Shown piece after piece: positions 1 through 64,000 of a stretch of 64,000 nucleotides of DNA; positions within the stretch are counted from its first letter, which is position 1; every line of letters begins with the position of its first letter. Where the stretch lies: assembly GCF_003260975.1 (NCBI RefSeq), contig NZ_CP030041.1:5335501-5399500 (forward strand), in the 5' to 3' direction. The position numbers were made by a program, and so were the translations under genes. The notes under the pieces are model-generated. The model had not been told where the DNA came from. It saw only the letters and a list, made by a program, of their open reading frames with translations, and did not search any database. Source of the stretch: Echinicola strongylocentroti (GTDB lineage: Bacteria; Bacteroidota; Bacteroidia; Cytophagales; Cyclobacteriaceae).

Positions 1-956
1 CTTTCGATTTTGGTTCGGTCGAGCAATTGGCACTGGATGAGCTGAACCGTGCCAATGGTCTGGATGAGGATGCTGAGGACGGTTTTGAGAGTATTCTTCC
101 AAAGGAAGGTGTAACCAAGGAAGGCGATTTGTATGAATTGGTGAGTGGTTCGGGAATGGTACATCGGATCATTTGCGGGGACAGCACAAGAGCCGAGGTG
201 GTCGAAAGGCTGCTGGATGGCCAAAAGCCTGTATTAGTCGTGACCGACCCTCCTTACGGTGTGAATTATGATCCCAATTGGCGGCCAATAGCCACCAAAG
301 GCAAAATTAAGAGCACGGGAAAAGTCAAGAACGATGACCAGGCAGATTGGGCGGCCACTTATCCACTATTTGATGCCCAAGTGATGTACGTATGGCACAG
401 TGCGATTCATTCCAATACGGTTTATCAAAACTTGATCGATTGCGGCTATAAGATCATTTCGCAGATCATTTGGAACAAGCAAAGCCCTGCCATGTCTCGA
501 GGTGATTACCATTGGAAGCATGAGCCGTGTTGGTATGCCGTGAAAAAGGGACAAAAGCACAATTGGCAGGGAAGCCGAAAAGAGCTGAGCGTTTGGGACA
601 TCAAAAACCTCTCTGCCAAGAGCGTCCAGGAGGAAGAAGGCCAGACCGGCCATGGTACCCAAAAGCCCATCGAGTGCATGCGGAAGCCCATGGCCAATAA
701 TTCCAAGATCGGTCAAATCGTAGCAGATCCATTCCTTGGTTCGGGCAGTTCCCTGATTGCTGCCGAGCAATTGCACCGAATTCTTTATGCTTCTGAGTTG
801 GATCCTCGCTATGTAGATGTGGAAGTAACCCGCTGGATCAACTGGATGGAAAAGCAAGGAGTCAACTGGTCTGTTCGGCTCAATGGGGTGGAACTGAACG
901 AATCTGAAATCAAAGAAATCACTGAAAATGTCGAACGGGCTATTTCCGCAGCATAA
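1..956 (+). CDS. Phage DNA methyltransferase, C-terminal part (probably ParB-domain/methylase fusion)
   Basis: The reading frame is open at the left edge, so the gene starts outside the window; the first visible codons (FDFGSVEQLALDEL) have no convincing start. A catalytic DPPYG motif (about residue 75 of the visible part) and a C-terminal FLGSGSS motif mark a DNA amino-methyltransferase (N4-cytosine or N6-adenine) of the beta-class order, with the SAM-binding motif after the catalytic one. The segment KEGDLYEL...HRIICGDST just before the methylase is typical of proteins in which a ParB/sulfiredoxin-like nuclease domain precedes the methylase; that domain would lie beyond the edge and is inferred. 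It overlaps the next gene by 29 bp. Such enzymes modify phage DNA against host restriction. Confidence 0.88.
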   Translation, partial: FDFGSVEQLALDELNRANGLDEDAEDGFESILPKEGVTKEGDLYELVSGSGMVHRIICGDSTRAEVVERLLDGQKPVLVVTDPPYGVNYDPNWRPIATKGKIKSTGKVKNDDQADWAATYPLFDAQVMYVWHSAIHSNTVYQNLIDCGYKIISQIIWNKQSPAMSRGDYHWKHEPCWYAVKKGQKHNWQGSRKELSVWDIKNLSAKSVQEEEGQTGHGTQKPIECMRKPMANNSKIGQIVADPFLGSGSSLIAAEQLHRILYASELDPRYVDVEVTRWINWMEKQGVNWSVRLNGVELNESEIKEITENVERAISAA

Positions 957-1581
957 AGGAAAACTGGATGTAAAACTCGATACTCCGGAGGATCGTATTG
1001 CGGCCTTTATGATCTCTAAGATCGATAAACACGAGCTTCATAAGGGGGATGAGCGGATCATGCACCGGTGGCTGAAAATCTGGAACCTTTTGCTAAACTA
1101 TCATTCTCCATCCCAAGCGGTAACCGCACACGTGAAAATGTGTGCGGAAGATCCGTCCATGGAGGCGATATCAGAGCGTACTGCTTGGTATGACCTCAAG
1201 AATGCTACACGAATATGGGGCAAGCTGAATGAGGTGCCATATCATGCCTCCTTGGTGCTCCTTTCTGAGTATGCCATGAAAACCTTCCAATTGGCCGCTC
1301 AGCAACGGAACGTGAAAGAGATGAACCGGGCAATTGCCGAAATGCGGGAGATCAAAAAAGACCTCCATGCCATTGCCGAGGTAGGCGATACCGATACGCC
1401 GACCAGCCGTTTTGTATTGGTGATCAATACTGCCGATGGCCAGCCACGGACGATCGATCTAGACAATTACGAGGAGTTGCCGGAGGATGTGGCTGCTGAT
1501 GTGATGGAAGCGGTGCAGGGACAGGAAACCAGTACGGACAAGTTTATGGAAATCGTGGATGATTCGAATACGGAGGATTAA
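928..1581 (+). CDS. Probable terminase small subunit-like protein
   Basis: A 217-residue protein, helical by composition and acidic at its C-terminus, which starts inside the methyltransferase gene and whose stop codon overlaps the start of the large terminase by one base (TAATG). I recognise no diagnostic motif. The call rests on position, since the small terminase normally precedes the large one, plus size and a helical N-terminal half that could form a DNA-binding region. Small terminase subunits recognise the packaging site and recruit the motor. It could instead be an unrelated phage protein, so the function is an inference from order. Confidence 0.5.
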   Translation: MSNGLFPQHKGKLDVKLDTPEDRIAAFMISKIDKHELHKGDERIMHRWLKIWNLLLNYHSPSQAVTAHVKMCAEDPSMEAISERTAWYDLKNATRIWGKLNEVPYHASLVLLSEYAMKTFQLAAQQRNVKEMNRAIAEMREIKKDLHAIAEVGDTDTPTSRFVLVINTADGQPRTIDLDNYEELPEDVAADVMEAVQGQETSTDKFMEIVDDSNTED

Positions 1582-3230
1582 TGCAGACCAAGCAGACAAT
1601 ATTCAACAAACCCCAGCAGATTTTTCAGGTCGCCAAGCCCTACAGTGCCAAAAACATCTGGTCCAGGGGAACGGGCAAATCTTTTTTGATTGCGTGGCTG
1701 ATCCATATGATTGTGAAATGGACGCCCCGATCCTCTTGGGCAATAGTGGGCAAATCCTACAAACAGCTGCTTACCCGGACGCTTCCCACTACAATCGCTA
1801 CATTGGGGCTATTTGGCTATAAGCAAGACAGGGATTTTTTCGTAAGGCGAAAACCGCCCAAGAATTTCCGCTTTGACAGTCCACTTTCACCGCCCTTGGA
1901 TTATGACCATTGTATCATTTTCAGAAATGGCACTTTTTTCCATTTGGTATCATTGGACGGTGGCGGATCCACCATCAGGGGGCTTTCCATTGATGGATAT
2001 TTAGGGGATGAGGCTTTAGAGATCAATAAGGAGAAAATGGACTCCGAAGTGGTGCCTACCAATAGGGGTAATTTGCGCTATTTTAAACACATCCCTTTCC
2101 ATCATGGCAGCTTCTTCTTCTCCTCGATGGGGTATGGCCATGAATTCAAATGGATGCTTGAGGGCGGCCAATATTATGAAGAGGATGGTTATAATTTTCG
2201 GGCAATAAGGCAGCAGATTGTTCAGAAGGAATTGGAATTGGTGGACTGTCCGGACAGGTCTAGAATTGCCAATTTATGGGAGGAGATACTTGCCCTAAAG
2301 CGGAAATTGCGGTGGTACCGTAATAAGAGCGGATTCCTGTATATGGAGGCCGATGTTTTCGACAATATTGAGAACGTGGGGTGGAAGTACATCAAGGAAA
2401 TGCGCAGAACGCTCCTGGACTTCATCTTTATGGTGGAGATGCTCAATTGGTTTCCTGAAGGTGTAGAAGCAGGGTTTTATTTTCTGCTAAACAGGAATGA
2501 TCACGGCTATTCCAATAAGTTCGATAAGGGGTTTATCGGCAATCTTGAGCAGGATGCCGATGCACTGAAGAAGCCCGATTGCAGGATGGACAGTGACCTG
2601 GTAGCAGGGCAGCCCCTTAGAATAGCAGTGGACTGGGGATCCCATATCAACTCCATGACTGTGACCCAGTACCTGCTTTCCATTAACACACTAAGGTTTC
2701 TCAAGAACTTATATGTGAAAGGGGAGACCTTGGATAATCTGGCCAATGATTACTGCGACTATTATGATCCGCACAATAAGAAGGAGGTGTTCATGTCCTA
2801 TGGCCACGATGGTAACGTGACCCATGCCAACAGTAAGCTGACCTACGCCCAGCAGTTCGCCAAGGTACTCGAAGGCCGTGGATGGACGGTGCACATGAGC
2901 AATGAGCCGGTACCGCTTACCCAGATGGAGCGTTACCTGTTGTGGCAAAAGATCCTGCATAATACTACCAACCATAAGCAGGGTAAGCCCACCGATCCCT
3001 CACTTCCATTGGTGGAGTTTAACCTTGACAATTGTAACGAGACCTTTGTGTCAATGCAGAATGCTCCGGCCAAGGAAGGAAGGAATGGAATAGAGAAGAA
3101 CAAGAACTCCGAGCGAAATCCTTTGATCCCACAGGAGGAAGCTACCCACCTAAGTGACACCGCTGATTATAACCTGACCGCTGTGGTCAGTGATCCGTTC
3201 AGCGTGCTTCCTCCATACATTGGATTCTAA
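1581..3230 (+). CDS. Terminase large subunit
   Basis: A 549-residue DNA-packaging motor. The Walker A-like SRGTGKS is at residues 28-34, unusually close to the N-terminus. The Walker B region IDGYLGDEAL lies near residue 140, with a following acidic residue suited to ATP hydrolysis. A first nuclease acidic residue is seen in RIAVDWGSHIN near residue 345, as expected for the C-terminal RNase H-like endonuclease domain that cuts concatemers. Length matches large terminases of tailed phages. It sits after the putative small subunit and ahead of the portal, the usual head-gene order. A strong terminator-like hairpin follows its stop codon by 25 bp. Confidence 0.9.
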   Translation: MQTKQTIFNKPQQIFQVAKPYSAKNIWSRGTGKSFLIAWLIHMIVKWTPRSSWAIVGKSYKQLLTRTLPTTIATLGLFGYKQDRDFFVRRKPPKNFRFDSPLSPPLDYDHCIIFRNGTFFHLVSLDGGGSTIRGLSIDGYLGDEALEINKEKMDSEVVPTNRGNLRYFKHIPFHHGSFFFSSMGYGHEFKWMLEGGQYYEEDGYNFRAIRQQIVQKELELVDCPDRSRIANLWEEILALKRKLRWYRNKSGFLYMEADVFDNIENVGWKYIKEMRRTLLDFIFMVEMLNWFPEGVEAGFYFLLNRNDHGYSNKFDKGFIGNLEQDADALKKPDCRMDSDLVAGQPLRIAVDWGSHINSMTVTQYLLSINTLRFLKNLYVKGETLDNLANDYCDYYDPHNKKEVFMSYGHDGNVTHANSKLTYAQQFAKVLEGRGWTVHMSNEPVPLTQMERYLLWQKILHNTTNHKQGKPTDPSLPLVEFNLDNCNETFVSMQNAPAKEGRNGIEKNKNSERNPLIPQEEATHLSDTADYNLTAVVSDPFSVLPPYIGF

Positions 3231-3254
3231 AGTTTGATCCGTTTGATCACCGTG

Positions 3255-3289
3255 AAGGATATGCGCCCCGTTCGTATATCCTTTTTTTT
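3255..3289 (+). terminator. Rho-independent terminator after terminase
   Basis: An 11-bp stem (AAGGATATGCG pairing with CGTATATCCTT, one G-U pair) closes a short loop and is followed by eight T residues. It separates the terminase genes from the portal block, implying a separate promoter for the latter within 3290-3485, a stretch in which I see no clear promoter. Confidence 0.8.
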
Positions 3290-3485
3290 GATGGCAGTTG
3301 CCGTTTTCCCACAGAACACAGGCAGGGCATGGATTGAGGTTTTTGCAGTAATAAGAATCCGTTTAACATTCAAATATCAGTAAATCAGTGGTTTGTGATT
3401 TTTTGCTTTGCAGTAGAAAAAATATTGAAAAAAATCTGCTTTTGACTGTCCTCTAAATCCGGAGAAGTACTCGGGATATTCGAGT

Positions 3486-3803
3486 ATGAAAATTATCCAC
3501 CTCAATGAAGCATTGGAAGAGATGAAGAAGCCGGAGCCTTTTTCCATCACTTTCATTACCTGTGACAAGAGCAGGAAAACGGGTGGAGATATTCTCACGC
3601 TGGATAGGGTATTGCTTTCAAGGAATGAGGATGCAGGGCATCGGCACAATTTCGAAAGCCCAGAGCCAAACGTCACGCAATGGACTAAACGTCCTAGTCA
3701 CTACCGAAACGCTACCCGAAACGTCGTCCTGCCCAATGGGCACAGGAGGAAGTTTCACATCCGGCTTTTATTGTATTTCAATGGCAAAAAGGTCTTTTAT
3801 TGA
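3486..3803 (+). CDS. Small conserved phage protein of unknown function
   Basis: A 105-residue protein whose stop codon overlaps the portal start (TGATG), so the two are probably translationally coupled. It begins MKIIHLNEALEEM and carries a TGGDILTLDRV segment and a C-terminal part rich in basic and aromatic residues (RKFHIRLLLYFNGKKVFY). From memory, similar small proteins precede portal genes in other Bacteroidota prophages, but no function is known to me. The ATG start is well placed and codon use matches the neighbouring phage genes, which supports a real gene. A structural or head-assembly role is a guess from position. Confidence 0.65.
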   Translation: MKIIHLNEALEEMKKPEPFSITFITCDKSRKTGGDILTLDRVLLSRNEDAGHRHNFESPEPNVTQWTKRPSHYRNATRNVVLPNGHRRKFHIRLLLYFNGKKVFY

Positions 3804-5146
3804 TGGAACATAATTTAATCCAAGGCAATAGTCTGGACGTGGTTTACTCGCAGCGGTCTGGGTACGTTTACCAGACTATTGAGAAGAAGGCAGTAAAGCC
3901 ATTGAAGGTGGATCCCATGAAGAGCCATGAGGATTCCTATATCGTTCCATGGGGCGTGAACAATAATTTTCCGCAAAAGGTGCTCAAGGAGATCCGAAAG
4001 AATACCATCATCGGACCTACCCTGAAGAAGCAAGCGGAAATTGCCTATGACCAGATCGTGTATGGTACCGAAGAACCCGCTGAGGAAGGAGGAGAACCGA
4101 AGTTCCGCAGGATCTATGATCCCAAGGTGGAAGCCTTTTTTAAACGCTCTCGAATTCACCGTTATGGTATTGAGGCCTTACGTAACTTCTATTTTTTCTA
4201 TTTCACCGTTCCTCGCATCATCTTCACCGCTGATCGCTCGGAGGTTTATTCCCTGAGCTGCTATAAAACTGCCCACTTCCGATTTGGGAAACCCGATAAG
4301 CAGGGATTTATCCGAAACGGTTATGTATCCGCATCATGGGAGGACAGGCCTTCCATGAGTGGGGAATATGTAGAGCGCATTCCCTTGATCGATATCTATG
4401 CTGATCCGGAGATGTACAAGGAGGAAGGGACGGATTTTAAATACATCTATCCCATTGCCTATCCAACAGAGGATGAAATAAATTATCCACTCGTGGACTG
4501 GAATGCTGCCCGTGAATCCGGGTGGCTCGATGTCGCCCAGTCCATTCCGATTTTCAAGAAAAACCTTATGAAGAACCAAATCAATTTGAAGTACCTCATT
4601 CAGGTGCCTTCTTGGTGGTGGGACTGGAAGTATCCTGGCTTTTCTAAAATGGATGAAGCCAAGCGCAGGAACATCATGGATCTGGAAGTTGACCGATTCG
4701 AGAGCTTTACCAAAGGCGAAGCCTCGGCAGGCAGTTCCATGATGGTATCCTTTATCTCTGATCCTGCCCACAACAAGGAGTACCAAGGTTGGAAGATCGA
4801 GGCCATTGATGACAAGATCAAGGATGGGATGTATATCGAGGACTCCAATGAAGCTTCTTCCCATTTGCTCTATTCCCTCGGGATGGATCCAGCGATTATC
4901 GGTAGCCAACCAGGCAGCAAGCTTGGAGCCGGCTCAGGATCGGACAAGCGGGTGGCATTCAATATTTATGTGGATACGGTAAAAGCCCATCAGGATTTGA
5001 TACTGGAACCGCTTTCATGGATTGCCGAGTACAACGGGTGGCCACCCTATACTTTCAAGTTCGCCAATGCACTGACCAGCGAAGAGGCCGCACCGTCCCA
5101 ACCCAGCAAATCACCCCTTAACGAACCCCAACAACAAGCAGACTAA
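3803..5146 (+). CDS. Portal protein (phage head-tail connector)
   Basis: A 447-residue protein from the ATG at 3803 (an in-frame TTG lies one codon upstream). It follows the large terminase and small gene, the normal position for a portal. Features consistent with a portal are mixed alpha/beta sequence, the segment SSHLLYSLGMDPAIIG followed by a glycine/serine-rich loop (GSKLGAGSGSDKR), and a proline/glutamine-rich tail (about residues 425-447), resembling portals that end in a flexible C-terminus. Portals form the dodecameric ring through which DNA enters and leaves the head. The stop codon shares one base with the next start. I rely on order and general resemblance, not on a single signature. 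Confidence 0.72.
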   Translation: MEHNLIQGNSLDVVYSQRSGYVYQTIEKKAVKPLKVDPMKSHEDSYIVPWGVNNNFPQKVLKEIRKNTIIGPTLKKQAEIAYDQIVYGTEEPAEEGGEPKFRRIYDPKVEAFFKRSRIHRYGIEALRNFYFFYFTVPRIIFTADRSEVYSLSCYKTAHFRFGKPDKQGFIRNGYVSASWEDRPSMSGEYVERIPLIDIYADPEMYKEEGTDFKYIYPIAYPTEDEINYPLVDWNAARESGWLDVAQSIPIFKKNLMKNQINLKYLIQVPSWWWDWKYPGFSKMDEAKRRNIMDLEVDRFESFTKGEASAGSSMMVSFISDPAHNKEYQGWKIEAIDDKIKDGMYIEDSNEASSHLLYSLGMDPAIIGSQPGSKLGAGSGSDKRVAFNIYVDTVKAHQDLILEPLSWIAEYNGWPPYTFKFANALTSEEAAPSQPSKSPLNEPQQQAD

Positions 5147-6153
5147 TGGCAAAACTGATCACCGACATATCGGAAGTCCAAAAGTATATCAGGGTAAGCA
5201 ATGCCCTCCAATATCCTACGCTCGAGCCATCGCTCAACGAGGTGGAAATGCAGGAACTGACATTCTATCTGAGTGAAGGTCTATTGGCTGAGATCATTGC
5301 GGAGAAGAATGCCGGTACCTATACACCAAGGATAGAAAAAATTGCGGAGTACGTGATTGCCGCCGAGGCTTCTTTGGCGGTGTATAAAGGTGCTCCGGAG
5401 ATCGAAGTGATGATTTCTGATAATGGCATCAACCGATCAGAGACACAGGATGAAAAGACCGCTTATGGAGGACAGATCAAGCGGTTAAGGAACTTGGCTG
5501 CCAATCGTGCCTACATGGCACTGGATACGGTACTCCGCACCTTGGAGGCTTATGAGCAGGATTATCCCGAATGGCAAAACGCCGGATACTATGCCCTCAA
5601 GGGAGGGATGTTCATCCGGTCGGTAAATGATTTCGAAAAGTCCGGAGAGAACATCAAGGGATCTGCACTGACCTTTCAGGCCTTGGTGCCCATCATGAAG
5701 GACATCCAAGAGCAGCGGATCATGGCCGCCATGCCCATGGCCATGTATGAGGAGATCCTCACCCAACTGGACACGGGTACGCTTACAACTGATAATAAGT
5801 ATTTGCTGGCCAAATACCTGAAACCTGCCATTGCCAAGCTCACCATTCAGGAGGCATTAACAGCACTGGCGGTGGACGTGGATGCACAGGGTATCCAGAT
5901 CAACCAATTGGAACTTGCCGGGGATTCCAGAACCCAAAAGTCGGCATCCATGTCAGCCATTGAAAAGAAAGCTTGGTCGGTTCGTGGCCGTGGGGAGTTC
6001 TACCTCAGCAATATGAAGGAGTACCTGAATGAAAATGCGAGTGACAGCAAGTATCCTTTGTGGTTTAACTCAGGTTGGTACTCCGAAACCCTCAAGGCAC
6101 AAATTGAAAGAGACTCACTACTACCATCTGAAAGAAAAATCTATAGGGGATGA
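5146..6153 (+). CDS. Phage structural protein, DUF6712-like
   Basis: A 335-residue protein starting MAKLITDISEVQKYI, directly coupled to the portal gene. The N-terminal 130 residues are helical and resemble, from memory, the DUF6712 family that occurs next to portals in Bacteroidota prophages. Its place after the portal suggests a head or head-tail completion role, and since no other candidate capsid gene is visible it may be part of the head. No catalytic motif is evident. The end overlaps the holin start by four bases (ATGA). The family assignment is from recall and should be treated as tentative. Confidence 0.5.
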   Translation: MAKLITDISEVQKYIRVSNALQYPTLEPSLNEVEMQELTFYLSEGLLAEIIAEKNAGTYTPRIEKIAEYVIAAEASLAVYKGAPEIEVMISDNGINRSETQDEKTAYGGQIKRLRNLAANRAYMALDTVLRTLEAYEQDYPEWQNAGYYALKGGMFIRSVNDFEKSGENIKGSALTFQALVPIMKDIQEQRIMAAMPMAMYEEILTQLDTGTLTTDNKYLLAKYLKPAIAKLTIQEALTALAVDVDAQGIQINQLELAGDSRTQKSASMSAIEKKAWSVRGRGEFYLSNMKEYLNENASDSKYPLWFNSGWYSETLKAQIERDSLLPSERKIYRG

Positions 6154-6641
6154 TTTACCTGTTTATCCAGCATATGCAAAGGCATTTTGACAATATCGGA
6201 GAGGCTATACAGCAGCCAAAACCATGGCTGATCATTACTGCCGTGTTCTCCATTATCAACCAGTATATATTTTCGCAATGGAATTTTGCCATTGCCTTCT
6301 TCATCGTGTTTTTGATCGACACTGGAGGTGGTGCCTATACCGCGTGGCGCACCAAAAAATTTAGCATCAAGCTTTTCAGGGATAAGCTGATGGACAAGTC
6401 TGTGGCTTATTTCTGCATCATTATCGGTTATTCGGTCTGTACCAAAATGGTATTGGAAGGCAAGTCCACCAATGTGATCGAATACCTCGATATCCCTTTT
6501 TACTCGCTATTTGTCACGGCCGAATTGTTCAGCATTATCCGCAATTGGTACCGATATAAGAAATGGCCGGTGCTGCTCAAGATCATGAGCCACTTTGAAG
6601 GATTCGACAGCGAAACCGGAAAGGAGAAAGGTAATGAATAG
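6150..6641 (+). CDS. Phage holin family protein
   Basis: A 163-residue membrane protein with several hydrophobic segments (about residues 27-45, 48-62, 84-100 and 115-130) and a charged, soluble C-terminus. The segment FLIDTGGGAYTAWRTKKFS resembles the loop of the TcdE/phage phi-LC3-type holin family common in Bacteroidota phages, in which a D-x-x-x-G-x-x-x-A-W/K motif follows the second helix. Holins make the inner-membrane lesion that triggers lysis. It overlaps the upstream structural gene (ATGA) and the downstream DUF5675 gene, forming the first gene of a tight lysis cassette. Confidence 0.78.
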   Translation: MIYLFIQHMQRHFDNIGEAIQQPKPWLIITAVFSIINQYIFSQWNFAIAFFIVFLIDTGGGAYTAWRTKKFSIKLFRDKLMDKSVAYFCIIIGYSVCTKMVLEGKSTNVIEYLDIPFYSLFVTAELFSIIRNWYRYKKWPVLLKIMSHFEGFDSETGKEKGNE

Positions 6642-7041
6642 CCTGGTATTGATCCGCACCCACTTTGAGGAGAAACAAACCCTTGGACAGCTATTTGTCT
6701 TGAATGATCAAGCCGATGAGCTTTTCTCCTGCTTTACCTTGGAACTTCCTTGGAAGGATAACGAGCAATTCGTTTCCTGCATCCCTGCCGGGAGGTATAA
6801 GGTTGTACCTCGAAACTCTGAAAAGTACGGTGACCATCTACACATCCTTGGAGTTCCTGATCGAAGCTTAATACTGATCCATGAAGCCAACTTTTATTTT
6901 GAGTTACTTGGCTGTATTTGTATCGGTAGAAAGCAGCTTGATATCAATGGGGATAGCCTAAAGGATGTTACTAGCTCCGTGGCCACGAAAAACAAACTGC
7001 TTTCATTCATCACCCAACCAACGGAAATATCTATATCATGA
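6634..7041 (+). CDS. DUF5675 family protein in lysis cassette
   Basis: A 135-residue protein. I chose the ATG at 6634 (MNSLVLIRTHFEE) because AAAGGAGAAAG precedes it; a longer frame opens at 6595. The sequence LELPWKDNEQFVSCIPAGRYKVVPR, taken in parts, and GCICIGRK...DINGDSLKDVT match what I recall of DUF5675 (phage-associated, unknown function). Its position between holin and spanin is where an endolysin usually sits, and no other cell-wall hydrolase gene is seen in the prophage part present here. A role in lysis is therefore an inference from position. It overlaps the neighbours on both sides. Confidence 0.72.
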   Translation: MNSLVLIRTHFEEKQTLGQLFVLNDQADELFSCFTLELPWKDNEQFVSCIPAGRYKVVPRNSEKYGDHLHILGVPDRSLILIHEANFYFELLGCICIGRKQLDINGDSLKDVTSSVATKNKLLSFITQPTEISIS

Positions 7042-7520
7042 AAAAATTATTTCTATTACTCGTATTATTGATATCGCTGTATTCCTGTAAGACACCACAG
7101 GTGACTACGCAGGTCATCACCAAGGATTCCACAATTGTCAAAGAGATCCCCCGCATCATAGAGGTGCCTGGTAGCATGGTGGAAAGCCCATCGATCAATA
7201 TTGATTCCCTTGTCTCCATGATCAAGGCAGGTATCAGTCTGGAATCCATCAACCAAACCCTTATCAAAGAGGATCCCGAGACAAAACTAAAAGTGGGGCT
7301 GCTCATCGATCAGCTTGGTAATCTTACCGCCGTATGTGAACAACAAGAACGACAAATTGAAATTATGGAAAAGGAGGTACAGCGATGGAAATCCCGTTAT
7401 GAGCAAGTGACCGTTGAAAAGAAGCCTTCATTTTGGGAGAATTTGAAGAAAGGGATTAATTCATTCGCTATCATCATCCTCATAATAATCGCTATAGTAT
7501 TCTTTGTATTCAGAAGATGA
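7038..7520 (+). CDS. Predicted unimolecular spanin (lipoprotein with C-terminal membrane anchor)
   Basis: A 160-residue protein with a lipoprotein signal peptide (KKLFLLLVLLISLYSC, lipobox Cys17), a periplasmic middle containing charged, probably coiled-coil helix (about residues 100-135), and a very hydrophobic C-terminal segment (about 142-158) ending in two arginines. One protein with an outer-membrane lipid anchor and an inner-membrane helix is the layout of u-spanins such as phage T1 gp11, which fuse inner and outer membranes in the last step of lysis. It is the third gene of the lysis cassette and overlaps its neighbours by 4 bp on each side. Topology is read from sequence; function is inferred. 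Confidence 0.75.
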   Translation: MKKLFLLLVLLISLYSCKTPQVTTQVITKDSTIVKEIPRIIEVPGSMVESPSINIDSLVSMIKAGISLESINQTLIKEDPETKLKVGLLIDQLGNLTAVCEQQERQIEIMEKEVQRWKSRYEQVTVEKKPSFWENLKKGINSFAIIILIIIAIVFFVFRR

Positions 7521-8350
7521 CCACCATTGAAATCAAATATCCATTCTTAAAGTACTTCACTTGGACACATCGGGTGAAGCTGCCCGGTTCATGGAATGAG
7601 CTCAGCAGGAAGCAATTGATTACTGTGGCCGGTCTGCTCCATGATGATCATAATAGTATCCATCACTTTCGGGTAAAGGTGCTGAAAGCCTTATTAAAGT
7701 TAAGTCACTTACAGGTCATGATGATCGGGGCGGCGTACTTTGTAGAGCTTTGGAAGTACATTCCTTTTTTGGAAGAAGGCAATGAGCTGACGGATAACAA
7801 GGTGCTGACCATCAAAACTCCGGCAGGAAAACTATATGGTCCGGTCGGTAACTTCGAAACGCTTACCGCCAAGGAATGGACGGAAGCTGATGAAGCGTTT
7901 TTGGATTTTCACCAGACCAAGCAGATGGCAGATCTGGACAGGTTGGTGGCCATCCTGTACAGGCCAAAGAAAAAAGGGCTCAAGCCTGATTCCCCTGATT
8001 TCGAAAATGATTATCGGATACCATTCAATGAGTTTCAGGTGCCCAAGCGATCCTTTGCCCTTAAGACAATCCACCCCGATATAAAATTGGCCGTCCTGGT
8101 ATGGTACCAAGGGTGTCGAATGGAATGGGAAGCGGTATTTGAACGAGTGTTTAAAGGTGCCCAGTCCGAAAGGGAGAACTTTGGATGGCAGGAGACCATT
8201 CAGAAACTGTCCGGAGAGGCTTTTGGTGATCATAAGGAAACCGAGAACACGTCCATGTACAAGCTCATGCTGAACATGGAAATTACCCTCAAGGATGAGG
8301 AGCACAGAAAGGAAATGGAGAAAGCTAACCGAATGAAACATGCTCATTAA
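7517..8350 (+). CDS. Uncharacterised phage protein, 277 residues
   Basis: Coupled to the spanin-like gene by a 4-bp overlap. The protein is rich in aromatic and charged residues, with a helical N-terminal half (MTTIEIKYPFLKYF onward), the segment DLDRLVAILYRPK in the middle and a highly charged C-terminus (EEHRKEMEKANRMKHAH). No catalytic motif is recognisable. Position between lysis and tail genes and the acidic/basic tail would suit a tail assembly or chaperone role, but I have no direct support. Codon use matches the phage block. Overlaps the next gene by 11 bp. Confidence 0.6.
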   Translation: MTTIEIKYPFLKYFTWTHRVKLPGSWNELSRKQLITVAGLLHDDHNSIHHFRVKVLKALLKLSHLQVMMIGAAYFVELWKYIPFLEEGNELTDNKVLTIKTPAGKLYGPVGNFETLTAKEWTEADEAFLDFHQTKQMADLDRLVAILYRPKKKGLKPDSPDFENDYRIPFNEFQVPKRSFALKTIHPDIKLAVLVWYQGCRMEWEAVFERVFKGAQSERENFGWQETIQKLSGEAFGDHKETENTSMYKLMLNMEITLKDEEHRKEMEKANRMKHAH

Positions 8351-8894
8351 AGACCATAAAACCTACACGGATTTCTTCAGATTGATGGCCACCCATCATA
8401 AGAAGATCCATCACAGTGAACAACATTTCGCTTTCGCCCGGATGAACCTTTCTGCACATCCAATTTTGGCGAAAGAGGACATCCATGAGTTTATTAATGG
8501 GATACGGAGCAAGCTTCATTTTCCCTGCTTGCTCCTGAATACCTTCATGGCCAAGCCATCCAGTGACGATTCCTATGATGCCAAGAGAAAAACCATTCAA
8601 GGGGAATTCTTTATCCTGGACAGGGGAGAGCAAATGAACTGGGATGATCAGGAGGATATCTTTGACAGCACCGAGGAAATCGGGACGGATATCATGGCCT
8701 TTCTTGGTGATTATTATGAGGATGCGCCACAGGAAGGAATATTTCAGTGGTCTGATGCGATGACGGAGAAGATTTCCAACCTATCCAAGGATAAAAACCT
8801 ATCCGGAACCAAGTTTTATTTCACCATCGACATTCCCAATGAGGTGGCTTTCCAATTGAATACTGATGCTTTTGACCCTGAATTGTTTGAATAA
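8340..8894 (+). CDS. Uncharacterised phage protein, 184 residues
   Basis: Begins MLIKDHKTYTDFFRL inside the end of the preceding gene and its stop shares a base with the following start, so it is part of the same tightly packed tail block. The sequence is acidic in its second half (DNTDAF/ELFE-type end) with no signal peptide, membrane helix or known motif visible. A structural or tail-completion role is only positional inference. Confidence 0.58.
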   Translation: MLIKDHKTYTDFFRLMATHHKKIHHSEQHFAFARMNLSAHPILAKEDIHEFINGIRSKLHFPCLLLNTFMAKPSSDDSYDAKRKTIQGEFFILDRGEQMNWDDQEDIFDSTEEIGTDIMAFLGDYYEDAPQEGIFQWSDAMTEKISNLSKDKNLSGTKFYFTIDIPNEVAFQLNTDAFDPELFE

Positions 8895-11059
8895 TGGCTA
8901 CTAAGACCTACGCATACGAATATGGAGGAGTCCCCGGAACGGTAGATGTCACGGTAAATATTACCGCATGTATTGTCCATCCGGTAGACACCAACCTTAC
9001 CCAAGGCTTTTTAAATATTGAGGTAGAGCTTTCCGAAGCATTGCCTTTTGGGCTGCCTATCCATTTTGATGTAGATTATGTGATTTATACCCAGACGGGG
9101 AATAGAACGGGAACTTTTCCCATCACTTTGGAAATGCCGGCAAATGAAACTTCCCACACTTTCGAAGATCAGCAGTGTTATTATGAGGTCAACGATCCTT
9201 ATGACCGGGAGCAGCTGGATTATAATTTTGTGGATCAGCCCGAGCCATATGTGGAAGGAACACCGCTTGCTGTCTCCGTAATCTCCCAAGAAGATGCCAC
9301 TTGTCATGGTCAGGCCAATGGCTCCATTACCGTGGAAGCCTCTGGCGGATCCGGGGGGTATTCCTATACCTGGTCGGATGGGGGTGCGGATTCCCCATTG
9401 AGGACTTCCATTCCTGCCGGTACTTATTCCGTGATAGTGGAAGATAGCAATGGAAATACAGCCTCGGTGACGGACATCATTGTGGGTGAGCCACCTCAAA
9501 TCGAATTGGCTACAGATATAACGCCGGTAACTTGCTTTGGTGGAAACAACGGAGCGGTGGACATCACTCCATCGGGAGGCAATGGTGCACCCTATACCTT
9601 CCAGTGGTCGGATGGATCCACCGCCCAGAACAGGACAAATCTCACCGCAGGGAACTATCAGGTGACGGTAGTGGATTCGGGTGGTTGCAGCAGATCTTTT
9701 GTCATTCCTGTGATCCAACCTACACAGATCACCATTACGGTCAACCAGTCTGGCAGGGATGTGGTGAATGACGTAGCAGGTGGTACAGCACCCTATACCT
9801 ACTATTGGTCGGATGGTTACATTATTAAGGACAGGGCGGATATTCCGGTGGGTACTTATACATTCACTGTGACGGATGCCAATGGCTGTCAGCAGAGCAC
9901 AATCATCTCCATTCAGGATACCAAGTTCTATTTCTCCAAAAATCCCGTGTGGCTCACCCTTCAGGCAGCGGATCCGGAGACGAAGCCAAACCTTTCCTTT
10001 GTATGTGAGGTGTTCTTGGAGGAGGATTACGAATCAGAAAACTTCCTGAACAAATTCGAGTCGGAGCATCCCGCCCGGGAAGATGGCAGCACGGACTTTA
10101 ATGTCGAGCAGGTACTTAATGCCTTTCTTGATGCCAAGGTGCCGGAATTTGGGGATACTGAGGTGAAGATGGTTGGGGAAGCGTTCAAACGGTTCTACTT
10201 GAGGTACTATGAAAAGTATGGAGAACCTCCCCTACCGGATGCCACCTCACAAGTGGATACCTATTATATATTGTACGGTGGTTTATCCGAACAGGAATTT
10301 GCCAAACACACCTTCTTTGCGACCTATTTGGACAATCAAAAGCCTTTCCTGACTTGGCAGCCCAATGCCATACCGGTGGCCACTGATCAGCATGCTTACC
10401 TCCATTTTGTATGTGTAGATGAGGCGGTTAATGACCTCATCCTGAAAGTATATGTGTATTATAACGATGGTACAAGCGTCACAGCGAATGTGAAGAGTAT
10501 CACCTCTGTGAAGCCTTATGAGCTATACCGCTTCCCTTCCGGAGTGCCACAATTGGAAATCGCTGCATTGAACCCCGCAAAGACGATCCATTATTATGAG
10601 CTGCAGCTCTTTTCGGGAGCCGCACAGGTCAGTGAAAAACGGAAGTTTGAAGTCTATAAGCCAAAGCGCCATTTCAAAAAGTTGCTTTTCCTGAACTCGG
10701 TCGGCGGTTGGGATTCGGTGCTATGCCGTGGCCGTGGCAGCCAATCCCTTCGCACAAGTGAGGAGACCATATCCAGAGAAATGCCGGTGGGCTTTTCCTA
10801 CCAGGACAGGGAAGAGGAGACCGTATCCAAGCAAGGAACGATCACGGGAGACTATGTGATCGCTAATATGAATGGATACACCAGGCGTCATCTTATCGAT
10901 CTGGCCATATCTGAGAAGGTCTATGAACAGACCAATTCCGGTTACTTGCCCGTGCTCGTGAAGTTTGATTTTGATCCGGAGGAGGATTATGAGAACATCG
11001 ATGAGGTGAGCATTGATATCATTTACCCGACCATTCGAAGATACACCCCTGAGCTATGA
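8894..11059 (+). CDS. Phage structural protein with SprB-like repeats
   Basis: A 721-residue protein. Residues about 130-340 hold three successive repeats with the SprB pattern: a Cys-x-Gly segment (DATCHGQANGSI; PVTCFGGNNGAV), a Gly/Ser loop, Y-x-Y/F-x-W-S-D-G, an I/L-P/T-A/V-G-T/N-Y turn and a V-x-D-S/A-x-G strand. Such repeats are known from SprB gliding adhesins and other surface proteins of Bacteroidota. The N-terminal 120 residues and the C-terminal 380 do not look like adhesin sequence and presumably anchor the protein in the virion. A tail fibre, baseplate or other host-contact role is inferred. It lies between tail-type genes and overlaps the following one by 4 bp. Confidence 0.75.
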   Translation: MATKTYAYEYGGVPGTVDVTVNITACIVHPVDTNLTQGFLNIEVELSEALPFGLPIHFDVDYVIYTQTGNRTGTFPITLEMPANETSHTFEDQQCYYEVNDPYDREQLDYNFVDQPEPYVEGTPLAVSVISQEDATCHGQANGSITVEASGGSGGYSYTWSDGGADSPLRTSIPAGTYSVIVEDSNGNTASVTDIIVGEPPQIELATDITPVTCFGGNNGAVDITPSGGNGAPYTFQWSDGSTAQNRTNLTAGNYQVTVVDSGGCSRSFVIPVIQPTQITITVNQSGRDVVNDVAGGTAPYTYYWSDGYIIKDRADIPVGTYTFTVTDANGCQQSTIISIQDTKFYFSKNPVWLTLQAADPETKPNLSFVCEVFLEEDYESENFLNKFESEHPAREDGSTDFNVEQVLNAFLDAKVPEFGDTEVKMVGEAFKRFYLRYYEKYGEPPLPDATSQVDTYYILYGGLSEQEFAKHTFFATYLDNQKPFLTWQPNAIPVATDQHAYLHFVCVDEAVNDLILKVYVYYNDGTSVTANVKSITSVKPYELYRFPSGVPQLEIAALNPAKTIHYYELQLFSGAAQVSEKRKFEVYKPKRHFKKLLFLNSVGGWDSVLCRGRGSQSLRTSEETISREMPVGFSYQDREEETVSKQGTITGDYVIANMNGYTRRHLIDLAISEKVYEQTNSGYLPVLVKFDFDPEEDYENIDEVSIDIIYPTIRRYTPEL

Positions 11060-12549
11060 TTACCGTTACCGTAGATGACCAGCCAATAGACCTGAAGGAG
11101 AGCACAAGCTTTTCCATTGGTGCCCGTTCACCGTTCACCTCACCTGGTGAGCTGTGGGGTCCGAAAGTCTATAACGTGGCTGCACGTGATAGCCGCAGAA
11201 ATAACCGGGTATTCAAGTTTTCCAAGATCCTGAACAATACGAGCCGGGTGAAGAGCTATCCCAATACCCGAATTGCTTTTGGTGACCTGCTGTGGAAGGT
11301 GGGCACGATGAAGCTGCGGGATTTTTCCGATGTGTATAATTTCAGTTTCCATACGGATGCCGGGGACATCGAGGCAAGGATCAAGAACCTTACCCTTCGT
11401 GATCTGGACTTGGGCACCGATGTTCCCGACATGACTGCTGGGAACATCTATCCAGCAGCTAACCATACCTTTTTCACCATCAAACACCCTAATTTCTACG
11501 GGGATAGGAATCCGGATTACGAGGGTTATGTCAATCTTTATAATTCAGCTGAGTCCCGGTTTTATTCCAATGAACTGGATGGTGGTGGGCTGAACAAGTA
11601 CAATATGGTGCCATTTCCTTTTCTCCTGTACGTACTGGATCGGGTGTTTAAGGAATTGGGCTATTTTGGTATTTCTGGGGACTGGACTACCGATCCCAAT
11701 ATCCAACGGGTGGTCATGTACAATGATTATGACCTTGCCGAGATGGACGGGGGAATCAATGTCTATGCGGATACCATTACCTATACCAACCATGTGCCCA
11801 ATATCAGTGTCGGTTCCTTCCTGATCGATGTTGCCATGTGTTTTGGGATCACTTATAAGGTCAATCCGGTAACCCGGTATGTTGAAATCGTGAAGATTAA
11901 GGACTGGCTCAATGATCAAGGGTTCACTAACTTGAACTACCGAGCAAACCAGTCCTATAAAATGGAGCCAAATGAATCGGATGGCTTCCTATTCAAAATG
12001 GCCGTTCCTTCAGATGATGAGCTTTTTGACACTGCCCCTGGATGGCTGGAGCTGAAGCAAGGGAATGGCCAGGAAGAAGTAAGTACCGAGGCTAGCACCT
12101 TGGCCATGATCGATGAGACCAATCCAAATGATGGCGATTGGAATATCCCAAATGTGCTTCAAACAGGTAGCGGATCCGCCTTTGAATTAGATCCGGAGAG
12201 TAAGACAGGGCTCCGGTTTATGCTTACCGATGGCGTGAAGCAGGACACCATGGGCAATGATTATCCTTCTGGCCACTATATGAGGACGGGATTTTCCCTG
12301 AGATGGGAAGGCACGGACGGCATCGTGAACCGCTGCTATTCTGAGTGGATGGACTGGAAATCCTACACCGAATATATGGAGCGGACGGTGGAGCTAACCT
12401 TGGTAGAGCTGCTACAGCTCGATACCCAACGCAAAATCATGATCGATAACCTAAAGTGGGTGGTGGACGAATACGATGCTTCCATAAAGTCTGGCGAAAA
12501 AGTGAACCGTATCAAAACCAGTCTCAAGCTATATTCCATAAAACTATGA
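11056..12549 (+). CDS. Putative tail/baseplate protein
   Basis: A 497-residue, beta-rich acidic protein (starts MITVTVDDQPIDLKE) overlapping both neighbours by 4 bp. The segments ITYKVNPVTRYVEIVKIKDW and NLNYRANQSYKMEPNESDG recall baseplate-hub/tail-associated proteins of Bacteroidota phages, which alternate short strands with variable loops, but this is general resemblance only. No enzymatic motif, signal peptide or membrane helix is visible. Its place next to the SprB-repeat protein suggests they assemble together at the tail tip. Confidence 0.6.
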   Translation: MITVTVDDQPIDLKESTSFSIGARSPFTSPGELWGPKVYNVAARDSRRNNRVFKFSKILNNTSRVKSYPNTRIAFGDLLWKVGTMKLRDFSDVYNFSFHTDAGDIEARIKNLTLRDLDLGTDVPDMTAGNIYPAANHTFFTIKHPNFYGDRNPDYEGYVNLYNSAESRFYSNELDGGGLNKYNMVPFPFLLYVLDRVFKELGYFGISGDWTTDPNIQRVVMYNDYDLAEMDGGINVYADTITYTNHVPNISVGSFLIDVAMCFGITYKVNPVTRYVEIVKIKDWLNDQGFTNLNYRANQSYKMEPNESDGFLFKMAVPSDDELFDTAPGWLELKQGNGQEEVSTEASTLAMIDETNPNDGDWNIPNVLQTGSGSAFELDPESKTGLRFMLTDGVKQDTMGNDYPSGHYMRTGFSLRWEGTDGIVNRCYSEWMDWKSYTEYMERTVELTLVELLQLDTQRKIMIDNLKWVVDEYDASIKSGEKVNRIKTSLKLYSIKL

Positions 12550-12956
12550 AATACAACATCCATCAGAAAATCAATATCCGGGCACTAGCCAAGGAATTTC
12601 CCAAGGTGGCCGATAAGCAGTTTCAAGAACGATTCAGGAAACTCAAGATCGGTGTTACCGGTGAATTGATGAATAGTATGGGTTTTCGGGGATCCGTATT
12701 GGTGGATGGGGTGATGGTGGAGATAGATTATTTTTACTATGGTATTTTCACGGCCTACGGGGTAGGGAACGGGATCAGTCTGGAGGACGTGAATGTCACC
12801 AGGCTGATAGGTTCTGGCCGGAAGAAAAAGAACTGGCTGAAAGGCCTCGCCCACATGCGGCACCGTCTCGGGGAGCTATACACGAAAGTGGTAGCCGATG
12901 AGCTTTCGCAGTATGTGAATGAGAGTTATGATCGGACATTGAGGTTTAGAGTTTAA
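12546..12956 (+). CDS. Small tail-type phage protein, 136 residues
   Basis: I chose the ATG at 12546 (MKYNIHQKINIRALAKEF), which overlaps the upstream stop as ATGA; a longer frame opens at 12456 inside the previous gene. The size, basic character and position resemble small tail-completion (HK97 gp10-like) proteins, with the segment VEIDYFYYGIFTAYGVGNG in the middle, but there is no firm signature. It ends the GC-richer structural block; the sequence changes abruptly to AT-rich DNA after its stop. Confidence 0.55.
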   Translation: MKYNIHQKINIRALAKEFPKVADKQFQERFRKLKIGVTGELMNSMGFRGSVLVDGVMVEIDYFYYGIFTAYGVGNGISLEDVNVTRLIGSGRKKKNWLKGLAHMRHRLGELYTKVVADELSQYVNESYDRTLRFRV

Positions 12957-13006
12957 TTTTTTTATTTTACAAATTTTCCTATTTTTATTTTTTTAATAAA
13001 TAAAAT

Positions 13007-13939
13007 ATGGAAAAAAAGACTCCTGTTGCGAAGTATAAAGGTCAATTAGAAATTGAGCCATTTAAAATTTCATGTGCTGTTTTAGACGATGGAAAAAGGA
13101 TTTTAGTTGATAGAAGCCTAGCAAATGCCTTGGGTGTAAAAGGAGGCGGAGCATATTGGCAGAGGAAGAAAGAAGAAAACGGCGCTGTACTTCCGGAATA
13201 TGTGTCGGCAAAATATTTAGAGCCTTTTATTACTAAAGAAGTTAGAGAAAAACTTTCTATGCCTTTGATTTATAGAGATGAAGAGGGGAATTTAAATGAA
13301 GGTTTACCTGCGACTGCTTTAATCGATATCTGTGATATTTGGCATCAAGCTGATAAAAACGGCGCTTTGGAAAATAGGCTAAATGCTAAGGAAGCAGCGC
13401 AGAATGCCTATATAATATTTAAAGGATTTGCCAATGTAGGAATTACTGCTTTGGTTGACGAGGCAACTGGATATCAATATGACCGTGAAAAAGATGAGCT
13501 TCAAAAGATACTTAAGGCTTATATATCCCAAGAACTTCTTCCTTGGCAAAAGAGGTTTCCTGATATTTTTTATAAAGAACTTTTTAGATTAAACGGTTGG
13601 GATTTTACAGTAAAAGGTATTAAAAAGAGACCAGGAGTTATTGGAACTTGGACAAAGAAATTAATTTATGAGCAGTTGCCAGATGGTGTATTAAACGAGT
13701 TGGAAAGTAATGTCCCGACTAGTTCTGCTGGTAATAAAACTGTAAGATTACATCAACTTCTAACTGAAGATATTGGAAATCCGCATCTTAATGCCCAAAT
13801 AAATCAAGTGGTTACATTATTTCAGCTATCAGATAACATGGAACATATGTGGCGTCAGTTTGAAAAGTTAAAGATGAGACAAAGTGGTCAGTTAGAGTTG
13901 CCATTTCAATTTGATGATTCAGGTCACACTATAGAATAA
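13007..13939 (+). CDS. P63C domain-containing protein
   Basis: A 310-residue protein. The central part (about residues 125-230) matches the P63C family as I recall it: GITALVDEATGYQYDRE, then LQKILKAYISQELLPW, KRFPDIFYKELFRLNGW and a late HQLLTEDIGNP...H element. P63C proteins are found on phages and plasmids and their function is unknown. The gene has much lower GC and different codon use than the flanking tail genes and is bracketed by an AT-rich leader (12957-13006) and its own terminator, so it looks like an independently transcribed accessory gene (moron) inserted between tail genes and the tape measure. Confidence 0.82.
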   Translation: MEKKTPVAKYKGQLEIEPFKISCAVLDDGKRILVDRSLANALGVKGGGAYWQRKKEENGAVLPEYVSAKYLEPFITKEVREKLSMPLIYRDEEGNLNEGLPATALIDICDIWHQADKNGALENRLNAKEAAQNAYIIFKGFANVGITALVDEATGYQYDREKDELQKILKAYISQELLPWQKRFPDIFYKELFRLNGWDFTVKGIKKRPGVIGTWTKKLIYEQLPDGVLNELESNVPTSSAGNKTVRLHQLLTEDIGNPHLNAQINQVVTLFQLSDNMEHMWRQFEKLKMRQSGQLELPFQFDDSGHTIE

Positions 13940-13949
13940 ATAGAAAAAA

Positions 13950-13984
13950 GAAACCCGGACTAATTCTCCGGGTTTCGTTTTTTT
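13950..13984. terminator. Bidirectional terminator between convergent genes
   Basis: A perfect 9-bp stem (GAAACCCGG and CCGGGTTTC) is followed on the + side by a run of T; on the - side the stretch AAAAAA precedes it, giving a U-rich tail in that direction too. It ends the P63C gene and, read on the other strand, the reverse-strand small gene, whose stop codon lies in the hairpin loop. Confidence 0.82.
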
Positions 13985-14118
13985 AAGGACTCCAAGATTA
14001 ATTCTAGATAAATGTCCTCTAAATTCTTTTTTATTCCCCGATCCTCATAATCTAGCTTTATGCGCTTGATTTTTCGATGGATATCATCAGGTATATTTCG
14101 TAAAGTAATTGCCGCCAT
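13960..14118 (-). CDS. Small ribbon-helix-helix type DNA-binding protein, 52 residues
   Basis: Reading the reverse strand from ATG at 14118 gives MAAITLRNIPDDIHRKIKRI and a helical remainder ending LKKRNPEN, stopped by TAG inside the terminator loop. The start ITLRNIPDDIHRKIK is the pattern of a ribbon-helix-helix beta strand and first helix, as in Arc/FitA/CopG-type repressors and antitoxins. AAAGGA lies 6-11 bases ahead of the start and a TATATTTG -7-like box lies at 14136-14143 on the same strand. No toxin gene is adjacent, so an autoregulated repressor is more likely than an antitoxin. The assignment is inferred from pattern, not a database match. Confidence 0.75.
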   Translation of the reverse strand: MAAITLRNIPDDIHRKIKRIKLDYEDRGIKKNLEDIYLELILESLKKRNPEN

Positions 14119-14120
14119 TT

Positions 14121-14204
14121 TTACATCCTTTGTTTCAAATATAGTAAATGATGTAACTCATGTGAGATTTGCAATATTTGTAGTAAACACTATATTTACA
14201 TCAT
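14121..14204. promoter_or_regulatory. Divergent promoters with repeated TTACATC operator-like sites
   Basis: Towards the right, TTTG (14168-14171), 19 bp, then TATATTTA (14191-14198) fit the Bacteroidota -33/-7 pattern, only 4 bp before the ATG at 14203, predicting a leaderless or nearly leaderless transcript. Towards the left, TATATTTG lies at 14143-14136. The motif TTACATC occurs at 14121-14127 and 14196-14202 and inverted at 14150-14156; the last two form 9-bp arms ATGATGTAA and TTACATCAT. These could be operators for the adjacent ribbon-helix-helix protein. Confidence 0.55.
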
Positions 14205-14400
14205 GGAAAAGGATGAAAAGAGCCCATTGCAGTTATTGAGGTCTGATATTCAGAAAAGCTGCCCTGCATTAGCGGATCATCAAATTATCAGGCTTTGTGA
14301 GGACTATGGGATTCAGTATGATATCCCAGATGCTAATACTTTACGGATATTTATGCTATTGGCTTCTGCTGAACAAAAGCTTCTTGAGGATGAACAGTAA
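14203..14400 (+). CDS. Small protein of unknown function, 65 residues
   Basis: Begins MEKDEKSPLQLLRSDIQK and is predicted to be wholly helical, acidic, with no membrane segment. It is divergent from the ribbon-helix-helix gene and shares the control region with it. It ends 22 bp before a strong terminator, so it forms a one-gene unit. No family is recognised. The AT-rich base composition is shared with the P63C block, suggesting the three genes arrived together. Confidence 0.6.
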   Translation: MEKDEKSPLQLLRSDIQKSCPALADHQIIRLCEDYGIQYDIPDANTLRIFMLLASAEQKLLEDEQ

Positions 14401-14422
14401 TTGCCACCTTTTTACTGTCCTC

Positions 14423-14450
14423 AAAAAGCCCCATAATTGGGGCTTTTTTT
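14423..14450 (+). terminator. Rho-independent terminator before tape measure
   Basis: A stem of AAAAAGCCCC pairing with GGGGCTTTTT around a 6-base loop, with seven T residues after the GGGGC. It closes the AT-rich insert; the tape-measure gene starts 19 bp later, so that gene must be read through the hairpin or have its own promoter overlapping it. Confidence 0.82.
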
Positions 14451-14469
14451 ATGCCATAAATCCAATATT

Positions 14470-17058
14470 ATGGCTTCCAAGACTGAACAGCGCAAATTAC
14501 AGATCCTAGCAGACGGCTCCCAAGTGAATGCCACTTTTAACGATATGGCTGCCGCTGCCAAGCTCCTCCAAAACCAACTCCGGAAGCTCCCCCCCGAATC
14601 AGAGGAGTTTGCCCAGAAATCCGAGCAGCTCAAGGGCATAAAGACCAATATGAATGACCTTAAGGGGGATGTATTTGGTACTGAAAAAGCCCTAAAGGAC
14701 ATGAACGAGGAGTTTCTCCAGATGACACCATTTGGTGGTATGATCAATACCATCACCGGCGCCATGGGTAAAATGAAAACAGGGCTTGCTTTCCTTACCA
14801 AAGGCTTCCATACCCTAAAGGGAGCCATTGTCAGTACCGGCTTAGGAGCTTTGGCCGTTGCGCTTGGATTGATTGTGAATTACCTCATGTCCACTCAGGA
14901 TGGCATAGACAAGGTGAACAAAGTCCTAAAGCCCATGATTGTGCTCTGGGAGAGGTTCTTTGGTGTGATCCAAGAATTGGGAGGTTACCTCCTTAATGGA
15001 TTTATGGCCGCCATCAATAATCCAAAGAAGGCAATGATGGATTTTGCCGATTTCATTAAGAACAACTTTATGAACCGGATCAAGTCCATCGGAGTGGCCT
15101 TTGAAGGCGTGCAGAAAATTATATCAGGTGATGTATGGGGAGGATTGCAAAGTTTGGGTGATGCCATGATACAAGCTTCCACTGGTGTAGAAGATGGAAT
15201 CAATAAGATTGGTAAAGCGGCTCAGGCCACAGGGGAATTTATTGGTGAATCCGTAGATCAAGGCCTTGAACTGGCTGAACTCAATAAGACCATCGAGGAG
15301 ACTGAAAACCAGTTAATTGTCTCTAGAGCGAAACTCAATGCCGAATTTCAGGAATCCCGTGAGATTGCCCAAGACGTGTCTAAGTCGGAAGAGGAACGCT
15401 TGGCGGCTGCTAAAAGAGCACAGGAGGCTCAGAACGAGTTACTGGATCAGGAGCAGGAATTTATGGATTTGAAAATCCAGCGTAAGGAGTTGGAGAACTC
15501 TTTTAATGATACCTCCAGAGCGGATGAGAAGGAGCTCATGGAGCTGATTGCTCAGCGTACTGATTTTGAGGCTCAGGCAGCTCGAAAAAGAATGTCTGCT
15601 AAAACGCTTGAAAACCAAGTGAACAAGCAGATTCATACGGAAAACATGAAGCGAGCTGATGAGGTGAGGAAAAAGGAGGAGGAAAACCAAAAACGGATTG
15701 ATGAGCTCAGGAAGGAGTACTTAAAGGCTACCGTTGAGGCCGAGCAGAAAGCGGAGGATCTCCGGATATCACTGATGGATGAAGGAGCTGATAAAAAAAT
15801 GGCCAAGCTCGACCTTGAATTAGACCGAGAATTGGAAAAGCTTGAGGAAAGGCGGGGGAAGTTATTGGAGAATGAAGCTCTCACAGAGGCAGAACTTCAG
15901 CAGGTTAGGGATCAGTTTGCGGAGCTGTCAGAACTCAAGAGGCAGGAGCATCGCCAGAAAATAGCCGAAATTAAAGAGGAAGAAAGGGAGGCGGACATTG
16001 AGAAGCAATTCGAGCAATTTGATGAAGATCAGGAACGGGAAATGCTACTGGTAGAAAATGCCGTGATCAATGCCACGGATGCAGAAACCAGAAAAAAGGA
16101 AGCCCTTCTAGAGATACAACGGGAATACTTGAATGAAAAACTTGCCTTACTTGAGGAATCTGGACAGGGAGAAACATTGCAAGCCTTAAGGCTGAAAAAT
16201 CAACTCGCTCAGATCGACAAAGATATTGCTGATAATAAAATAGCAGAGGCAGAAAGAGCAGAGAATTTTAAGATACAGGTACAGCAAACTGGATTGAATG
16301 CGGCTAAAGAGTTCCTCCAAATGGGCTTGCAGCTTATGGATGAAGAGGCGAAAGGTCGGAAAGCATTGGCCACCACATTAAAAGCATTAGAGATCGGGCA
16401 AATTATTACCGATGGAATTCGCGAGGTAGCGGCAATCTGGAAGGGAGCTGCCACACTTGGCCCTATAGCTGGCCCAATTGTAGGAGGAATCCAAACTGCT
16501 GCTGCTGTGGCCAGAACTGGTGTTGCGGTCAATAAGATTAGAACCACCCAGTACGCCACCGGTGGTGCTACCGGATCCGGCAGGGTGATCGATATGATGA
16601 TGGGCAGCGATGGTTCTTGGTCTATGCCTGATGGAACCAGAACCGGTTGGGTGGGCACCTATGCGAAAGGTGGCCATATAAATTCTCCTTCCTTTGGCGT
16701 GATTGGTGAAAAGGGAGCTGAGTGGGTAGGTCCGAATTGGATGCTTCGCTCTCCGAAATACGCCAATATATTCGGATACCTTGAGGCAGAGCGGCAGAAA
16801 GCCACTCCTTTCGCAACTGGTGGAGCTACCGCATCCATGGCACAGCAGATTCCGCAGAACTCTAATGCTACAGCCGATCTACAGGAATTCATGGCCATGA
16901 TCGAGCAGTTTGAAGAAATGAAAATGGTCATGGAAGATATAAGATCCCTAATTGCTAGGTGGCCATCCACTATACGGGTTATCAATGATCCGAGAGACAT
17001 CGTTGATGGAATTCAGGTATTAAATGAAATCGAGTTGGACAGCCGAATCAATCGGTAG
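14470..17058 (+). CDS. Tail tape measure protein
   Basis: An 862-residue protein from the ATG at 14470; an upstream in-frame start would lie inside the terminator and is unlikely. Residues about 95-160 contain hydrophobic, glycine-rich segments (GMINTITGAMGKMKTGLAFL and a following membrane-like helix). Residues about 275-600 are a long, highly charged coiled coil rich in E, K and R, typical of a tape measure that sets tail length. The C-terminal part is glycine-rich with repeated YATGGATGSG/FATGGATAS segments. Its location far downstream of the other tail genes, after an accessory insert, is unusual. Confidence 0.85.
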   Translation: MASKTEQRKLQILADGSQVNATFNDMAAAAKLLQNQLRKLPPESEEFAQKSEQLKGIKTNMNDLKGDVFGTEKALKDMNEEFLQMTPFGGMINTITGAMGKMKTGLAFLTKGFHTLKGAIVSTGLGALAVALGLIVNYLMSTQDGIDKVNKVLKPMIVLWERFFGVIQELGGYLLNGFMAAINNPKKAMMDFADFIKNNFMNRIKSIGVAFEGVQKIISGDVWGGLQSLGDAMIQASTGVEDGINKIGKAAQATGEFIGESVDQGLELAELNKTIEETENQLIVSRAKLNAEFQESREIAQDVSKSEEERLAAAKRAQEAQNELLDQEQEFMDLKIQRKELENSFNDTSRADEKELMELIAQRTDFEAQAARKRMSAKTLENQVNKQIHTENMKRADEVRKKEEENQKRIDELRKEYLKATVEAEQKAEDLRISLMDEGADKKMAKLDLELDRELEKLEERRGKLLENEALTEAELQQVRDQFAELSELKRQEHRQKIAEIKEEEREADIEKQFEQFDEDQEREMLLVENAVINATDAETRKKEALLEIQREYLNEKLALLEESGQGETLQALRLKNQLAQIDKDIADNKIAEAERAENFKIQVQQTGLNAAKEFLQMGLQLMDEEAKGRKALATTLKALEIGQIITDGIREVAAIWKGAATLGPIAGPIVGGIQTAAAVARTGVAVNKIRTTQYATGGATGSGRVIDMMMGSDGSWSMPDGTRTGWVGTYAKGGHINSPSFGVIGEKGAEWVGPNWMLRSPKYANIFGYLEAERQKATPFATGGATASMAQQIPQNSNATADLQEFMAMIEQFEEMKMVMEDIRSLIARWPSTIRVINDPRDIVDGIQVLNEIELDSRINR

Positions 17059-17067
17059 GTAAAAATT

Positions 17068-17301
17068 TCATCCGTTTGAAGGTTTTAAAAACACCTTTGG
17101 AATTGATTCCTCGTAGTCAATAAAGTCAACCTCTAGGGCATCTTCCTCAAGGATTTCTAAAGCTTTACTAAACTCACTTTCATTTTGAAAAATATTATCC
17201 CAATCGGTCATGTATTGGGTTCCTGGATCAGGAATTTTTTTGACTTTATCATTTAATATGATTTTAGGGTTAGTAGGAAAAACAATTTTAATGGAGATCA
17301 T
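17068..17301 (-). CDS. Small hypothetical protein, 77 residues
   Basis: A reverse-strand frame directly after the tape measure, starting MISIKIVFPTNPKIILND, acidic in its second half (LEEDALEVDFIDYEES). It lies in AT-rich DNA like the SRAP and integrase genes. There is no family match I can name, and no strong ribosome-binding site, which is common in this phylum. It points away from SRAP, so the 43 bp between the two starts would hold divergent promoters. Real gene likely but unproven. Confidence 0.5.
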   Translation of the reverse strand: MISIKIVFPTNPKIILNDKVKKIPDPGTQYMTDWDNIFQNESEFSKALEILEEDALEVDFIDYEESIPKVFLKPSNG

Positions 17302-17344
17302 GGCTTTTTTTGTTATTTTCCCTTAAAATAATCAATATTTCAAA

Positions 17345-18019
17345 ATGTGCGGACGATACGGTATAAATAAAGACAAAGATATTTTAGAAGATAAATTCAA
17401 AGCAAGGGCTATTTCTGCTTTTAATAGGTGGAATAAAAAGGTAAATATTGCACCTACCCAGGAGGCTCCAGTAATTATTGCTGAGCGACCCGATGAGCTT
17501 AACCTAATGCATTTTGGGTTAGTCCCTCATTGGGCAAAAGATACAAAATCTAGTTTTCGGATGATTAATGCCAAATCTGAAGAAATCATGGATAAACCCA
17601 AAACTTATACTCCTCTGTTAAAGCACTCTAAACGTTGTTTGGTTTTGGCGGATGGATTTTACGAATGGAAAAATATCGATGGTAAAAAGCATCCATTTAG
17701 ATTCTGTATTCCTGATCGTGATATTTTTACATTTGCGGGACTTTGGTCAAAGTGTATTTTAGCAGATCAATCGGAGTATTTTTCCTTCACAATTCTCACA
17801 ACCAGCCCCAATGAACTGACAAAATCAATCCATGATCGGATGCCTGTTATCCTATCTGAAGAAGAATCCAAATACTGGATGGATATGGATCAAAATCCAA
17901 ATGATCTTTTGGGAATTTTAAATCCATATCCAGCTGATGCAATGGTAAAATATGAAATTTCGATGGCTATTAATAGTGTGAAAAATGAAGGGGAAGAATT
18001 GATTAAACCAGTCAATTAG
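17345..18019 (+). CDS. SOS response-associated peptidase (SRAP/YedK/HMCES family)
   Basis: A 224-residue protein with all family landmarks: MCGRY with the catalytic Cys2 that becomes the N-terminus, NIAPTQ (active-site Asn), GLVPHWAKD, INAKSEEI, CLVLADGFYEWK (active-site Glu) and HDRMPVIL (active-site His). Family members attach covalently to abasic sites in single-stranded DNA and protect them from cleavage. Length is normal for the family. The gene sits in the AT-rich segment between the tape measure and the integrase and so is probably prophage cargo, perhaps protecting phage DNA or countering host damage responses. Function from family knowledge; role in the phage inferred. Confidence 0.93.
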   Translation: MCGRYGINKDKDILEDKFKARAISAFNRWNKKVNIAPTQEAPVIIAERPDELNLMHFGLVPHWAKDTKSSFRMINAKSEEIMDKPKTYTPLLKHSKRCLVLADGFYEWKNIDGKKHPFRFCIPDRDIFTFAGLWSKCILADQSEYFSFTILTTSPNELTKSIHDRMPVILSEEESKYWMDMDQNPNDLLGILNPYPADAMVKYEISMAINSVKNEGEELIKPVN

Positions 18020-18118
18020 TCAAACGCCGTCCAACAACAAGAGGCCGCATCAAACTTGATATTGGCCTGTATTGGCTGAATTGTCGTTGTTTGATCCGTT
18101 TGATGTGTTTTAGCAAAA

Positions 18119-19309
18119 TCAGTCCCTAACAATAAACTGGCTAATGCGTAAGGACTCCTGTTTTTTTCGCTGATCCATGATCTTCACGTATTTTTCAGAT
18201 TGCCGGGTATTGGTGTGCCCCATAAAACTGGCCAGTACTTCTAATTTTCCGTCATGCTCCATGTATAGGGTGGCGAAGGTTTCACGGGCTATTTGGAAGC
18301 ATATTTTTTGTTTGACTTCGAGGATATTGCTAATGCTGTTAATGATTTCATTCTGCTTTTGCTCCGTAGGGTATTGGAACATTTTATGGTCTCCCACTTC
18401 GTCAATTTCATCTGCAATCAAATCTATTGCCTCTGAGGTTATGGGCATCCTTACCCTTGTGCCATATCGAGAAGTTTTCTTTGGGATGAAATTGAAAAAC
18501 TCGCCATCTATCCAGTCTAGGTTGAACCTTCTCAAATCTCCATGTCTCATACCTGTGACACAGCATAGCAGAAAAGCCCGTAAAACTATTCTATAGGTAG
18601 AGTGAATTAGTGGATCCTGATAGTACTCCCAGAACTGGAGAAACTCATCCTTAGTAAGTGGCCGGTACCTTCCCATTTCGGATTTTGCTCTAAAGAAGTT
18701 ATAAGGATGAATAAAATGGATTTCATCATTTTGAGCGTAGTTAAGGTAGGTTTTGAAATTTTTGTGATGGCAAGCCCGTCCATTAAGACTTTTGCACTTT
18801 GTTTTCCTATACATCCATTGGTCAAATTGCTGAGCGGTCTTATTGGTCAACTCTGAGAACGTAAGTGTAGGCTTCCATTCTTTTAGTTTGTTCAAAGTAG
18901 TTATGTGATTTCTTTTCGTGAGGTCAGCTATCTCAGCTAGTTTGTACCGTTGCATTACCTTTTGTTCGTAGTAAGCATAAAAATCCTCTGTGCTGAGTTG
19001 GTTGTGGTACTCTTTTAAAAATAAATCCAACGTGAGTGGTTGGCGTTTGAGTCTGTATTTGACAATTACCTCTGTGGCCTTTGCTTCAGCATCCCTTAGC
19101 ATGATATTGTAATCATCACATAGCTGGTCACCTTTATGTCTAGGTTTACACTTCCCATTTTTTTTGTCAAAGAGATCGATAGGCCAAAAGAGCTTTAAAT
19201 CAATGTCTTTTTTTCTTCGATCAACGATGACTCTAAGGTATAGCAGGACTGTGCCGTCTTTTCGGATGCGCTTTGGGTGGCATACTATTTTCGAACTAGC
19301 ATTATTCAT
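18119..19309 (-). CDS. Tyrosine-type site-specific integrase
   Basis: A 396-residue recombinase using the ATG at 19309 (an in-frame TTG lies ten codons upstream). Order: N-terminal arm-binding region, SAM-like core-binding domain (about 95-200), catalytic domain (about 215-396). Visible catalytic elements are TGMRHGDL (first Arg), PKKTSRYGTR (beta-hairpin Lys), IARETFATL (second Arg), MGHTNTRQSEKY (His and nucleophile Tyr). The usual His of the H-x-x-R box reads Gln (FQIAR), and the residue after Arg is Glu rather than His. It points away from the tRNA-Arg whose 3' end lies 108 bp upstream, the usual arrangement for an integrase beside its attachment site. Confidence 0.92.
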   Translation of the reverse strand: MNNASSKIVCHPKRIRKDGTVLLYLRVIVDRRKKDIDLKLFWPIDLFDKKNGKCKPRHKGDQLCDDYNIMLRDAEAKATEVIVKYRLKRQPLTLDLFLKEYHNQLSTEDFYAYYEQKVMQRYKLAEIADLTKRNHITTLNKLKEWKPTLTFSELTNKTAQQFDQWMYRKTKCKSLNGRACHHKNFKTYLNYAQNDEIHFIHPYNFFRAKSEMGRYRPLTKDEFLQFWEYYQDPLIHSTYRIVLRAFLLCCVTGMRHGDLRRFNLDWIDGEFFNFIPKKTSRYGTRVRMPITSEAIDLIADEIDEVGDHKMFQYPTEQKQNEIINSISNILEVKQKICFQIARETFATLYMEHDGKLEVLASFMGHTNTRQSEKYVKIMDQRKKQESLRISQFIVRD

Positions 19310-19417
19310 GTAGAAACGAGGTAGAAACAAAGATGTCAAATTTCACTAGAAACCGTATGTCTCTATGACCTCCAAACCCACTTTTTGAGCGAGCTTGGAG
19401 GATTTTTATTGTAGAAG

Positions 19418-19491
19418 TACGCGCGGAAGGATTCGAACCCTCAACCCTCGGAGCCGAAATCCGATATTCTATCCAGTTGAACTACGCGCGC
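19418..19491 (-). tRNA. tRNA-Arg (anticodon TCG), probable prophage attachment site
   Basis: On the reverse strand the 74-nt sequence folds into a full cloverleaf: 7-bp acceptor stem (GCGCGCG with CGCGCGT, first pair G-U), 4-bp D stem, anticodon stem TCGGA/TCCGA around loop TTTCGGC, 5-nt variable loop and T stem GAGGG/CCTTC with loop TTCGAAT. The discriminator is A and CCA is not encoded. Anticodon TCG reads CGA. Its 3' end faces the integrase, so the phage has probably inserted into the 3' half and restored the gene. Confidence 0.95.
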
Positions 19492-19546
19492 ATGAAACCG
19501 ATTTAGAGATGGTCATCTCCAAATCGGTCACAAATATAAACTATTT

Positions 19547-20764
19547 TTATGCGTTTTTAAGCACTTCCTGTACTTTTTCTGCAGCTTCTTTTAGGGTAAT
19601 GGCAGAGGCTACTTTTAGTCCGGATTCATCGATGATCTTGGCACCTTCTTCAGCATTGGTTCCTTGAAGTCTTACGATGATCGGTACGCGGATGTCACCG
19701 ATTGATTTATAGGCTTCTACCACACCACTGGCGATTCTGTCACACCTTACGATACCACCAAATACATTGATAAGGATGGCTTTTACGTTAGGGTCTTTAA
19801 GGATGATTCTGAAGCCAGCTTCTACGGTAGTGGCATTGGCTCCGCCACCTACGTCAAGGAAGTTGGCAGGCTCTCCACCAGAAAGCTTGATCATGTCCAT
19901 GGTCGCCATGGCCAGACCTGCACCGTTTACCATACAGCCTACGTTACCGTCGAGTTTTACGTAGTTTAGATCAGATTTGCCTGCTTCTACTTCCAAAGGA
20001 TCCTCTTCAGAAATATCACGTAGCTCAGCTAGATCACGATGTCTGTAAAGTGCATTGTCATCCAAGTTTACTTTGGCATCCACCGCCAAGATTTGGTCAT
20101 CAGAAGTCTTCAACACAGGGTTGATTTCAAACTGAGAGGAGTCGGTGGCATCGTAGGCTTTGTAAAGGGAAGAGATAAATTTCACCATTTCCTTCAGGGC
20201 ATTTCCGGAAAGTCCAAGTGCAAAAGCTACTTTTCGGGCTTGGAATGGCTGAAGACCTACTTTGGGATCGATCCATTCTTTGATGATTTTTTCCGGGGTA
20301 TTCTCTGCTACTTCTTCGATGTCCATGCCACCTTCGGTAGAAGCCATGATGACATTGCATCCTTTGGCCCTGTCCAAAAGGATGGATAGGTAATATTCTT
20401 TAGGCTCGGAATCTCCTGGGTAGTATACATCCTGAGCTACTAAGACCTTGCTTACTTTTTTTCCTTCTGGGCCTGTTTGGTGTGTTACCAACGTCCCTCC
20501 TAGGATGTTTTTGGCTTTTTCAGTTACTTCGTCCAATTTCTTGGCCAGTACGACGCCATTTGAGTCAGTTTGCTGAATTTTACCTTTTCCACGTCCACCT
20601 GCATGGATCTGTGCTTTGATCACATACCATGAGGTACCTGTTTCTGCGTTGAGTTGCTTGGCTGCTTCTAGTGCTGCCTCCGGGGTATTGGCTACAATAC
20701 CTTCCTGGATTTTGACACCATAACCTTTGAGAACTTCTTTAGCTTGATATTCGTGTATATTCAT
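19547..20764 (-). CDS. sucC: Succinyl-CoA synthetase beta subunit (ADP-forming)
   Basis: A 405-residue protein of normal length, starting [17 protein letters not shown]. It has the ATP-grasp domain ([13 protein letters not shown] near residue 45, [17 protein letters not shown] near 155) and the C-terminal ligase-CoA domain with [20 protein letters not shown] and FLDVGGGA. It joins CoA and succinate with nucleotide hydrolysis in the TCA cycle; the alpha subunit is not adjacent. It is the first host gene beyond the prophage junction and is monocistronic here. Confidence 0.97.
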
Positions 20765-21092
20765 CCTAGCGAAAATTTTTGCCCGAAGTTAACCACCACA
20801 AGCCGATTATTCAAGTAATAAACGGGTCTTTTTGCTAAAAATATAGATGTTATTGTTGTGTCAATTTTCCAGTTGTCTCTACCTGTTCATTATTTAAAAA
20901 TACGATAAAGGGGATAACTCCTTGATGCTAGGAAGGTTGGTGTGACAGGTGGGAAGTATGTCAGTCCAAATTAGGTTGTTTACCACCATATATTACGTGG
21001 AGTCATAAAGAGTCGCATCGCTTTAAAACCTGCGCAAAATAGGACGATTCAGACAAGAAGTTTTATCTTTGGATTCGTTTAATTTTATCATT
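20765..21092. promoter_or_regulatory. Divergent intergenic region with a -7 box before lolD
   Basis: Contains TATCTTTG at 21064-21071, matching the Bacteroidota TAnnTTTG -7 consensus, 21 bp before the lolD ATG; no good -33 TTTG at the usual spacing is seen. This box overlaps an alternative upstream TTG start for lolD and favours the ATG. The rest of the 328 bp between the divergent sucC and lolD genes shows nothing else clear. Confidence 0.4.
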
Positions 21093-21749
21093 ATGCTAAA
21101 AGCTAAGGGCATTCATAAATATTACGGAGACCTCCATGTGTTAAAAGGGGTGGATGTGGAAATTGCCTCTGGAGAGATCGTGTCGATAGTAGGTGCATCA
21201 GGAGCAGGAAAGAGTACTTTGCTACATATTTTGGGTACTTTGGACAATGCTGACCAAGGCGATGTAAGTGTAGGGGACAAGCTACTTACTCGCCTAAAGG
21301 GCGATCAGCTGGCTATGTACCGTAACTTGGAGATTGGCTTTATTTTTCAGTTTCATAACCTGCTCCCTGAGTTTACCGCTGAAGAAAATATCATCATACC
21401 GGGCTTAATAGCCAAAAAAGAGGAGGTGCAACTAAAAGCAAAAGCCAAAGAGTTGGCCAAGCTTTTGGGGATTGAAGACAGGCTGGAGCATAAACCTGCT
21501 GAGCTTAGTGGTGGCGAGCAGCAGCGAGTGGCGGTAGCCAGGGCGTTGATCAATAATCCCAAAATAATTTTTGCGGATGAACCAAGTGGAAACTTGGATA
21601 CCCAAAGTGCCGAATCACTTCACGAGCTGTTTTTTACTTTGCGGGACCAGTTTGGGCAATCTTTTGTTATTGTAACCCACAATCGGCAATTGGCACAAAT
21701 GGCCGACCGAATGCTTACCATGCAGGATGGATTGATTGTCTCGGAGTAG
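21093..21749 (+). CDS. lolD: ABC transporter ATP-binding protein, LolD type
   Basis: A 218-residue ATPase from the ATG at 21093. Walker A is GASGAGKS, the Q-loop region FIFQFHNLLPEF, the signature LSGGEQQRVAVARAL, Walker B IIFADEPSGNLD, and the H-loop VTHN. FHNLLPEFTAEEN is characteristic of the LolD/MacB group, which powers release of lipoproteins from the inner membrane or related mechanotransmission. The partner permease is not adjacent. Monocistronic. Confidence 0.85.
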   Translation: MLKAKGIHKYYGDLHVLKGVDVEIASGEIVSIVGASGAGKSTLLHILGTLDNADQGDVSVGDKLLTRLKGDQLAMYRNLEIGFIFQFHNLLPEFTAEENIIIPGLIAKKEEVQLKAKAKELAKLLGIEDRLEHKPAELSGGEQQRVAVARALINNPKIIFADEPSGNLDTQSAESLHELFFTLRDQFGQSFVIVTHNRQLAQMADRMLTMQDGLIVSE

Positions 21750-21859
21750 GATTTGGAGAAGGGATCATTAGGTATCAAAAGCAATTGTCAAGACACAGAG
21801 GGGCATGAGTTCCTAGACCAGACCACACCATTACGAGGAGCCTTCAAGAAGGATAATTG

Positions 21860-21882
21860 AACCCGGAATATGATTAGGCTAT
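21860..21882. repeat. Isolated end of the dispersed 186-bp repeat
   Basis: AACCCGGAATATG followed by ATTAGGCTAT closely matches the terminal sequence of the MITE-like elements at 30.6 and 55.8 kb (one base missing, one changed). No second end or internal part is present nearby. It lies at the 3' end of the following reverse-strand peroxiredoxin and overlaps its last codons. Confidence 0.5.
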
Positions 21883-22340
21883 CGGTTCCCCAATTCCTTC
21901 ACCTCCTCCATCATGGACTTGACATGGGCTGGGCCATCAAAAAGCCCTTCGTGAATGGCCACTATCTCATGTGCATCGTTGAGGAGATAAGTGATCCTTT
22001 TGGGGATTTTGATCAGGGGCATGAGGGCCTTGTATTGTTTGCAGACACTTCCATCTTCATCTGATAACAATTCAAAAGGTAATTGGTGCATTTTCTTAAA
22101 TTCCTGATGGCTTGCGATGCTATCCCTGCTGATGCCGACGAGGGAAATGTCCAATGAGCTGAATACTCCGAAATTATCGCGGAAGCTACATACTTCTTGG
22201 GTGCAGCCTTTGGTCTGGTCTTTAGGGTAGAAAAAGATCAGGGCCGGTTTACCCTTGAAATCTCCCGCGAGTCGAAAATCTTTTCCAGCAGTGGAAGGGA
22301 GTGTGAAATCAGGCGCTTTGGTGTTTTTTTTAAGTGACAT
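21879..22340 (-). CDS. Peroxiredoxin, BCP/PrxQ-like
   Basis: A 153-residue protein; I take the ATG at 22340 (MSLKKNTKAPDFTLPS) over an upstream in-frame start at 22397 that would add an atypical leader. The active-site region FYPKDQTKGCTQEVCSF has the peroxidatic Cys in TKGC and a second Cys five residues later, the BCP/PrxQ pattern with an intra-subunit disulfide. These enzymes reduce hydroperoxides with thioredoxin. A second, more canonical bcp lies at 43.9 kb. Its last codons overlap a dispersed-repeat end. Confidence 0.9.
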   Translation of the reverse strand: MSLKKNTKAPDFTLPSTAGKDFRLAGDFKGKPALIFFYPKDQTKGCTQEVCSFRDNFGVFSSLDISLVGISRDSIASHQEFKKMHQLPFELLSDEDGSVCKQYKALMPLIKIPKRITYLLNDAHEIVAIHEGLFDGPAHVKSMMEEVKELGNR

Positions 22341-22664
22341 GTTAGAAATTGAAATAGAGGTGTTTAATATTGCCCAATGTATAAAATTTTGCCTCATAGA
22401 AAGAACAAAATCCTTCGAATGATGTTTAGTGGGCAGTGTGATTTTGGTGAGCAGAAGTTCGGAAATAAAAAGATTTGGGCTATTATTACTGGAAGATTTG
22501 GAGAATTTGTGCTTATTGGGGATTATATTTAGGGGAGTAGTGAGGGGAAGAAATACTAAGTTTGACTAACTGGAGCCTGGATTTGGCGAATGACCAAGAA
22601 ACGGTTTAACCCTGTTTATGCATATTCTGGGTTTAAGATAAAATCTTGATTTAAAAGACAACGA
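22341..22664. other. Gap with repeat-end remnant
   Basis: 324 bp between divergent genes. Around 22605-22636 the sequence reads TTTAACCCTG, TTATGCATATT, CTGGGTTTAA, which looks like two ends of the dispersed 186-bp repeat joined with the interior deleted. No small gene is apparent; promoters of both flanking genes must lie here but none is clear. Confidence 0.4.
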
Positions 22665-23924
22665 ATGACAACGACTATTATCATAACGCTGTGTTCACTT
22701 TTGCTGATAGCGTACCTATTTGATTACAGTTTTAAAAAAACCAAAGTACCTTCAGTGATCCTGTTGTTACTATTGGGCTGGCTGGTGCGCCAAGGTACAA
22801 TGCTGTTTGAGCTAAAGCTACCAGATCTCTCTGCGATATTGCCGATCTTGGGGACTACAGGATTGATTTTGATCGTCTTGGAAGGTGCCTTGGAGCTAGA
22901 GTTGAACAAATCAAAAATCACCTTGATCAGAAAGTCATTTTTAGGTGCTTTGGCTCCCTTGTTGGCCTTGTCCTTCTTATTGACCTATATCTTTGAGCAG
23001 TATGGGGGCTATACGTTTAGGGACAGCCTGATCAATGCGATCCCTCTGTGTGTGATCAGTAGTGCTATTGCCATTCCCAGTGTGCGTAATCTGTCCAAGT
23101 CCAACAGGGAGTTTGTGATTTATGAAAGTAGCCTTTCTGATATTTTGGGTGTGGTATTCTTTAATTTTATACTTCGTAATGAAACGGTGGGATTGGATTC
23201 CTTTGGCGTTTTTGGGCTACAGTTAGTGGTGATTTGTGTCATTTCCTTTGTGGCTACGATTGGTCTTTCCTTCTTGCTCAGCAAGCTGGAGCACCATATT
23301 AAATTCGTTCCTATTATCCTGCTTACCATTCTGATTTATGCCATTTCGTATGTTTATCATCTGCCGGCATTGATCTTTATCTTGATTTTTGGACTGTCTA
23401 TCGGTAACCTTAATGAACTCCATAACCTGAAGTTTTTCGATGTCATCAGAACAGACATCCTCAATAAGGAGGTAGATAAGTTTAAAGAACTTACCGTAGA
23501 AGCTACATTTTTGATCCGGTCGCTGTTTTTCTTGCTGTTTGGGTACCTTCTGGAAACATCAGAAATTCTTAATACATCTACGTTGATATGGGCAGTAGGG
23601 ATTGTTGTTTTGACATTTTCTATCAGGGCGATTCAGCTTAGGCTGAGTAAGATTCCTTTAAAACCACTACTTTTTGTGGCCCCAAGGGGACTGATCACTA
23701 TTTTATTGTTTTTGTACATCAGTCCTGAAAATATGATCGGCTTGGTGAACAAATCCCTTATTATCCAGGTGATTGTCCTTACTGTATTGATCATGATGGT
23801 TGGGATGATAACCAATACCACTCCTCCAGAGGAAGAAGAAACCACTAAACCTGCCCCTGCGCCAGAAGGGGCTTCGGAAAAACCCTCAGATAATCAAATT
23901 GAAGAGGAGAACGGATCCAACTAA
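22665..23924 (+). CDS. Cation:proton antiporter (CPA family)
   Basis: A 419-residue integral membrane protein with about 12 hydrophobic segments from residue 3 to about 385 and a charged, proline/glutamate-rich cytoplasmic tail (EEEETTKPAPAPEGASEKP). Segments resembling sodium/proton exchangers are the early K-K-T-K-V-P-S-V-x-L-L-L-L-G-W-L-V-R, ILIVLEGALELEL, CVISSAIAIPSV, and YESSLSDILGVVFFNF, where the conserved acidic ESSLSD residues would form the ion site of a CPA1-like transporter. Likely role is pH or sodium homeostasis at the inner membrane. Monocistronic. Confidence 0.88.
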   Translation: MTTTIIITLCSLLLIAYLFDYSFKKTKVPSVILLLLLGWLVRQGTMLFELKLPDLSAILPILGTTGLILIVLEGALELELNKSKITLIRKSFLGALAPLLALSFLLTYIFEQYGGYTFRDSLINAIPLCVISSAIAIPSVRNLSKSNREFVIYESSLSDILGVVFFNFILRNETVGLDSFGVFGLQLVVICVISFVATIGLSFLLSKLEHHIKFVPIILLTILIYAISYVYHLPALIFILIFGLSIGNLNELHNLKFFDVIRTDILNKEVDKFKELTVEATFLIRSLFFLLFGYLLETSEILNTSTLIWAVGIVVLTFSIRAIQLRLSKIPLKPLLFVAPRGLITILLFLYISPENMIGLVNKSLIIQVIVLTVLIMMVGMITNTTPPEEEETTKPAPAPEGASEKPSDNQIEEENGSN

Positions 23925-24048
23925 TCTTTTGGGGTAGGGAACCATTTGGGCGATTTATTGATTGGGGTTAAAATTAAACTTTCACTCCGGAGATTTGTTG
24001 AGGCAATGAACCATTAGGGGGCACTGGCCACTGGCATCATCCGGGAAA

Positions 24049-24891
24049 TTGCGAGAAAAGTTGAGTCAAAAAAGCGTCCAACATATGTTATTGGCAGGGA
24101 TATTTTTTGCCATTATGCAAGTAATGGTAAAGTATGTCCCTCATCTGCCGGCTGTGGAGATAGTGTTTTTTAGGTCACTGTTTAGTTTGGTGGCGAGTTA
24201 TGTCATTCTGAAGAAACAAAAGGTTCCTCTTTTCGGAAACAATAAAAAGCTTCTAATACTTCGTGGAGCCTCTGGGGCACTTGGTCTGATCACTTTCTTT
24301 TATACTTTACAGAATATTCCACTCGCAAGTGCGGTAACACTTCAATACCTGTCGCCAATTTTTACTACCATCTTGGGGATATTTATCGTCCGGGAAAAAG
24401 TCAACCCTGTCAGGTTTCTATATTTCGCCATTGCGTTTGGAGGGGTATTGGTCATAGAGGGCTTTGATCCACGGATCTCTATTGAGTATACCTTGATAGG
24501 GGTCTCTTCAGGCTTTTTTGCTGGATTAGCCTATAATATTATCCGAAAACTGAAGGGGACAGAGCATCCACTGGTGATTGTCTTTTATTTTCCACTTGTG
24601 ACCTTGCCGATTGTGGGAATCTGGAGTTACTTTAACTGGGTAATGCCCACCGGCTGGGATTGGATGCTGTTATTGGGAATTGGGGTATTTACTCAACTGG
24701 CACAATATTTTATGACCATGGCCTACCAACATGCCAACTTAGCGAAAATTACCAGTCTAAATTATATTGGAATCCTGTACGCACTGGTTTTTGGTTTTAT
24801 CTTTTTCGGGGAAACCTTTAACTTGCTAACCTATTTGGGGATGGCTTTGGTGCTGGTGGGAGTGATTTTAAACATTAGATCAAAAAAATGA
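24049..24891 (+). CDS. EamA/DMT-family transporter
   Basis: A 280-residue protein with ten hydrophobic segments forming two EamA halves (about residues 10-135 and 150-278), each ending in a helix with the typical G-x-x-L-V-x-x-G pattern. Substrate cannot be read from sequence; relatives export metabolites or amino acids. No ATG lies at the 5' end: the frame opens at TTG 24049 with the first ATG at 24085 (codon 13), which would still leave the first helix intact, so the start is uncertain. It overlaps pncB by four bases (ATGA), suggesting cotranscription. Confidence 0.85.
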
Positions 24892-26363
24892 AGATAACCA
24901 GGGACTTGTATCAGGGCTCTTTAGCCCTGTTGACAGATTTTTATCAATTGACCATGGCTTATGCTTACTGGAAATCCGGCAAAGCTGAACAGGAAGCGGT
25001 CTTTAACTTGTTTTTCAGAAAGAATCCGTTCCAAAGTGGCTTTACCATTGCCGCAGGCTTGGATTATGTGATCGATTACTGTCGTAATTTTAAGTTTGAT
25101 GAAAACGATCTGTCCTATTTGGGTGAGATGAAGCAGGCTGATGGCACGCCTACGTTTGATCCGGCTTTTGTCCAGTACCTTCGGGAATTGGAGTTTAGCT
25201 GTGATGTAGACGCCGTGGAAGAGGGATCCGTGATATTCCCCAATACACCTATGATCCGCGTAAAAGGCCCTTTGCTGCAATGCCAGTTGCTAGAGACTCC
25301 TATGCTGAATATTATCAATTTCCAAACCTTAGTGGCGACGAAGGCTGCAAGGATCACATTGGAAGCCAAAGGAGACCCCGTTTTGGAGTTTGGTCTCAGG
25401 AGGGCCCAAGGAATCGATGGTGCATTGGCTGCCAGCAGGGCCAGCTACATTGGAGGCTGTTCATCTACCAGTAATGTCATGGCAGGTAAACTCTTCGGAA
25501 TTCCGGTGTCTGGTACGCATGCGCACAGCTGGATCATGGCTTTTGAAAGTGAAATAGCTGCATTTGAAGCTTATGCCGCTGCTTTCCCTGATAATTGTAT
25601 CTTCCTAGTGGATACCTATGATACCATTAAGGGCGTCCAAAACGCCATCAAAGTGGGCAATGCGCTCAAGGCAAACGGTAAAAAATTACTGGGAGTACGT
25701 ATTGATTCAGGGGATTTGGCCTATTACAGTAACATGGCCAGGGAGCTATTGGATGAAGCAGGATTTACCGACACTAAAGTGGTCGCAAGTAATGACCTGG
25801 ACGAGCATATTTTATCCTCACTGAAGATGCAGGAGGCTTCTATCGATATATGGGGAATAGGTACCAAACTAGTGACGGCTTATGACCAGCCAGCACTGGG
25901 AGCGGTCTATAAGATGGCTGCCCTCAAGGATCCAGATGGAAAATGGGTGCCCAAAGTGAAAGTTTCCCAGCAATCCATAAAGATCAATATTCCCGGTTAT
26001 CATAACGTAAGGCGTTTTTATAAAAATGACAAGGCCATTTCGGATATGATATACCTCGAAAATGGAGAGAAATTGGCCGAGGAGCTTACGATTATCGATC
26101 CTTATGATCCCACGAAAAGAAGGAAAATTAATCCAGGATCCATGGAGAGCAAGGACTTATTGGTACCGATCTTCAAAAACGGTGAAAAGGTCTATTCTAG
26201 GCCTAAGTTAGAAGAAATCCGAAATAGGACACTGACGAACTTGGAGAGGTTTGACAAGGCTCACAAAAGATTGATCAACCCACATATTTACCCTGTTGGC
26301 TTGGAAGAATCGCTTTACCACCTAAGAACAGATCTGGTTTTGAAAGCCAAAAACTATAGTTAA
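24888..26363 (+). CDS. pncB: Nicotinate phosphoribosyltransferase
   Basis: A 491-residue enzyme. The N-terminus has [18 protein letters not shown], followed by [18 protein letters not shown], and the core includes [22 protein letters not shown] (catalytic His region) and [13 protein letters not shown], all typical of the long bacterial PncB form. It condenses nicotinate with PRPP to nicotinate mononucleotide in the NAD salvage (Preiss-Handler) pathway. Its start overlaps the EamA transporter stop, and pncA, which makes its substrate, follows 122 bp downstream. The three may form a salvage unit. Confidence 0.96.
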
Positions 26364-26428
26364 TTTAGCTTCCAGCAAACAAGAATAGCAACTAGCTCTG
26401 AGGCTGGAATTAACCTTAACATAAGCAG

Positions 26429-26485
26429 TGACCAATAACCCAGTAACCTAATAACTAAGTAACTCAATAACTAAGTAACCAAACC
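26429..26485. repeat. TAAC-type degenerate leader repeat before pncA
   Basis: AATAACTAAGTAAC occurs twice at 26450-26463 and 26466-26479, preceded by related units (CAATAACC, CAGTAACC), and the block ends six bases before the ATG. The 15-mer AGTAACCTAATAACT (26442-26456) is also found, on the other strand, just ahead of the gene starting at 56931. It leaves no Shine-Dalgarno-like sequence before pncA. Confidence 0.6.
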
Positions 26486-27103
26486 ATGAAAGCATTGTTG
26501 ATTGTGGATGTGCAGAATGATTTTTTGCCAGGAGGGGCATTGGAGGTAAAGGAAGGAGATAAGATCATTCCTGTTATCAATAAACTTCAGGAAAAATTTG
26601 ATTTTATATTAGCTACCCAAGATTGGCATCCTGCAGATCATAAGAGTTTTGCGGCCAATCACCCTGGTAAGCAAGCTGGAGAGGTGATTAAACTGGGAGG
26701 AACGGACCAAATGCTCTGGCCAGTACATTGTGTGCAGGAGAGTGAGGGCGCCCAGTTTGCAGAAAAACTAAAGCGGGACAAATGGAACAAGGTGTTTAGA
26801 AAGGGGCTAAACCCACTTGTGGATTCATATAGCGGTTTTTTTGACAACAAAAAAAAGGAAGATACTGGGCTTACGGCTTATCTGCACGAACATGATATTT
26901 CAGATCTTTATGTGACGGGCCTAGCGGCTGACTATTGTGTGAAGTTTACCGTCTTGGATGCGCTAAAAGAAGGCTTTGATACTTATTTGATTTCTGATGC
27001 CACCAGGGCTGTTAACTTATCACCTAGTGATTTTGATGAATCATTAAAAGAAATGAGCAAATCAGGGGCAGAAGTGGTCAGTAGTGCAGCGGTCTCTTTT
27101 TGA
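26486..27103 (+). CDS. pncA: Nicotinamidase/pyrazinamidase
   Basis: A 205-residue isochorismatase-fold hydrolase. LIVDVQNDFLPGGAL holds the catalytic Asp, TQDWHPADHKSFA supplies the metal-binding Asp/His residues, FRKGLNP the catalytic Lys, and VTGLAADYCVKFT the nucleophilic Cys. It deamidates nicotinamide to nicotinate, the substrate of PncB encoded just upstream. Length is normal. Confidence 0.96.
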   Translation: MKALLIVDVQNDFLPGGALEVKEGDKIIPVINKLQEKFDFILATQDWHPADHKSFAANHPGKQAGEVIKLGGTDQMLWPVHCVQESEGAQFAEKLKRDKWNKVFRKGLNPLVDSYSGFFDNKKKEDTGLTAYLHEHDISDLYVTGLAADYCVKFTVLDALKEGFDTYLISDATRAVNLSPSDFDESLKEMSKSGAEVVSSAAVSF

Positions 27104-27153
27104 GATATGGTCATAAATACCTATTTTCATATTCAATCCAATCCATTTTCACT

Positions 27154-27945
27154 ATGCAACTTCCCATTGTCACTGTTGATGCGTTTACCGACACACCATT
27201 TTCGGGTAATCCAGCTGCCATTTGTTTACTTCCAGGGCCATTGGCAGAGGAGGGAATGCAGCTCATCGCTTCCGAAATGAACCTTAGTGAAACGGCTTTT
27301 CTAGAACAGACTGGACCCGCTTCTTTTGATCTGAGGTGGTTTACTCCTATGCGAGAAGTGGACTTATGTGGACACGCAACACTGGCAAGTGCCTACATGC
27401 TGTATGTGGAGGAAGTGGTAGAAATGGATCAGGAAATTGTGTTTGCTACCAAAAGTGGCGAGCTACGGGTGCATATGGAAGGGGAAGAAATCGTGATGGA
27501 CTTTCCATTGATCACCATCCAGCCGGGGCAGCATCCCTATTTTATGGATGATTTTTTTGGTCAAAAAGTCATCGGAGCAGCTTCTCTAAAAGGTAATTGG
27601 ATACTGGAACTGGAAAATTATCATATCTTGGAATATGTAGAGCCTGAGTTTCAGGTGTTGGCTTTGCACAGTGAACAGGGCATTATCATTACAGCAAAGG
27701 GGAATGAAGACTACGATATCTATTCCCGCTATTTTGCTCCGAACCTAGGAATCAATGAAGATCCCGTTACAGGTTTTGCCCATTGTGCCCTGATGGATTA
27801 CTGGCACAAAAAAGATGGAAAGGAAGCGCTAAAAGCTTACCAAGCCAGTAAGAGGGAAGGGGAAATGAGACTTGAAATGCAGGGTGACCGTGTAATGATT
27901 TATGGTAAGGCGATTAAGATTTTTGAAGGCTTTTTAGAAGTGTAA
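27154..27945 (+). CDS. PhzF-family isomerase/epimerase
   Basis: A 263-residue protein using the ATG at 27154 (MQLPIVTVDAFTDTPFSGNPAAI); the frame opens earlier with TTG near the pncA stop but that leader is atypical. NLSETAFL carries the family's catalytic Glu, and VDLCGHATLASAY and DPVTGFAHCAL are the two symmetric glycine-rich motifs of the diaminopimelate-epimerase-like fold. Substrate unknown; most PhzF homologues outside phenazine clusters have no assigned reaction. Probably cotranscribed with pncA (50 bp gap). Confidence 0.92.
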   Translation: MQLPIVTVDAFTDTPFSGNPAAICLLPGPLAEEGMQLIASEMNLSETAFLEQTGPASFDLRWFTPMREVDLCGHATLASAYMLYVEEVVEMDQEIVFATKSGELRVHMEGEEIVMDFPLITIQPGQHPYFMDDFFGQKVIGAASLKGNWILELENYHILEYVEPEFQVLALHSEQGIIITAKGNEDYDIYSRYFAPNLGINEDPVTGFAHCALMDYWHKKDGKEALKAYQASKREGEMRLEMQGDRVMIYGKAIKIFEGFLEV

Positions 27946-28078
27946 AATGTTAGGTTATAATGTTTTGGTGAGCAATAATGCTGCGACAGTAAGCATACTG
28001 TTTCTATTGGGTGATTGACATTAATACGCATAATATTGCTAAAATTAGACGAAAATTGGCAATGCTTTATAGTGATCT

Positions 28079-28112
28079 TTTGTCATAACTGATACTAAAT
28101 TGCTTATATTTG
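28079..28112 (+). promoter_or_regulatory. Bacteroidota-type promoter
   Basis: TTTG (28079-28082), 22 bp, TATATTTG (28105-28112), matching the -33/-7 consensus of the phylum's primary sigma factor with slightly long spacing. It would give an untranslated leader of about 75 nt before the ATG at 28192. Confidence 0.5.
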
Positions 28113-28191
28113 TATATCTTACTATTATATTTTAACTTGAAATAATTAAACAATAAGACTAAACCTAATTTTTAAACTAAAGTTAACAGCA

Positions 28192-28623
28192 ATGAAAAAA
28201 TTATTACTAGTATTTACCGTGTTTTTGATTTCCTATGGCCTACAGGCTCAGGAAGTTGGTGTTCGCTTCGGAGAAGGAGCAAATAATGTAGCCATTGATG
28301 GGATTTTCTCCATAGGAGAATTCAGTCGTGTCCATGGTGATATTAGTTTTGGAGATGGTGTAGGCCTCGATTTGCTTTACGATTTTCTGTATCGGCCATT
28401 TCCAGATGCAGACGGTCTGGATTGGTATGTAGGTGCAGGTCCCTCATTCTATTTTAATGACCCCTTCTTCTTTGGTGTATCAGGTGAAATAGGCTTGGAG
28501 TATCACTTTGATTTTCCATTGGCGGTTGGGTTGGATTGGCGACCGACGTTTTGGATAGTCGAGGATACGGATTTCAATGCCAATTACTTCGGTCTCAATG
28601 TCAGGTACGTCATAGGCAGGTAA
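28192..28623 (+). CDS. Small outer-membrane beta-barrel protein
   Basis: A 143-residue protein with a cleavable signal peptide (KKLLLVFTVFLISYGLQAQ, cut after about residue 20). The mature part alternates hydrophobic and polar residues with glycine/aromatic-rich strands and ends in NYFGLNVRYVIGR, the usual terminal strand shape of a small beta-barrel. Function unknown; resembles short OprA/OmpW-like or porin-family proteins of Bacteroidota. It has its own promoter-like site and terminator. Confidence 0.75.
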   Translation: MKKLLLVFTVFLISYGLQAQEVGVRFGEGANNVAIDGIFSIGEFSRVHGDISFGDGVGLDLLYDFLYRPFPDADGLDWYVGAGPSFYFNDPFFFGVSGEIGLEYHFDFPLAVGLDWRPTFWIVEDTDFNANYFGLNVRYVIGR

Positions 28624-28650
28624 AAGTATAAATAGACAACTGAACATACG

Positions 28651-28690
28651 ATGCTCCGTCAATTTTTGGCGGAGCATTTATTTTTATTGT
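28651..28690 (+). terminator. Rho-independent terminator
   Basis: Stem ATGCTCCG with CGGAGCAT (8 bp) around an 11-base loop, then TTATTTTTATT. It ends the small outer-membrane protein gene. Confidence 0.75.
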
Positions 28691-28726
28691 TGGCGTCCGA
28701 GTAAAGGTTTTTGTTTTATAAACAAG

Positions 28727-28760
28727 AAAAGCCCGGGTTGGCTTAGCAACTCCGGGCTTT
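28727..28760 (-). terminator. Rho-independent terminator of the 1-Cys peroxiredoxin gene
   Basis: AAGCCCGG and CCGGGCTT (8 bp) around a 15-base loop; on the reverse strand a TTTTCTTGTTT tail follows, 25 bp beyond the peroxiredoxin stop. Confidence 0.72.
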
Positions 28761-28784
28761 GAACTATAAAGATGATGTTTGTTT

Positions 28785-29423
28785 TTAATCAATATTAGGC
28801 TGAGGAGTGGTTCTTAGGTAGGGCTTGATTTCCTTGTGGCCTTTTGGAAATTTAGCAGGAATCTCTTCATTGCTGATCGCTGGTGCAATCACCACATCCT
28901 CACCATGCTTCCAGTTGGCTGGAGTAGCTACGGAATAATCGGCAGTCAGCTGTAATGAATCGATTACCCTGAGCAGCTCGTTGAAGTTTCTGCCAGTGCT
29001 GGCTGGATAAGTGATGGTAAGCTTGATCTTTTTGTCCGGACCGATGATAAATACAGACCTTACGGTGAGCTTTTCATTGGCATTGGGGTGGATCATGTCA
29101 TAAAGCTCGGCTACTTTTCGGTCCTCATCAGCAATGATCGGGTAATTTACCTCTGTCTGCTGTGTTTCATTGATGTCTTTTACCCATCCATGGTGGCTGT
29201 CGATCCCATCTACACTGAGAGCGATCATTTTGACATTTCTTTTTTCAAATTCCCCTTTCAGCTTGGCGGCAGTACCTAATTCGGTGGTGCATACAGGGGT
29301 ATAGTCTGCTGGGTGGGAAAATAATATACCCCAGCCATCGCCTAAGTATTCATACAAATTGATTTTTCCTGCAGTACTGTTAGCAGTAAAATCCGGTGCG
29401 GTGTCTCCTAATCTTAATGACAT
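28785..29423 (-). CDS. 1-Cys peroxiredoxin (Prx6 family)
   Basis: A 212-residue protein beginning MSLRLGDTAPDFTANST. The active site SHPADYTPVCTTELG has the peroxidatic Cys in PVCTTE, and the C-terminal extension ATPANWKHGEDVVIAPAISN and KFPKGHKEIKPYLRTTPQP is the Prx6 signature. There is no resolving Cys. It reduces hydrogen peroxide and organic peroxides. Length is usual. Monocistronic with its own terminator. Confidence 0.96.
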   Translation of the reverse strand: MSLRLGDTAPDFTANSTAGKINLYEYLGDGWGILFSHPADYTPVCTTELGTAAKLKGEFEKRNVKMIALSVDGIDSHHGWVKDINETQQTEVNYPIIADEDRKVAELYDMIHPNANEKLTVRSVFIIGPDKKIKLTITYPASTGRNFNELLRVIDSLQLTADYSVATPANWKHGEDVVIAPAISNEEIPAKFPKGHKEIKPYLRTTPQPNID

Positions 29424-29690
29424 AGTGATAATTTTTTTTTACGGTTAAATACAAAGTATACTCTATAGGTTTTGTAGGAAAACGTGTTTTTCCAAGATAA
29501 AGTTTAGAAAAACCCCACAAAATTGATAAAAGTGCGGAGATTAGTCAGGGCAAATGCGTTTAGTGTTTTGAAGGGAGACAATTTTCGTGTAGGCATAGCT
29601 ATCATCCGTGCCGCTGGCACTCCTTCGGGAGGTTGAGGAGAGCTTAAGTTCCTGCGGATGAATCCGCAGGTTACAAAATTTATCCCGAAT

Positions 29691-30529
29691 TCAATGCCGT
29701 TTAGTTAGTGTGTATCTGGAAAATATGGGTTCTATATTTTTTCCTTGGGCAGTTATTTTTCTAGCTAAATTCCAAGGTGGTTTTCATCTCTTTACCTTTG
29801 TCATTTTTTTGCTGCAGGTCAAAAAAGTGACCAAAAAACCCCGCCGCTGTGCATCTATTGGCCTAAAATTAAAACCTCCCCTCATGCAGGCAAACTCCTC
29901 CTGTCTAAAGCCAAGCAGGCCTATCTAAAGCCAGGTAAACCTTCTTTAGCTGCCAACATTCTTTTTGGGCAGCATTTCGTCAAACAAGCCTGCCTTTTTG
30001 CCCACCCGCTTTTTAATTTCTTAACGCCCAATACCTGCAAGGCGGATCCGGTTAATAAGTTTCTTATGGATAAATTATCATCATTATTCCATGTAGTGGT
30101 ATATTTTCTTAAGTAACCAAGTTGAGCGAGAACTATAAGCCCCCCTGAGCCAAAAAAGGTATCGCTTCCTTATTACGGCCCTTGGTATGCCTGTTTTCCA
30201 GTCGATGGTGGAGGCCGTTAAGAAAGGGAGTTGGCTCGCGTCGTGGAACAGCGAGACCCACTCACTTTTAGGTCGTAGCCATCGGGTGGAAATTAAAATG
30301 GGTGACGGATCTCGGTCGCAGGGTAAATCCATGTTCCATTTTAAAAGGCATACCACCGGCCTAGATTTTTTTCTTTCTTCATCAATAGCCTGCCCCGAAG
30401 GCTTTCGGGGGAAAAAAGGAAAAGGATAAAATCCACCAAGATGATCAGGTTTCCCCAGCCAAAGTCAATCAAAAAAAGGACTTTTAGGTATATGAAAAGG
30501 AGGAAATCCCCTTAACTAAACGGCATTGA
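29691..30529. mobile_element. 839-bp segment bounded by 17-bp inverted repeats (non-autonomous element candidate)
   Basis: Left end TCAATGCCGTTTAGTTA (29691-29707) is exactly the inverse of TAACTAAACGGCATTGA (30513-30529). Outside both ends lies a CCCGAAT-type flank (ATCCCGAATTC left, inverted relation ATCCCGAATTATGC right) that resembles the ends of the 186-bp repeat. The interior has no transposase; it includes a stretch around 29790-29850 whose translation ends in FLLQVKKVTKKPRR, which I recall from hypothetical proteins repeated in related genomes, and a palindromic CCCCGAAGGCTTTCGGGG at 30393-30410. A composite, non-coding dispersed repeat is the best description. Confidence 0.55.
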
Positions 30530-30646
30530 TCCCGAATTATGCATTAGAATAATTAAAAGGGGGGCTTAGGTTTTGAATTTGGGAGAAGATGCCATCCATC
30601 CAGGGTCTTTTTTTGACGGGTAGTGATATTTTCAAGACCTGTTTAT

Positions 30647-30832
30647 CCCGGGTTATGCATTAGGAATCGTAGTGAGAGCTGAAATTGCAAGAAAATCAGT
30701 TAGTTTGGAGGCATTAGCGTAGCACCGCTACGGTTATGCCGAAAACTAAAGTGAAACGGCTGATTTTGAAGCAGTTTCAGGTCGCAACACCTGTGCGCCG
30801 TGGCGTAGATAGGCTAATGCATATTCCGGGTT
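30647..30832 (+). repeat. MITE-like 186-bp repeat, copy A
   Basis: Ends CCCGGGTTATGCATTAG and, inverted at the other side, CCCGGAATATGCATTAG form imperfect terminal inverted repeats. The centre holds the palindrome GCGTAGCACCGCTACG (30717-30732) flanked by GGCAT and ATGCC. The reverse complement of 55833-56018 matches over the whole length with only about four differences by eye. No open reading frame. Likely a mobile or REP-like non-autonomous element. Confidence 0.8.
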
Positions 30833-30876
30833 TAAATGCCTTTGCCCTGGGAGATTAGTAAAAGAATAGGAATTTT

Positions 30877-30915
30877 GTCTCTATACTCAAGTCTCACATC
30901 TCAAATCTTGCCTTC
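30877..30915. repeat. Degenerate TGAGAC-type short repeat
   Basis: On the reverse strand it reads AAGATTTGAGATGTGAGAC then TTGAGTATAGAGAC, units of 7-8 bases related to those at 51536-51582. It abuts the stop codon of the following reverse-strand aminotransferase. Confidence 0.5.
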
Positions 30916-32101
30916 AATCACCATTTTCCTCTATCGATTGTAAAATAATGGCACAGGCCTTTTTGATCTCTTCCTCAGTGATGGTCAGCGGTGGAGCAAT
31001 GCGCATGCTGTCTTCACAAAATAAAAACCAGTCTGTAATGATCCCCAGCTCGATCGCCCGGTCAATGATGGGCTTAAGGACTTCGAAGGATTCAAATTCC
31101 ACGGCCATCATCAGCCCTTTATTGCGGATACCTTTGATCTTGGAGTGCTTTAAGTTTTCTTTGAAGAGCTTGGCTTTGCTTTCCACTTGTTGGATAAGTT
31201 GTTCTTTGTGAAGGACCTCAATGGTAGCCAGTGATGCTGCGCAGCTGACCGGGTGACCGCCAAACGTGGTGATATGTCCAAGGAGTGGGTTGTTTTTGAA
31301 TACAGCCATGATGGACTGGGAAGCGATGAACGCTCCGATGGGCATTCCTCCTCCCATGCCTTTTGCGCAGACCACGATGTCAGGAGCAATATCGTAGTGT
31401 TCAAATGCCCAGAATTTACCCGTCCTGCCAAATCCTGCTTGGATTTCATCGAGGATAAGCAAGGTGCCCATTTCATTGCAGCGCTGTCGCAAGGCTTGGA
31501 AGTAGGCTTTTGACCCGACTCTGATGCCTGCTTCTCCCTGGACGGTTTCTATGATAACTGCGGCAGTTTCTTCCGTGATCAGGTCCAATTGGTCAATGGC
31601 ATTAAAATCAACGTTTCGGATTCCGGGGAGCAAGGGACGATAGGCCCTTTTGAACAGCTCATTTCCGCCTACGGAAAGGGCCCCGTGTGAAGAACCATGG
31701 TAGGCATTGCCGCAACTGATGATTTCCCTTCTGCCAGTGTATCTTTTGGCGAGTTTCAAGGCACCTTCTACGGCTTCACTGCCACTGTTCACCAAGTACA
31801 CGTTGTCGAGACTTTCCGGAAGGGTGTCCGTGAGGGCTTTGGCCAATAGTGTCTGGGGGGATTGCACATATTCTCCATACACCATCAGGTGCATGTACTT
31901 GTCCAGTTGCTCTTGTATGGCTGCGACTACTTTGGGGTGGCGGTGTCCTACATTGCTGACACCGATCCCAGAAATGAGGTCAATGTACTTTTCGCCGTTT
32001 GGGCCGTACATATAAATGCCTTCTGCTTTTTCGATTTCGATGAGCAAGGGGAAATCGGTGGTTTGTGCAAGGTTGGATAAAAAGAGCTGACGGTTATTCA
32101 T
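30914..32101 (-). CDS. Class III PLP-dependent aminotransferase
   Basis: A 395-residue enzyme. Landmarks are LISGIGVSNVGHRHP, VNSGSEAVEGALKLAKRYTGR, NAYHGSSHGALS, LILDEIQAGFGRTG and VVCAKGMGGGMPIGA, with the PLP-binding Lys in AKGMGGG. This is the ornithine/acetylornithine/4-aminobutyrate transaminase fold. Substrate is not certain: no arginine-biosynthesis gene is adjacent, and the sequence is of the type often annotated as aspartate aminotransferase family in Bacteroidota. Monocistronic. Confidence 0.92.
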   Translation of the reverse strand: MNNRQLFLSNLAQTTDFPLLIEIEKAEGIYMYGPNGEKYIDLISGIGVSNVGHRHPKVVAAIQEQLDKYMHLMVYGEYVQSPQTLLAKALTDTLPESLDNVYLVNSGSEAVEGALKLAKRYTGRREIISCGNAYHGSSHGALSVGGNELFKRAYRPLLPGIRNVDFNAIDQLDLITEETAAVIIETVQGEAGIRVGSKAYFQALRQRCNEMGTLLILDEIQAGFGRTGKFWAFEHYDIAPDIVVCAKGMGGGMPIGAFIASQSIMAVFKNNPLLGHITTFGGHPVSCAASLATIEVLHKEQLIQQVESKAKLFKENLKHSKIKGIRNKGLMMAVEFESFEVLKPIIDRAIELGIITDWFLFCEDSMRIAPPLTITEEEIKKACAIILQSIEENGD

Positions 32102-32387
32102 CTGATCGTTTTGTTGATTACTTATCCAAAATTAAGGGCTTTTATCTGAAAATGGCCAAAATATGACGTGGAATCCATGATTTGGTGAATTGATGACCAT
32201 TGTTACTTGGGAGGAGGCTTCCGGTGAGTAGTTGAATGGCGAAATCATTTAGCTGACGGTCCCTTAATTGCGATATATACATTATTGCAAAAAGAATATA
32301 TGGATGGATTATAACCGAAATGTGTGGTAATATCTACATAATGTGTTTTATTTGGGGAAGTTTTACACACTAACTTCCTATCCCGAC

Positions 32388-33521
32388 ATGAGTGATTTTG
32401 ATGTAGCCATTATTGGTAGTGGTCCTGCAGGCGCTTCTGCGGCATACCAACTGGCAGAGCAGGGCGTTTCTACTGTTTTAATTGAAAAGGAACTACTTCC
32501 TCGTTACAAAACCTGTGGCGGTGGCTTTGTTTACCGTGGAAGACGGAGATTGCCATTCGACATCTCTGACGTGGTGGAGCGAGAGTTTATGCAGATCAGC
32601 CTTTATTTTGAGGATGAATCGATGATGCTGACCACCAAAAGGGATGTGCCAGTGATCAGTATGGTGATGCGAGATGACTTTGATAATTTTATCATCAAAA
32701 AGGCTCAAGAAAAGGGCGTTGTTGTCAAAGATGGCCACAAGCTTACCGGGATTACTTTTGGTGATATTCCTGTTCTCCACACCAATCAAGGAGACATTAA
32801 GGCAAAAATGATCATTGCGGCAGATGGGGTCTTAAGTCCTACGGCAAAAATCGCCGGATGGAAGGAAACCAGGACGCTGATCCCTGCACTGGAATATGAG
32901 GTGGAAGTAAGTCCTGAAGATTTTGAGCGGCTTTCTAAGGAAGTTCGCTTTGATGTGGATACCATCCCGTATGGGTATGCCTGGAGCTTTCCGAAGAAAA
33001 ATCACCTTTCTCTTGGGGTCGCTTCCGCAAGAAAAGTGCGGATCGACCTAAAAGCACACTATAGAAAATACCTCGATAAGCTGGGGATAGAAAAAGTGAT
33101 CAGTGAAAAAGCCCACGGATTTCAAATCCCCGTCGCTCCAAGGACAGATGGGTTTTATCGTAATGGTGTTTTTCTGACCGGTGACGCAGCGGGATTTGCT
33201 GACCCGATTACTGCCGAAGGGATCTCCAATGCCTTACTGAGTGGTGAAATGGTGGTAGAGGCCATTGTTAAAGCAAATCTAGCCCCTGACATAGCTGGTG
33301 AGCTTTACGAAAACAGGTTGAAAGCGGAACTACTCCCTGAAATACAAACAGGGATAAGTGTTTCCAAATGGTTTTATAGCCAACGTAAAATCCGCAATTT
33401 CTTAATGAAGCGATACGGTGACTATTTTATTTCAGCCATGACAGACGTGTTTATAGGAGAAAGAAGCTATCCGAGAGATTTGATGAAAAGCCTTAAAAAG
33501 AAGGTCAGGGAATTGGTATGA
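32388..33521 (+). CDS. FAD-dependent oxidoreductase, geranylgeranyl reductase family
   Basis: A 377-residue flavoprotein from the ATG at 32388 (MSDFDVAIIGSGPAGASAA). The dinucleotide-binding GSGPAG motif, KTCGGGF and GDAAGFADPITAEGI are the hallmarks of the geranylgeranyl-reductase/digeranylglycerophospholipid reductase group, which reduces double bonds in isoprenoid chains. In non-photosynthetic Bacteroidota the substrate is usually unknown (menaquinone tail or lipid are possibilities). An upstream GTG in frame at 32343 seems less likely. Monocistronic. Confidence 0.88.
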   Translation: MSDFDVAIIGSGPAGASAAYQLAEQGVSTVLIEKELLPRYKTCGGGFVYRGRRRLPFDISDVVEREFMQISLYFEDESMMLTTKRDVPVISMVMRDDFDNFIIKKAQEKGVVVKDGHKLTGITFGDIPVLHTNQGDIKAKMIIAADGVLSPTAKIAGWKETRTLIPALEYEVEVSPEDFERLSKEVRFDVDTIPYGYAWSFPKKNHLSLGVASARKVRIDLKAHYRKYLDKLGIEKVISEKAHGFQIPVAPRTDGFYRNGVFLTGDAAGFADPITAEGISNALLSGEMVVEAIVKANLAPDIAGELYENRLKAELLPEIQTGISVSKWFYSQRKIRNFLMKRYGDYFISAMTDVFIGERSYPRDLMKSLKKKVRELV

Positions 33522-33912
33522 CATGGGATGGTAGGGGCTCTCTTTTCTGCTTTTTTTATCCATACTTGTTGGAAATAACATAGAGCACAGCAGTATAGAA
33601 ATTCATCTAATCAGCTTAGTGGGAGATCAAGTGCGGATAGGTTATGAGGGGATTATGGTCGGTCTCGGTACAAGCCTGATTCGCTACGGTGCCAAGTAAT
33701 GATGCTATGTGCTGGTTTTGAGTCACAATAGAGAGACTAAGGCATATTTTTTCTCACCAGTCTCCAGTACCTAAGTCACTGTCAGGATGCGACACCCACT
33801 ATAATGGTACCGTTGATCATTTTGTGTTTAGGATTGCATGATTTGCCTTTTCATTTTAGCCCAAAACCCTTAACTTCCACTTTTATATTAATAAATAAAA
33901 CCCAACCATAAA
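33522..33912. other. Intergenic region, nothing recognised
   Basis: 391 bp between co-directional genes. No open frame with good context, no hairpin of note and no clear -33/-7 promoter, although the promoter of the downstream gene must be here. Immediately before the ATG the DNA is AT-rich (TTATATTAATAAATAAAA). Confidence 0.6.
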
Positions 33913-34668
33913 ATGAAATTAAACCTATTGTTTCCTGTATTGGCAGGAAGTCTGCTGGCTATGCCGGCGCTAGCCCAACATGATCCTGTCCAGTTGCCAC
34001 CAGAAGCTACAGAAGTGTGGGAGCCAGAACCACCGATCGTTACCCCCGGTGAGGAGAACCATTTGCCCCCTTCGGATGCTATTGTGCTTTTTGATGGGAG
34101 TGATTTGGATGCTTGGAAAAGTGTAAAAACAGACGGAGAAGCTGAATGGACCGTGCATGACGGCATATTTACCGTAAAGCCAGGGACTGGTGAGATAGCC
34201 ACTAAAGAAAAATTTGGGGATGTCCAATTACATATTGAATGGAAAGCACCAGATGTGGTCAAAGGTAAAGGACAGGGAAGAGGAAATAGCGGGTTGTTCT
34301 TTTGTGAGCGCTATGAGGTTCAGATTCTGGATTCCTATGATAATCGCACCTACTCCAATGGACAGGCGGCTTCACTTTATAAAGAAGGCATCCCATTGGC
34401 CAATGCCATGCGCTCTCCCAAAGAGTGGAACACGTACGATGTTTTTTTCACTGCTCCGAGGTTTAATAAGGACGGAATCGTAATTTCTCCTGCTTATGTG
34501 ACAGTCATCCATAATGGTGTTTTGGTGCAGAATCACTATGAAGTAAAAGGCACTACCGCGTATATTGGTGTTCATAAATACGAGGCCCACGAATCCGAAT
34601 TACCGATCAAGTTACAAGATCATGGCAACTTGGTAAACTTCAGAAATATCTGGGTGAGGAAGCTTTGA
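33913..34668 (+). CDS. DUF1080 (3-keto-disaccharide hydrolase type) exported protein
   Basis: A 251-residue protein with signal peptide (KLNLLFPVLAGSLLAMPALAQ, cleaved near residue 22), a proline-rich linker (about 23-60) and one DUF1080 domain (about 60-251). Family landmarks are IVLFDGSDLDAWKS, EKFGDVQLHIEWKAP, GNSGLFFCERYEVQILDS and a terminal LVNFRNIWVR. DUF1080 proteins include 3-keto-glycoside hydrolases acting in the periplasm. The next gene encodes a Tat-exported Gfo/Idh/MocA oxidoreductase, a common partner in 3-keto-sugar processing, so a joint role is plausible. Confidence 0.88.
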   Translation: MKLNLLFPVLAGSLLAMPALAQHDPVQLPPEATEVWEPEPPIVTPGEENHLPPSDAIVLFDGSDLDAWKSVKTDGEAEWTVHDGIFTVKPGTGEIATKEKFGDVQLHIEWKAPDVVKGKGQGRGNSGLFFCERYEVQILDSYDNRTYSNGQAASLYKEGIPLANAMRSPKEWNTYDVFFTAPRFNKDGIVISPAYVTVIHNGVLVQNHYEVKGTTAYIGVHKYEAHESELPIKLQDHGNLVNFRNIWVRKL

Positions 34669-34810
34669 TTGTCAGCTCCCTGCGAATACAGTGACCTAGA
34701 TGTACAAGACAATGACTGACCAGTGTTTTGGATTGGTAAGTCATTGCCCATAGATTTTCTGTGCGTTTCGGGAGAAATAAAAACTACTGGCAAGAAGGCG
34801 TATAATCATA

Positions 34811-34851
34811 AAAACTATTAACTCATTAACCAAATAACAAATAACCTAACC
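34811..34851. repeat. TAAC-type degenerate leader repeat before the Gfo/Idh/MocA gene
   Basis: Repeated units ATTAACTC, ATTAACC, AAATAAC, AAATAACC and TAACC run up to the ATG at 34852, the same kind of leader as before pncA (26429-26485) and before the FAH gene ending at 56931. No Shine-Dalgarno sequence is present. Confidence 0.55.
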
Positions 34852-36180
34852 ATGTCATCAAGAAGAAAGTTTTTACAAAATTCACTGTTGGCTTCAGCGG
34901 GGCTTGCTTTGCCCACAATGATGTCCGCCAAAGATTTTGGGCAGTTTACACGTACGATTTCTGCCAGTGACCAGATTAACGTAGGGCTGATCGGAGCGAA
35001 AGGAATGGGCTGGTCCAATATGAACTCGTTCCTTAAAATGCCTCAGGTCAATTGTGTGGCCATTGCGGACATTGACCAATCTGTGTTGGATATGAGAGGG
35101 GCAGATGTTGAAAAGAAGAGAGGCAAGAAACCCATACTGTACAAAGATTACAGAAAGCTATTAGAAAATAAAGACGTAGATGTGGTGATCATCGGTACTC
35201 CTGATCACTGGCATTGCCTGACGCTCATCGATAGTTTGTCAGCAGGTAAACATGCCTATGTAGAAAAGCCTTTGGCCAATTCTATTGAGGAGTGTAACCT
35301 GATGGTAAAAGCAGCAGACCGGTACGGAAAACTTGTGCAGGTGGGGCAGTGGCAACGAAGTGGTAACCAGTATGACGACGCCATATCCTTTGTGAAGTCC
35401 GGTCAGTTGGGGAATATCCGCTTGGTGAAATGCTGGGCTTATCAGGGATGGATGAACCCCGTGCCCGTAAAGCCGGACAGTACACCACCTCCGGGAGTAG
35501 ATTACAAAATGTGGCTTGGTCCAGCCCCTGAGCGGCCATTTAATGAAAACCGTTTTCACTTCAATTTCCGCTGGTTTTGGGATTATGCTGGAGGCTTGAT
35601 GACCGACTGGGGGGTGCATGAAATCGATATTGCACTGTATGCCATGGGCGTGAGTGCTCCGAAATCAGTGATGGCTTCGGGTGGTAAACTGGCGTACCCA
35701 GACGATGCATCCGAAACACCGGATACCTTACAGACCGTGTATGAATACGATGGTTTCAATATGCTGTGGGAGCATGCTACAGGTATTAATGGAGGGAATT
35801 ATGGCTACACGGAAGGGATCGCCTTTATTGGCAATAATGCCACGCTGGTGGTCAACCGTGGCGGATGGGAGATTATCGCGGAAAAGAAAGACGGCAAATC
35901 GTTGATAGAGGGGATGGCAAGGGTGAAACCAGAGGGGAATGCCTTGGATAAACATACCGTCAACTTCGTGGAATCCATTAAGGCCAATGACGCTTCCCAA
36001 CTCCACTGCGGTATCGAGACAGGTAGCGTGGCGGCCATCAATGCCCATATGGGAAATATCGCCTACAAAACAGGCAAAAAAATCTATTGGGATGCTGATA
36101 AAGGGCTATTTACGGATAAGGATGCCAATAAACTGGTCACCGCCAATTATCATAACGGATGGAAATTGCCGAAGGTGTGA
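34852..36180 (+). CDS. Tat-exported Gfo/Idh/MocA family oxidoreductase
   Basis: A 442-residue protein with a twin-arginine signal (SSRRKFLQNSLLASAGLALP). After the signal the Rossmann motif GLIGAKGMGWSN (about residue 45) binds NAD(P), EKPLANSIEECNLM carries the conserved EKP Lys, and GGLMTDWGVHEIDIALYAMG is the substrate-side helix with the conserved His. Such exported enzymes oxidise or reduce sugars or glycosides; some are GH109-type glycosidases. It follows the DUF1080 gene (183 bp gap) and probably acts with it on 3-keto sugars. Confidence 0.93.
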   Translation: MSSRRKFLQNSLLASAGLALPTMMSAKDFGQFTRTISASDQINVGLIGAKGMGWSNMNSFLKMPQVNCVAIADIDQSVLDMRGADVEKKRGKKPILYKDYRKLLENKDVDVVIIGTPDHWHCLTLIDSLSAGKHAYVEKPLANSIEECNLMVKAADRYGKLVQVGQWQRSGNQYDDAISFVKSGQLGNIRLVKCWAYQGWMNPVPVKPDSTPPPGVDYKMWLGPAPERPFNENRFHFNFRWFWDYAGGLMTDWGVHEIDIALYAMGVSAPKSVMASGGKLAYPDDASETPDTLQTVYEYDGFNMLWEHATGINGGNYGYTEGIAFIGNNATLVVNRGGWEIIAEKKDGKSLIEGMARVKPEGNALDKHTVNFVESIKANDASQLHCGIETGSVAAINAHMGNIAYKTGKKIYWDADKGLFTDKDANKLVTANYHNGWKLPKV

Positions 36181-36329
36181 TGAGGCAGAGTTAAGCCGGT
36201 TTAAATGCCGTTTGGTTAAAGACATTCCCCTTTTTACGTGCAAGAAGCTCTTTTTTAAGTTTAACTTTTGCTGAGGGATCTTGATTGTTTTGGTGGGATT
36301 TTGAAATGGATGGTAAGTAGGAAAAGCGC

Positions 36330-36482
36330 GTGGCAATCTCTGTCTATATGAGATTGCCACGGCTCCTTTCCGTAAATCACACAATCGCTTCATCGTACTT
36401 GTCCTGGCTGCTGTACGGAGAAGGTTTTTAAACTCAGGTTATTAGACAGTGAATTCACCTATGAGTCGGCCTCTTCTCCGTA
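36330..36482. repeat. Two inverted repeats between convergent genes
   Basis: GTGGCAATCTC (36330-36340) and GAGATTGCCAC (36350-36360) form a perfect 11-bp stem with a 9-base loop but no T-run on either side. Separately, TACGGAGAAG (36414-36423) and CTTCTCCGTA (36473-36482) pair across 49 bases. They lie between the convergent Gfo/Idh/MocA and outer-membrane protein genes, so transcription-end or mRNA-stability structures are possible; the second could enclose a structured RNA. The rest of the 322-bp gap shows nothing else. Confidence 0.6.
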
Positions 36483-36502
36483 TTCCTGCGGGATTTTTTT
36501 GC

Positions 36503-38965
36503 CTAGAATTCCTTCTCTCCAAATTCACTTTTGATAAACCTGGATTTATTTTTTAGTTGGTTAAAGGTATAGCTAATATTGAGCATGATCATGTCCACTT
36601 CATAGACGTAATTGGTCGTGGTGTAGAATTCGTTTTCTGACCAGGTGGTGATCCGTTGCTCATTGGTGTCCAGTAGGCCCATGTCCATGTTGAGCCATTG
36701 CAGCGTGGTACTGAGCCTTCCATCTAGGAAGGTCTTGGTGACAGTAAGGTTGGGGGAGAAGAACCTACTGTCTTCACCCTGGGCCGTCACACGGTCGGAG
36801 AGATAATTAAGCGACCACTGGAGACTTAGGCTGGATGAAATGTCAAAGTTGGTGTTGGCATTAATGGAATATACCCAGCTGGAGGAATCAATAGGACGAT
36901 TGTTGAATTCACCCTTGATGTGATATTTGTACAGGTTGCCACCTGCAAATAATTTCCACCAAGAGGTGGGGTTGAGCTCTATACCTGATTCTAGTCCTAT
37001 AGACTTACCAGAGCCGACATTAGAATAAATACGGTTGAGAATGGTGTCATTATAGATGGTATTTACCCGATTGACCAGGTTTTTGATGTCATTATAATAG
37101 GCCGTTGCATAAAAGGAATTGTCACCAAAATCCTTGATTACTCCTAACTCTACCAAATCAATAAATTCCGGAAGTAGTGTTGGGTCGCCCTGTTCGAGTG
37201 TTTCGGAGTGTTCTCGCTCAGGGAAAGGGTTCATTTTGAAAGTAGTGGTTCGTTGTACCCTCTTGGTATAGGCAGCTTTTAGGGTCAGTTCATCATTGAC
37301 TTGATATTGGAGGCTGGCAGAGGGGAAAGGCTTGACGAAATCATAGGTGTATGTCGTGTCCACGGTTCCGGCTTTGTCCCGGAGATCGAGTTCCCTGTCC
37401 ATGTATTCCAGTCTCAAACCTGCCGAATAAGACCACTTCCCTTTTTCACCGGAAAGAAGGCCATATCCCGAATGGATCTGTCGGGTAAGGTCCACATTAC
37501 TGGAAAAATCCGGAACGAGTTCCCAAACACCGGTTTCATTGTTTTTTCTTTCATAAACAAAATCCCCTGTGTGGTTCAGGTTCCGAAATTGATATCCTGC
37601 TTCAAACGTTCCGATTTTCCATGGAGCCGCTGTGTAGTCCGTTTGGAAGCGGATACCATGTAAGGGATTGTCATTGGTATTGTATTCATCTTGATAGACA
37701 AAATCAGTGTCTGGGTACCCTAGGTTTTGGTTAGTAGTGGGCCCACCGAGCATGGTATATTCATAAAGAAAAGATGAACTTACCTTGGATGTATTGGAGA
37801 AGGTGTGTTCGTAATCGAAACTGCCAATCACAAAGTCACTCCGTCTGATGCGCAAGTTTTCGTTGTAGTACTGCATTTGGTAGATGTCCTCACCGTTCAT
37901 CTCAGCATGATTGTCATAATAGATAATATCAGCAGTCCTGTCTTTGCTTCTCTTACCCCCATAGAGGCCAAGGCTGAACTGGTTACTCTTGTTAGGAGTA
38001 TATCCAAGCGTAAATCTTCCCGAATACATTTCTTCCTCAAAACTTCTCTCACCATATGAGGGGAAATAAGTGGTGGTGTCACCGATAATGGTGTAGACAT
38101 CACCTTCCCGGCGGCCAGCCAGATCGTTACGTAGATAGCTCCCGCCTACAGACAAGTCCCAGTCCCCTTGGCGGTGGTTAATGGTGAAGTCTGCACCATA
38201 CCGTTTTGGGTTCTCCTTGTTGTCGTAAGGCTCGATGCTCGGTAGGCCAAACTTGGTGTTGATTTGGACAAAAGTGCCTTCTCCTACTGGCTTGGAGGTG
38301 ATGATGTTGATCATTCCTGCTTTGCCTTCGGGGTCGTATTTTGCAGATGGGGCGGTGACCACTTCTATGTTTTTGATGCTGTTGGCAGGAAGTTGGCTTA
38401 ATATTACGCTTGGATCGGTCTGGATGGGCTTGCCATTGATCATGACCACAAATCCCGTGGTACCTCTCACACTGATGTTGCCACTTGCATCTGTGCTGAG
38501 CCCCGGTAGATTGCGGAGCAGGTCAGTGGCTGTACCACCTTTGCTGGATTCAAAACTGTTGGCTTCAAATACTTGTCGGTCGATTTTATGCATCGTGGTA
38601 AACCGATCGCCACTTACTTCCACTTGGTTTAGCAACTGCTCATTGGGGGCTAGGCTAACTGGGGGAAGAGCTGTTAGTTCGGATTTCCGGACAGTGATGT
38701 CTTCAATGGTCTTTTCATTATATCCCAAAAAACTGATGGTCAGGTAATAGGAGCCCTTGTCCACCTTGGTAAGCTCGAAGCTACCGTCTGTGTTCGTGAC
38801 AGCGCCTTTGACCAAAGTGCTGTCAGGTAATGAATATAGCGCTACATTGGCATATTCTAGTGGATTGCTAGTGGTTTGGTCTATTACGCTGCCTTTTACC
38901 CCGGTCTGGGCTATGGTCTGTCCATAAATACATAGTAATAATAGGGTCGAAAATATTTTATACAT
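36503..38965 (-). CDS. Outer-membrane beta-barrel protein, TonB-receptor-like (carboxypeptidase-like regulatory domain, plug, barrel)
   Basis: An 820-residue protein with signal peptide (YKIFSTLLLLCIYGQTIAQ). Residues about 20-105 form a carboxypeptidase D regulatory-like domain (GVKGSVIDQTTSNPLEYANV, YYLTISFLGYNEK), about 120-225 a TonB plug-like domain (GGTATDLLRNLPGLSTDASG, VRGTTGFVVMINGKP), and the rest a long beta-barrel of the OMP_b-brl_3 type. Substrate unknown and no SusD partner is adjacent, so it is not a PUL pair. An AraC regulator is encoded just upstream in the same direction. Confidence 0.9.
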   Translation of the reverse strand: MYKIFSTLLLLCIYGQTIAQTGVKGSVIDQTTSNPLEYANVALYSLPDSTLVKGAVTNTDGSFELTKVDKGSYYLTISFLGYNEKTIEDITVRKSELTALPPVSLAPNEQLLNQVEVSGDRFTTMHKIDRQVFEANSFESSKGGTATDLLRNLPGLSTDASGNISVRGTTGFVVMINGKPIQTDPSVILSQLPANSIKNIEVVTAPSAKYDPEGKAGMINIITSKPVGEGTFVQINTKFGLPSIEPYDNKENPKRYGADFTINHRQGDWDLSVGGSYLRNDLAGRREGDVYTIIGDTTTYFPSYGERSFEEEMYSGRFTLGYTPNKSNQFSLGLYGGKRSKDRTADIIYYDNHAEMNGEDIYQMQYYNENLRIRRSDFVIGSFDYEHTFSNTSKVSSSFLYEYTMLGGPTTNQNLGYPDTDFVYQDEYNTNDNPLHGIRFQTDYTAAPWKIGTFEAGYQFRNLNHTGDFVYERKNNETGVWELVPDFSSNVDLTRQIHSGYGLLSGEKGKWSYSAGLRLEYMDRELDLRDKAGTVDTTYTYDFVKPFPSASLQYQVNDELTLKAAYTKRVQRTTTFKMNPFPEREHSETLEQGDPTLLPEFIDLVELGVIKDFGDNSFYATAYYNDIKNLVNRVNTIYNDTILNRIYSNVGSGKSIGLESGIELNPTSWWKLFAGGNLYKYHIKGEFNNRPIDSSSWVYSINANTNFDISSSLSLQWSLNYLSDRVTAQGEDSRFFSPNLTVTKTFLDGRLSTTLQWLNMDMGLLDTNEQRITTWSENEFYTTTNYVYEVDMIMLNISYTFNQLKNKSRFIKSEFGEKEF

Positions 38966-39036
38966 AGGTTTATTATTTTCCGTAAAGGAAATGAATTGAG
39001 GATGGTTCGTACGGTAAAATTTTTCTATTTATGGTA

Positions 39037-39843
39037 TTATTTGACTTTTGCACCAGAGCGGTACTCCAAGGGAGTCAATGTAGTTTGTGCTTTGAAGAAC
39101 TTTACAAAATTGGAGGAATCTGTAAAATTCAATTGAAAGGCGATTTCTGCTACAGTGATGTCGGTGTGTGTCAATAGGTTTTTTGCTTCTATGAGTAATC
39201 GCTCCTTGATTACCTCCCTTGCTGATGCATTGACAGCTGTTTTACATATTTTGTTGAGTTTTTTGATGGTCAGGTTCAGCATGTCGGCATAAGGCTCTAC
39301 ATGCTTGATTTCTGCAAAATTTTCATTGAGCAATTGCTTAAAGGCAGCGAATTCTTTGGTTGCACTGGAGAAGGTACTGTTGCTGGCTTTGGCAAATGAA
39401 CTACTTTTTATAATGATCAAATTCAGGTATGCTGTGAGGAAATCCAGTTCATTTCCAGCTTTATATTCCATGTAGAAAGCATCCAATAGCTGAAAAAAAT
39501 CGAAGTCATCTGTAATACCAAAACGCTTTGGGAAGTCAAATAGGCAGCTTTGTGCTTTGGGGTAAAGGGAGAGGATATCTTCTTTGAATAGGATGACGTA
39601 ACCATCCGGGATTTTAGAAAAGTCCCAACAGTGAACTTGGCCTGGCCCAAGGTAAAAACCCGTTGGCGGAACGACATCAAACGCCTCGTCTCCGATGGTG
39701 TGCTGGCCAGCTCCCTTGGAGAGAAAAATCAATTCATGATACCCAGCGTGCTTATGTGGTTTAGTTGGTTTGATAACGGGCTTCATGCGTGAAACCTTCA
39801 ACGTTAGTTCGTCTTCTAGCTTTTTCTTTAAACCAATTTCCAT
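39037..39843 (-). CDS. AraC-family transcriptional regulator
   Basis: A 268-residue protein with an N-terminal cupin sensor (about 25-110, GYHELIFLSKGAGQHTIGDE) and a C-terminal pair of helix-turn-helix units (about 170-265: YADMLNLTIKKLNKICK, then ITVAEIAFQLNFTDSSNFVKFFKA and LTPLEYR). It probably senses a small effector through the cupin. It sits 71 bp upstream of the outer-membrane barrel gene in the same direction and may control it, but DNA targets cannot be read from sequence. Confidence 0.92.
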   Translation of the reverse strand: MEIGLKKKLEDELTLKVSRMKPVIKPTKPHKHAGYHELIFLSKGAGQHTIGDEAFDVVPPTGFYLGPGQVHCWDFSKIPDGYVILFKEDILSLYPKAQSCLFDFPKRFGITDDFDFFQLLDAFYMEYKAGNELDFLTAYLNLIIIKSSSFAKASNSTFSSATKEFAAFKQLLNENFAEIKHVEPYADMLNLTIKKLNKICKTAVNASAREVIKERLLIEAKNLLTHTDITVAEIAFQLNFTDSSNFVKFFKAQTTLTPLEYRSGAKVK

Positions 39844-40007
39844 GTTTACGGTTATGATGAGCCCGCAAAATTACGAGGAAATCTCAATTGGCAAATTATT
39901 ATTTTATAAGTGGTGGCCGGTATTTATGCTGTTGCAGTTAAATAAAAGGAGCAATTTCACCTTGTATATAGCTTTTTTGTTTCTTCGGAGCATTACTCCT
40001 GGTACCT

Positions 40008-40928
40008 CTAGTCTTGTCTAAATTGGCGATAATACTCATCTATTTCCTCCGTGCTACATTGTCTATGCACCAATATCATATTGCTAAAGTGAACCGGTTT
40101 GGATTTGGGCAAAGCCGTAGGTTCATTTCCTGGGAAGGCCATATTCTGCATGCTGTTGGCGCTCCGCAGGATCCATCCTTGGTAGGAAGGAAGCTTATCC
40201 GGTTCTCCCATGATGGTGATATTAGCTGGTTTTTTGCCATCGAATGTCCCCTTGAGATTCATCCAAGGGCCAGCTTTTATAGGGAGGTTTTGAGGAGTGA
40301 CCGTCTTTCCTTCGGAGTGAAAAGTAACATCTTCTGGAAGTTTGATCCTAGGCGAAAAGCCCCCATAACCTTTGGCATCCTCCGAACCTCCAAAAGCTAA
40401 TTCGTCCACAAGGGCAGTCATGGTGATTTCAAAAGTGATGGAATAAGCATCTTCTTTCAGCCGTTCGAAGGTGATGTTGACCATTTCTTCCAAAACAGGT
40501 TCGTTTTGCAGACTATCCGCCAGCCAAAGAACAGTTGACTGGATGGTGGCTTTATTGCCATGGATGGATTGCTCCGTACTGTTCACCTTCCAAGAAATGC
40601 CCTCACAAAACCAAGGATCAGCGATTCGTTTTCCGTCGACATAGAGCTGGTGCCAGGTCCAGAAGATGCCACGGTGGTGAAAATGATCCTCTGGAAAGTC
40701 TTCTGTCAGTACTTCTCCATCTAGTCCATAAAGCGGATGGACGTAGTTTGCTCTAGGGTAATTACCGTTCAGGGATTTGGTGGTAGTTTGGTAGTGAAAA
40801 CGAGTAAGGTTATCCTCCGTTAACGTGATGCCTTCAGTATTCTCTTTAAATTGAAGCTTTTGGGCAGAAAGGGAAAAAGAAACAAATACGGCTATGATGA
40901 GAAAGATATTCTGGATGACCTGTTTCAT
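40008..40928 (-). CDS. DUF6807 (PmoA-like) exported protein
   Basis: A 306-residue protein with signal peptide (QNIFLIIAVFVSFSLSAQ, cleaved near residue 23). Landmarks are NYPRANYVHPLYGLDGEVLTEDFPEDHFHHRGIFW taken in parts, with the HFHHRG cluster being the family's most conserved feature, then LAFGGSEDAKGYGGFSPRI and ILVHRQCSTEEI near the end. DUF6807/PmoA-named proteins are frequent near glycan-catabolic genes of Bacteroidota; their biochemical role is unknown to me. Monocistronic. Confidence 0.85.
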   Translation of the reverse strand: MKQVIQNIFLIIAVFVSFSLSAQKLQFKENTEGITLTEDNLTRFHYQTTTKSLNGNYPRANYVHPLYGLDGEVLTEDFPEDHFHHRGIFWTWHQLYVDGKRIADPWFCEGISWKVNSTEQSIHGNKATIQSTVLWLADSLQNEPVLEEMVNITFERLKEDAYSITFEITMTALVDELAFGGSEDAKGYGGFSPRIKLPEDVTFHSEGKTVTPQNLPIKAGPWMNLKGTFDGKKPANITIMGEPDKLPSYQGWILRSANSMQNMAFPGNEPTALPKSKPVHFSNMILVHRQCSTEEIDEYYRQFRQD

Positions 40929-41037
40929 TTTTATAATTTAAGTGATTATGTAATAACAAACCACAGAATGTAAAAAAAAGACCAGTTTAGCAAAAAGTAA
41001 ATGGAGCAAAACTGGTCATAAAAGGTGAGCTGATTGG

Positions 41038-41850
41038 TTACCTTGCTATGCGTACATTGCCAAAATATACAGCAGCATCTACATCATACTTGTATGGAGC
41101 ACTAATATAAAAGTACTTATTGGTACCTTTGGCAAACATTTTCGTCTCCAGTATTTTTTTATTGTCGATATATAAAACCATCAGTTGGCCTTCGACCGAA
41201 ATGGCCACCGGAAGCGTACTATTACTGTAGTTTGCTAAGGGGAAATTGGTGTTGTTGCTTACATCCGAGTCGCTGCTAGCATTGACGATGTCTTGGTTGT
41301 GAAAGTGTAATCTTGTGCAGGTAATGGCATTGTCGTTATAGGCATCTCGGATATAGTCCTTTGCTGAATTGTCACGACTAAATCCAAATTGCATTGCTCC
41401 TATGTCTTCAGCACTCTCACTGCGCGTAATGAGCTCAAATTCGACAGTGAAATTTTCAGGCAACTGTAGCAAAGAGTCTATGCGATAAACTGCCCCAGCA
41501 TTCAATTTAAGCCACTTACCACGTTCAGCAGGGATTTCTACAATGCTTCCGCCCAAGTTGCTTTTCCAATGAGACGGCATCCTGCCGTTTTTCTCCAAAG
41601 CGAAATTTTCATAGAAAATCAACGAATCCAAGGCTACAAAATCATAGGTTTCCTCAATTGGTGAGGCGCCCTTGCCGGTACCTTCTTGGCTTTTTTGGGA
41701 TGAATTGGAGTCCTCGTCCAATACATTATCTACTGTACTTTCTACTGTATTTTCTACTTTTTTTTGAAGCTTTTTAAGGAATTGGGCATTTGAAACTAAT
41801 GGTGCAAAACAAAGAATAAGCATAACGCCCTTAATACTAAAAGATTTCAT
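41038..41850 (-). CDS. Exported protein with LamG/family-jelly-roll-like domain
   Basis: A 270-residue protein with signal peptide (VMLILCFAPLVSNAQ), a charged helical segment (about 24-70, KKLQKKVENTVESTVDNVLD) and a beta-rich C-terminal domain (about 75-270) that looks like a concanavalin-like fold (FTVEFELITRSE, GQLMVLYIDNKKILETKMF). In many Bacteroidota proteins this layout precedes an OmpA peptidoglycan-binding domain, which is absent here, so it may be a short form. Function unknown. Confidence 0.65.
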   Translation of the reverse strand: MKSFSIKGVMLILCFAPLVSNAQFLKKLQKKVENTVESTVDNVLDEDSNSSQKSQEGTGKGASPIEETYDFVALDSLIFYENFALEKNGRMPSHWKSNLGGSIVEIPAERGKWLKLNAGAVYRIDSLLQLPENFTVEFELITRSESAEDIGAMQFGFSRDNSAKDYIRDAYNDNAITCTRLHFHNQDIVNASSDSDVSNNTNFPLANYSNSTLPVAISVEGQLMVLYIDNKKILETKMFAKGTNKYFYISAPYKYDVDAAVYFGNVRIAR

Positions 41851-41952
41851 TTAAATAGGTCTGGTTTAATTGGTTTGTTAAACAATAATTTGCGATAAAG
41901 TTAAAAAAGGACTAGTGGAAAAAATAGTTTGGATGGTAATAAAGGAGTGTTT

Positions 41953-41992
41953 TAATAAAAAAATAACACCAATGCACTGTGGCATTGGTGTT
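41953..41992 (-). terminator. Rho-independent terminator of transketolase operon
   Basis: AACACCAATGC (41965-41975) and GCATTGGTGTT (41982-41992) form an 11-bp stem; on the reverse strand an ATTTTTTTATT tail follows. It lies 16 bp past the transketolase C-subunit stop. Confidence 0.85.
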
Positions 41993-42007
41993 AAATGTAA
42001 TCTTGTT

Positions 42008-42976
42008 TTATTTCCTACTGATGGATTTTTTTGCTGCCTTAACGATATTATTGGCATCCAGTCCATATTTGTCCAGGAGTTCCATTGGCTTGCCTGATTC
42101 ACCGAAGGAATCATCGACACCGATAAACTCTTGTGGGGCAGGATTGTTCCTTACCAAGGTCTGGGCGACGCTATCACCAAGGCCACCGTTGTACTGGTGT
42201 TCTTCAGCAGTCACGCAGCAGCCAGTTTTGGCGACGGATTCCAAGATGGCCTCAGTATCCAATGGTTTGATGGTGTGGATATTGATGACCTCAGCGTTGA
42301 TGCCTTCCTCTCTCAGCATGGCTTCGGCTACTACCGCTTCCCATACCAAGTGGCCAGTGGCAAAAATAGTTACATCTTTACCTTCGATCATTTTCCACGC
42401 TTTACCGATCTCAAATTTCTGGTCAGTAGGAGTGAAGATAGGCCATTTTGGACGGCCAAATCTCAAGTAAACCGGTCCATGGTAATCAGCGATGGCCATG
42501 GTAGCCGCTTTTGTTTGGTTATAGTCACAAGGGTTGATGACGGTCATGTTTGGCAACATCTTCATCATGCCCAGGTCTTCCAAGATTTGGTGCGTAGCAC
42601 CGTCTTCACCAAGGGTCAGGCCAGCGTGGGAAGCACAGATTTTTACGTTTTTCTCAGAATAGGCAATGGACTGGCGGATTTGGTCATATACCCGGCCAGT
42701 GGAGAAATTGGCAAAGGTACCGGTAAAGGGGATTTTACCATTGATGCTCATTCCGGCGGCAAGGCCCATCATATTGGCTTCTGCGATCCCTACCTGAAAG
42801 AACCGCTCTGGGAATTCTTTCTGGAAGGCGCCCATTTTAAGTGAACCAATAAGGTCGGCACAAAGCCCTACAACATTAGGGTTTTTGCGACCAGCTTCCA
42901 ACAGCCCATCTCCGAAGCCGGAGCGGGTATCGCTTTTTTCTGTATAGGTGAATTTTGTATCTAAAGTCTTTTCCAT
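42008..42976 (-). CDS. Transketolase, C-terminal subunit
   Basis: A 322-residue protein with the pyrimidine-binding domain (about 10-175: SRSGFGDGLLEAG-type start, FPERFFQVGIAEANMMGLAAGM with the catalytic Glu, SHAGLTLGEDGATHQ) and the transketolase C-terminal domain (about 190-315, GCCVTAEEHQYNGGLGDSV). Together with the N-terminal subunit encoded 74 bp upstream it makes a two-gene transketolase, which moves two-carbon units in the pentose phosphate pathway using thiamine diphosphate. Splitting into two genes is common in this phylum. Confidence 0.94.
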   Translation of the reverse strand: MEKTLDTKFTYTEKSDTRSGFGDGLLEAGRKNPNVVGLCADLIGSLKMGAFQKEFPERFFQVGIAEANMMGLAAGMSINGKIPFTGTFANFSTGRVYDQIRQSIAYSEKNVKICASHAGLTLGEDGATHQILEDLGMMKMLPNMTVINPCDYNQTKAATMAIADYHGPVYLRFGRPKWPIFTPTDQKFEIGKAWKMIEGKDVTIFATGHLVWEAVVAEAMLREEGINAEVINIHTIKPLDTEAILESVAKTGCCVTAEEHQYNGGLGDSVAQTLVRNNPAPQEFIGVDDSFGESGKPMELLDKYGLDANNIVKAAKKSISRK

Positions 42977-42980
42977 GATC

Positions 42981-43050
42981 GGTCAAATGTTGAATTGTAT
43001 AATTGTAGAATGATATTAAATACCAAGTACGATATACTCAATACTGATAC
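42981..43050. repeat. Degenerate AAGTATC-type repeat between transketolase subunit genes
   Basis: On the reverse strand the gap reads AAGTATCAGTATTGAGTATA, then TCGTACTTGGTATTTAATATC and TACAATTATACAATTC, units of about 7 bases with TAT/AGT cores. Such degenerate units also occur in other intergenic regions of this window (30.9 and 51.5 kb). Confidence 0.45.
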
Positions 43051-43902
43051 TTAATAGTCGCCAAGGGTTTCTTCCAGCTGACCAAGTGCATCCGCCAATT
43101 GCTCATCGTTTGGAGCAACTCCGTGCCACTTGTGTGTGCCTACCATGAAGTCCACTCCATAGCCCATGTCGGTATGGAGCAGGTTCAGTACAGGCTTGCC
43201 TTTGCCAAGAAGGGTTCGGGCATATTCCAAACTGGAAACTACAGCTTCCATATCATTGCCTTTCAAGGTGTCAATAACTTCCCATCCAAAAGCTTCCCAC
43301 TTTGCTTTTAGGTCATTGAGGTTCATTACTGCATCAGTAGGACCGTCGATCTGCTGGCCGTTAAAGTCAATGGTAGCGATCAAATTGTCCACTTTGTGGT
43401 GTGGAGCATACATGGCAGCTTCCCAGATTTGACCTTCTTGTTGCTCGCCGTCGCCCATCAGGGCGTATACGACACCGTCGTCACCATCGATCTTTTTGGC
43501 TTGGGCAGCTCCGATGGCTACGGATAGGCCTTGGCCCAAAGATCCAGATGCTATGCGAATGCCCGGAAGGCCTTCCTCTACTGCTGGGTGTCCTTGCAGA
43601 CGGCTGTTGATTTTTCTGAAGGTCTTTAGCTCATCTACGTTAAAATATCCACTTCTGGCCAATACACTGTACCAAACTGGGGAAATATGTCCATTTGAAA
43701 GAAAGAAGAGGTCTTCGCCTTTTCCTTCCATGGAGAAATCACTATTGTGTTTCAATTGGTTAAAGTACAGGGCTACGAAAAATTCAGTACATCCCAAAGA
43801 TGCTCCAGGGTGTCCTGACTGTACATCATGCACCATACGCACAATGTCCCGTCTCACCTGTGAGGCGGTTTTCTTAAGTTGTTCGGTTGATAGTTTTTCC
43901 AT
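43051..43902 (-). CDS. Transketolase, N-terminal subunit
   Basis: A 283-residue protein carrying the thiamine-diphosphate domain. The motif GDGEQQEGQIWEAAMYA followed by IDFNGQQIDG is the GDG-x(~27)-N cofactor signature; early residues VQSGHPGASLGCTEF and HISPVWYSVLARSGYF are typical transketolase substrate-site segments. Partner of the C-terminal subunit downstream; bcp lies 10 bp upstream in the same direction, so the three are probably one operon. Confidence 0.95.
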   Translation of the reverse strand: MEKLSTEQLKKTASQVRRDIVRMVHDVQSGHPGASLGCTEFFVALYFNQLKHNSDFSMEGKGEDLFFLSNGHISPVWYSVLARSGYFNVDELKTFRKINSRLQGHPAVEEGLPGIRIASGSLGQGLSVAIGAAQAKKIDGDDGVVYALMGDGEQQEGQIWEAAMYAPHHKVDNLIATIDFNGQQIDGPTDAVMNLNDLKAKWEAFGWEVIDTLKGNDMEAVVSSLEYARTLLGKGKPVLNLLHTDMGYGVDFMVGTHKWHGVAPNDEQLADALGQLEETLGDY

Positions 43903-43912
43903 TTTAAAGGAA

Positions 43913-44362
43913 TTATTTAAGGATTTGATTTGAATGTTCTTTGGTTTTTACCTTTTCGATGATGTCAGCGATATTACCTTCTTCATCGATCACAAAGGTG
44001 GTACGGACGGTGCCCATGTAGGTCCTGCCGTAGTTTTTCTTTTCTCTCCAAGTATTATAAAGGTTGTGGACGGTTTTGTCCTCGTCAGCGATCAGCGGAA
44101 AGGGCAGCTCATGTTTCTCTATGAACTTTTTGTGCGATTTTTCAGAATCCGTGCTGATGCCCAATACCACATATCCTGCATCCAAAAGGGCTTGGTAATT
44201 GTCCCTCAAGTCACAGGCTTGGGCAGTACATCCTGGGGTGTTGTCTTTTGGATAAAAGTATAGAACCACTTTTTTGCCTTTGTAATCCGACAGTTTTATG
44301 GTGTTACCGTCCTGGTCTTTCGCTTCAAAATCAGGTGCTTGATTTCCTGTTTCCAATGACAT
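43913..44362 (-). CDS. bcp: Thioredoxin-dependent thiol peroxidase
   Basis: A 149-residue protein, MSLETGNQAPDFEAKDQDGN. FYPKDNTPGCTAQACDLRD has the peroxidatic Cys in TPGCT and the partner Cys five residues later. It reduces peroxides using thioredoxin. First gene of the predicted bcp-transketolase operon; the 10-bp spacing to the next start suggests tight coupling. It is one of three peroxiredoxins in the window. Confidence 0.96.
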   Translation of the reverse strand: MSLETGNQAPDFEAKDQDGNTIKLSDYKGKKVVLYFYPKDNTPGCTAQACDLRDNYQALLDAGYVVLGISTDSEKSHKKFIEKHELPFPLIADEDKTVHNLYNTWREKKNYGRTYMGTVRTTFVIDEEGNIADIIEKVKTKEHSNQILK

Positions 44363-44429
44363 AAGTTAAGTGTTTTATAGGTTTAAGTGTTTTTTTGACA
44401 TTTAAATTTCTGAAATATTATTCAAAAAC

Positions 44430-46298
44430 CTAAAGTTTACGACTAAAAACTGAATAATTGCCTGCGTTATCCGTGACTTTTAGTTCGAATTGGCCTTTGA
44501 AAGGTGCATTGTCCTGCTTTTGGGTCCAAATTACACCGTTTTTATGTTCAAACCGCAAGATCACCCATTTTCCGTCAATCCTGGCTTCGAAGCGCTTGAT
44601 TCCGGAGAGATTGTCCCTGATCGAAAAGCGCAACTGGGAGGAGTTGACACGGATGGCGCGGATACTTGGGGCTGTTTCGTCCTTGACCAATACAAAAGTA
44701 CCAAAATATTTCGTTTTGAAAGTGATATGCCCATCATTCCATGTGCCTCCAAGAAATCGCTTGTAGCCATTATTGTAGAGCTGGTACACATACACATGTT
44801 CTCTAGGGCCCGTATAATCACTTACGTCCATGCTTACTTCTATTTCATTCCTTAAATAATCGCCTCGATCGTCATTGACTTTGACGGAAGGGCGGTTATA
44901 ATAGGTGCTTCTCTCGGTTTGGAGAAACAGGGTCTCCAATAGGGCATCTTTGGGAAAATGGATGGCGGTATGGCCATCATTGAAGTAATATTCCTTGTTA
45001 AATGGGATTTTGGCCTGCAGTGCAGGCTGGATCATTTCCGAGCAGACATCTACCGAGTCCGGAAGCCCAAAGTCCATGTCCCAAATATAAGTCCTGAACC
45101 TGGGATCTTCATAGGACATCATTACATCCATCATCATGCCATTGACGTAAAACTTGGCCAATTTGTGCCCTTCTGTTTTATCCGCCCGAATGATCATCCA
45201 GTTACGAATATACTCCACCTTTTTGCGGCTAGCGCTGTAGCTGCCCACATCATGGGTTTCCTTTTCACCTTTGAAGCTCAGCTCAAGCAGGCTTTCGTTT
45301 CCGAAAACGTCCTCCAAGCGGACCGTTACCTCCTTTATACTGTCGGCAGCCACTTCGATGGCACCGCTGTATAAACTATCCGGGCTGTAGAAATCAAATT
45401 GGTTGAAAGCTGTAGTGTAAAGTTTTGTATAGCGGTTTTGGTGCGTATGGGTCAATAGAAACCTGCCTAAGTTAAAATCGATTCTATCGATATTGACATC
45501 AAATGTTTTCTGGCCTTCCTCGTAGATTTCAAAGTGGGGAAAACCATTGGGATTATAGGCACCATCCAGCTTGTCGTATCCACTGACTTCGATGCCTACT
45601 TTTCCGGTTATGGAGATATTGCCATCTACTACGAACTTATGGTCACGGTAATTTAACCTGAGCACGGTCCGTTCGAATTTTCCATTGATCCTGCTTTCTA
45701 GCGTAAGCGGGGTGATGGCCACGGCGCGGACAGTGGGAGAGGTGCTGTCCTTGACTTCACTGAAGCCAAACTTCAGTGGGTCAAGTGCCCTGTCCAAGGA
45801 GTCCCTGATCTCAAAATGAAGGTGCGGCCCTCCAGAGCTGCCGGTATTTCCCGAATAAGCGATTATCTCCCCTTTTTTGACAGGAACTGCCATGGAGTCG
45901 GGATAGATCTCTAGGTCATTTTCCTCTGCCGCTGTCATTTTTTGCCACATAAACTTGGCGATGCGGGCGTTAAAGTCTTTGAGGTGCCCGTAGAGGGTGT
46001 ATTGGCCATTTGGGTGTTTGAGATAGAGGACATTGCCATAGCCATAAGAGGATACCTTCATGCGGTATACGTATCCATCCGCAGCGGCATATACGGGCAA
46101 CCCCTGACGACCTTCCGTCTTGATGTCAATACCACTGTGGAAGTGATTGGGACGGATTTCACTCATGTTGCCTGAGAGGTAATTGCGCTCTCCGGGTTTT
46201 ATGGGGAATTGGTAATATCCTTTTTCTATTTGGGCAAATAAAGAATTGCTATTCCAGGTACATAAAAACAGCAGTAGAAGTAAACTACTTAATCTCAA
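44430..46298 (-). CDS. M23 family metallopeptidase with C-terminal beta domains
   Basis: A 622-residue exported protein (signal RLSSLLLLLFLCTWNSNSLFAQ). The M23/LytM domain spans about residues 35-195: HFHSGIDIK gives the first zinc His and Asp, GPHLHFEIR the H-x-H pair. The remaining two thirds is beta-rich with Ig-like strands (for example DETAPSIRAIRVNSSQLRFS). M23 enzymes cut peptidoglycan cross-links. It overlaps the upstream FAH-family gene by 14 bp, so they are coupled, although functionally unrelated. Confidence 0.93.
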   Translation of the reverse strand: MRLSSLLLLLFLCTWNSNSLFAQIEKGYYQFPIKPGERNYLSGNMSEIRPNHFHSGIDIKTEGRQGLPVYAAADGYVYRMKVSSYGYGNVLYLKHPNGQYTLYGHLKDFNARIAKFMWQKMTAAEENDLEIYPDSMAVPVKKGEIIAYSGNTGSSGGPHLHFEIRDSLDRALDPLKFGFSEVKDSTSPTVRAVAITPLTLESRINGKFERTVLRLNYRDHKFVVDGNISITGKVGIEVSGYDKLDGAYNPNGFPHFEIYEEGQKTFDVNIDRIDFNLGRFLLTHTHQNRYTKLYTTAFNQFDFYSPDSLYSGAIEVAADSIKEVTVRLEDVFGNESLLELSFKGEKETHDVGSYSASRKKVEYIRNWMIIRADKTEGHKLAKFYVNGMMMDVMMSYEDPRFRTYIWDMDFGLPDSVDVCSEMIQPALQAKIPFNKEYYFNDGHTAIHFPKDALLETLFLQTERSTYYNRPSVKVNDDRGDYLRNEIEVSMDVSDYTGPREHVYVYQLYNNGYKRFLGGTWNDGHITFKTKYFGTFVLVKDETAPSIRAIRVNSSQLRFSIRDNLSGIKRFEARIDGKWVILRFEHKNGVIWTQKQDNAPFKGQFELKVTDNAGNYSVFSRKL

Positions 46299-46896
46299 AA
46301 TCCATTAGTTTTTGGTCTTCGATATAGGCTTCAAGTCGGTCACCGGCGGTTACTTTTCCTACTCCCGCAGGAGTGCCAGTAAAGATAAGGTCACCTTTTT
46401 TTAACGTAAAAAACTGGGAAACATATTCGATGATCACTCCAAAATCAAAAAGCATCGTCGAAGTGTTGCCTTTTTGCTTGAGTTTACCATTGATATCCAA
46501 GTGGAAATTAATATCTGCAAAATCCTTGAAGTCACTGACAGGTAGAAATCCTCCTATAGGTGCTGAGCCATTGAATGCTTTGGCTATTTCCCATGGCAAC
46601 CCTTTTTCCTTACACCGCTGCTGCACATCCCTCGCCGTAAAATCAATGCCAATTCCTATCTCCCCAAAATAACGATGGGCAAACTCCTTCTTGATAAACT
46701 TGCCTTCTTTGTTTATTTTCAATACCAATTCCACTTCGTGATGTACGTCATTGGAAAATTCAGGCAAGTAAAATGGCAGGTTGTTCTTTATGATCGCCGT
46801 GTCTGGCTTGAGAAAAACCACTGGTTGCTCAGGTCTTTCGTTTTCTAATTCCTCGATATGCTTGGCGTAATTTCGCCCTATGGCTATGATCTTCAT
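46285..46896 (-). CDS. Fumarylacetoacetate hydrolase family protein (short, YcgM/FAHD1-like)
   Basis: A 203-residue enzyme consisting of the FAH domain only. MKIIAIGRNYAKHIEEL, VVFLKPDTAI, HHEVELVLKINK (metal-binding Glu residues), GIGIDFTARDVQQRCKEKGLPWE and LIFTGTPAGVGKV are standard. Relatives act as acylpyruvate hydrolases or oxaloacetate decarboxylases; this short form is closest to that group, unlike the longer FAH enzyme at 56.1 kb. Gene end overlaps the M23 start. Confidence 0.94.
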   Translation of the reverse strand: MKIIAIGRNYAKHIEELENERPEQPVVFLKPDTAIIKNNLPFYLPEFSNDVHHEVELVLKINKEGKFIKKEFAHRYFGEIGIGIDFTARDVQQRCKEKGLPWEIAKAFNGSAPIGGFLPVSDFKDFADINFHLDINGKLKQKGNTSTMLFDFGVIIEYVSQFFTLKKGDLIFTGTPAGVGKVTAGDRLEAYIEDQKLMDFEIK

Positions 46897-47045
46897 GAAA
46901 AGATAGTATTGGATTTTTTAAGTTTTCACAAATAAACAGTATAAGGGCGGATTAATAAAATGTTTGAGAGGGATAATGGTAGATTATGCTAGGAATAAAG
47001 TAGTAAATATGGGGATTTGTGCTGATATAAAAAGGCTCACCAAGC

Positions 47046-47915
47046 CTACGGCCATGGGATATACGAATCATCGCCTTTTACCATTGGCCAGTCCTTACTT
47101 TTCCATTTTGCTTTGGCTGTTTCGATGGTGGACTTTTCACTGGCCACGAAGTTCCACTCAATGAAGCGCTCTTCTGGAAATGCAGGGCCACCAAATAAGA
47201 TGATGTGGCTGTCTTTTTTGACCTTGAGGGCACATTGGTTGTCGATCTTGGAAACCAGCAGATTGTCCTTTCTTACCACATTGTCACAGGCATTGACTTC
47301 GCCCGTGACGATACAGATCCCAATCTCCCCTTCCAAGTGTCCAACGATTTCTAAATCATAGTCAGCGGAGGTTTTGATATCGATCATAAATAGCTCCGAA
47401 TGCACGGGAACGGGGGAAGTTTTTCCATAACCTTTGCCCGCTACTAGGGTGAAAGATGCACCTTGGTCTATCCACTGTGGTAGGTCTTTGGCATCGATAT
47501 GATGAAACTGGGGTTCTATGAATTCTTTTTCTTTGGGGAGTGCTACCCAGATTTGATAGCCGTGAATGGGGTAGGTTCCACCATTTCGCATGTCAGGAGG
47601 TGTGCGTTCGGTGTGCGTGACACCACGGCCTGCTGTCATCCAGTTTACCGAACCCGGAGCGATACGTTGCTTGGTACCCAAGCTGTCTTCATGGACCATT
47701 TCCCCTTCCAGTAAAAAAGTAAGTGTAGAAAGGCCTATGTGGGGATGCTGTCCGATATCCATATAGTGGCCAGGCTTTACTTCAGAAGGACCCATATGGT
47801 CAATAAACACAAATGGACCAACCATTCTTTTGGTTCTGAAAGGTAATAGTCGTCCCACTAGAAAGTCACCGATATCGCGGCTTCTTTCGGGAATAATCAG
47901 GTCTTTATTGGACAT
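47046..47915 (-). CDS. Pirin family protein
   Basis: A 289-residue double-cupin protein. RLLPFRTKRMVGPFVFIDHMGP, HPHIGLSTLTFLLEGEMVHEDSLG and the metal-ligand region GRGVTHTERTPP are pirin signatures. Bacterial pirins are metal-dependent, some with quercetinase activity, some regulatory; the role here is unknown. A small uncharacterised gene precedes it by 23 bp in the same direction. Confidence 0.94.
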   Translation of the reverse strand: MSNKDLIIPERSRDIGDFLVGRLLPFRTKRMVGPFVFIDHMGPSEVKPGHYMDIGQHPHIGLSTLTFLLEGEMVHEDSLGTKQRIAPGSVNWMTAGRGVTHTERTPPDMRNGGTYPIHGYQIWVALPKEKEFIEPQFHHIDAKDLPQWIDQGASFTLVAGKGYGKTSPVPVHSELFMIDIKTSADYDLEIVGHLEGEIGICIVTGEVNACDNVVRKDNLLVSKIDNQCALKVKKDSHIILFGGPAFPEERFIEWNFVASEKSTIETAKAKWKSKDWPMVKGDDSYIPWP

Positions 47916-47938
47916 GTTGCATTAAGTTGGAATAAGGA

Positions 47939-48433
47939 CTATAATTTAGCCAGATTCCACTTAAGTACCAATGGTTGGGGAAAGAGAAAGTTCTTAATTG
48001 CCGTAAAGAAAAAGCGCTTGCCTTTCTGTTCGAATTGTTCCTTATGTTGTCTATGTTGACGTTCTTTGGCTTTTTTCAAATTGTTCAACGAGAATAGTTT
48101 TACGGTAAATGTTCGTTGAAATACTTCTACTTCAGTGATATCCAGTTCGGTTTCTCCGATTTCCTGATTACCGTATATCATGGTGATCTCAGCATTTCCT
48201 TGTAGAGCAGGATGATCCATTGATGAGAGCAGTTTATGGTGCAGTTCATCCGTTTGGATGGAGTTGTCAGCTGGATTGTTTTCTGAAAGGTATACTTGAA
48301 TACGGTTATTTTGTTTCAGTACTATTTTGGAAATGGAAAAGCCTTCTGTGATGAATAGTCCAGGTAGGTATTCAACTTTGATAGGCATTTTAGGTGTCAG
48401 CTGCAAGAGCTGTATAAAATCTTTGGCTTTCAT
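47939..48433 (-). CDS. Hypothetical protein, 164 residues
   Basis: Starts MKAKDFIQLLQLTPKMPIKVEYLPG and ends with a basic, helical C-terminus (KKAKERQHRQHKEQFEQKGK then a hydrophobic stretch). No signal peptide or known motif. From memory, similar short proteins sit beside pirin or oxidoreductase genes in related genomes. Probably cotranscribed with pirin. Codon use is normal for the chromosome. Confidence 0.62.
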   Translation of the reverse strand: MKAKDFIQLLQLTPKMPIKVEYLPGLFITEGFSISKIVLKQNNRIQVYLSENNPADNSIQTDELHHKLLSSMDHPALQGNAEITMIYGNQEIGETELDITEVEVFQRTFTVKLFSLNNLKKAKERQHRQHKEQFEQKGKRFFFTAIKNFLFPQPLVLKWNLAKL

Positions 48434-49028
48434 ATCGATCTCCTTCTTTTATATGATATTACGGATTTTTTTAACCCTGTGGTCACAAATATGACTAAAA
48501 AAAGTGAATGATGTGAAATAGATAAGTTAGAATAATCATACGATTTATGGCTTAAATAATAGAATTGTTCATGGTTTTAGTGTTTCGTGTTTTGAAAATT
48601 GCATTTTATATAAAGCAAAGTGAATAATGTAGTGTTTTTAGGGTTAATAAAAATTAACAAAAAAATATAACTGTTTATATACTAATAAGTTAAAAGTGCT
48701 TTTTTTGAGGTGGACAGGCAAATTAGACTGGATTTGTTGAGGCATGATTGTTTTTTTTAAAAATGCTGTTGGTTTCTGTACGATAAAATGGACTATGTGG
48801 CTTTTCTGTTTGGTTAAAGGGTGTTTTTAAATGCGAAAAGTTATTCAAACTTGTTCTAAAGTAAAGGAAATTAACCTTTTTTTGACACCTATTTTAGATG
48901 AATTCCGTAAAACATAATAAGTTTGTTAAATTATTGTTAATCAGTTAAAAATGTTCAATTATAGCAGCTAGTGGACACGGGTTGATTGTCGGTTGTGTAG
49001 CTGCGAAAACAGGACATGGGAACGTATT
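48434..49028. promoter_or_regulatory. AT-rich intergenic region, 595 bp
   Basis: Very AT-rich, with no open frame of useful length. It separates divergent transcription units, so it must hold promoters for both. Poly-A/T tracts near 48650-48665 and 48695-48760 are the only visible structure; I see no clear paired -33/-7 boxes, hairpin or repeat from the other families in this window. Confidence 0.5.
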
Positions 49029-49694
49029 ATGAAATGGATATATAGCATCAAGAACAGAATGACCATTGCCATCCTTTTGATGGTGTTGTTCGTTTCGGTG
49101 TTTGTCAAGAACATGCTTGACGAAGAGAATGTGTCAGACCTGACCACATCATGTTCGACCATTTATCAGGACAGGTTATTGCCTGAAAGCTATATTTATC
49201 ACCTGTCCGACTTTCTGTACAAAAAGGAGCGGTTACTGGATGACTGTGTGAGTAAAGTCGACTATTTGGACCTCAGTGAAAAGAACATTGGGTATAATAC
49301 CTCTATGGATTCGATCATGGTGGCCTTTGAAGAGACCTATTTGACCCCTGATGAAGACGTAGTCTTAAGTGACCTGAAAGAGAATATCCACGGTATATAC
49401 GTGGTGGAAGGTGTTTTGACAGGCGGAGGTGATTTGGCATCTTTTGATCAGGCAAAAGAGGATGCAGAGGTGTTGATAGCAAAAGCGGCCAAAAACCTGG
49501 AGGACTTATCGGATATCCAACTTACCGTAGGGAAGCAAGTAAATGACGATTCCAAAAGGATAATGGCTGGCAGCTCCATCCTCACCCGTTTTGAAACGGC
49601 CATTTTGGTGATATTGGGAGTGGTGATCAATGCATTGATTTTTGGCGTTATTTCCAGCAGGAGTAAAATGAAACAACGACCACACTTGAATTAA
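49029..49694 (+). CDS. Membrane protein with MCP-like four-helix bundle sensor domain
   Basis: A 221-residue protein using the ATG at 49029 (MKWIYSIKNRMTIAILLMVLF); the frame opens at 48993 but that leader contains two Cys and looks non-coding. One TM helix lies at about residues 9-27, then a helical periplasmic region (about 30-185) with the heptad spacing of four-helix-bundle MCP sensors, then a second TM (about 190-212) and a short basic tail. No HAMP, kinase or methyl-accepting domain follows, so it is a sensor-like fragment standing alone. A terminator separates it from the ABC exporter downstream. Confidence 0.7.
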   Translation: MKWIYSIKNRMTIAILLMVLFVSVFVKNMLDEENVSDLTTSCSTIYQDRLLPESYIYHLSDFLYKKERLLDDCVSKVDYLDLSEKNIGYNTSMDSIMVAFEETYLTPDEDVVLSDLKENIHGIYVVEGVLTGGGDLASFDQAKEDAEVLIAKAAKNLEDLSDIQLTVGKQVNDDSKRIMAGSSILTRFETAILVILGVVINALIFGVISSRSKMKQRPHLN

Positions 49695-49716
49695 ACAATA
49701 TACTAAGAACTAATAA

Positions 49717-49750
49717 GGGGCAATTTTCGTTGAGAATTGCCCCATTTTTA
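49717..49750 (+). terminator. Rho-independent terminator
   Basis: GGGGCAATT and AATTGCCCC (9 bp) around a short loop, followed by ATTTTTAT. The T-tract runs into the ABC exporter start region, which argues for the second ATG (49759) as that gene's start. Confidence 0.85.
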
Positions 49751-49758
49751 TGCGCAAT

Positions 49759-51507
49759 ATGTCAAAGAATAAGAACGAAAGAAAAGTAACCATCGGCCAT
49801 GTCTTCAAAACCCTCATTTGGCCCAGGAGGAAACAACTGTTTATTGGTCTTTTCTTGATCATCATCAGCCGATTGGCGGGATTGGTGCTTCCAGGAGCGA
49901 GTAAATACCTGATGGATGAAGTCATCCCCAACAGCAACATGCAGCTGTTGAAGTGGTTGGTGATTGCTGTCGGAGTGGCCGTGACGGTGCAGGCGGTAAC
50001 GAGCTTTGCCCTTACCCAGATTTTGAGTGTGGAGGCACAGCACCTGATTGCCAAGCTAAGGGCAAAAGTTCAGCGTCATATTATCCGCTTACCACTCCGT
50101 TTTTTTGACAATACCAAAACCGGGGAGCTGGTATCCAGGATCATGACGGATGTAGAAGGGGTACGTAACCTCGTAGGTACCGGACTGGCACAGATGGTAG
50201 GTGGAGTACTGACGTCGGTGATCTGCTTGGGACTGTTGATTTATATCAGCCCAATGATGACGCTTTATGTGTTGGTTCCGGTAATTATCTTCGGCTTGAT
50301 TTCTTTAAAGGCTTTTGGGAAAATCAGGCCTATTTTTAGGGAAAGGGGAAAGATCAATGCTGAGGTGACAGGAAGACTCACGGAAACTCTAGGAGGCATT
50401 CGTGTCATCAAGGGCTTCAATGCAGAAGACCAAGAAGTAAAAACATTTGAAGATGGCGTGCTGCGATTGTTCCTTAATGTCAAATCAAGTTTGACCACCA
50501 CGAGCATGGTCACCAGTGCTGCAACATTACTGTTGGGGCTGGCCTCAGCGGGGATCATGGGCATTGGCGGGTATATGATCATGCAGGAGCAGCTTACTTT
50601 TGGGGATTTTCTGGCTTTTACCTTGTATTTGGGCTTTATGATTGCCCCGATCGTACAGATGAGCAATATCGGGAGCCAGCTGACAGAGGCCTTTGCAGGG
50701 CTTGACAGGACAGAGGAGATCATGAACATTCCCTTGGAAGAAGATGATAAAAATAGAAACATCCAATTGCCCGCCATCAAAGGCGATGTAAGGTTCAGTC
50801 AAGTGAGTTTTGCTTACGAGGAGGAAAAGCGTGTGGTAAAGGAAGTTAGTTTTGAAGCAGATGCTGGTACGATGACGGCTTTGGTGGGGACATCTGGATC
50901 AGGGAAGACCACTATTGCGGGATTGGTCGCTTCCTTTCTAAACCCCGAAAGTGGGGTGATTACCATTGACGGGAAAGACCTGCAGCAAGTCAGTTTATCC
51001 AGCTACAGGGGACAGCTGGGAGTGGTGCTGCAGGATGATTTTCTCTTTGAAGGTACTATTAGGGACAATATTTTATTTCCTAGGCCGGAAGCGAGTACAG
51101 AGGAGTTGATGCAGGCCGTTTTTGCTGCCCATGTGCATGAGTTTACAGATCGGTTTGAAGATGGCTTGGATACCATGATAGGGGAGCGGGGAGTAAAGCT
51201 CTCAGGGGGACAGAAGCAACGAATAGCCATCGCCAGGGCTATCTTGGCTGATCCTCGTATTTTGATCTTGGATGAAGCGACTTCTAATCTCGATACAGAA
51301 AGCGAGACCCTGATACAGGAGAGTCTTAAGAAATTGATGAAAGGGAGGACTTCTTTCGTGATTGCCCACCGCCTAAGTACCATTCGCCAAGCCGATCAGA
51401 TTCTGGTGGTAGAAAAAGGGGAGATTGTAGAGCGTGGCCAGCATGATGAATTGATGGAGATAAAAGGCAGGTATTATGAACTCTATACTTATCAGGCAAG
51501 AATATAG
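49759..51507 (+). CDS. ABC exporter (fused permease and ATPase)
   Basis: A 582-residue half-transporter; I prefer the ATG at 49759 (MSKNKNERKVTIGHVFK) because the ATG at 49750 lies in the upstream terminator. Six TM helices occupy residues about 20-310 and the ATPase domain about 330-580, with Walker A GTSGSGKTT, signature LSGGQKQRIA, Walker B ILILDEATS and the H-loop IAHRLST. It belongs to the MsbA/lipid and drug exporter group; the substrate is unknown. Homodimerisation is expected. Confidence 0.94.
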   Translation: MSKNKNERKVTIGHVFKTLIWPRRKQLFIGLFLIIISRLAGLVLPGASKYLMDEVIPNSNMQLLKWLVIAVGVAVTVQAVTSFALTQILSVEAQHLIAKLRAKVQRHIIRLPLRFFDNTKTGELVSRIMTDVEGVRNLVGTGLAQMVGGVLTSVICLGLLIYISPMMTLYVLVPVIIFGLISLKAFGKIRPIFRERGKINAEVTGRLTETLGGIRVIKGFNAEDQEVKTFEDGVLRLFLNVKSSLTTTSMVTSAATLLLGLASAGIMGIGGYMIMQEQLTFGDFLAFTLYLGFMIAPIVQMSNIGSQLTEAFAGLDRTEEIMNIPLEEDDKNRNIQLPAIKGDVRFSQVSFAYEEEKRVVKEVSFEADAGTMTALVGTSGSGKTTIAGLVASFLNPESGVITIDGKDLQQVSLSSYRGQLGVVLQDDFLFEGTIRDNILFPRPEASTEELMQAVFAAHVHEFTDRFEDGLDTMIGERGVKLSGGQKQRIAIARAILADPRILILDEATSNLDTESETLIQESLKKLMKGRTSFVIAHRLSTIRQADQILVVEKGEIVERGQHDELMEIKGRYYELYTYQARI

Positions 51508-51535
51508 GTAGGGTAAGGAGAAAGTAGTGGGGGAT

Positions 51536-51582
51536 GAGTTTTGAGTCTTGAGTATTGAGACGTGAGTCTTGGGGTTGAGACC
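51536..51582. repeat. Degenerate TGAGAC-type short repeat
   Basis: GTTTTGAGTCTTGAGTATTG, then AGACGTGAGTCTTGGGG and TTGAGACC: units of about seven bases related, on the opposite strand, to the repeat at 30877-30915. It lies just past the ABC exporter stop, between convergent genes. Confidence 0.5.
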
Positions 51583-51609
51583 TCTGCATAAAAGTGAATG
51601 GTGACGGAT

Positions 51610-53175
51610 TTATTGGTCAGTGAGCACTTCAGATGGGGGCTTGACATTGTATTTTTCTATTTTCCATTGAGGGATATTGCCATAAATTTGCTGTAGTTCA
51701 CTGAGTTTTCCGCCCAATTGCCCAACGTATTTTTTTGGATGCTTTTGGTGTTCGTAATAGATTTCAAGGGCTCTTTTATAGACGGAAATCCCGTCATAAC
51801 CCGTTCTGTTAAGGAAATAGGCCCAATAAAATTCATTGTTGGTCATTAAATGAACCTCTATTTCATAGTCGTATTTCTCTCCGTTGGTTTTCGTATAGTT
51901 TCTTCGATAATTCCACAAGGCAATGTCTTCCTTTTTGTATTTTTTCAATTCGCTTTTTGAGATTTGCTTTCTATCCACCCAGACAGCGTATTCTGGGTTA
52001 TTACTCCATTCTTTAAGTTGGAAATTTGTGGGATGTTTTTTGTCCAAGACGGGAGGTGCAGGAATACTGCTCATTTTAGGTGCTTTTTCTTTTTGTTGAT
52101 TGGACATTAAATCCCATAATTGCCTCATGCGGTCAATGTCTATCTCTCGGAGGTCGACACTTCCATTTTTATCCATACTATCTTCAAAACGCTGATAGTG
52201 CGTTTTAAGCTCCTCTAAATATTCATTTTGTCCGCCAATTGGCTCGTGAGTATTTATGAGAGGTTTGGAAACTGATTTGGGTCTCTGTGGCTTCATGCTG
52301 AAAAGAAGCGTTAATCCCAAGGCTATGGGGATAGCTATAAAGCATTTTGATAGAATGCTGGTTTTATTGGTGGTTTTGTACATCATTTTCATTCTATTTT
52401 TGGTAAGTGAATGATTTGAATAGCTGGCAAAATGGCATTGCTGTTGTTGGCTGGCGTAGGAAAGTAATAGGAGTTGATAGTCTTTGATATTCCCAAATTG
52501 ACGGTTCACGGATTCATCGGCCAAATACTCGTGATTGAGCTGAATGGCTTTTTTGTAAAAGCGTAGAATGGGATTGAACCAAAAAATAGTTTTTAAGAGC
52601 TCAATGAACACTATATCAAGGCTGTGCCATTGTTTGGCGTGCGTTATCTCATGATGGTATAACTGGGCATCCAATCGGTTGTTTTTATATTCTGAGCTGT
52701 TCACAAAAACATAATTCAAAAAGGTAAACGGTGTACCTTTATCGGTGTCCATTACTACCTTGATTCCGTCTTGATCAACTATTTGACAGGTTTTGATTCG
52801 CTTATGAAAGCTCCAAATGCCTCTGACAAAACGAAATAGGGAAATCATGAAACAACAACCATAAATAAAACTGAACATTTGCTCAATAGAGAGGGCAGGT
52901 GAAATAGGTGGTGGATCAGAAAGTAAGGGCTGCTGAACTGGTGCTTCCAGCTCTTTGGGGAGGTGCGAGACGGATTCAACAAGGACAGGGAAGTGTTTTA
53001 GCTCGGGAGTGGATGAAAAGGGTGAATGAAAAAGTGGAGCCGTAAAGGAAATTATCAAACTGCCAATGAGGTAGTAGCGATTGAACCAGAAGATTTTTTC
53101 CTTTGAAAGAAATACATGGTAAGCCAAATAAAAGAGCAAAAGTCCAATGGCCGACTTTATAAGGTAAGCAATCAT
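51610..53175 (-). CDS. M56 (BlaR1-type) membrane metallopeptidase
   Basis: A 521-residue protein with TM segments at about 5-22, 33-50, 95-115 and 275-292. The protease motif HHEITHAKQWHS (about residue 175) has the HEITH zinc-binding pattern of M56 peptidases, and HEYLADESV lies about 40 residues later. The C-terminal extracytoplasmic part (300-521) has no recognisable penicillin-binding or TonB domain. With the BlaI/MecI repressor gene overlapping it by 4 bp this is the classic signal-peptidase/repressor pair responding to cell-wall stress. Confidence 0.92.
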   Translation of the reverse strand: MIAYLIKSAIGLLLFYLAYHVFLSKEKIFWFNRYYLIGSLIISFTAPLFHSPFSSTPELKHFPVLVESVSHLPKELEAPVQQPLLSDPPPISPALSIEQMFSFIYGCCFMISLFRFVRGIWSFHKRIKTCQIVDQDGIKVVMDTDKGTPFTFLNYVFVNSSEYKNNRLDAQLYHHEITHAKQWHSLDIVFIELLKTIFWFNPILRFYKKAIQLNHEYLADESVNRQFGNIKDYQLLLLSYASQQQQCHFASYSNHSLTKNRMKMMYKTTNKTSILSKCFIAIPIALGLTLLFSMKPQRPKSVSKPLINTHEPIGGQNEYLEELKTHYQRFEDSMDKNGSVDLREIDIDRMRQLWDLMSNQQKEKAPKMSSIPAPPVLDKKHPTNFQLKEWSNNPEYAVWVDRKQISKSELKKYKKEDIALWNYRRNYTKTNGEKYDYEIEVHLMTNNEFYWAYFLNRTGYDGISVYKRALEIYYEHQKHPKKYVGQLGGKLSELQQIYGNIPQWKIEKYNVKPPSEVLTDQ

Positions 53176-53543
53176 GGTTTTTTGTTTTTAAGTTGCTGGT
53201 CGATGAGCCTTTTGAGGTCCTGTAATTCCTCCTCGCTCATATCTGTTTCTGATGTAAAGAAGGATGCAAACTGAGCCGGGGAGTTGTCAAAGAAGTTCTT
53301 GATCAATCCTTTTACGTGATAGCCGAAATAGGTGTTTTTTTTGATTAGCGGATAATATTCCCGCGAATTGCCGAAGGTTCTGTACGCTACGAATTTTTTA
53401 TCAGCCATTCTTTTGAGCAAAGTGGCCACTGTGGTGGGGGCTGGCTTTGGATCAGGATAGGCAAGGAGTAAATCCTTCATAAATGCCGTCCCCATTTTCC
53501 AGAGGTAATTCATCAATTGTTCTTCACTTGCAGACAGCTTCAT
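53172..53543 (-). CDS. BlaI/MecI/CopY family repressor
   Basis: A 123-residue winged-helix protein, MKLSASEEQLMNYLWKMG. The helix-turn-helix region is about residues 30-60 (TTVATLLKRMADKKFVAYR), and the C-terminal half is the dimerisation part, in which the partner protease cleaves family members. It is the first gene of a two-gene operon with the M56 peptidase. It probably autoregulates the pair. Confidence 0.95.
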   Translation of the reverse strand: MKLSASEEQLMNYLWKMGTAFMKDLLLAYPDPKPAPTTVATLLKRMADKKFVAYRTFGNSREYYPLIKKNTYFGYHVKGLIKNFFDNSPAQFASFFTSETDMSEEELQDLKRLIDQQLKNKKP

Positions 53544-53659
53544 TTCTATGTTTTTAGAGTCGTTTCTATAAATGTAGAAACAAAGCGCCAGAAAGTCAAC
53601 TATTTGGTTAGTTAAATTTATTCTCTATGAATATTGGACTCTAGGAGGGATAAAAAGAA

Positions 53660-53992
53660 CTACAATTCAAATACTTTCTTCATGACTTGCCATTTTTCGC
53701 CTTGAGGTACGCCGGGCAGGCCTTGCTGGTAAGTCCACATCAGGTCTTCCCATTCCTTTACTTTTGGATTGGAAGCGTCCATGGCGGCTTTTTTCTCAAA
53801 AGAAAAATCTTCATCTGTTTCCATGATCATGAAGAGCCGGTTTTCCCAGCGATAGATTTCCATCATGTGGATACCAGCCTCCTTGATGCTCTTTTGGATT
53901 TCCGGCCAGACGGCTTGATGGTATTCTTCGTATTCTGCGATTAGCCTTGGATCATTTTTCAGGTCCAGTGCCATGGTGTATCTCTTTGACAT
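53660..53992 (-). CDS. L-rhamnose/L-fucose mutarotase
   Basis: A 110-residue protein of the rhamnose mutarotase family. Landmarks are RYTMALDLKNDPRLIAEYEEYH (N-terminal strand and Tyr/His), AGIHMMEIYRWENRLFMIMET and NPKVKEWEDLMWTYQQ. The family interconverts sugar anomers. Its position at the end of an L-fucose catabolic cluster suggests L-fucose as substrate (L-fucose and L-rhamnose mutarotases of this fold are known); substrate cannot be read from sequence. It lies beyond the RES-Xre pair, 4 bp from the RES stop. Confidence 0.88.
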   Translation of the reverse strand: MSKRYTMALDLKNDPRLIAEYEEYHQAVWPEIQKSIKEAGIHMMEIYRWENRLFMIMETDEDFSFEKKAAMDASNPKVKEWEDLMWTYQQGLPGVPQGEKWQVMKKVFEL

Positions 53993-53996
53993 ATTT

Positions 53997-54446
53997 CTAA
54001 TTAGTTAACCTTGGATCAAAATGGAATGGTTGTCGATCGATAATTTTGACTTCTTTATAAGTTGGGTTTTGGCAATTTAATATGAAGTTGTGAGAGCTAT
54101 GGATGATACAGCTGGGAACTTTTAGGGCTACTGTTTTATTTTTTGTTACCCATTTTTCACCTAATTCTGCAAGGATAGTGGGGGCAGGATAGGCTTTCCA
54201 ATTGGGAGGTAATTCTTCAACGGACAATGAAGTGATATTGTCTGGGCATTTGAGAATGACGATATCCAGTTCAGGAACAAGCATTGGAGGAGTATGGACG
54301 ATTGTTTCCAGCAGAGCGATTTCTTTGTTTTCTCCAGTGTAAAGAACAGGCGTTCCCTTTTTGTTCCAGCGTCCACCGAACAATGCAGCTCCTGTGCCAG
54401 ATAGATCTCCTGCGTATTTGCGGTTTACAATCCTATAAATAAGCAT
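53997..54446 (-). CDS. RES-domain toxin (NAD+ phosphorylase family)
   Basis: A 149-residue protein consisting of the RES domain: YRIVNRKYAGDLSGTGAALF with the first Arg, GGRWNKKGTPVLYTGENKEIALLE with the second conserved Arg and Glu, and a later Ser/Thr-containing core (LPPNWKAYPAP). RES toxins degrade NAD+ in their host. The gene lies 6 bp from its cognate antitoxin gene, the normal order (antitoxin first) and spacing. It is unusual in sitting within a sugar-catabolic cluster. Confidence 0.9.
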   Translation of the reverse strand: MLIYRIVNRKYAGDLSGTGAALFGGRWNKKGTPVLYTGENKEIALLETIVHTPPMLVPELDIVILKCPDNITSLSVEELPPNWKAYPAPTILAELGEKWVTKNKTVALKVPSCIIHSSHNFILNCQNPTYKEVKIIDRQPFHFDPRLTN

Positions 54447-54452
54447 ATCCCC

Positions 54453-54911
54453 TTAACTATAAACCCCATGTTCAATTCTACCTAGTATATCCCTTACTTT
54501 AGATATACCCCCTGGTACTTCCAATAACTCGTGTGGTTCTATACCTCCAAGGGCAGTATTGGGAAGATTGAGCCATTTGTTGAAATTTTCTTTACTATCG
54601 AATACTTCAATACCATAAAGAAATAAATCGGTAAGCTCGAATAGTAGAATGGAATAATTACGGTCTAAAGGTTTTTTGGCTTTGATCCATCTGTAAAGTG
54701 TTGGAGAAGATATGTTCAACATGTGAGCGGTATCTTCTCTTGATATATTGAAGTAGTCCTTGAAGTTTTTTACAATGGATGAACTGATGCCTTTCTTAGC
54801 GATATGGATAAAATCGTAAGGACTGTTGATGGTCTCTTTTACATGATCTTTTCCTAGTACCTCTACAAGCTTTTTATAGTGTTCGGTAGTTTGATGGCTA
54901 TCTTTGATCAT
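54453..54911 (-). CDS. Xre/MbcA-type antitoxin (RES-Xre system)
   Basis: A 152-residue protein with a helix-turn-helix region (about residues 45-75, NISREDTAHMLNISSPTLYRW) and a C-terminal toxin-binding domain (about 95-152) ending NTALGGIEPHELLEVPGGI, the MbcA/ParS/Xre motif pattern that occludes the RES active site. It is expected to autoregulate the pair. The gene starts 72 bp from the fuconolactonase gene in the same direction. Confidence 0.9.
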   Translation of the reverse strand: MIKDSHQTTEHYKKLVEVLGKDHVKETINSPYDFIHIAKKGISSSIVKNFKDYFNISREDTAHMLNISSPTLYRWIKAKKPLDRNYSILLFELTDLFLYGIEVFDSKENFNKWLNLPNTALGGIEPHELLEVPGGISKVRDILGRIEHGVYS

Positions 54912-54982
54912 TTGACAAATTATTTTATTAAATGAACGAAATTTGTGCCGTATTGTTTCAGTTCAGTACCAAAAAACAATTA

Positions 54983-55807
54983 TCAAATACCATAAAACCC
55001 TGCAGCCGTATTTCCCATAATGTCGGCTTGCTCGTGTTGACTTAGCTGGTGGATGTAATTCTCGACGATGGTTACATTTAATGGATAGTCTGCTGCTACT
55101 TGGGCCACTGGCCAGTCACTTCCAAACATCAACCTTTTGGTGCCAAAAGCCTCAAAAACCACATCCATGTATGGTTTCAACCCCTCTTTTGTCCAATTGC
55201 TCCAATCCGCTTCTGTGACCATTCCGGAGACTTTGCAGAAGACGTTTTCCCTTTTTGCCAGCCGGTTCATCTTTGTGGCCCATTCGTCTATTTTGCCATC
55301 TTTGATATACGGTTTGGCTAGATGGTCGATCACAAAGGGCTGTTGGGGGAATTGGGTCACCAGATCGGTGGCCTCGTCCAAGTGGTGGGGGAAAATGAGG
55401 ATATCGTAGGTGAAACCGAATTTTTGGAGATGGCTGATCCCATTTCTGAAGGACGGTGCTGCCATCAGCTCGGGAGGTTGGCCTTGGAGGATCATCCTGA
55501 ATCCTGTCATATTAGGTTCTTGGGCATATTTTTCTAGATCCATCAAGATGTTTTCTGAGGATAGGTCCACCCATCCCACTACTTTTTTGATCCAAGGGTT
55601 TTGGCTTGCTAGATCGAGCAAAAAAGTATTTTCCTCAAATGATTCGTCAGCCTGAACCACCACGCTTCCATCAATTCCTTCCTTATCCAAAAGGGGCTTT
55701 AAGTCCGCTGGCAAAAAATCCCGTTGGATGACCTGCATGCTGTCATCTATCCAAGCATGTTTATCTGCGTTATACTGCCAAAAATGCTGATGAGCATCGA
55801 TTTTCAT
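54983..55807 (-). CDS. Amidohydrolase, probable L-fucono-1,5-lactonase
   Basis: A 274-residue TIM-barrel hydrolase of the amidohydrolase_2 group. MKIDAHQHFWQYNADKHAWI has the H-x-H metal site, FVIDHLAKPYIKDG, CKVSGMVTEADW and LMFGSDWPVAQV are later active-site strands with the conserved His and Asp. Close relatives hydrolyse L-fuconolactone; the adjacent fuconate dehydratase and downstream fuconate enzymes support that substrate. Upstream of it is a MITE-like element (55833-56018). Confidence 0.92.
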   Translation of the reverse strand: MKIDAHQHFWQYNADKHAWIDDSMQVIQRDFLPADLKPLLDKEGIDGSVVVQADESFEENTFLLDLASQNPWIKKVVGWVDLSSENILMDLEKYAQEPNMTGFRMILQGQPPELMAAPSFRNGISHLQKFGFTYDILIFPHHLDEATDLVTQFPQQPFVIDHLAKPYIKDGKIDEWATKMNRLAKRENVFCKVSGMVTEADWSNWTKEGLKPYMDVVFEAFGTKRLMFGSDWPVAQVAADYPLNVTIVENYIHQLSQHEQADIMGNTAAGFYGI

Positions 55808-55832
55808 ATTGTTTACGTTGGTTTTTGGGTTT

Positions 55833-56018
55833 AACCCGGAATATGCATTAGCCTATCTACGCCACGGCGCACAGGTGTTGCGACCTTAAACTGCTTCAAA
55901 ATCAGCCGTTTCACTTTAGTTTTCGGCATAACCGTAGCGGTGCTACGCTAATGCCTCCAAACTAACTGATTTTCTTGTAATTTCAGCTCTCACTACGATT
56001 CCTAACGCATAATCCGGG
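55833..56018 (-). repeat. MITE-like 186-bp repeat, copy B
   Basis: Inverted copy of 30647-30832, matching throughout with about four differences by eye. It carries the same imperfect terminal inverted repeats and central palindrome. It lies between the fuconolactonase and the FAH gene, splitting the otherwise close fucose cluster. Details are under copy A. Confidence 0.8.
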
Positions 56019-56073
56019 TTGAAAAAAGAAAGCCTGCCAATCGTTTGACTGGCAGGCAAAGCAATCGTTGAAA

Positions 56074-56931
56074 TTATCCTTTATAATTCACGGCCTTTTG
56101 ACTGGAAGTGCCGAGTCCATCGATGCCCAGTTCAACCACATCACCTTCTTTTAGGTACGTAGGCGGGTTCAGGCCGAGTCCTACGCCTGCAGGTGTTCCG
56201 GTGGAAATGATATCACCAGGTAGCAGTGTCATATAGTTGCTCAGGTGACTTACCAAGGTAGGGATGTCGAATACCAAGTCAGAAGTATTGCTGTCTTGGA
56301 GCATCTTGCCATTGAGTTTTAACCAAAGTCTCAGGTTGTGTGGGTCCTTGATTTCGTCTTTGGTAACCAAGTATGGTCCGAGTGGAGAGAAGTGGTCATT
56401 GCTCTTTCCTTTTACCCATTGCCCACCATGATTGAGTTGGAAGTCACGCTCTGATACGTCGTTAAGCAGACAGTATCCGGCTACATAGTCCATGGCGTTG
56501 TCCTTGTCCACATAGCTGGCTTTTTTACCGATCATTACGGCAAGTTCCACTTCCCAGTCGGTCTTTTCGGAGTTGCGCGGGATGATGATATTGTCATTCG
56601 GGCCACATAGGGAAGAAGTAGCTTTCATGAAGATCACGGGCTGCTTAGGCACGTCCATTCCGCTTTCTTTGGCGTGAAGGGAGTAGTTCAGTCCGATGCA
56701 GATAATTTTGGATGGGCGCTTGATGGGAGGGCCGAGGCGAACATCACCGCTGATTTCCGGACAGTTGGCTTCGTTGCTTTCCAGCCATGTAGCGAGTCTA
56801 TTGAGACCGTCTTTGTCCAAGAAGTCTTCTGTCCAATCTTCTCCGAAGGCACTGCAGTCTATGCGGGTTCCATTGGCTTTTTCAATACCTGGTTTTTCTT
56901 CCCCAGGGTTTCCAAATCGTAATAATTTCAT
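56074..56931 (-). CDS. FAH-family enzyme, probable 2,4-diketo-3-deoxy-L-fuconate hydrolase
   Basis: A 285-residue enzyme with the N-terminal cap (about 1-65) and FAH domain (about 70-285). KIICIGLNYSLHAKE, VIFMKATSSLCGPNDNI, DWEVELAVMIGKKA (metal ligand Glu residues), GYCLLNDVSERDFQ and DIISTGTPAGVGLGL are typical. In the non-phosphorylating L-fucose route this enzyme cleaves 2,4-diketo-3-deoxy-L-fuconate to pyruvate and L-lactate. It is longer than the FAH protein at 46.3 kb and lies between the lactonase and SDR genes of the same direction, which gives the assignment weight. Confidence 0.88.
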   Translation of the reverse strand: MKLLRFGNPGEEKPGIEKANGTRIDCSAFGEDWTEDFLDKDGLNRLATWLESNEANCPEISGDVRLGPPIKRPSKIICIGLNYSLHAKESGMDVPKQPVIFMKATSSLCGPNDNIIIPRNSEKTDWEVELAVMIGKKASYVDKDNAMDYVAGYCLLNDVSERDFQLNHGGQWVKGKSNDHFSPLGPYLVTKDEIKDPHNLRLWLKLNGKMLQDSNTSDLVFDIPTLVSHLSNYMTLLPGDIISTGTPAGVGLGLNPPTYLKEGDVVELGIDGLGTSSQKAVNYKG

Positions 56932-56957
56932 GTGTAGTTATTAGGTTACTTAGTTGC
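56932..56957. repeat. TAAC-type degenerate leader repeat before the FAH gene
   Basis: On the reverse strand the leader reads GCAACTAAGTAACC, TAATAACT, ACAC and then ATG. The 15-mer AGTAACCTAATAACT (56936-56950) is identical to one before pncA at 26442-26456. Confidence 0.6.
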
Positions 56958-57056
56958 TTGATTTTTTGTCAGGGGATTTGCCCATCCCCTTTAGTCGGGC
57001 TCAGGATTTTAAATCCTGAACCCGCTGGACTGTCATAAGATCAGTCAGGGCCGAAG

Positions 57057-57812
57057 TTACATCTTCAAGCTGACAAACCCTCCGTCTATCGGGTAGTTTC
57101 CGCCAGTAAGAAATGACGCCTCATCTGAGCTGAGGTACAGGGCCATCGCCGCAATTTCCTCTGGTTTGCCCATTCTTCCGATAGGCTGGGTAGCGGCTAG
57201 CTTGTCAAACATTTCTTTTTCTTTGCCCGGGTAGTTTTTGGCCAAGAAGCCATCCACGAAAGGGGTGTGTACCCGTCCCGGGGCGATGCTGTTGACACGG
57301 ATATTGTATTCGACATAATCTCTGGCCATCGAAAGGGTCATGGCAAAGACAGCCCCTTTGGTCATGGAATAGGCAAATCGATCTGGGAGTCCCATGGTCG
57401 AGGCAATAGAGGCCATATTGATGATGGAGCCGCCATTTTCTTTCATTTTGGGAAGTGTGCCCAAGCTGCAGTTATAGATCCCTTTGACATTTACTTGATA
57501 GAGCCTGTCAAAGTCATCTTCCCCTGTGTTTTCCAAGTTTCCAATATGTGAAATCCCTGCGTTGTTGACCAATACGTCAATATTTCCGGGAATAGAAGCA
57601 ATGGTGTCCTGCATTTCAGAGGTCTTCGACACATCTCCTTGGAGAAAAGTAACCGTAAGCCCTTTTGCGATGAGGTCATTGGCCGCTTTTTCCCCTGCCT
57701 TTTGGTCATAATCAATAAAAAAAACGTTGGCGCCTTCTTCGGCAAAACGAGTGGTCATGGCCAAGCCAATGCCACTTGCCCCTCCTGTAATTAAGATGGT
57801 TTTATTTTTCAT
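57057..57812 (-). CDS. SDR dehydrogenase, probable 2-keto-3-deoxy-L-fuconate dehydrogenase
   Basis: A 251-residue short-chain dehydrogenase. TGGASGIGLAM binds NAD(P), NNAGIS is the second signature, NMASIAS holds the catalytic Ser, and YSMTKGAV the Tyr and Lys. In the L-fucose pathway an SDR oxidises 2-keto-3-deoxy-L-fuconate to the diketo acid; another SDR, L-fucose dehydrogenase, is a formal alternative for this gene and otherwise no gene for that first step is seen in the window. The first residues after the start (KNKTILITGG) place the start at 57812. Confidence 0.85.
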   Translation of the reverse strand: MKNKTILITGGASGIGLAMTTRFAEEGANVFFIDYDQKAGEKAANDLIAKGLTVTFLQGDVSKTSEMQDTIASIPGNIDVLVNNAGISHIGNLENTGEDDFDRLYQVNVKGIYNCSLGTLPKMKENGGSIINMASIASTMGLPDRFAYSMTKGAVFAMTLSMARDYVEYNIRVNSIAPGRVHTPFVDGFLAKNYPGKEKEMFDKLAATQPIGRMGKPEEIAAMALYLSSDEASFLTGGNYPIDGGFVSLKM

Positions 57813-57949
57813 AATTATATTTCGTCCAATTTTCTGTATGGCAAGCTAATCAGTTTCACCTAAAAGCCTGTCCTGTGGAATGCTGAAAATTTTTGGCGGT
57901 TTTCACCGTTTATTGAACCCAGAATAGGTATTAGATAATCTATTACGGT

Positions 57950-59263
57950 TTAGGCCTTGGCAGTTTCTTCATTCCATACAGGCCCAGTGGCAAAGTCATA
58001 TTCTGCCAAGGATTCCGCTTTGATTTCGATGCTGTATCCCGGGAGTTTTGGAGCTTGGTAGCGACCGTTCTTGATGATCACCGGATCAATGAAGTGTTCA
58101 TGCAGGTGATCGACATATTCGATGACACGGCCTTCCATGGTGCCACTGATGGAAATAAAGTCTACCATGGACAAGTGTTGCACATATTCACAAAGTCCGA
58201 CTCCTCCGGCATGTGGACATACTGGGATGTCAAATTTTTTGGCAATGAGCATTATGGCCAAATTCTCGTTTACACCGCCTACGCGGCAGCTATCGATCTG
58301 GCAGATTTGGAGTGCTCCTGCTTTCATGAGCTGTTTGAAGATGACCCTGTTTTGGCAGTGTTCACCAGTGGCTACCAAGATAGGATGAACTGCGTCAGCA
58401 ATGGCCTTATGCCCTAGAATATCATCCGGACTGGTTGGCTCCTCAATCCATAGCGGATTAAATTTAGCCAATTCTTTCATATTTTCAATGGCTTCTGCTA
58501 CTTCCCATCGTTGGTTGGCATCCATCATCAGGTACATCTCGTTACCGATTTCTTCTCTGATGATCCCCGCCCGACGGATGTCGTCCTGCAAGTTGGCACC
58601 GACCTTCATCTTAATGTGTTTCCAGCCTTCTTGTTTGGCTTCGCGACATAGTCTTCTGATTTTTTCATCAGAGTAGCCTAGCCACCCAGCAGAGGTGGTA
58701 TATCCTGGGTACCCGTTTTCTTCAAGGTACCTGACCCGTTCTTCTTTGCCTTCAGCAGTTTCTTTCAGTATAGCAAGGGCTTCTTCCTTGGTCAGTACAT
58801 CGGTGATGTAGGTGAAGTCGATGCAGGATAGCAATTGCTCAGGAGTCATGTCACCCAGAAGTTTCCATAACGGTTTTTCTTCCACTTTGGCATAAAGGTC
58901 CCATACAGCGTTTACCAAGGCACCAGTGGCCAAGTGGACTACGCCCTTTTCTGGTCCAAGCCACCTGATCTGACTATCACTGTTTACCTCTCTCCAGAAT
59001 GCTCCCATATCAGCGGTAAGGTCTGAGAGGTCTTTGCCAATCACATGATGGGCAATTGCCTCCAATGCAGCACAACATATTTCGTTGCCCCGGCCAATGG
59101 TGAAGGTAAGGCCATGGCCTTCTAGGTCCGTTTGGTTGGTTTTTAGAATAATGTAGGCTGCGGAATAATCCGGGTCTGGGTTCATGGCGTCTGAGCCATG
59201 TTTTTCCTTGCTGGTAGGAAACCGAATGTCTTTGACTTGATAGTCAGTAATTTTAATGCTCAT
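57950..59263 (-). CDS. fucD: L-fuconate dehydratase (enolase superfamily)
   Basis: A 437-residue enzyme closely matching the L-fuconate dehydratase (ENOSF1-like) group as I recall it. Landmarks are SAGWLGYSDEKI, KHIKMKVGANLQDD (active-site Lys in the K-x-K motif), LMMDANQRWEV (metal Asp), WIEEPTSPDD (Glu), VATGEHCQNR (Glu) and CPHAGGVGLCEYVQH (His). It removes water from L-fuconate to give 2-keto-3-deoxy-L-fuconate. First gene of the cluster on this strand, divergent from the AraC regulator. Confidence 0.95.
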   Translation of the reverse strand: MSIKITDYQVKDIRFPTSKEKHGSDAMNPDPDYSAAYIILKTNQTDLEGHGLTFTIGRGNEICCAALEAIAHHVIGKDLSDLTADMGAFWREVNSDSQIRWLGPEKGVVHLATGALVNAVWDLYAKVEEKPLWKLLGDMTPEQLLSCIDFTYITDVLTKEEALAILKETAEGKEERVRYLEENGYPGYTTSAGWLGYSDEKIRRLCREAKQEGWKHIKMKVGANLQDDIRRAGIIREEIGNEMYLMMDANQRWEVAEAIENMKELAKFNPLWIEEPTSPDDILGHKAIADAVHPILVATGEHCQNRVIFKQLMKAGALQICQIDSCRVGGVNENLAIMLIAKKFDIPVCPHAGGVGLCEYVQHLSMVDFISISGTMEGRVIEYVDHLHEHFIDPVIIKNGRYQAPKLPGYSIEIKAESLAEYDFATGPVWNEETAKA

Positions 59264-59460
59264 GTATGAAAACTTGATAGGTTTAACTTTCTACTTTAAA
59301 TGGTCTTGCAAGTTGGAGTTTTAGGGGCTTTTATTCTACATTAATCTTCGTTATATGTGATACTATTTTTGCGTTTAATCTGTTTTTATTGTTTCTGATA
59401 GATAATATTTGTATTATTGAATGTTCTTTGTTGTTGGAACAGACTACTCACCCAGTGATT

Positions 59461-60333
59461 ATGAAAGCCAAGTTATTAGAAAGAAAAAGTCCTTTTGGTC
59501 GTTCATTTATGGTGGCACACCATTCCTATCCATACTTTTTGGATGTCTGGCACTATCATAGTGAACTGGAACTGGTGTACATTACCAAAAGTAGCGGCAC
59601 GAGGTTTATCGGGGACAATATCGAGCAATTTAAAGAAGGTGATTTGATCCTAATTGGAGAGAATCTTCCCCACCTTTGGCAAAATGACCCAGAATATTTC
59701 TCTTCCAAAGAGGAAGGCGGTGCGCAGGCGTATAGTATCCATTTCAAAAAGGATTTTGCAGGGGCGGAGTTTTTGATGCTGCCTGAGATGAAGGACATTC
59801 GTTCACTGCTTGATAGGGCCAATCAAGGAATAAAGTTTACTGGAAAAATCCATGATAATGCGTTGGAAATTTTTCATGAGCTGTCAGTGCTGGAAGGCAT
59901 TCACAAACTGGTAAAGCTCATGGAGTTTTTAGCGGTCCTGGCCGAAGAGAAGGATTATGAAATACTTAGCACGGATGGCTTTAGCTTTCCGCTTCACATC
60001 TCTGGGGACGACAGAGTGGATAAGGTTTTTTCATTTACATTTAATAATTTTAAGCGTAACATTTCCCTTGAAGAGGTGGCCGATCTGGTGCACTTGAACC
60101 CGACAGCTTTTTGCCGGTATTTTAAAAAGGCAACGAAAAAGACCTATTCAAAATTTCTCAATGAAATCAGGGTGGGGTATGCCTGCAAATTGCTGATTGA
60201 AGAGCGGTTGAATATTTCGGAAGTAGGCTATGAATGTGGCTTTAACAACTTGTCAAATTTTAATCGCCAATTCAAAAACGTGATGGATATTTCTCCTTCA
60301 GAATACCTCAAAAAGCACAAAAAACACCGATAG
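59461..60333 (+). CDS. AraC-family regulator, probable fucose-pathway activator
   Basis: A 290-residue protein from the ATG at 59461 (MKAKLLERKSPFGRSFMVAHH); the frame opens at 59389 with a poor leader. A cupin sensor (about 20-130, VWHYHSELELVYITKSSGTRFI, DLILIGENLPHLW) is followed by two helix-turn-helix units (about 195-285: ISLEEVADLVHLNPTAFCRYF, LNISEVGYECGFNNLSNFNR). It is divergent from the fuconate dehydratase gene with a 197-bp control region, the usual layout for a pathway activator. Confidence 0.92.
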   Translation: MKAKLLERKSPFGRSFMVAHHSYPYFLDVWHYHSELELVYITKSSGTRFIGDNIEQFKEGDLILIGENLPHLWQNDPEYFSSKEEGGAQAYSIHFKKDFAGAEFLMLPEMKDIRSLLDRANQGIKFTGKIHDNALEIFHELSVLEGIHKLVKLMEFLAVLAEEKDYEILSTDGFSFPLHISGDDRVDKVFSFTFNNFKRNISLEEVADLVHLNPTAFCRYFKKATKKTYSKFLNEIRVGYACKLLIEERLNISEVGYECGFNNLSNFNRQFKNVMDISPSEYLKKHKKHR

Positions 60334-60337
60334 TATT

Positions 60338-60751
60338 ATGCGTACCGCATCACAGATTTCCCGTTTGGATTTTAGCAATGAGGTTACTTTTAAGACTGCC
60401 AAAAGCGGTGGTCCCGGAGGACAAAACGTCAACAAGGTCAATACCAAGGTTCAGTTGGTTTTTGACGTGAGAAGCTCCCAAATCCTTACAGAAGAAGAAA
60501 AAGACAAGGTGTTGGAGCAGCTGGGCACAAAACTCAATGCCGACGGGCATATCCAAGTGGTGGTGCAGGAAAGCCGGTCGCAGCTACAGAATAAAACCTT
60601 GGCATTACAAAAGTTCGGTCAATTGATCAGCAAGGTGTTTGTAAGAAAGAAAAAGCGGAAACCCACCAAGCCTACCAAATCCGCAGTCAAGAAACGCCTT
60701 GACAACAAAAAACGAAAAGGCGAGAAGAAACAGTGGAGGAGGAAGCTGTAG
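60338..60751 (+). CDS. arfB: Alternative ribosome-rescue factor ArfB (peptidyl-tRNA hydrolase)
   Basis: A 137-residue protein. The catalytic GGQ is in KSGGPGGQNVNKVN (residues about 23-36), followed by the small RF-1-like domain and a long, very basic tail (RKKKRKPTKPTKSAVKKRL) that enters the empty mRNA channel of stalled ribosomes. It hydrolyses peptidyl-tRNA on ribosomes lacking a stop codon. It starts 4 bp past the regulator stop, so they may be cotranscribed. Length is normal. Confidence 0.96.
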   Translation: MRTASQISRLDFSNEVTFKTAKSGGPGGQNVNKVNTKVQLVFDVRSSQILTEEEKDKVLEQLGTKLNADGHIQVVVQESRSQLQNKTLALQKFGQLISKVFVRKKKRKPTKPTKSAVKKRLDNKKRKGEKKQWRRKL

Positions 60752-60829
60752 ATAATGTGTTTTTTATTATAAACATGAACTCGATTTATTATTCGTATTA
60801 GAAATCAGGCTCTTGGGAAATTTTATTGA

Positions 60830-61054
60830 TCCATAGTGATGTACCTACGGCACATGACCGAAAGCTGATGGGGGTGGCTGTTACCAAGCTTTCATACCTA
60901 CGGCATGAAGGGCTTAAGCCTATGGTAAAGGTTTGGTGATACTCTATAGCAAGCTCCGCATGAAACCACTGGCTAGGTGGATTTGAGTTGAAAACTCCAG
61001 GCTAGTGGTTCCGCAGCATAGCGGTCGGAACAACCATAGCCTTCAGGCTAACGC
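60830..61054. repeat. Palindrome-rich dispersed repeat before the RHS remnant
   Basis: Contains CCTACGGCA twice (60842-60850 and 60897-60905), the palindromes GGCTTAAGCC and TAGCCTTCAGGCTA, and an imperfect inverted pair AACCACTGGCTAG / CTAGTGGTT. No coding potential. It resembles repeated intergenic sequence common in Bacteroidota and abuts the RHS fragment; other copies are not present in this window, so the dispersal is inferred. Confidence 0.4.
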
Positions 61055-62466
61055 ATGGAACTTTATCAGGAAGTGGTCGCAGAAGAGCCAGGGTATTATT
61101 ATATTTACCTCAGCAATGACAGCCGGAGGCTTTCTGAGGCGTTTCTCGATAGTCATACGGGACAGGCTTTTGATTATTTTGAGGTGGAAGTATCCGAAGG
61201 TCCCGTGGTGCAGATGACTGAGGGCCGAGCGTGAAGAATCAGTCCGGTGGACTGATTTAGCGAGGAGCCAGCTTGCAGGGGAGGAAATGGCCTTATCTCC
61301 CAAAACTGGGTCCGTGAAGGAGAAGCCTTCACCAAGGAACTGTTCCAGTCCAAGACCCTAGATGTAAAAACCGGTTGGTATGACTTCCATGCCAGACAGT
61401 ATGATCCGGCATTGGGAAGGTGGTTTGCGGTAGATCCGCAGAATCAGTTTATAAGTCCTTACCTGGTGATGGGGAATAATCCAATAGTTGGGATTGATCC
61501 GGATGGGGAGTTTGTGGTTCCTGCACTAATTGGGGCTGCAATTAGTTTCTTAACAAATGGAATTGCAAATGTATCAAGTGGAGAAGGTTTTTTTAAGAAT
61601 GCCGGCTTAGCAGCTATTACAGGAGCAGTTGGTGGGGCAGCTTCGTTCGGAATAGGGCAGGTAGCATCTAGTTTATCCGGAATAGGAAAGGTTGGATTTC
61701 AGGCTGGTGCACATAGTTTGTTAGGAGGTTCTATGAATGCTGCTATGGGGGGGATTTTGGCTCTGGTGCATTATCGGGGGCTTTAGGTTCCCTCGGAGCA
61801 AGTGTTACTCAAGGCTTTACTTCAAATGTAAATAACAAATTTATTAAAGGTGCTGCAGGAATAGGTGGTGGGGCACTTCTAGGAGGAATAGGATCAACAG
61901 CGTCTGGTGGAAGATTTTGGGATGGATTTAGAAATGGTGCTATTAGTTCTGGGTTAAATCATGGAATCCATACTGGATTATTTGGTGATGGTTTGATGGC
62001 TGCAGCAATTTCAGGAAAAACCAGGCACTTATTTTATGCTGATGGATATTTTGTTGGCCTCACGGTTGATGCTAGTTTTGGAGGTGCTATATCCACGGAA
62101 GCAGGTGGATTATTAATAACAAGAGGCGATGATAAAGGTTGGCACATACTTAGAGATAAAGGGGCAGGAATGATATCCGATATTCAGGTGTCCGGAGGAA
62201 TCGAAGTCTCTAAATTTTATTTTACTGGATCGGTAAATGATTTAAATCTTTATACTTTTGGAGGTCTACGAGGTGAAGCTAATTTAAATTTAACCCTTTT
62301 ACCATTTGTATCTGCAGGTGTTACAGGATCATATGCCAATGTAAAAGGAGGAAAGTTGTTTAGTTTGGGGAATACCATTTCTATAGGAGCGTCGGCTTTA
62401 GAATTTCTTTTTGCAAATGTTGGGTTAAACTATGGACAATCAACTGTTCAATATGGAAATAAATGA
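61055..62466 (+). pseudogene. RHS/YD-repeat protein C-terminal remnant with toxin-like tip, disrupted
   Basis: Frame pieces: 61055-61234 gives YQEVVAEEPGYYYIYLSNDS... PVVQMTE then a stop; a second frame from about 61253 gives FQSKTLDVKTGWYDFHARQY, DPALGRWFAVDPQNQFISPY and MGNNPIVGIDPDGE, the RHS repeat-associated core, then hydrophobic glycine-rich sequence to a stop at 61786. At a run of seven G (61747-61753) the frame is off by one; with eight G it would run on through GALSGALGSLGASVTQ to 62466 without interruption. The N-terminal bulk of an RHS protein is absent. The C-terminal tip (RHLFYADGYFVGLTVDASFG and onward) is a candidate polymorphic-toxin or effector domain that I do not recognise. 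Confidence 0.78.
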
Positions 62467-62476
62467 AAAATTTAAT

Positions 62477-62851
62477 ATGAAACTATTTGTTATCGTTATA
62501 ATTGCTTTCTTTTTTATTATTAGCTGTGAGGAGCCAAAAGAACTGTGGGTAGATTGTCAAACAAATTTAGATACTACTTGGATTTTAAATGAACAAGAGA
62601 GAGGTGGTTGGTTTGTTAATGACAGCCTAATCCTTTCGGCTGGTATTCAGCCGTATGATAAAAGCCTCTGCGATAGTATTGGGATTAGGTCATTGACACT
62701 TTGGACTCCTTCAGGTAAATCGAGGCCATGCAGTTTAGGTGATTTATTTCCTCCATTTCAAATATATAAAAAAGCTTGGAATGACTCTTTATTTGTTCTC
62801 CAAGATAATATGGTAATTCTATTTCAAATCCCAAAACACTTGTGCAATTGA
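62477..62851 (+). CDS. Small lipoprotein next to RHS remnant
   Basis: A 124-residue protein using the ATG at 62477 (MKLFVIVIIAFFFIISC, lipobox Cys17); the frame opens at 62432 inside the RHS remnant. The mature part is hydrophilic, with aromatic and Asp/Ser-rich sequence and several Cys residues. It starts 11 bp past the RHS frame. Immunity proteins are often encoded directly after RHS toxin tips, so an immunity role is conceivable but unsupported by any motif. An inverted repeat GTCCAAGTC/GACTTGGAC (62902-62933) lies after it. Confidence 0.55.
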   Translation: MKLFVIVIIAFFFIISCEEPKELWVDCQTNLDTTWILNEQERGGWFVNDSLILSAGIQPYDKSLCDSIGIRSLTLWTPSGKSRPCSLGDLFPPFQIYKKAWNDSLFVLQDNMVILFQIPKHLCN

Positions 62852-62973
62852 TTAAAACTGGCATTTGGTAGTTACCAATTCTGGTGGGGAAGCTTCATCT
62901 GGTCCAAGTCTTCAGCGCAGCGGTGACTTGGACAAGATACTTACCAAATCTTCCGACTGGAAGAATAAGGAAT

Positions 62974-63320
62974 TTATTTCTTTAAAACGGCCTCCTTTAA
63001 CTCCCTGTTATCTTCCTTTAGTTCCTGAATGTCAGCTTTCATTTCGATCATGTGGAGGGTCATTTCTTCCATTTTTTGAGCAGGAGTAAATTCATTTCCT
63101 TAAGGTTGATGCCTTCTTTCTCCATTTTGGTAGCCGAAGGGATTTCGGGAAGGTGCTTGTATGCCTTGATGTAGGCCGCTGTTTCTTCCAGGGAGGGGAG
63201 AGGATAACCGGATGGGGAGCTAGCTTGGTTTGTGATTCCTGCAATAGTTGGGTTTTTTTTGTTACAGAATGCCTTGCAACTTAGCTTGCTTGATAAAAGC
63301 ATCGAGCAGGGCAAATACAT
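62974..63320 (-). pseudogene. C-terminal coiled-coil fragment of a tail-fibre-like protein, frameshifted
   Basis: The reverse strand encodes LPSLEETAAYIKAYKHLPEI, PSATKMEKEGINLKEMNLLL and then, after a one-base frameshift, MEEMTLHMIEMKADIQEL and KEDNRELKEAVLKK followed by TAA (62974-62976). This is the C-terminal motif (a helical LPEIPS...NLLLLKK...ELTLY type) common at the end of large Bacteroidota surface or fibre proteins. The break is at a run of six A (63072-63077 on the + strand as T), and one more A would restore the frame. No N-terminal part of the parent gene is visible upstream. Confidence 0.7.
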
Positions 63321-63358
63321 GGTTCTTATTTTCAGGGGGCATTTTTTGAATCCCTAGG

Positions 63359-63619
63359 AATCCTATTCATTTAATTTTATCGGTTTCGCCACATTTGTCG
63401 GTAAGCGGTTTGGTCAAGGAGTTGAAGGGTAAGAGTAGCTGGAAGGTGTTGAGTGAGTTCAAGAGCTTGTCAAGACAGTACTGGGTTCGTTATTTCTGGG
63501 TTCGAGGCTATTTTGTGGAGAGTTCGGGAAATGTGACCGATGAGGTAATTATGGAATATATTAAGAACCAAGACGTAGAGAAAGAGTCAGACGATGATTT
63601 CAAGATTAGCGATTCCTGA
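63359..63619 (+). pseudogene. IS200/IS605 TnpA transposase remnant
   Basis: Open in frame from about 63359: NPIHLILSVSPHLSVSGLVK, then ELKGKSSWKVLSEFKSLSRQ, YWVRYFWVRGYFVESSGN and VTDEVIMEYIKNQ. This is the C-terminal half of a Y1-type HUH transposase, including the GYF catalytic Tyr region. The HUH His pair appears altered (the first His reads Pro in N-P-I-H), and about 60 N-terminal residues and any start are missing, so it is non-functional. Other families with similar helices are unlikely given the joint SSGNVTDEVI motif. Confidence 0.78.
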
Positions 63620-63670
63620 GTCGTCATTTGACGACTTTCCCACCAACCCACCAACATTTGTCGGTGGTAG
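63620..63670. repeat. Hairpins at the putative IS200/IS605 right end
   Basis: GTCGTCA (63620-63626) and TGACGAC (63629-63635) form a perfect 7-bp stem, followed by an imperfect ACCCACCAAC/GTCGGTGGT pair. IS200/IS605 elements carry subterminal hairpins just past tnpA, so these are probably the right end. Confidence 0.5.
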
Positions 63671-63822
63671 TTTAGTAGACTGATCTTTCTCATTTAATAC
63701 CTAAGTTCATAACTTGACGTTAACTCGGACCAAAATTCATTCTGAAGGTGGCTGTACAGAAACGCCATCCGATGGGGTGAATCAATTGCAAAAATAAATC
63801 GTTAACTTTAACGTGCAAAATT

Positions 63823-64000
63823 ATGATAGATATGGACGTACAATCTGTTAAAATCGATCTTATCCACTGGCTTACCGAGCTTCAGGACAAGTCTGTCCTT
63901 AAAAAACTTCAAGGGTTAAAAGAACAGCAGGAAAGTTCTTTTGAATTAAGTGCAGAACAGAAGAAGGAACTGGACAGCAGGCTTGAGAAGTATGAAAACG
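63823..64000 (+). CDS. Addiction-module antitoxin-like protein (cut by window edge)
   Basis: The frame from ATG 63823 (second ATG at 63832) reads MIDMDVQSVKIDLIHWLTEL, then QDKSVLKKLQGLKEQQESS and FELSAEQKKELDSRLEKYEN to the edge without stop. This is the pattern of small helical addiction-module components that precede RelE/ParE-type toxins in Bacteroidota (N-terminal helical part, then L-S-x-E-Q-K-x-E-L-D-x-R-L). TAACTTTA at 63804-63811 is -7-like. The toxin gene would lie just beyond the edge. Confidence 0.7.
   Translation, partial: MIDMDVQSVKIDLIHWLTELQDKSVLKKLQGLKEQQESSFELSAEQKKELDSRLEKYEN

Follow-up and report, generated by a model that had tools for sequence, protein, structure and literature searches.

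Gp11 of phage T1 is a unimolecular spanin (u-spanin). One-protein spanins are not new in Bacteroidota phages, where they have been annotated before. Those of Ingeline (PMC8776804) and of class USP (PMC12596118) carry, as described in the passages cited, an N-terminal lipobox and a C-terminal transmembrane helix and lie beside a holin and an endolysin slot. The second of these sources words it as 'Bacteroidetes phages exclusively use USP', and the part of the Ingeline paper cited here annotates a unimolecular spanin and lists no endolysin. Among predicted phage lytic proteins, the PhaLP table has M15, GH24 and GH19 as large classes and YkuD as a small class of 10 entries (PF10908, cd16913, PF03734; PMC8310338). 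For the domain family DUF5675, no paper linking it to lysis was found in the open-licence literature; where the name occurs, it is given as one entry in a list of ORFs. Here we describe a prophage cassette of Echinicola strongylocentroti in which a DUF5675 gene lies between a holin gene and a u-spanin candidate.

The lysis cassette and its prophage

The window, which is the whole stretch of DNA analysed (64,000 nucleotides), corresponds to positions 5335501-5399500 of a 6.25-Mb single-contig genome; its left flank was added for the prophage analysis. An earlier sequence-only reading had proposed a lysis cassette of three overlapping genes at 6150-7520, and all three ORFs were found there on the plus strand. 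These ORFs encoded a Phage_holin_4_1 protein of 163 aa (6150-6641), a DUF5675 protein of 135 aa counted from the ATG at 6634 (6634-7041), which is the proposed endolysin, and a 160-aa lipoprotein with a C-terminal membrane helix (7038-7520), which is the u-spanin candidate. The holin and DUF5675 genes overlapped by 8 bases and the DUF5675 and spanin genes by 4 bases. The outer neighbours, an upstream gene at 5146-6153 and a downstream gene starting at 7517, each shared 4 bases with the cassette, and these overlaps suggest that the cassette and its outer neighbours form one compact operon. The holin matched PF05105 with 30 bits (cut-off 22.2) and PHROG 199, 'holin', with an E-value of 5e-6; when viral contigs were searched with the holin, this same prophage was the sole result.

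A 34-base direct repeat was present at 19397-19430, overlapping the 3' end of a tRNA-Arg(tcg) gene (19417-19491), and its second copy was located to the left of the window (L004:16629-16662). The two copies likely bound a Bacteroidota prophage of approximately 41.8 kb, with the copy in the window as the likely attR. The repeat marks the distal end of an interrupted duplication of approximately 1.2 kb that includes the integrase gene, so the exact attachment core is not fixed. This integrase gene (18119-19339, minus strand) lies at the prophage's right-hand end, and its ORF was assigned by eye to the Phage_integrase match (PF00589, E 1e-10) found among 53 scanned ORFs.

These 53 ORFs were drawn from the 60 that a non-overlap rule gave for the prophage, the other seven being six of 42-70 aa and one that was divided between two loci; two were scanned in shortened form, the DUF5675 ORF from its ATG and a methylase ORF from its window part. 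The sequence-only reading had seen no other muramidase, amidase or M23-type gene in the part of the prophage before it. This held when the left part was followed to the likely attachment site, as there was no peptidoglycan hydrolase for the 53 ORFs among the best 25 of 49 Pfam families (threshold E 0.01; down to E 5e-4) and none named endolysin among the best 25 of 39 PHROGs families (threshold E 0.001; down to E 3e-6).

The u-spanin candidate

The 160-aa protein had an N-terminal signal-type segment with a lipobox cysteine, Cys17 (LISLYSC, by hydropathy and lipobox rule; codon at 7086-7088), and a transmembrane helix at residues 140-158 (7455-7511) with a mean hydropathy of 3.09. It belonged to no known family above cut-off and defined a family of 31 proteins, itself included; the lipobox cysteine was invariant in a 21-sequence alignment. 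The topology that had been proposed for it was therefore present, next to a holin and the endolysin slot. A segment near the C-terminus recurred in 14 of 15 homologous spanin loci (in the fifteenth, L202, the spanin gene was hidden by another frame) and in the spanin candidates of 17/78 DUF5675 loci, which argues against the helix being a signal-type artefact. The lipobox, the C-terminal helix and the position beside the holin and the endolysin slot all fit a u-spanin, and the assignment of this protein as a u-spanin candidate is supported.

Replacement of DUF5675 by known endolysins

The strongest evidence for DUF5675 as an endolysin is slot replacement, seen when homologous spanins were compared: a T4-type lysozyme, an M15 peptidase or a GH19-type hydrolase takes the slot in relatives, in agreement with the earlier placing of DUF5675 in an endolysin slot. 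The spanin family of the window (alignment A7) led to 15 loci, some of them duplicates: L199 and L204 appear to be one prophage present in two collections, as do L200 and L209. The slot contained DUF5675 in two loci (L203 and the present prophage, L201), T4-type lysozyme in two (L196, L197), peptidase M15 in six (L198-L200, L202, L204, L209) and a GH19-type hydrolase in five (L205-L208, L210). A lysozyme, M15 or GH19-type gene was thus upstream of the spanin in 13/15 loci, with seven of these 13 genes assigned by a Pfam run and the other six by eye. The GH19 matches were weak, one being just over the cut-off and one below it; L210 had none and was 53% identical to L205. All of these genes adjoined the spanin gene except in the two Cyclobacterium loci, L196 and L197, where approximately 315 bases separated the lysozyme from the spanin and, in L197, held a 79-aa two-helix gene.

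Comparison of the window with the Cyclobacterium jeungdonense locus (L196) showed that the holins were 51% identical over 146 aa and the spanins 53% identical, whereas the slot genes were unrelated; the holin homologue of L196 lies upstream of the T4-type lysozyme. Another pair was formed by the DUF5675 locus L039 and the M15 locus L198 of Algoriphagus marincola, in which a collinear stretch of 4635 bp (80% DNA identity) ended at the DUF5675 start codon. Similarity then returned twice, in 92 bp at the start of the spanin gene and in a 2937-bp stretch of 79% identity that began late in that gene. In all, the two loci shared approximately 80% DNA identity over 7.5 kb and diverged at the DUF5675 start codon.

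A second spanin family (alignment A5) was built from six DUF5675 loci and gave 42 viral loci, 40 of which had enough upstream sequence for the slot to be counted (L161 and L182 had too little). DUF5675 was directly upstream of the spanin in 32/40, a share that is biased upward because the alignment was seeded from six DUF5675 loci, some of them among the 32. The slot was occupied by peptidase M15_3 in 5/40 loci (L177-L181, near-identical to each other; Pfam was run on two of the five) and by neither DUF5675 nor M15 in 3/40 (L190, and L194 and L195, where the spanin match was short and weak). In L178, the gene preceding M15_3 was a two-helix gene sharing 84% identity with its counterpart in L163, and a homologous spanin followed. 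Because known wall-cutting enzymes occupy its place in related viruses, the DUF5675 gene very probably encodes a wall-cutting enzyme of a new type.

Gene order and other hydrolases in DUF5675 carriers

Relatives of DUF5675 were gathered from proteins (150 including the query, 120 listed), phage records (141/50,697) and viral contigs (80 kept of 264). One viral locus, L089, lacked an open DUF5675 frame and was dropped, leaving 79 usable viral loci for a hydropathy scan of the neighbouring genes. A membrane segment was found in the gene upstream of DUF5675 in 53/77 loci, in the gene downstream in 50/78, in at least one neighbour in 65/79 and in neither in 14/79. A lipobox and C-terminal helix directly downstream of DUF5675 occurred in 17/78 loci, compared with 1/944 other genes there, and were missing in the remaining 61/78. 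This association is beyond chance, and the gene order of the cassette is conserved in phage genomes to that extent; the loci are not independent, and at 60% identity the topology was seen in 10/37 clusters. Cellulophaga phage Ingeline_1 had a similar order, in which small membrane genes are followed by DUF5675 and then by a gene with a lipobox and C-terminal helix. In Cellulophaga phage phi39:1, the two genes after DUF5675 overlapped and carried membrane or signal segments. The large Vibrio phage 424E50-1 had its DUF5675 gene away from recognisable lysis genes.

A screen for other endolysins covered 33 DUF5675 records, namely 26 IMG/VR contigs, six named phages (of Cellulophaga, Vibrio, Microcystis and Salinibacter) and the record of this prophage, together with three spanin-bearing control records (L204, L205 and L206); many of the records may be fragments. 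Matches to PF08291 (M15_3), PF00959 (T4-type lysozyme), PF01510 (Amidase_2) and PF00182 (GH19) were found in 0/33 DUF5675 records, and PF01551 (M23) matched in 1/33, in a 738-aa frame of the record of L056. Among the controls, M15 matched in L204, and GH19 in L205 and L206 only below cut-off; lysozyme and amidase matched in well-known genomes only. PF11860 was likewise found in 0/33, a result that shows little, as this model matched nowhere in that screen. No other Pfam peptidoglycan hydrolase was present at E 0.001 in phi39:1 (41/48 genes scanned) or in Ingeline_1 (44/50 genes scanned, the rest carrying other annotations). In these records, another recognisable candidate for the peptidoglycan hydrolase of the phage is nearly excluded, with one M23 exception, and DUF5675 is the candidate that is left.

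These results also bear on the reading that the slot protein is a phage inhibitor or exclusion factor merely located in the lysis module and unrelated to wall cutting. It would account for the DUF5675 genes that are outside any recognisable lysis module in some phages (L010). However, hydrolase genes of three kinds replace DUF5675, its carriers have almost no other endolysin match, and the protein has an invariant His and Cys on a fold that acts on peptidoglycan (see below). We consider this reading very improbable, and the least probable of those weighed here.

Predicted fold and conserved residues

The DUF5675 protein of the window matched PF18925 with 89.8 bits (cut-off 26.7) and PHROG 1501, a group of unknown function; no membrane helix was found in its 135 aa. 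His83 (codon at 6880-6882) and Gly93-Cys94 (6910-6915), which together delimit the codons of the proposed catalytic pair on the plus strand (6880-6915), were invariant in 229/229 aligned members. In this set, 22 chromosomal members had been chosen with the His...Gly-Cys motif and one of the three viral search patterns contained Gly-Cys. The same residues were also invariant in 120/120 listed members of the protein search, the own copy included. Other invariant residues were Glu37, Tyr55, Asn86 and Ser115, R77 was present in 215/229 members, and most phage members had an Asp-rich loop at 103-111.

Structure prediction, one of the checks that the sequence-only reading had called for, gave an AlphaFold2 model with a pLDDT of 97.7 whose best structural matches were to the L,D-transpeptidase fold, a fold acting on peptidoglycan. 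In the model, His83 is at the end of a strand and Cys94 just before one. By this prediction DUF5675 is a protein of the YkuD / L,D-transpeptidase fold with a putative catalytic Cys and His. At the sequence level, the Pfam YkuD model PF03734 did not match the window protein at E 0.1, and comparing the DUF5675 profile with 23 YkuD domains taken from relatives of the host gave no significant similarity (P 0.14), although the His and Gly-Cys do align. The canonical HXX14-17-(S/T)HGCh motif was absent from the window protein, which has 10 residues between His and Cys and no Ser/Thr-His before Gly-Cys. Given the missing PF03734 match and the non-canonical motif, DUF5675 would be YkuD-like in fold and not a member of PF03734. 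A phmmer search of PDB sequences with the window protein gave no match, and the DUF5675 profile gave two chance-like rows only.

The fold leaves room for an endolysin that cuts another bond, for example L-Ala-D-Glu, D-Ala-meso-Dap or another amide, a reading that overlaps the main one. The YkuD-fold enzyme DpaA hydrolyses a different amide, the link between lipoprotein and peptidoglycan, according to the passage cited (PMC10653827), and the slot gene is an M15 peptidase in several relatives. Moreover, the specificity of DUF5675 may differ, given the invariant residues particular to this family and the Asp-rich loop found in most of its phage members. The folds nearest to the model are those of L,D-carboxypeptidases and L,D-transpeptidases, which speaks against another bond, and we regard this reading as unlikely, while giving it more weight than the other alternatives.

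DUF5675 on chromosomes

DUF5675 was found in 38/118 genomes searched (the host and relatives). The second DUF5675 gene of the host (L005) is membrane-anchored and adjoins a PF11860 muramidase. Across the 118 genomes, among them the host's own, each of the 14 PF11860 muramidases whose frame was at least 570 aa long adjoined a long DUF5675 gene by coordinates, and N-terminal membrane segments were present in all 12 of these 14 long DUF5675 frames that were read. The pairing was partial, as 12/26 PF11860 matches, all shorter, had no DUF5675 neighbour and 8/22 chromosomal DUF5675 frames of at least 230 aa had no PF11860 beside them. One partial protein (P0109, on a 997-base contig) joined PF11860 and DUF5675.

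The sequence-only reading had offered DUF5675 as either a new type of lytic enzyme or a helper. As a helper, it might be a wall modifier that conditions peptidoglycan for a hydrolase whose gene lies at another place in the phage or in the host. The long chromosomal genes beside each of the 14 long muramidases, as partners might be, would fit this, as would the fusion of muramidase and DUF5675 domains and the stem-peptide editing carried out by the closest structural relatives whose activity is known, as reported in the part of PMC8938487 cited. In the slot swaps, however, DUF5675 replaces the endolysin and does not join it; phi39:1 and Ingeline_1 had no other hydrolase in the genes scanned, and a spanin is all that the authors of Ingeline list in the passage cited. 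Since no main endolysin was found beside DUF5675, the helper half of the proposal is less likely, and we judge it improbable, while the lytic half gained support from the slot swaps and the fold.

Proposed mechanism

We consider it highly likely that DUF5675 is a cysteine-dependent endolysin on a YkuD fold within a holin - endolysin - u-spanin cassette, with an activity predicted from sequence comparison and the model. This degree of confidence covers the cysteine-dependent endolysin and its fold; the exact bond is the least sure step. Comparison established the gene order, the slot replacement, the near-absence of another recognisable endolysin, the predicted fold and the invariant His/Cys. 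In the proposed sequence of events, the holin would open the inner membrane and the soluble DUF5675 protein would then enter the periplasm, its release presumably depending on the holin. There, Cys94 as nucleophile and His83 as base would hydrolyse stem-peptide bonds. The bond would most likely be at the L-centre of meso-Dap (meso-Dap3 - D-Ala4), so that 4-3 cross-links would be cut where that D-Ala is cross-linked. The spanin, through its lipoprotein end and C-terminal helix, would then join the inner and outer membranes. Cutting of cross-links by DUF5675 is plausible because YkuD enzymes can have LD-endopeptidase activity (as stated in the passage cited of PMC12729407) and Bd1075 acts on free and cross-linked tetrapeptides (as described in the part cited of PMC8938487).

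Tetrapeptide trimming and cell shaping are the roles of the nearest structural relatives, which edit rather than lyse, an observation that counts against full lysis by that activity alone. The atypical His-Cys spacing, the lack of a Pfam YkuD hit and the DUF5675 copy away from lysis genes in the large Vibrio phage also weigh against the proposed mechanism.

A broader version of the proposal takes DUF5675 as a large unrecognised family of phage endolysins with the L,D-transpeptidase fold, which, unaided and with water as the acceptor, would work as L,D-endopeptidases and end infection by cleaving 4-3 cross-links at meso-Dap - D-Ala; hosts employ this fold to edit their cell walls. The membrane-anchored chromosomal form, with its muramidase, would then be a domesticated lysis device or a holin-type secretion (type 10-like) device. 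We hold this version tentatively, at somewhat short of an even chance.

If the endolysin assignment is true, it would give a function to a domain family listed as unknown by Pfam and PHROGs and would supply the endolysin absent from the annotation of Ingeline and other published phages. It would further point to a lysin that arose from a fold used in wall editing and acts through a two-residue active site, and the family might yield enzymes against Bacteroidota.

Comparison with known systems

The u-spanin candidate is of the same kind as the known u-spanins and differs from them in forming its own sequence family. The T4-type lysozymes (PF00959), M15_3 peptidases (PF08291) and GH19 hydrolases (PF00182) share with DUF5675 the slot upstream of a homologous spanin and, in the best cases, also the place below a homologous holin. 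These three canonical endolysins are glycosidases or zinc peptidases without significant sequence similarity to DUF5675, which is a predicted cysteine hydrolase.

Compared with the YkuD-fold L,D-carboxypeptidases Pgp2 and Bd1075, DUF5675 is a stand-alone protein of 135 aa that lacks the NTF2 domain, has a shorter His-Cys spacing and is encoded in a lysis cassette. A short spacing is shared with Tlde1a (PMC9638812), a T6SS effector whose L,D-transpeptidase fold is altered, as described in the part of that paper cited here: the pairs are H121/C131 in Tlde1a and H83/C94 in DUF5675, with gaps of 9 residues by the numbering of Tlde1a and 10 residues, respectively. In both, an Arg six positions ahead of the His is also conserved (R115 and R77). 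Tlde1a differs, by the same account, in being an injected effector with disulfides, and its likeness to DUF5675 is at the level of the general fold.

The YkuD class of PhaLP is of the same fold class as DUF5675, and its row in the table cited does not name PF18925. Since YkuD is already a small lytic class and no paper was found that ties DUF5675 to lysis, DUF5675 would, as predicted from its sequence and model, be a new and sequence-divergent family of a rare kind of endolysin.

Prophage genes in the window and its left flank

The prophage contains a repeat-containing gene of 721 amino acids (window 8894-11059), to which SprB repeats (PF13573, 9e-28), matched by one of the 53 scanned prophage ORFs, were assigned by eye; this gene also gave weak Hoc-like PHROG matches. 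A gene for an SOS response-associated peptidase (SRAP, PF02586), located by eye from the Pfam table of prophage ORFs at window 17345-18019, adjoins the prophage integrase. A second integrase gene closely resembling that of the prophage lies immediately outside the likely attL (L004:15324-16571, on the locus that carries the left copy of the 34-base repeat). As this region shares identical stretches with window 18186-19430, the sequences suggest that a tandem or remnant element occupies the same tRNA-Arg site as the prophage. Within the prophage, a minus-strand island (L003:4804-8371) encodes a helicase-like protein, an acetyltransferase-like protein and a membrane protein, their families being assigned by eye from the same Pfam table, and has the look of inserted cargo or defence genes.

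DUF5675 outside the prophage

The host chromosome encodes a DUF5675 protein (266 aa, membrane-anchored), a PF11860 muramidase (568 aa, with membrane helices seen by eye at its N-terminus) and a lipoprotein-like protein at L005:9877-12997 (G000:C1:4921876-4924996), followed by another large protein. DUF5675 and PF11860 muramidase genes were side by side in 14 genomes, including that of the host, and the set may be a module for lysis or type-10-like secretion that has been domesticated.

A 4.76-kb gokushovirus (PV067912.1) has a DUF5675 gene that is not annotated and in which both the His and Gly-Cys are intact (L094:1678-2067), flanked by the genes encoding the major capsid protein and the DNA pilot protein; this would be striking if its role there is lysis.

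In Cellulophaga phage phi39:1, the overlapping gp31 and gp32 (L092:21494-21995) follow DUF5675, where a one-protein spanin (USP) would be. Both have N-terminal membrane or signal segments, and no lipobox was found in gp32, the second of the pair. A passage of PMC12596118 states that 'Bacteroidetes phages exclusively use USP'; if both proteins are spanins, phi39:1 would be an exception to this rule.
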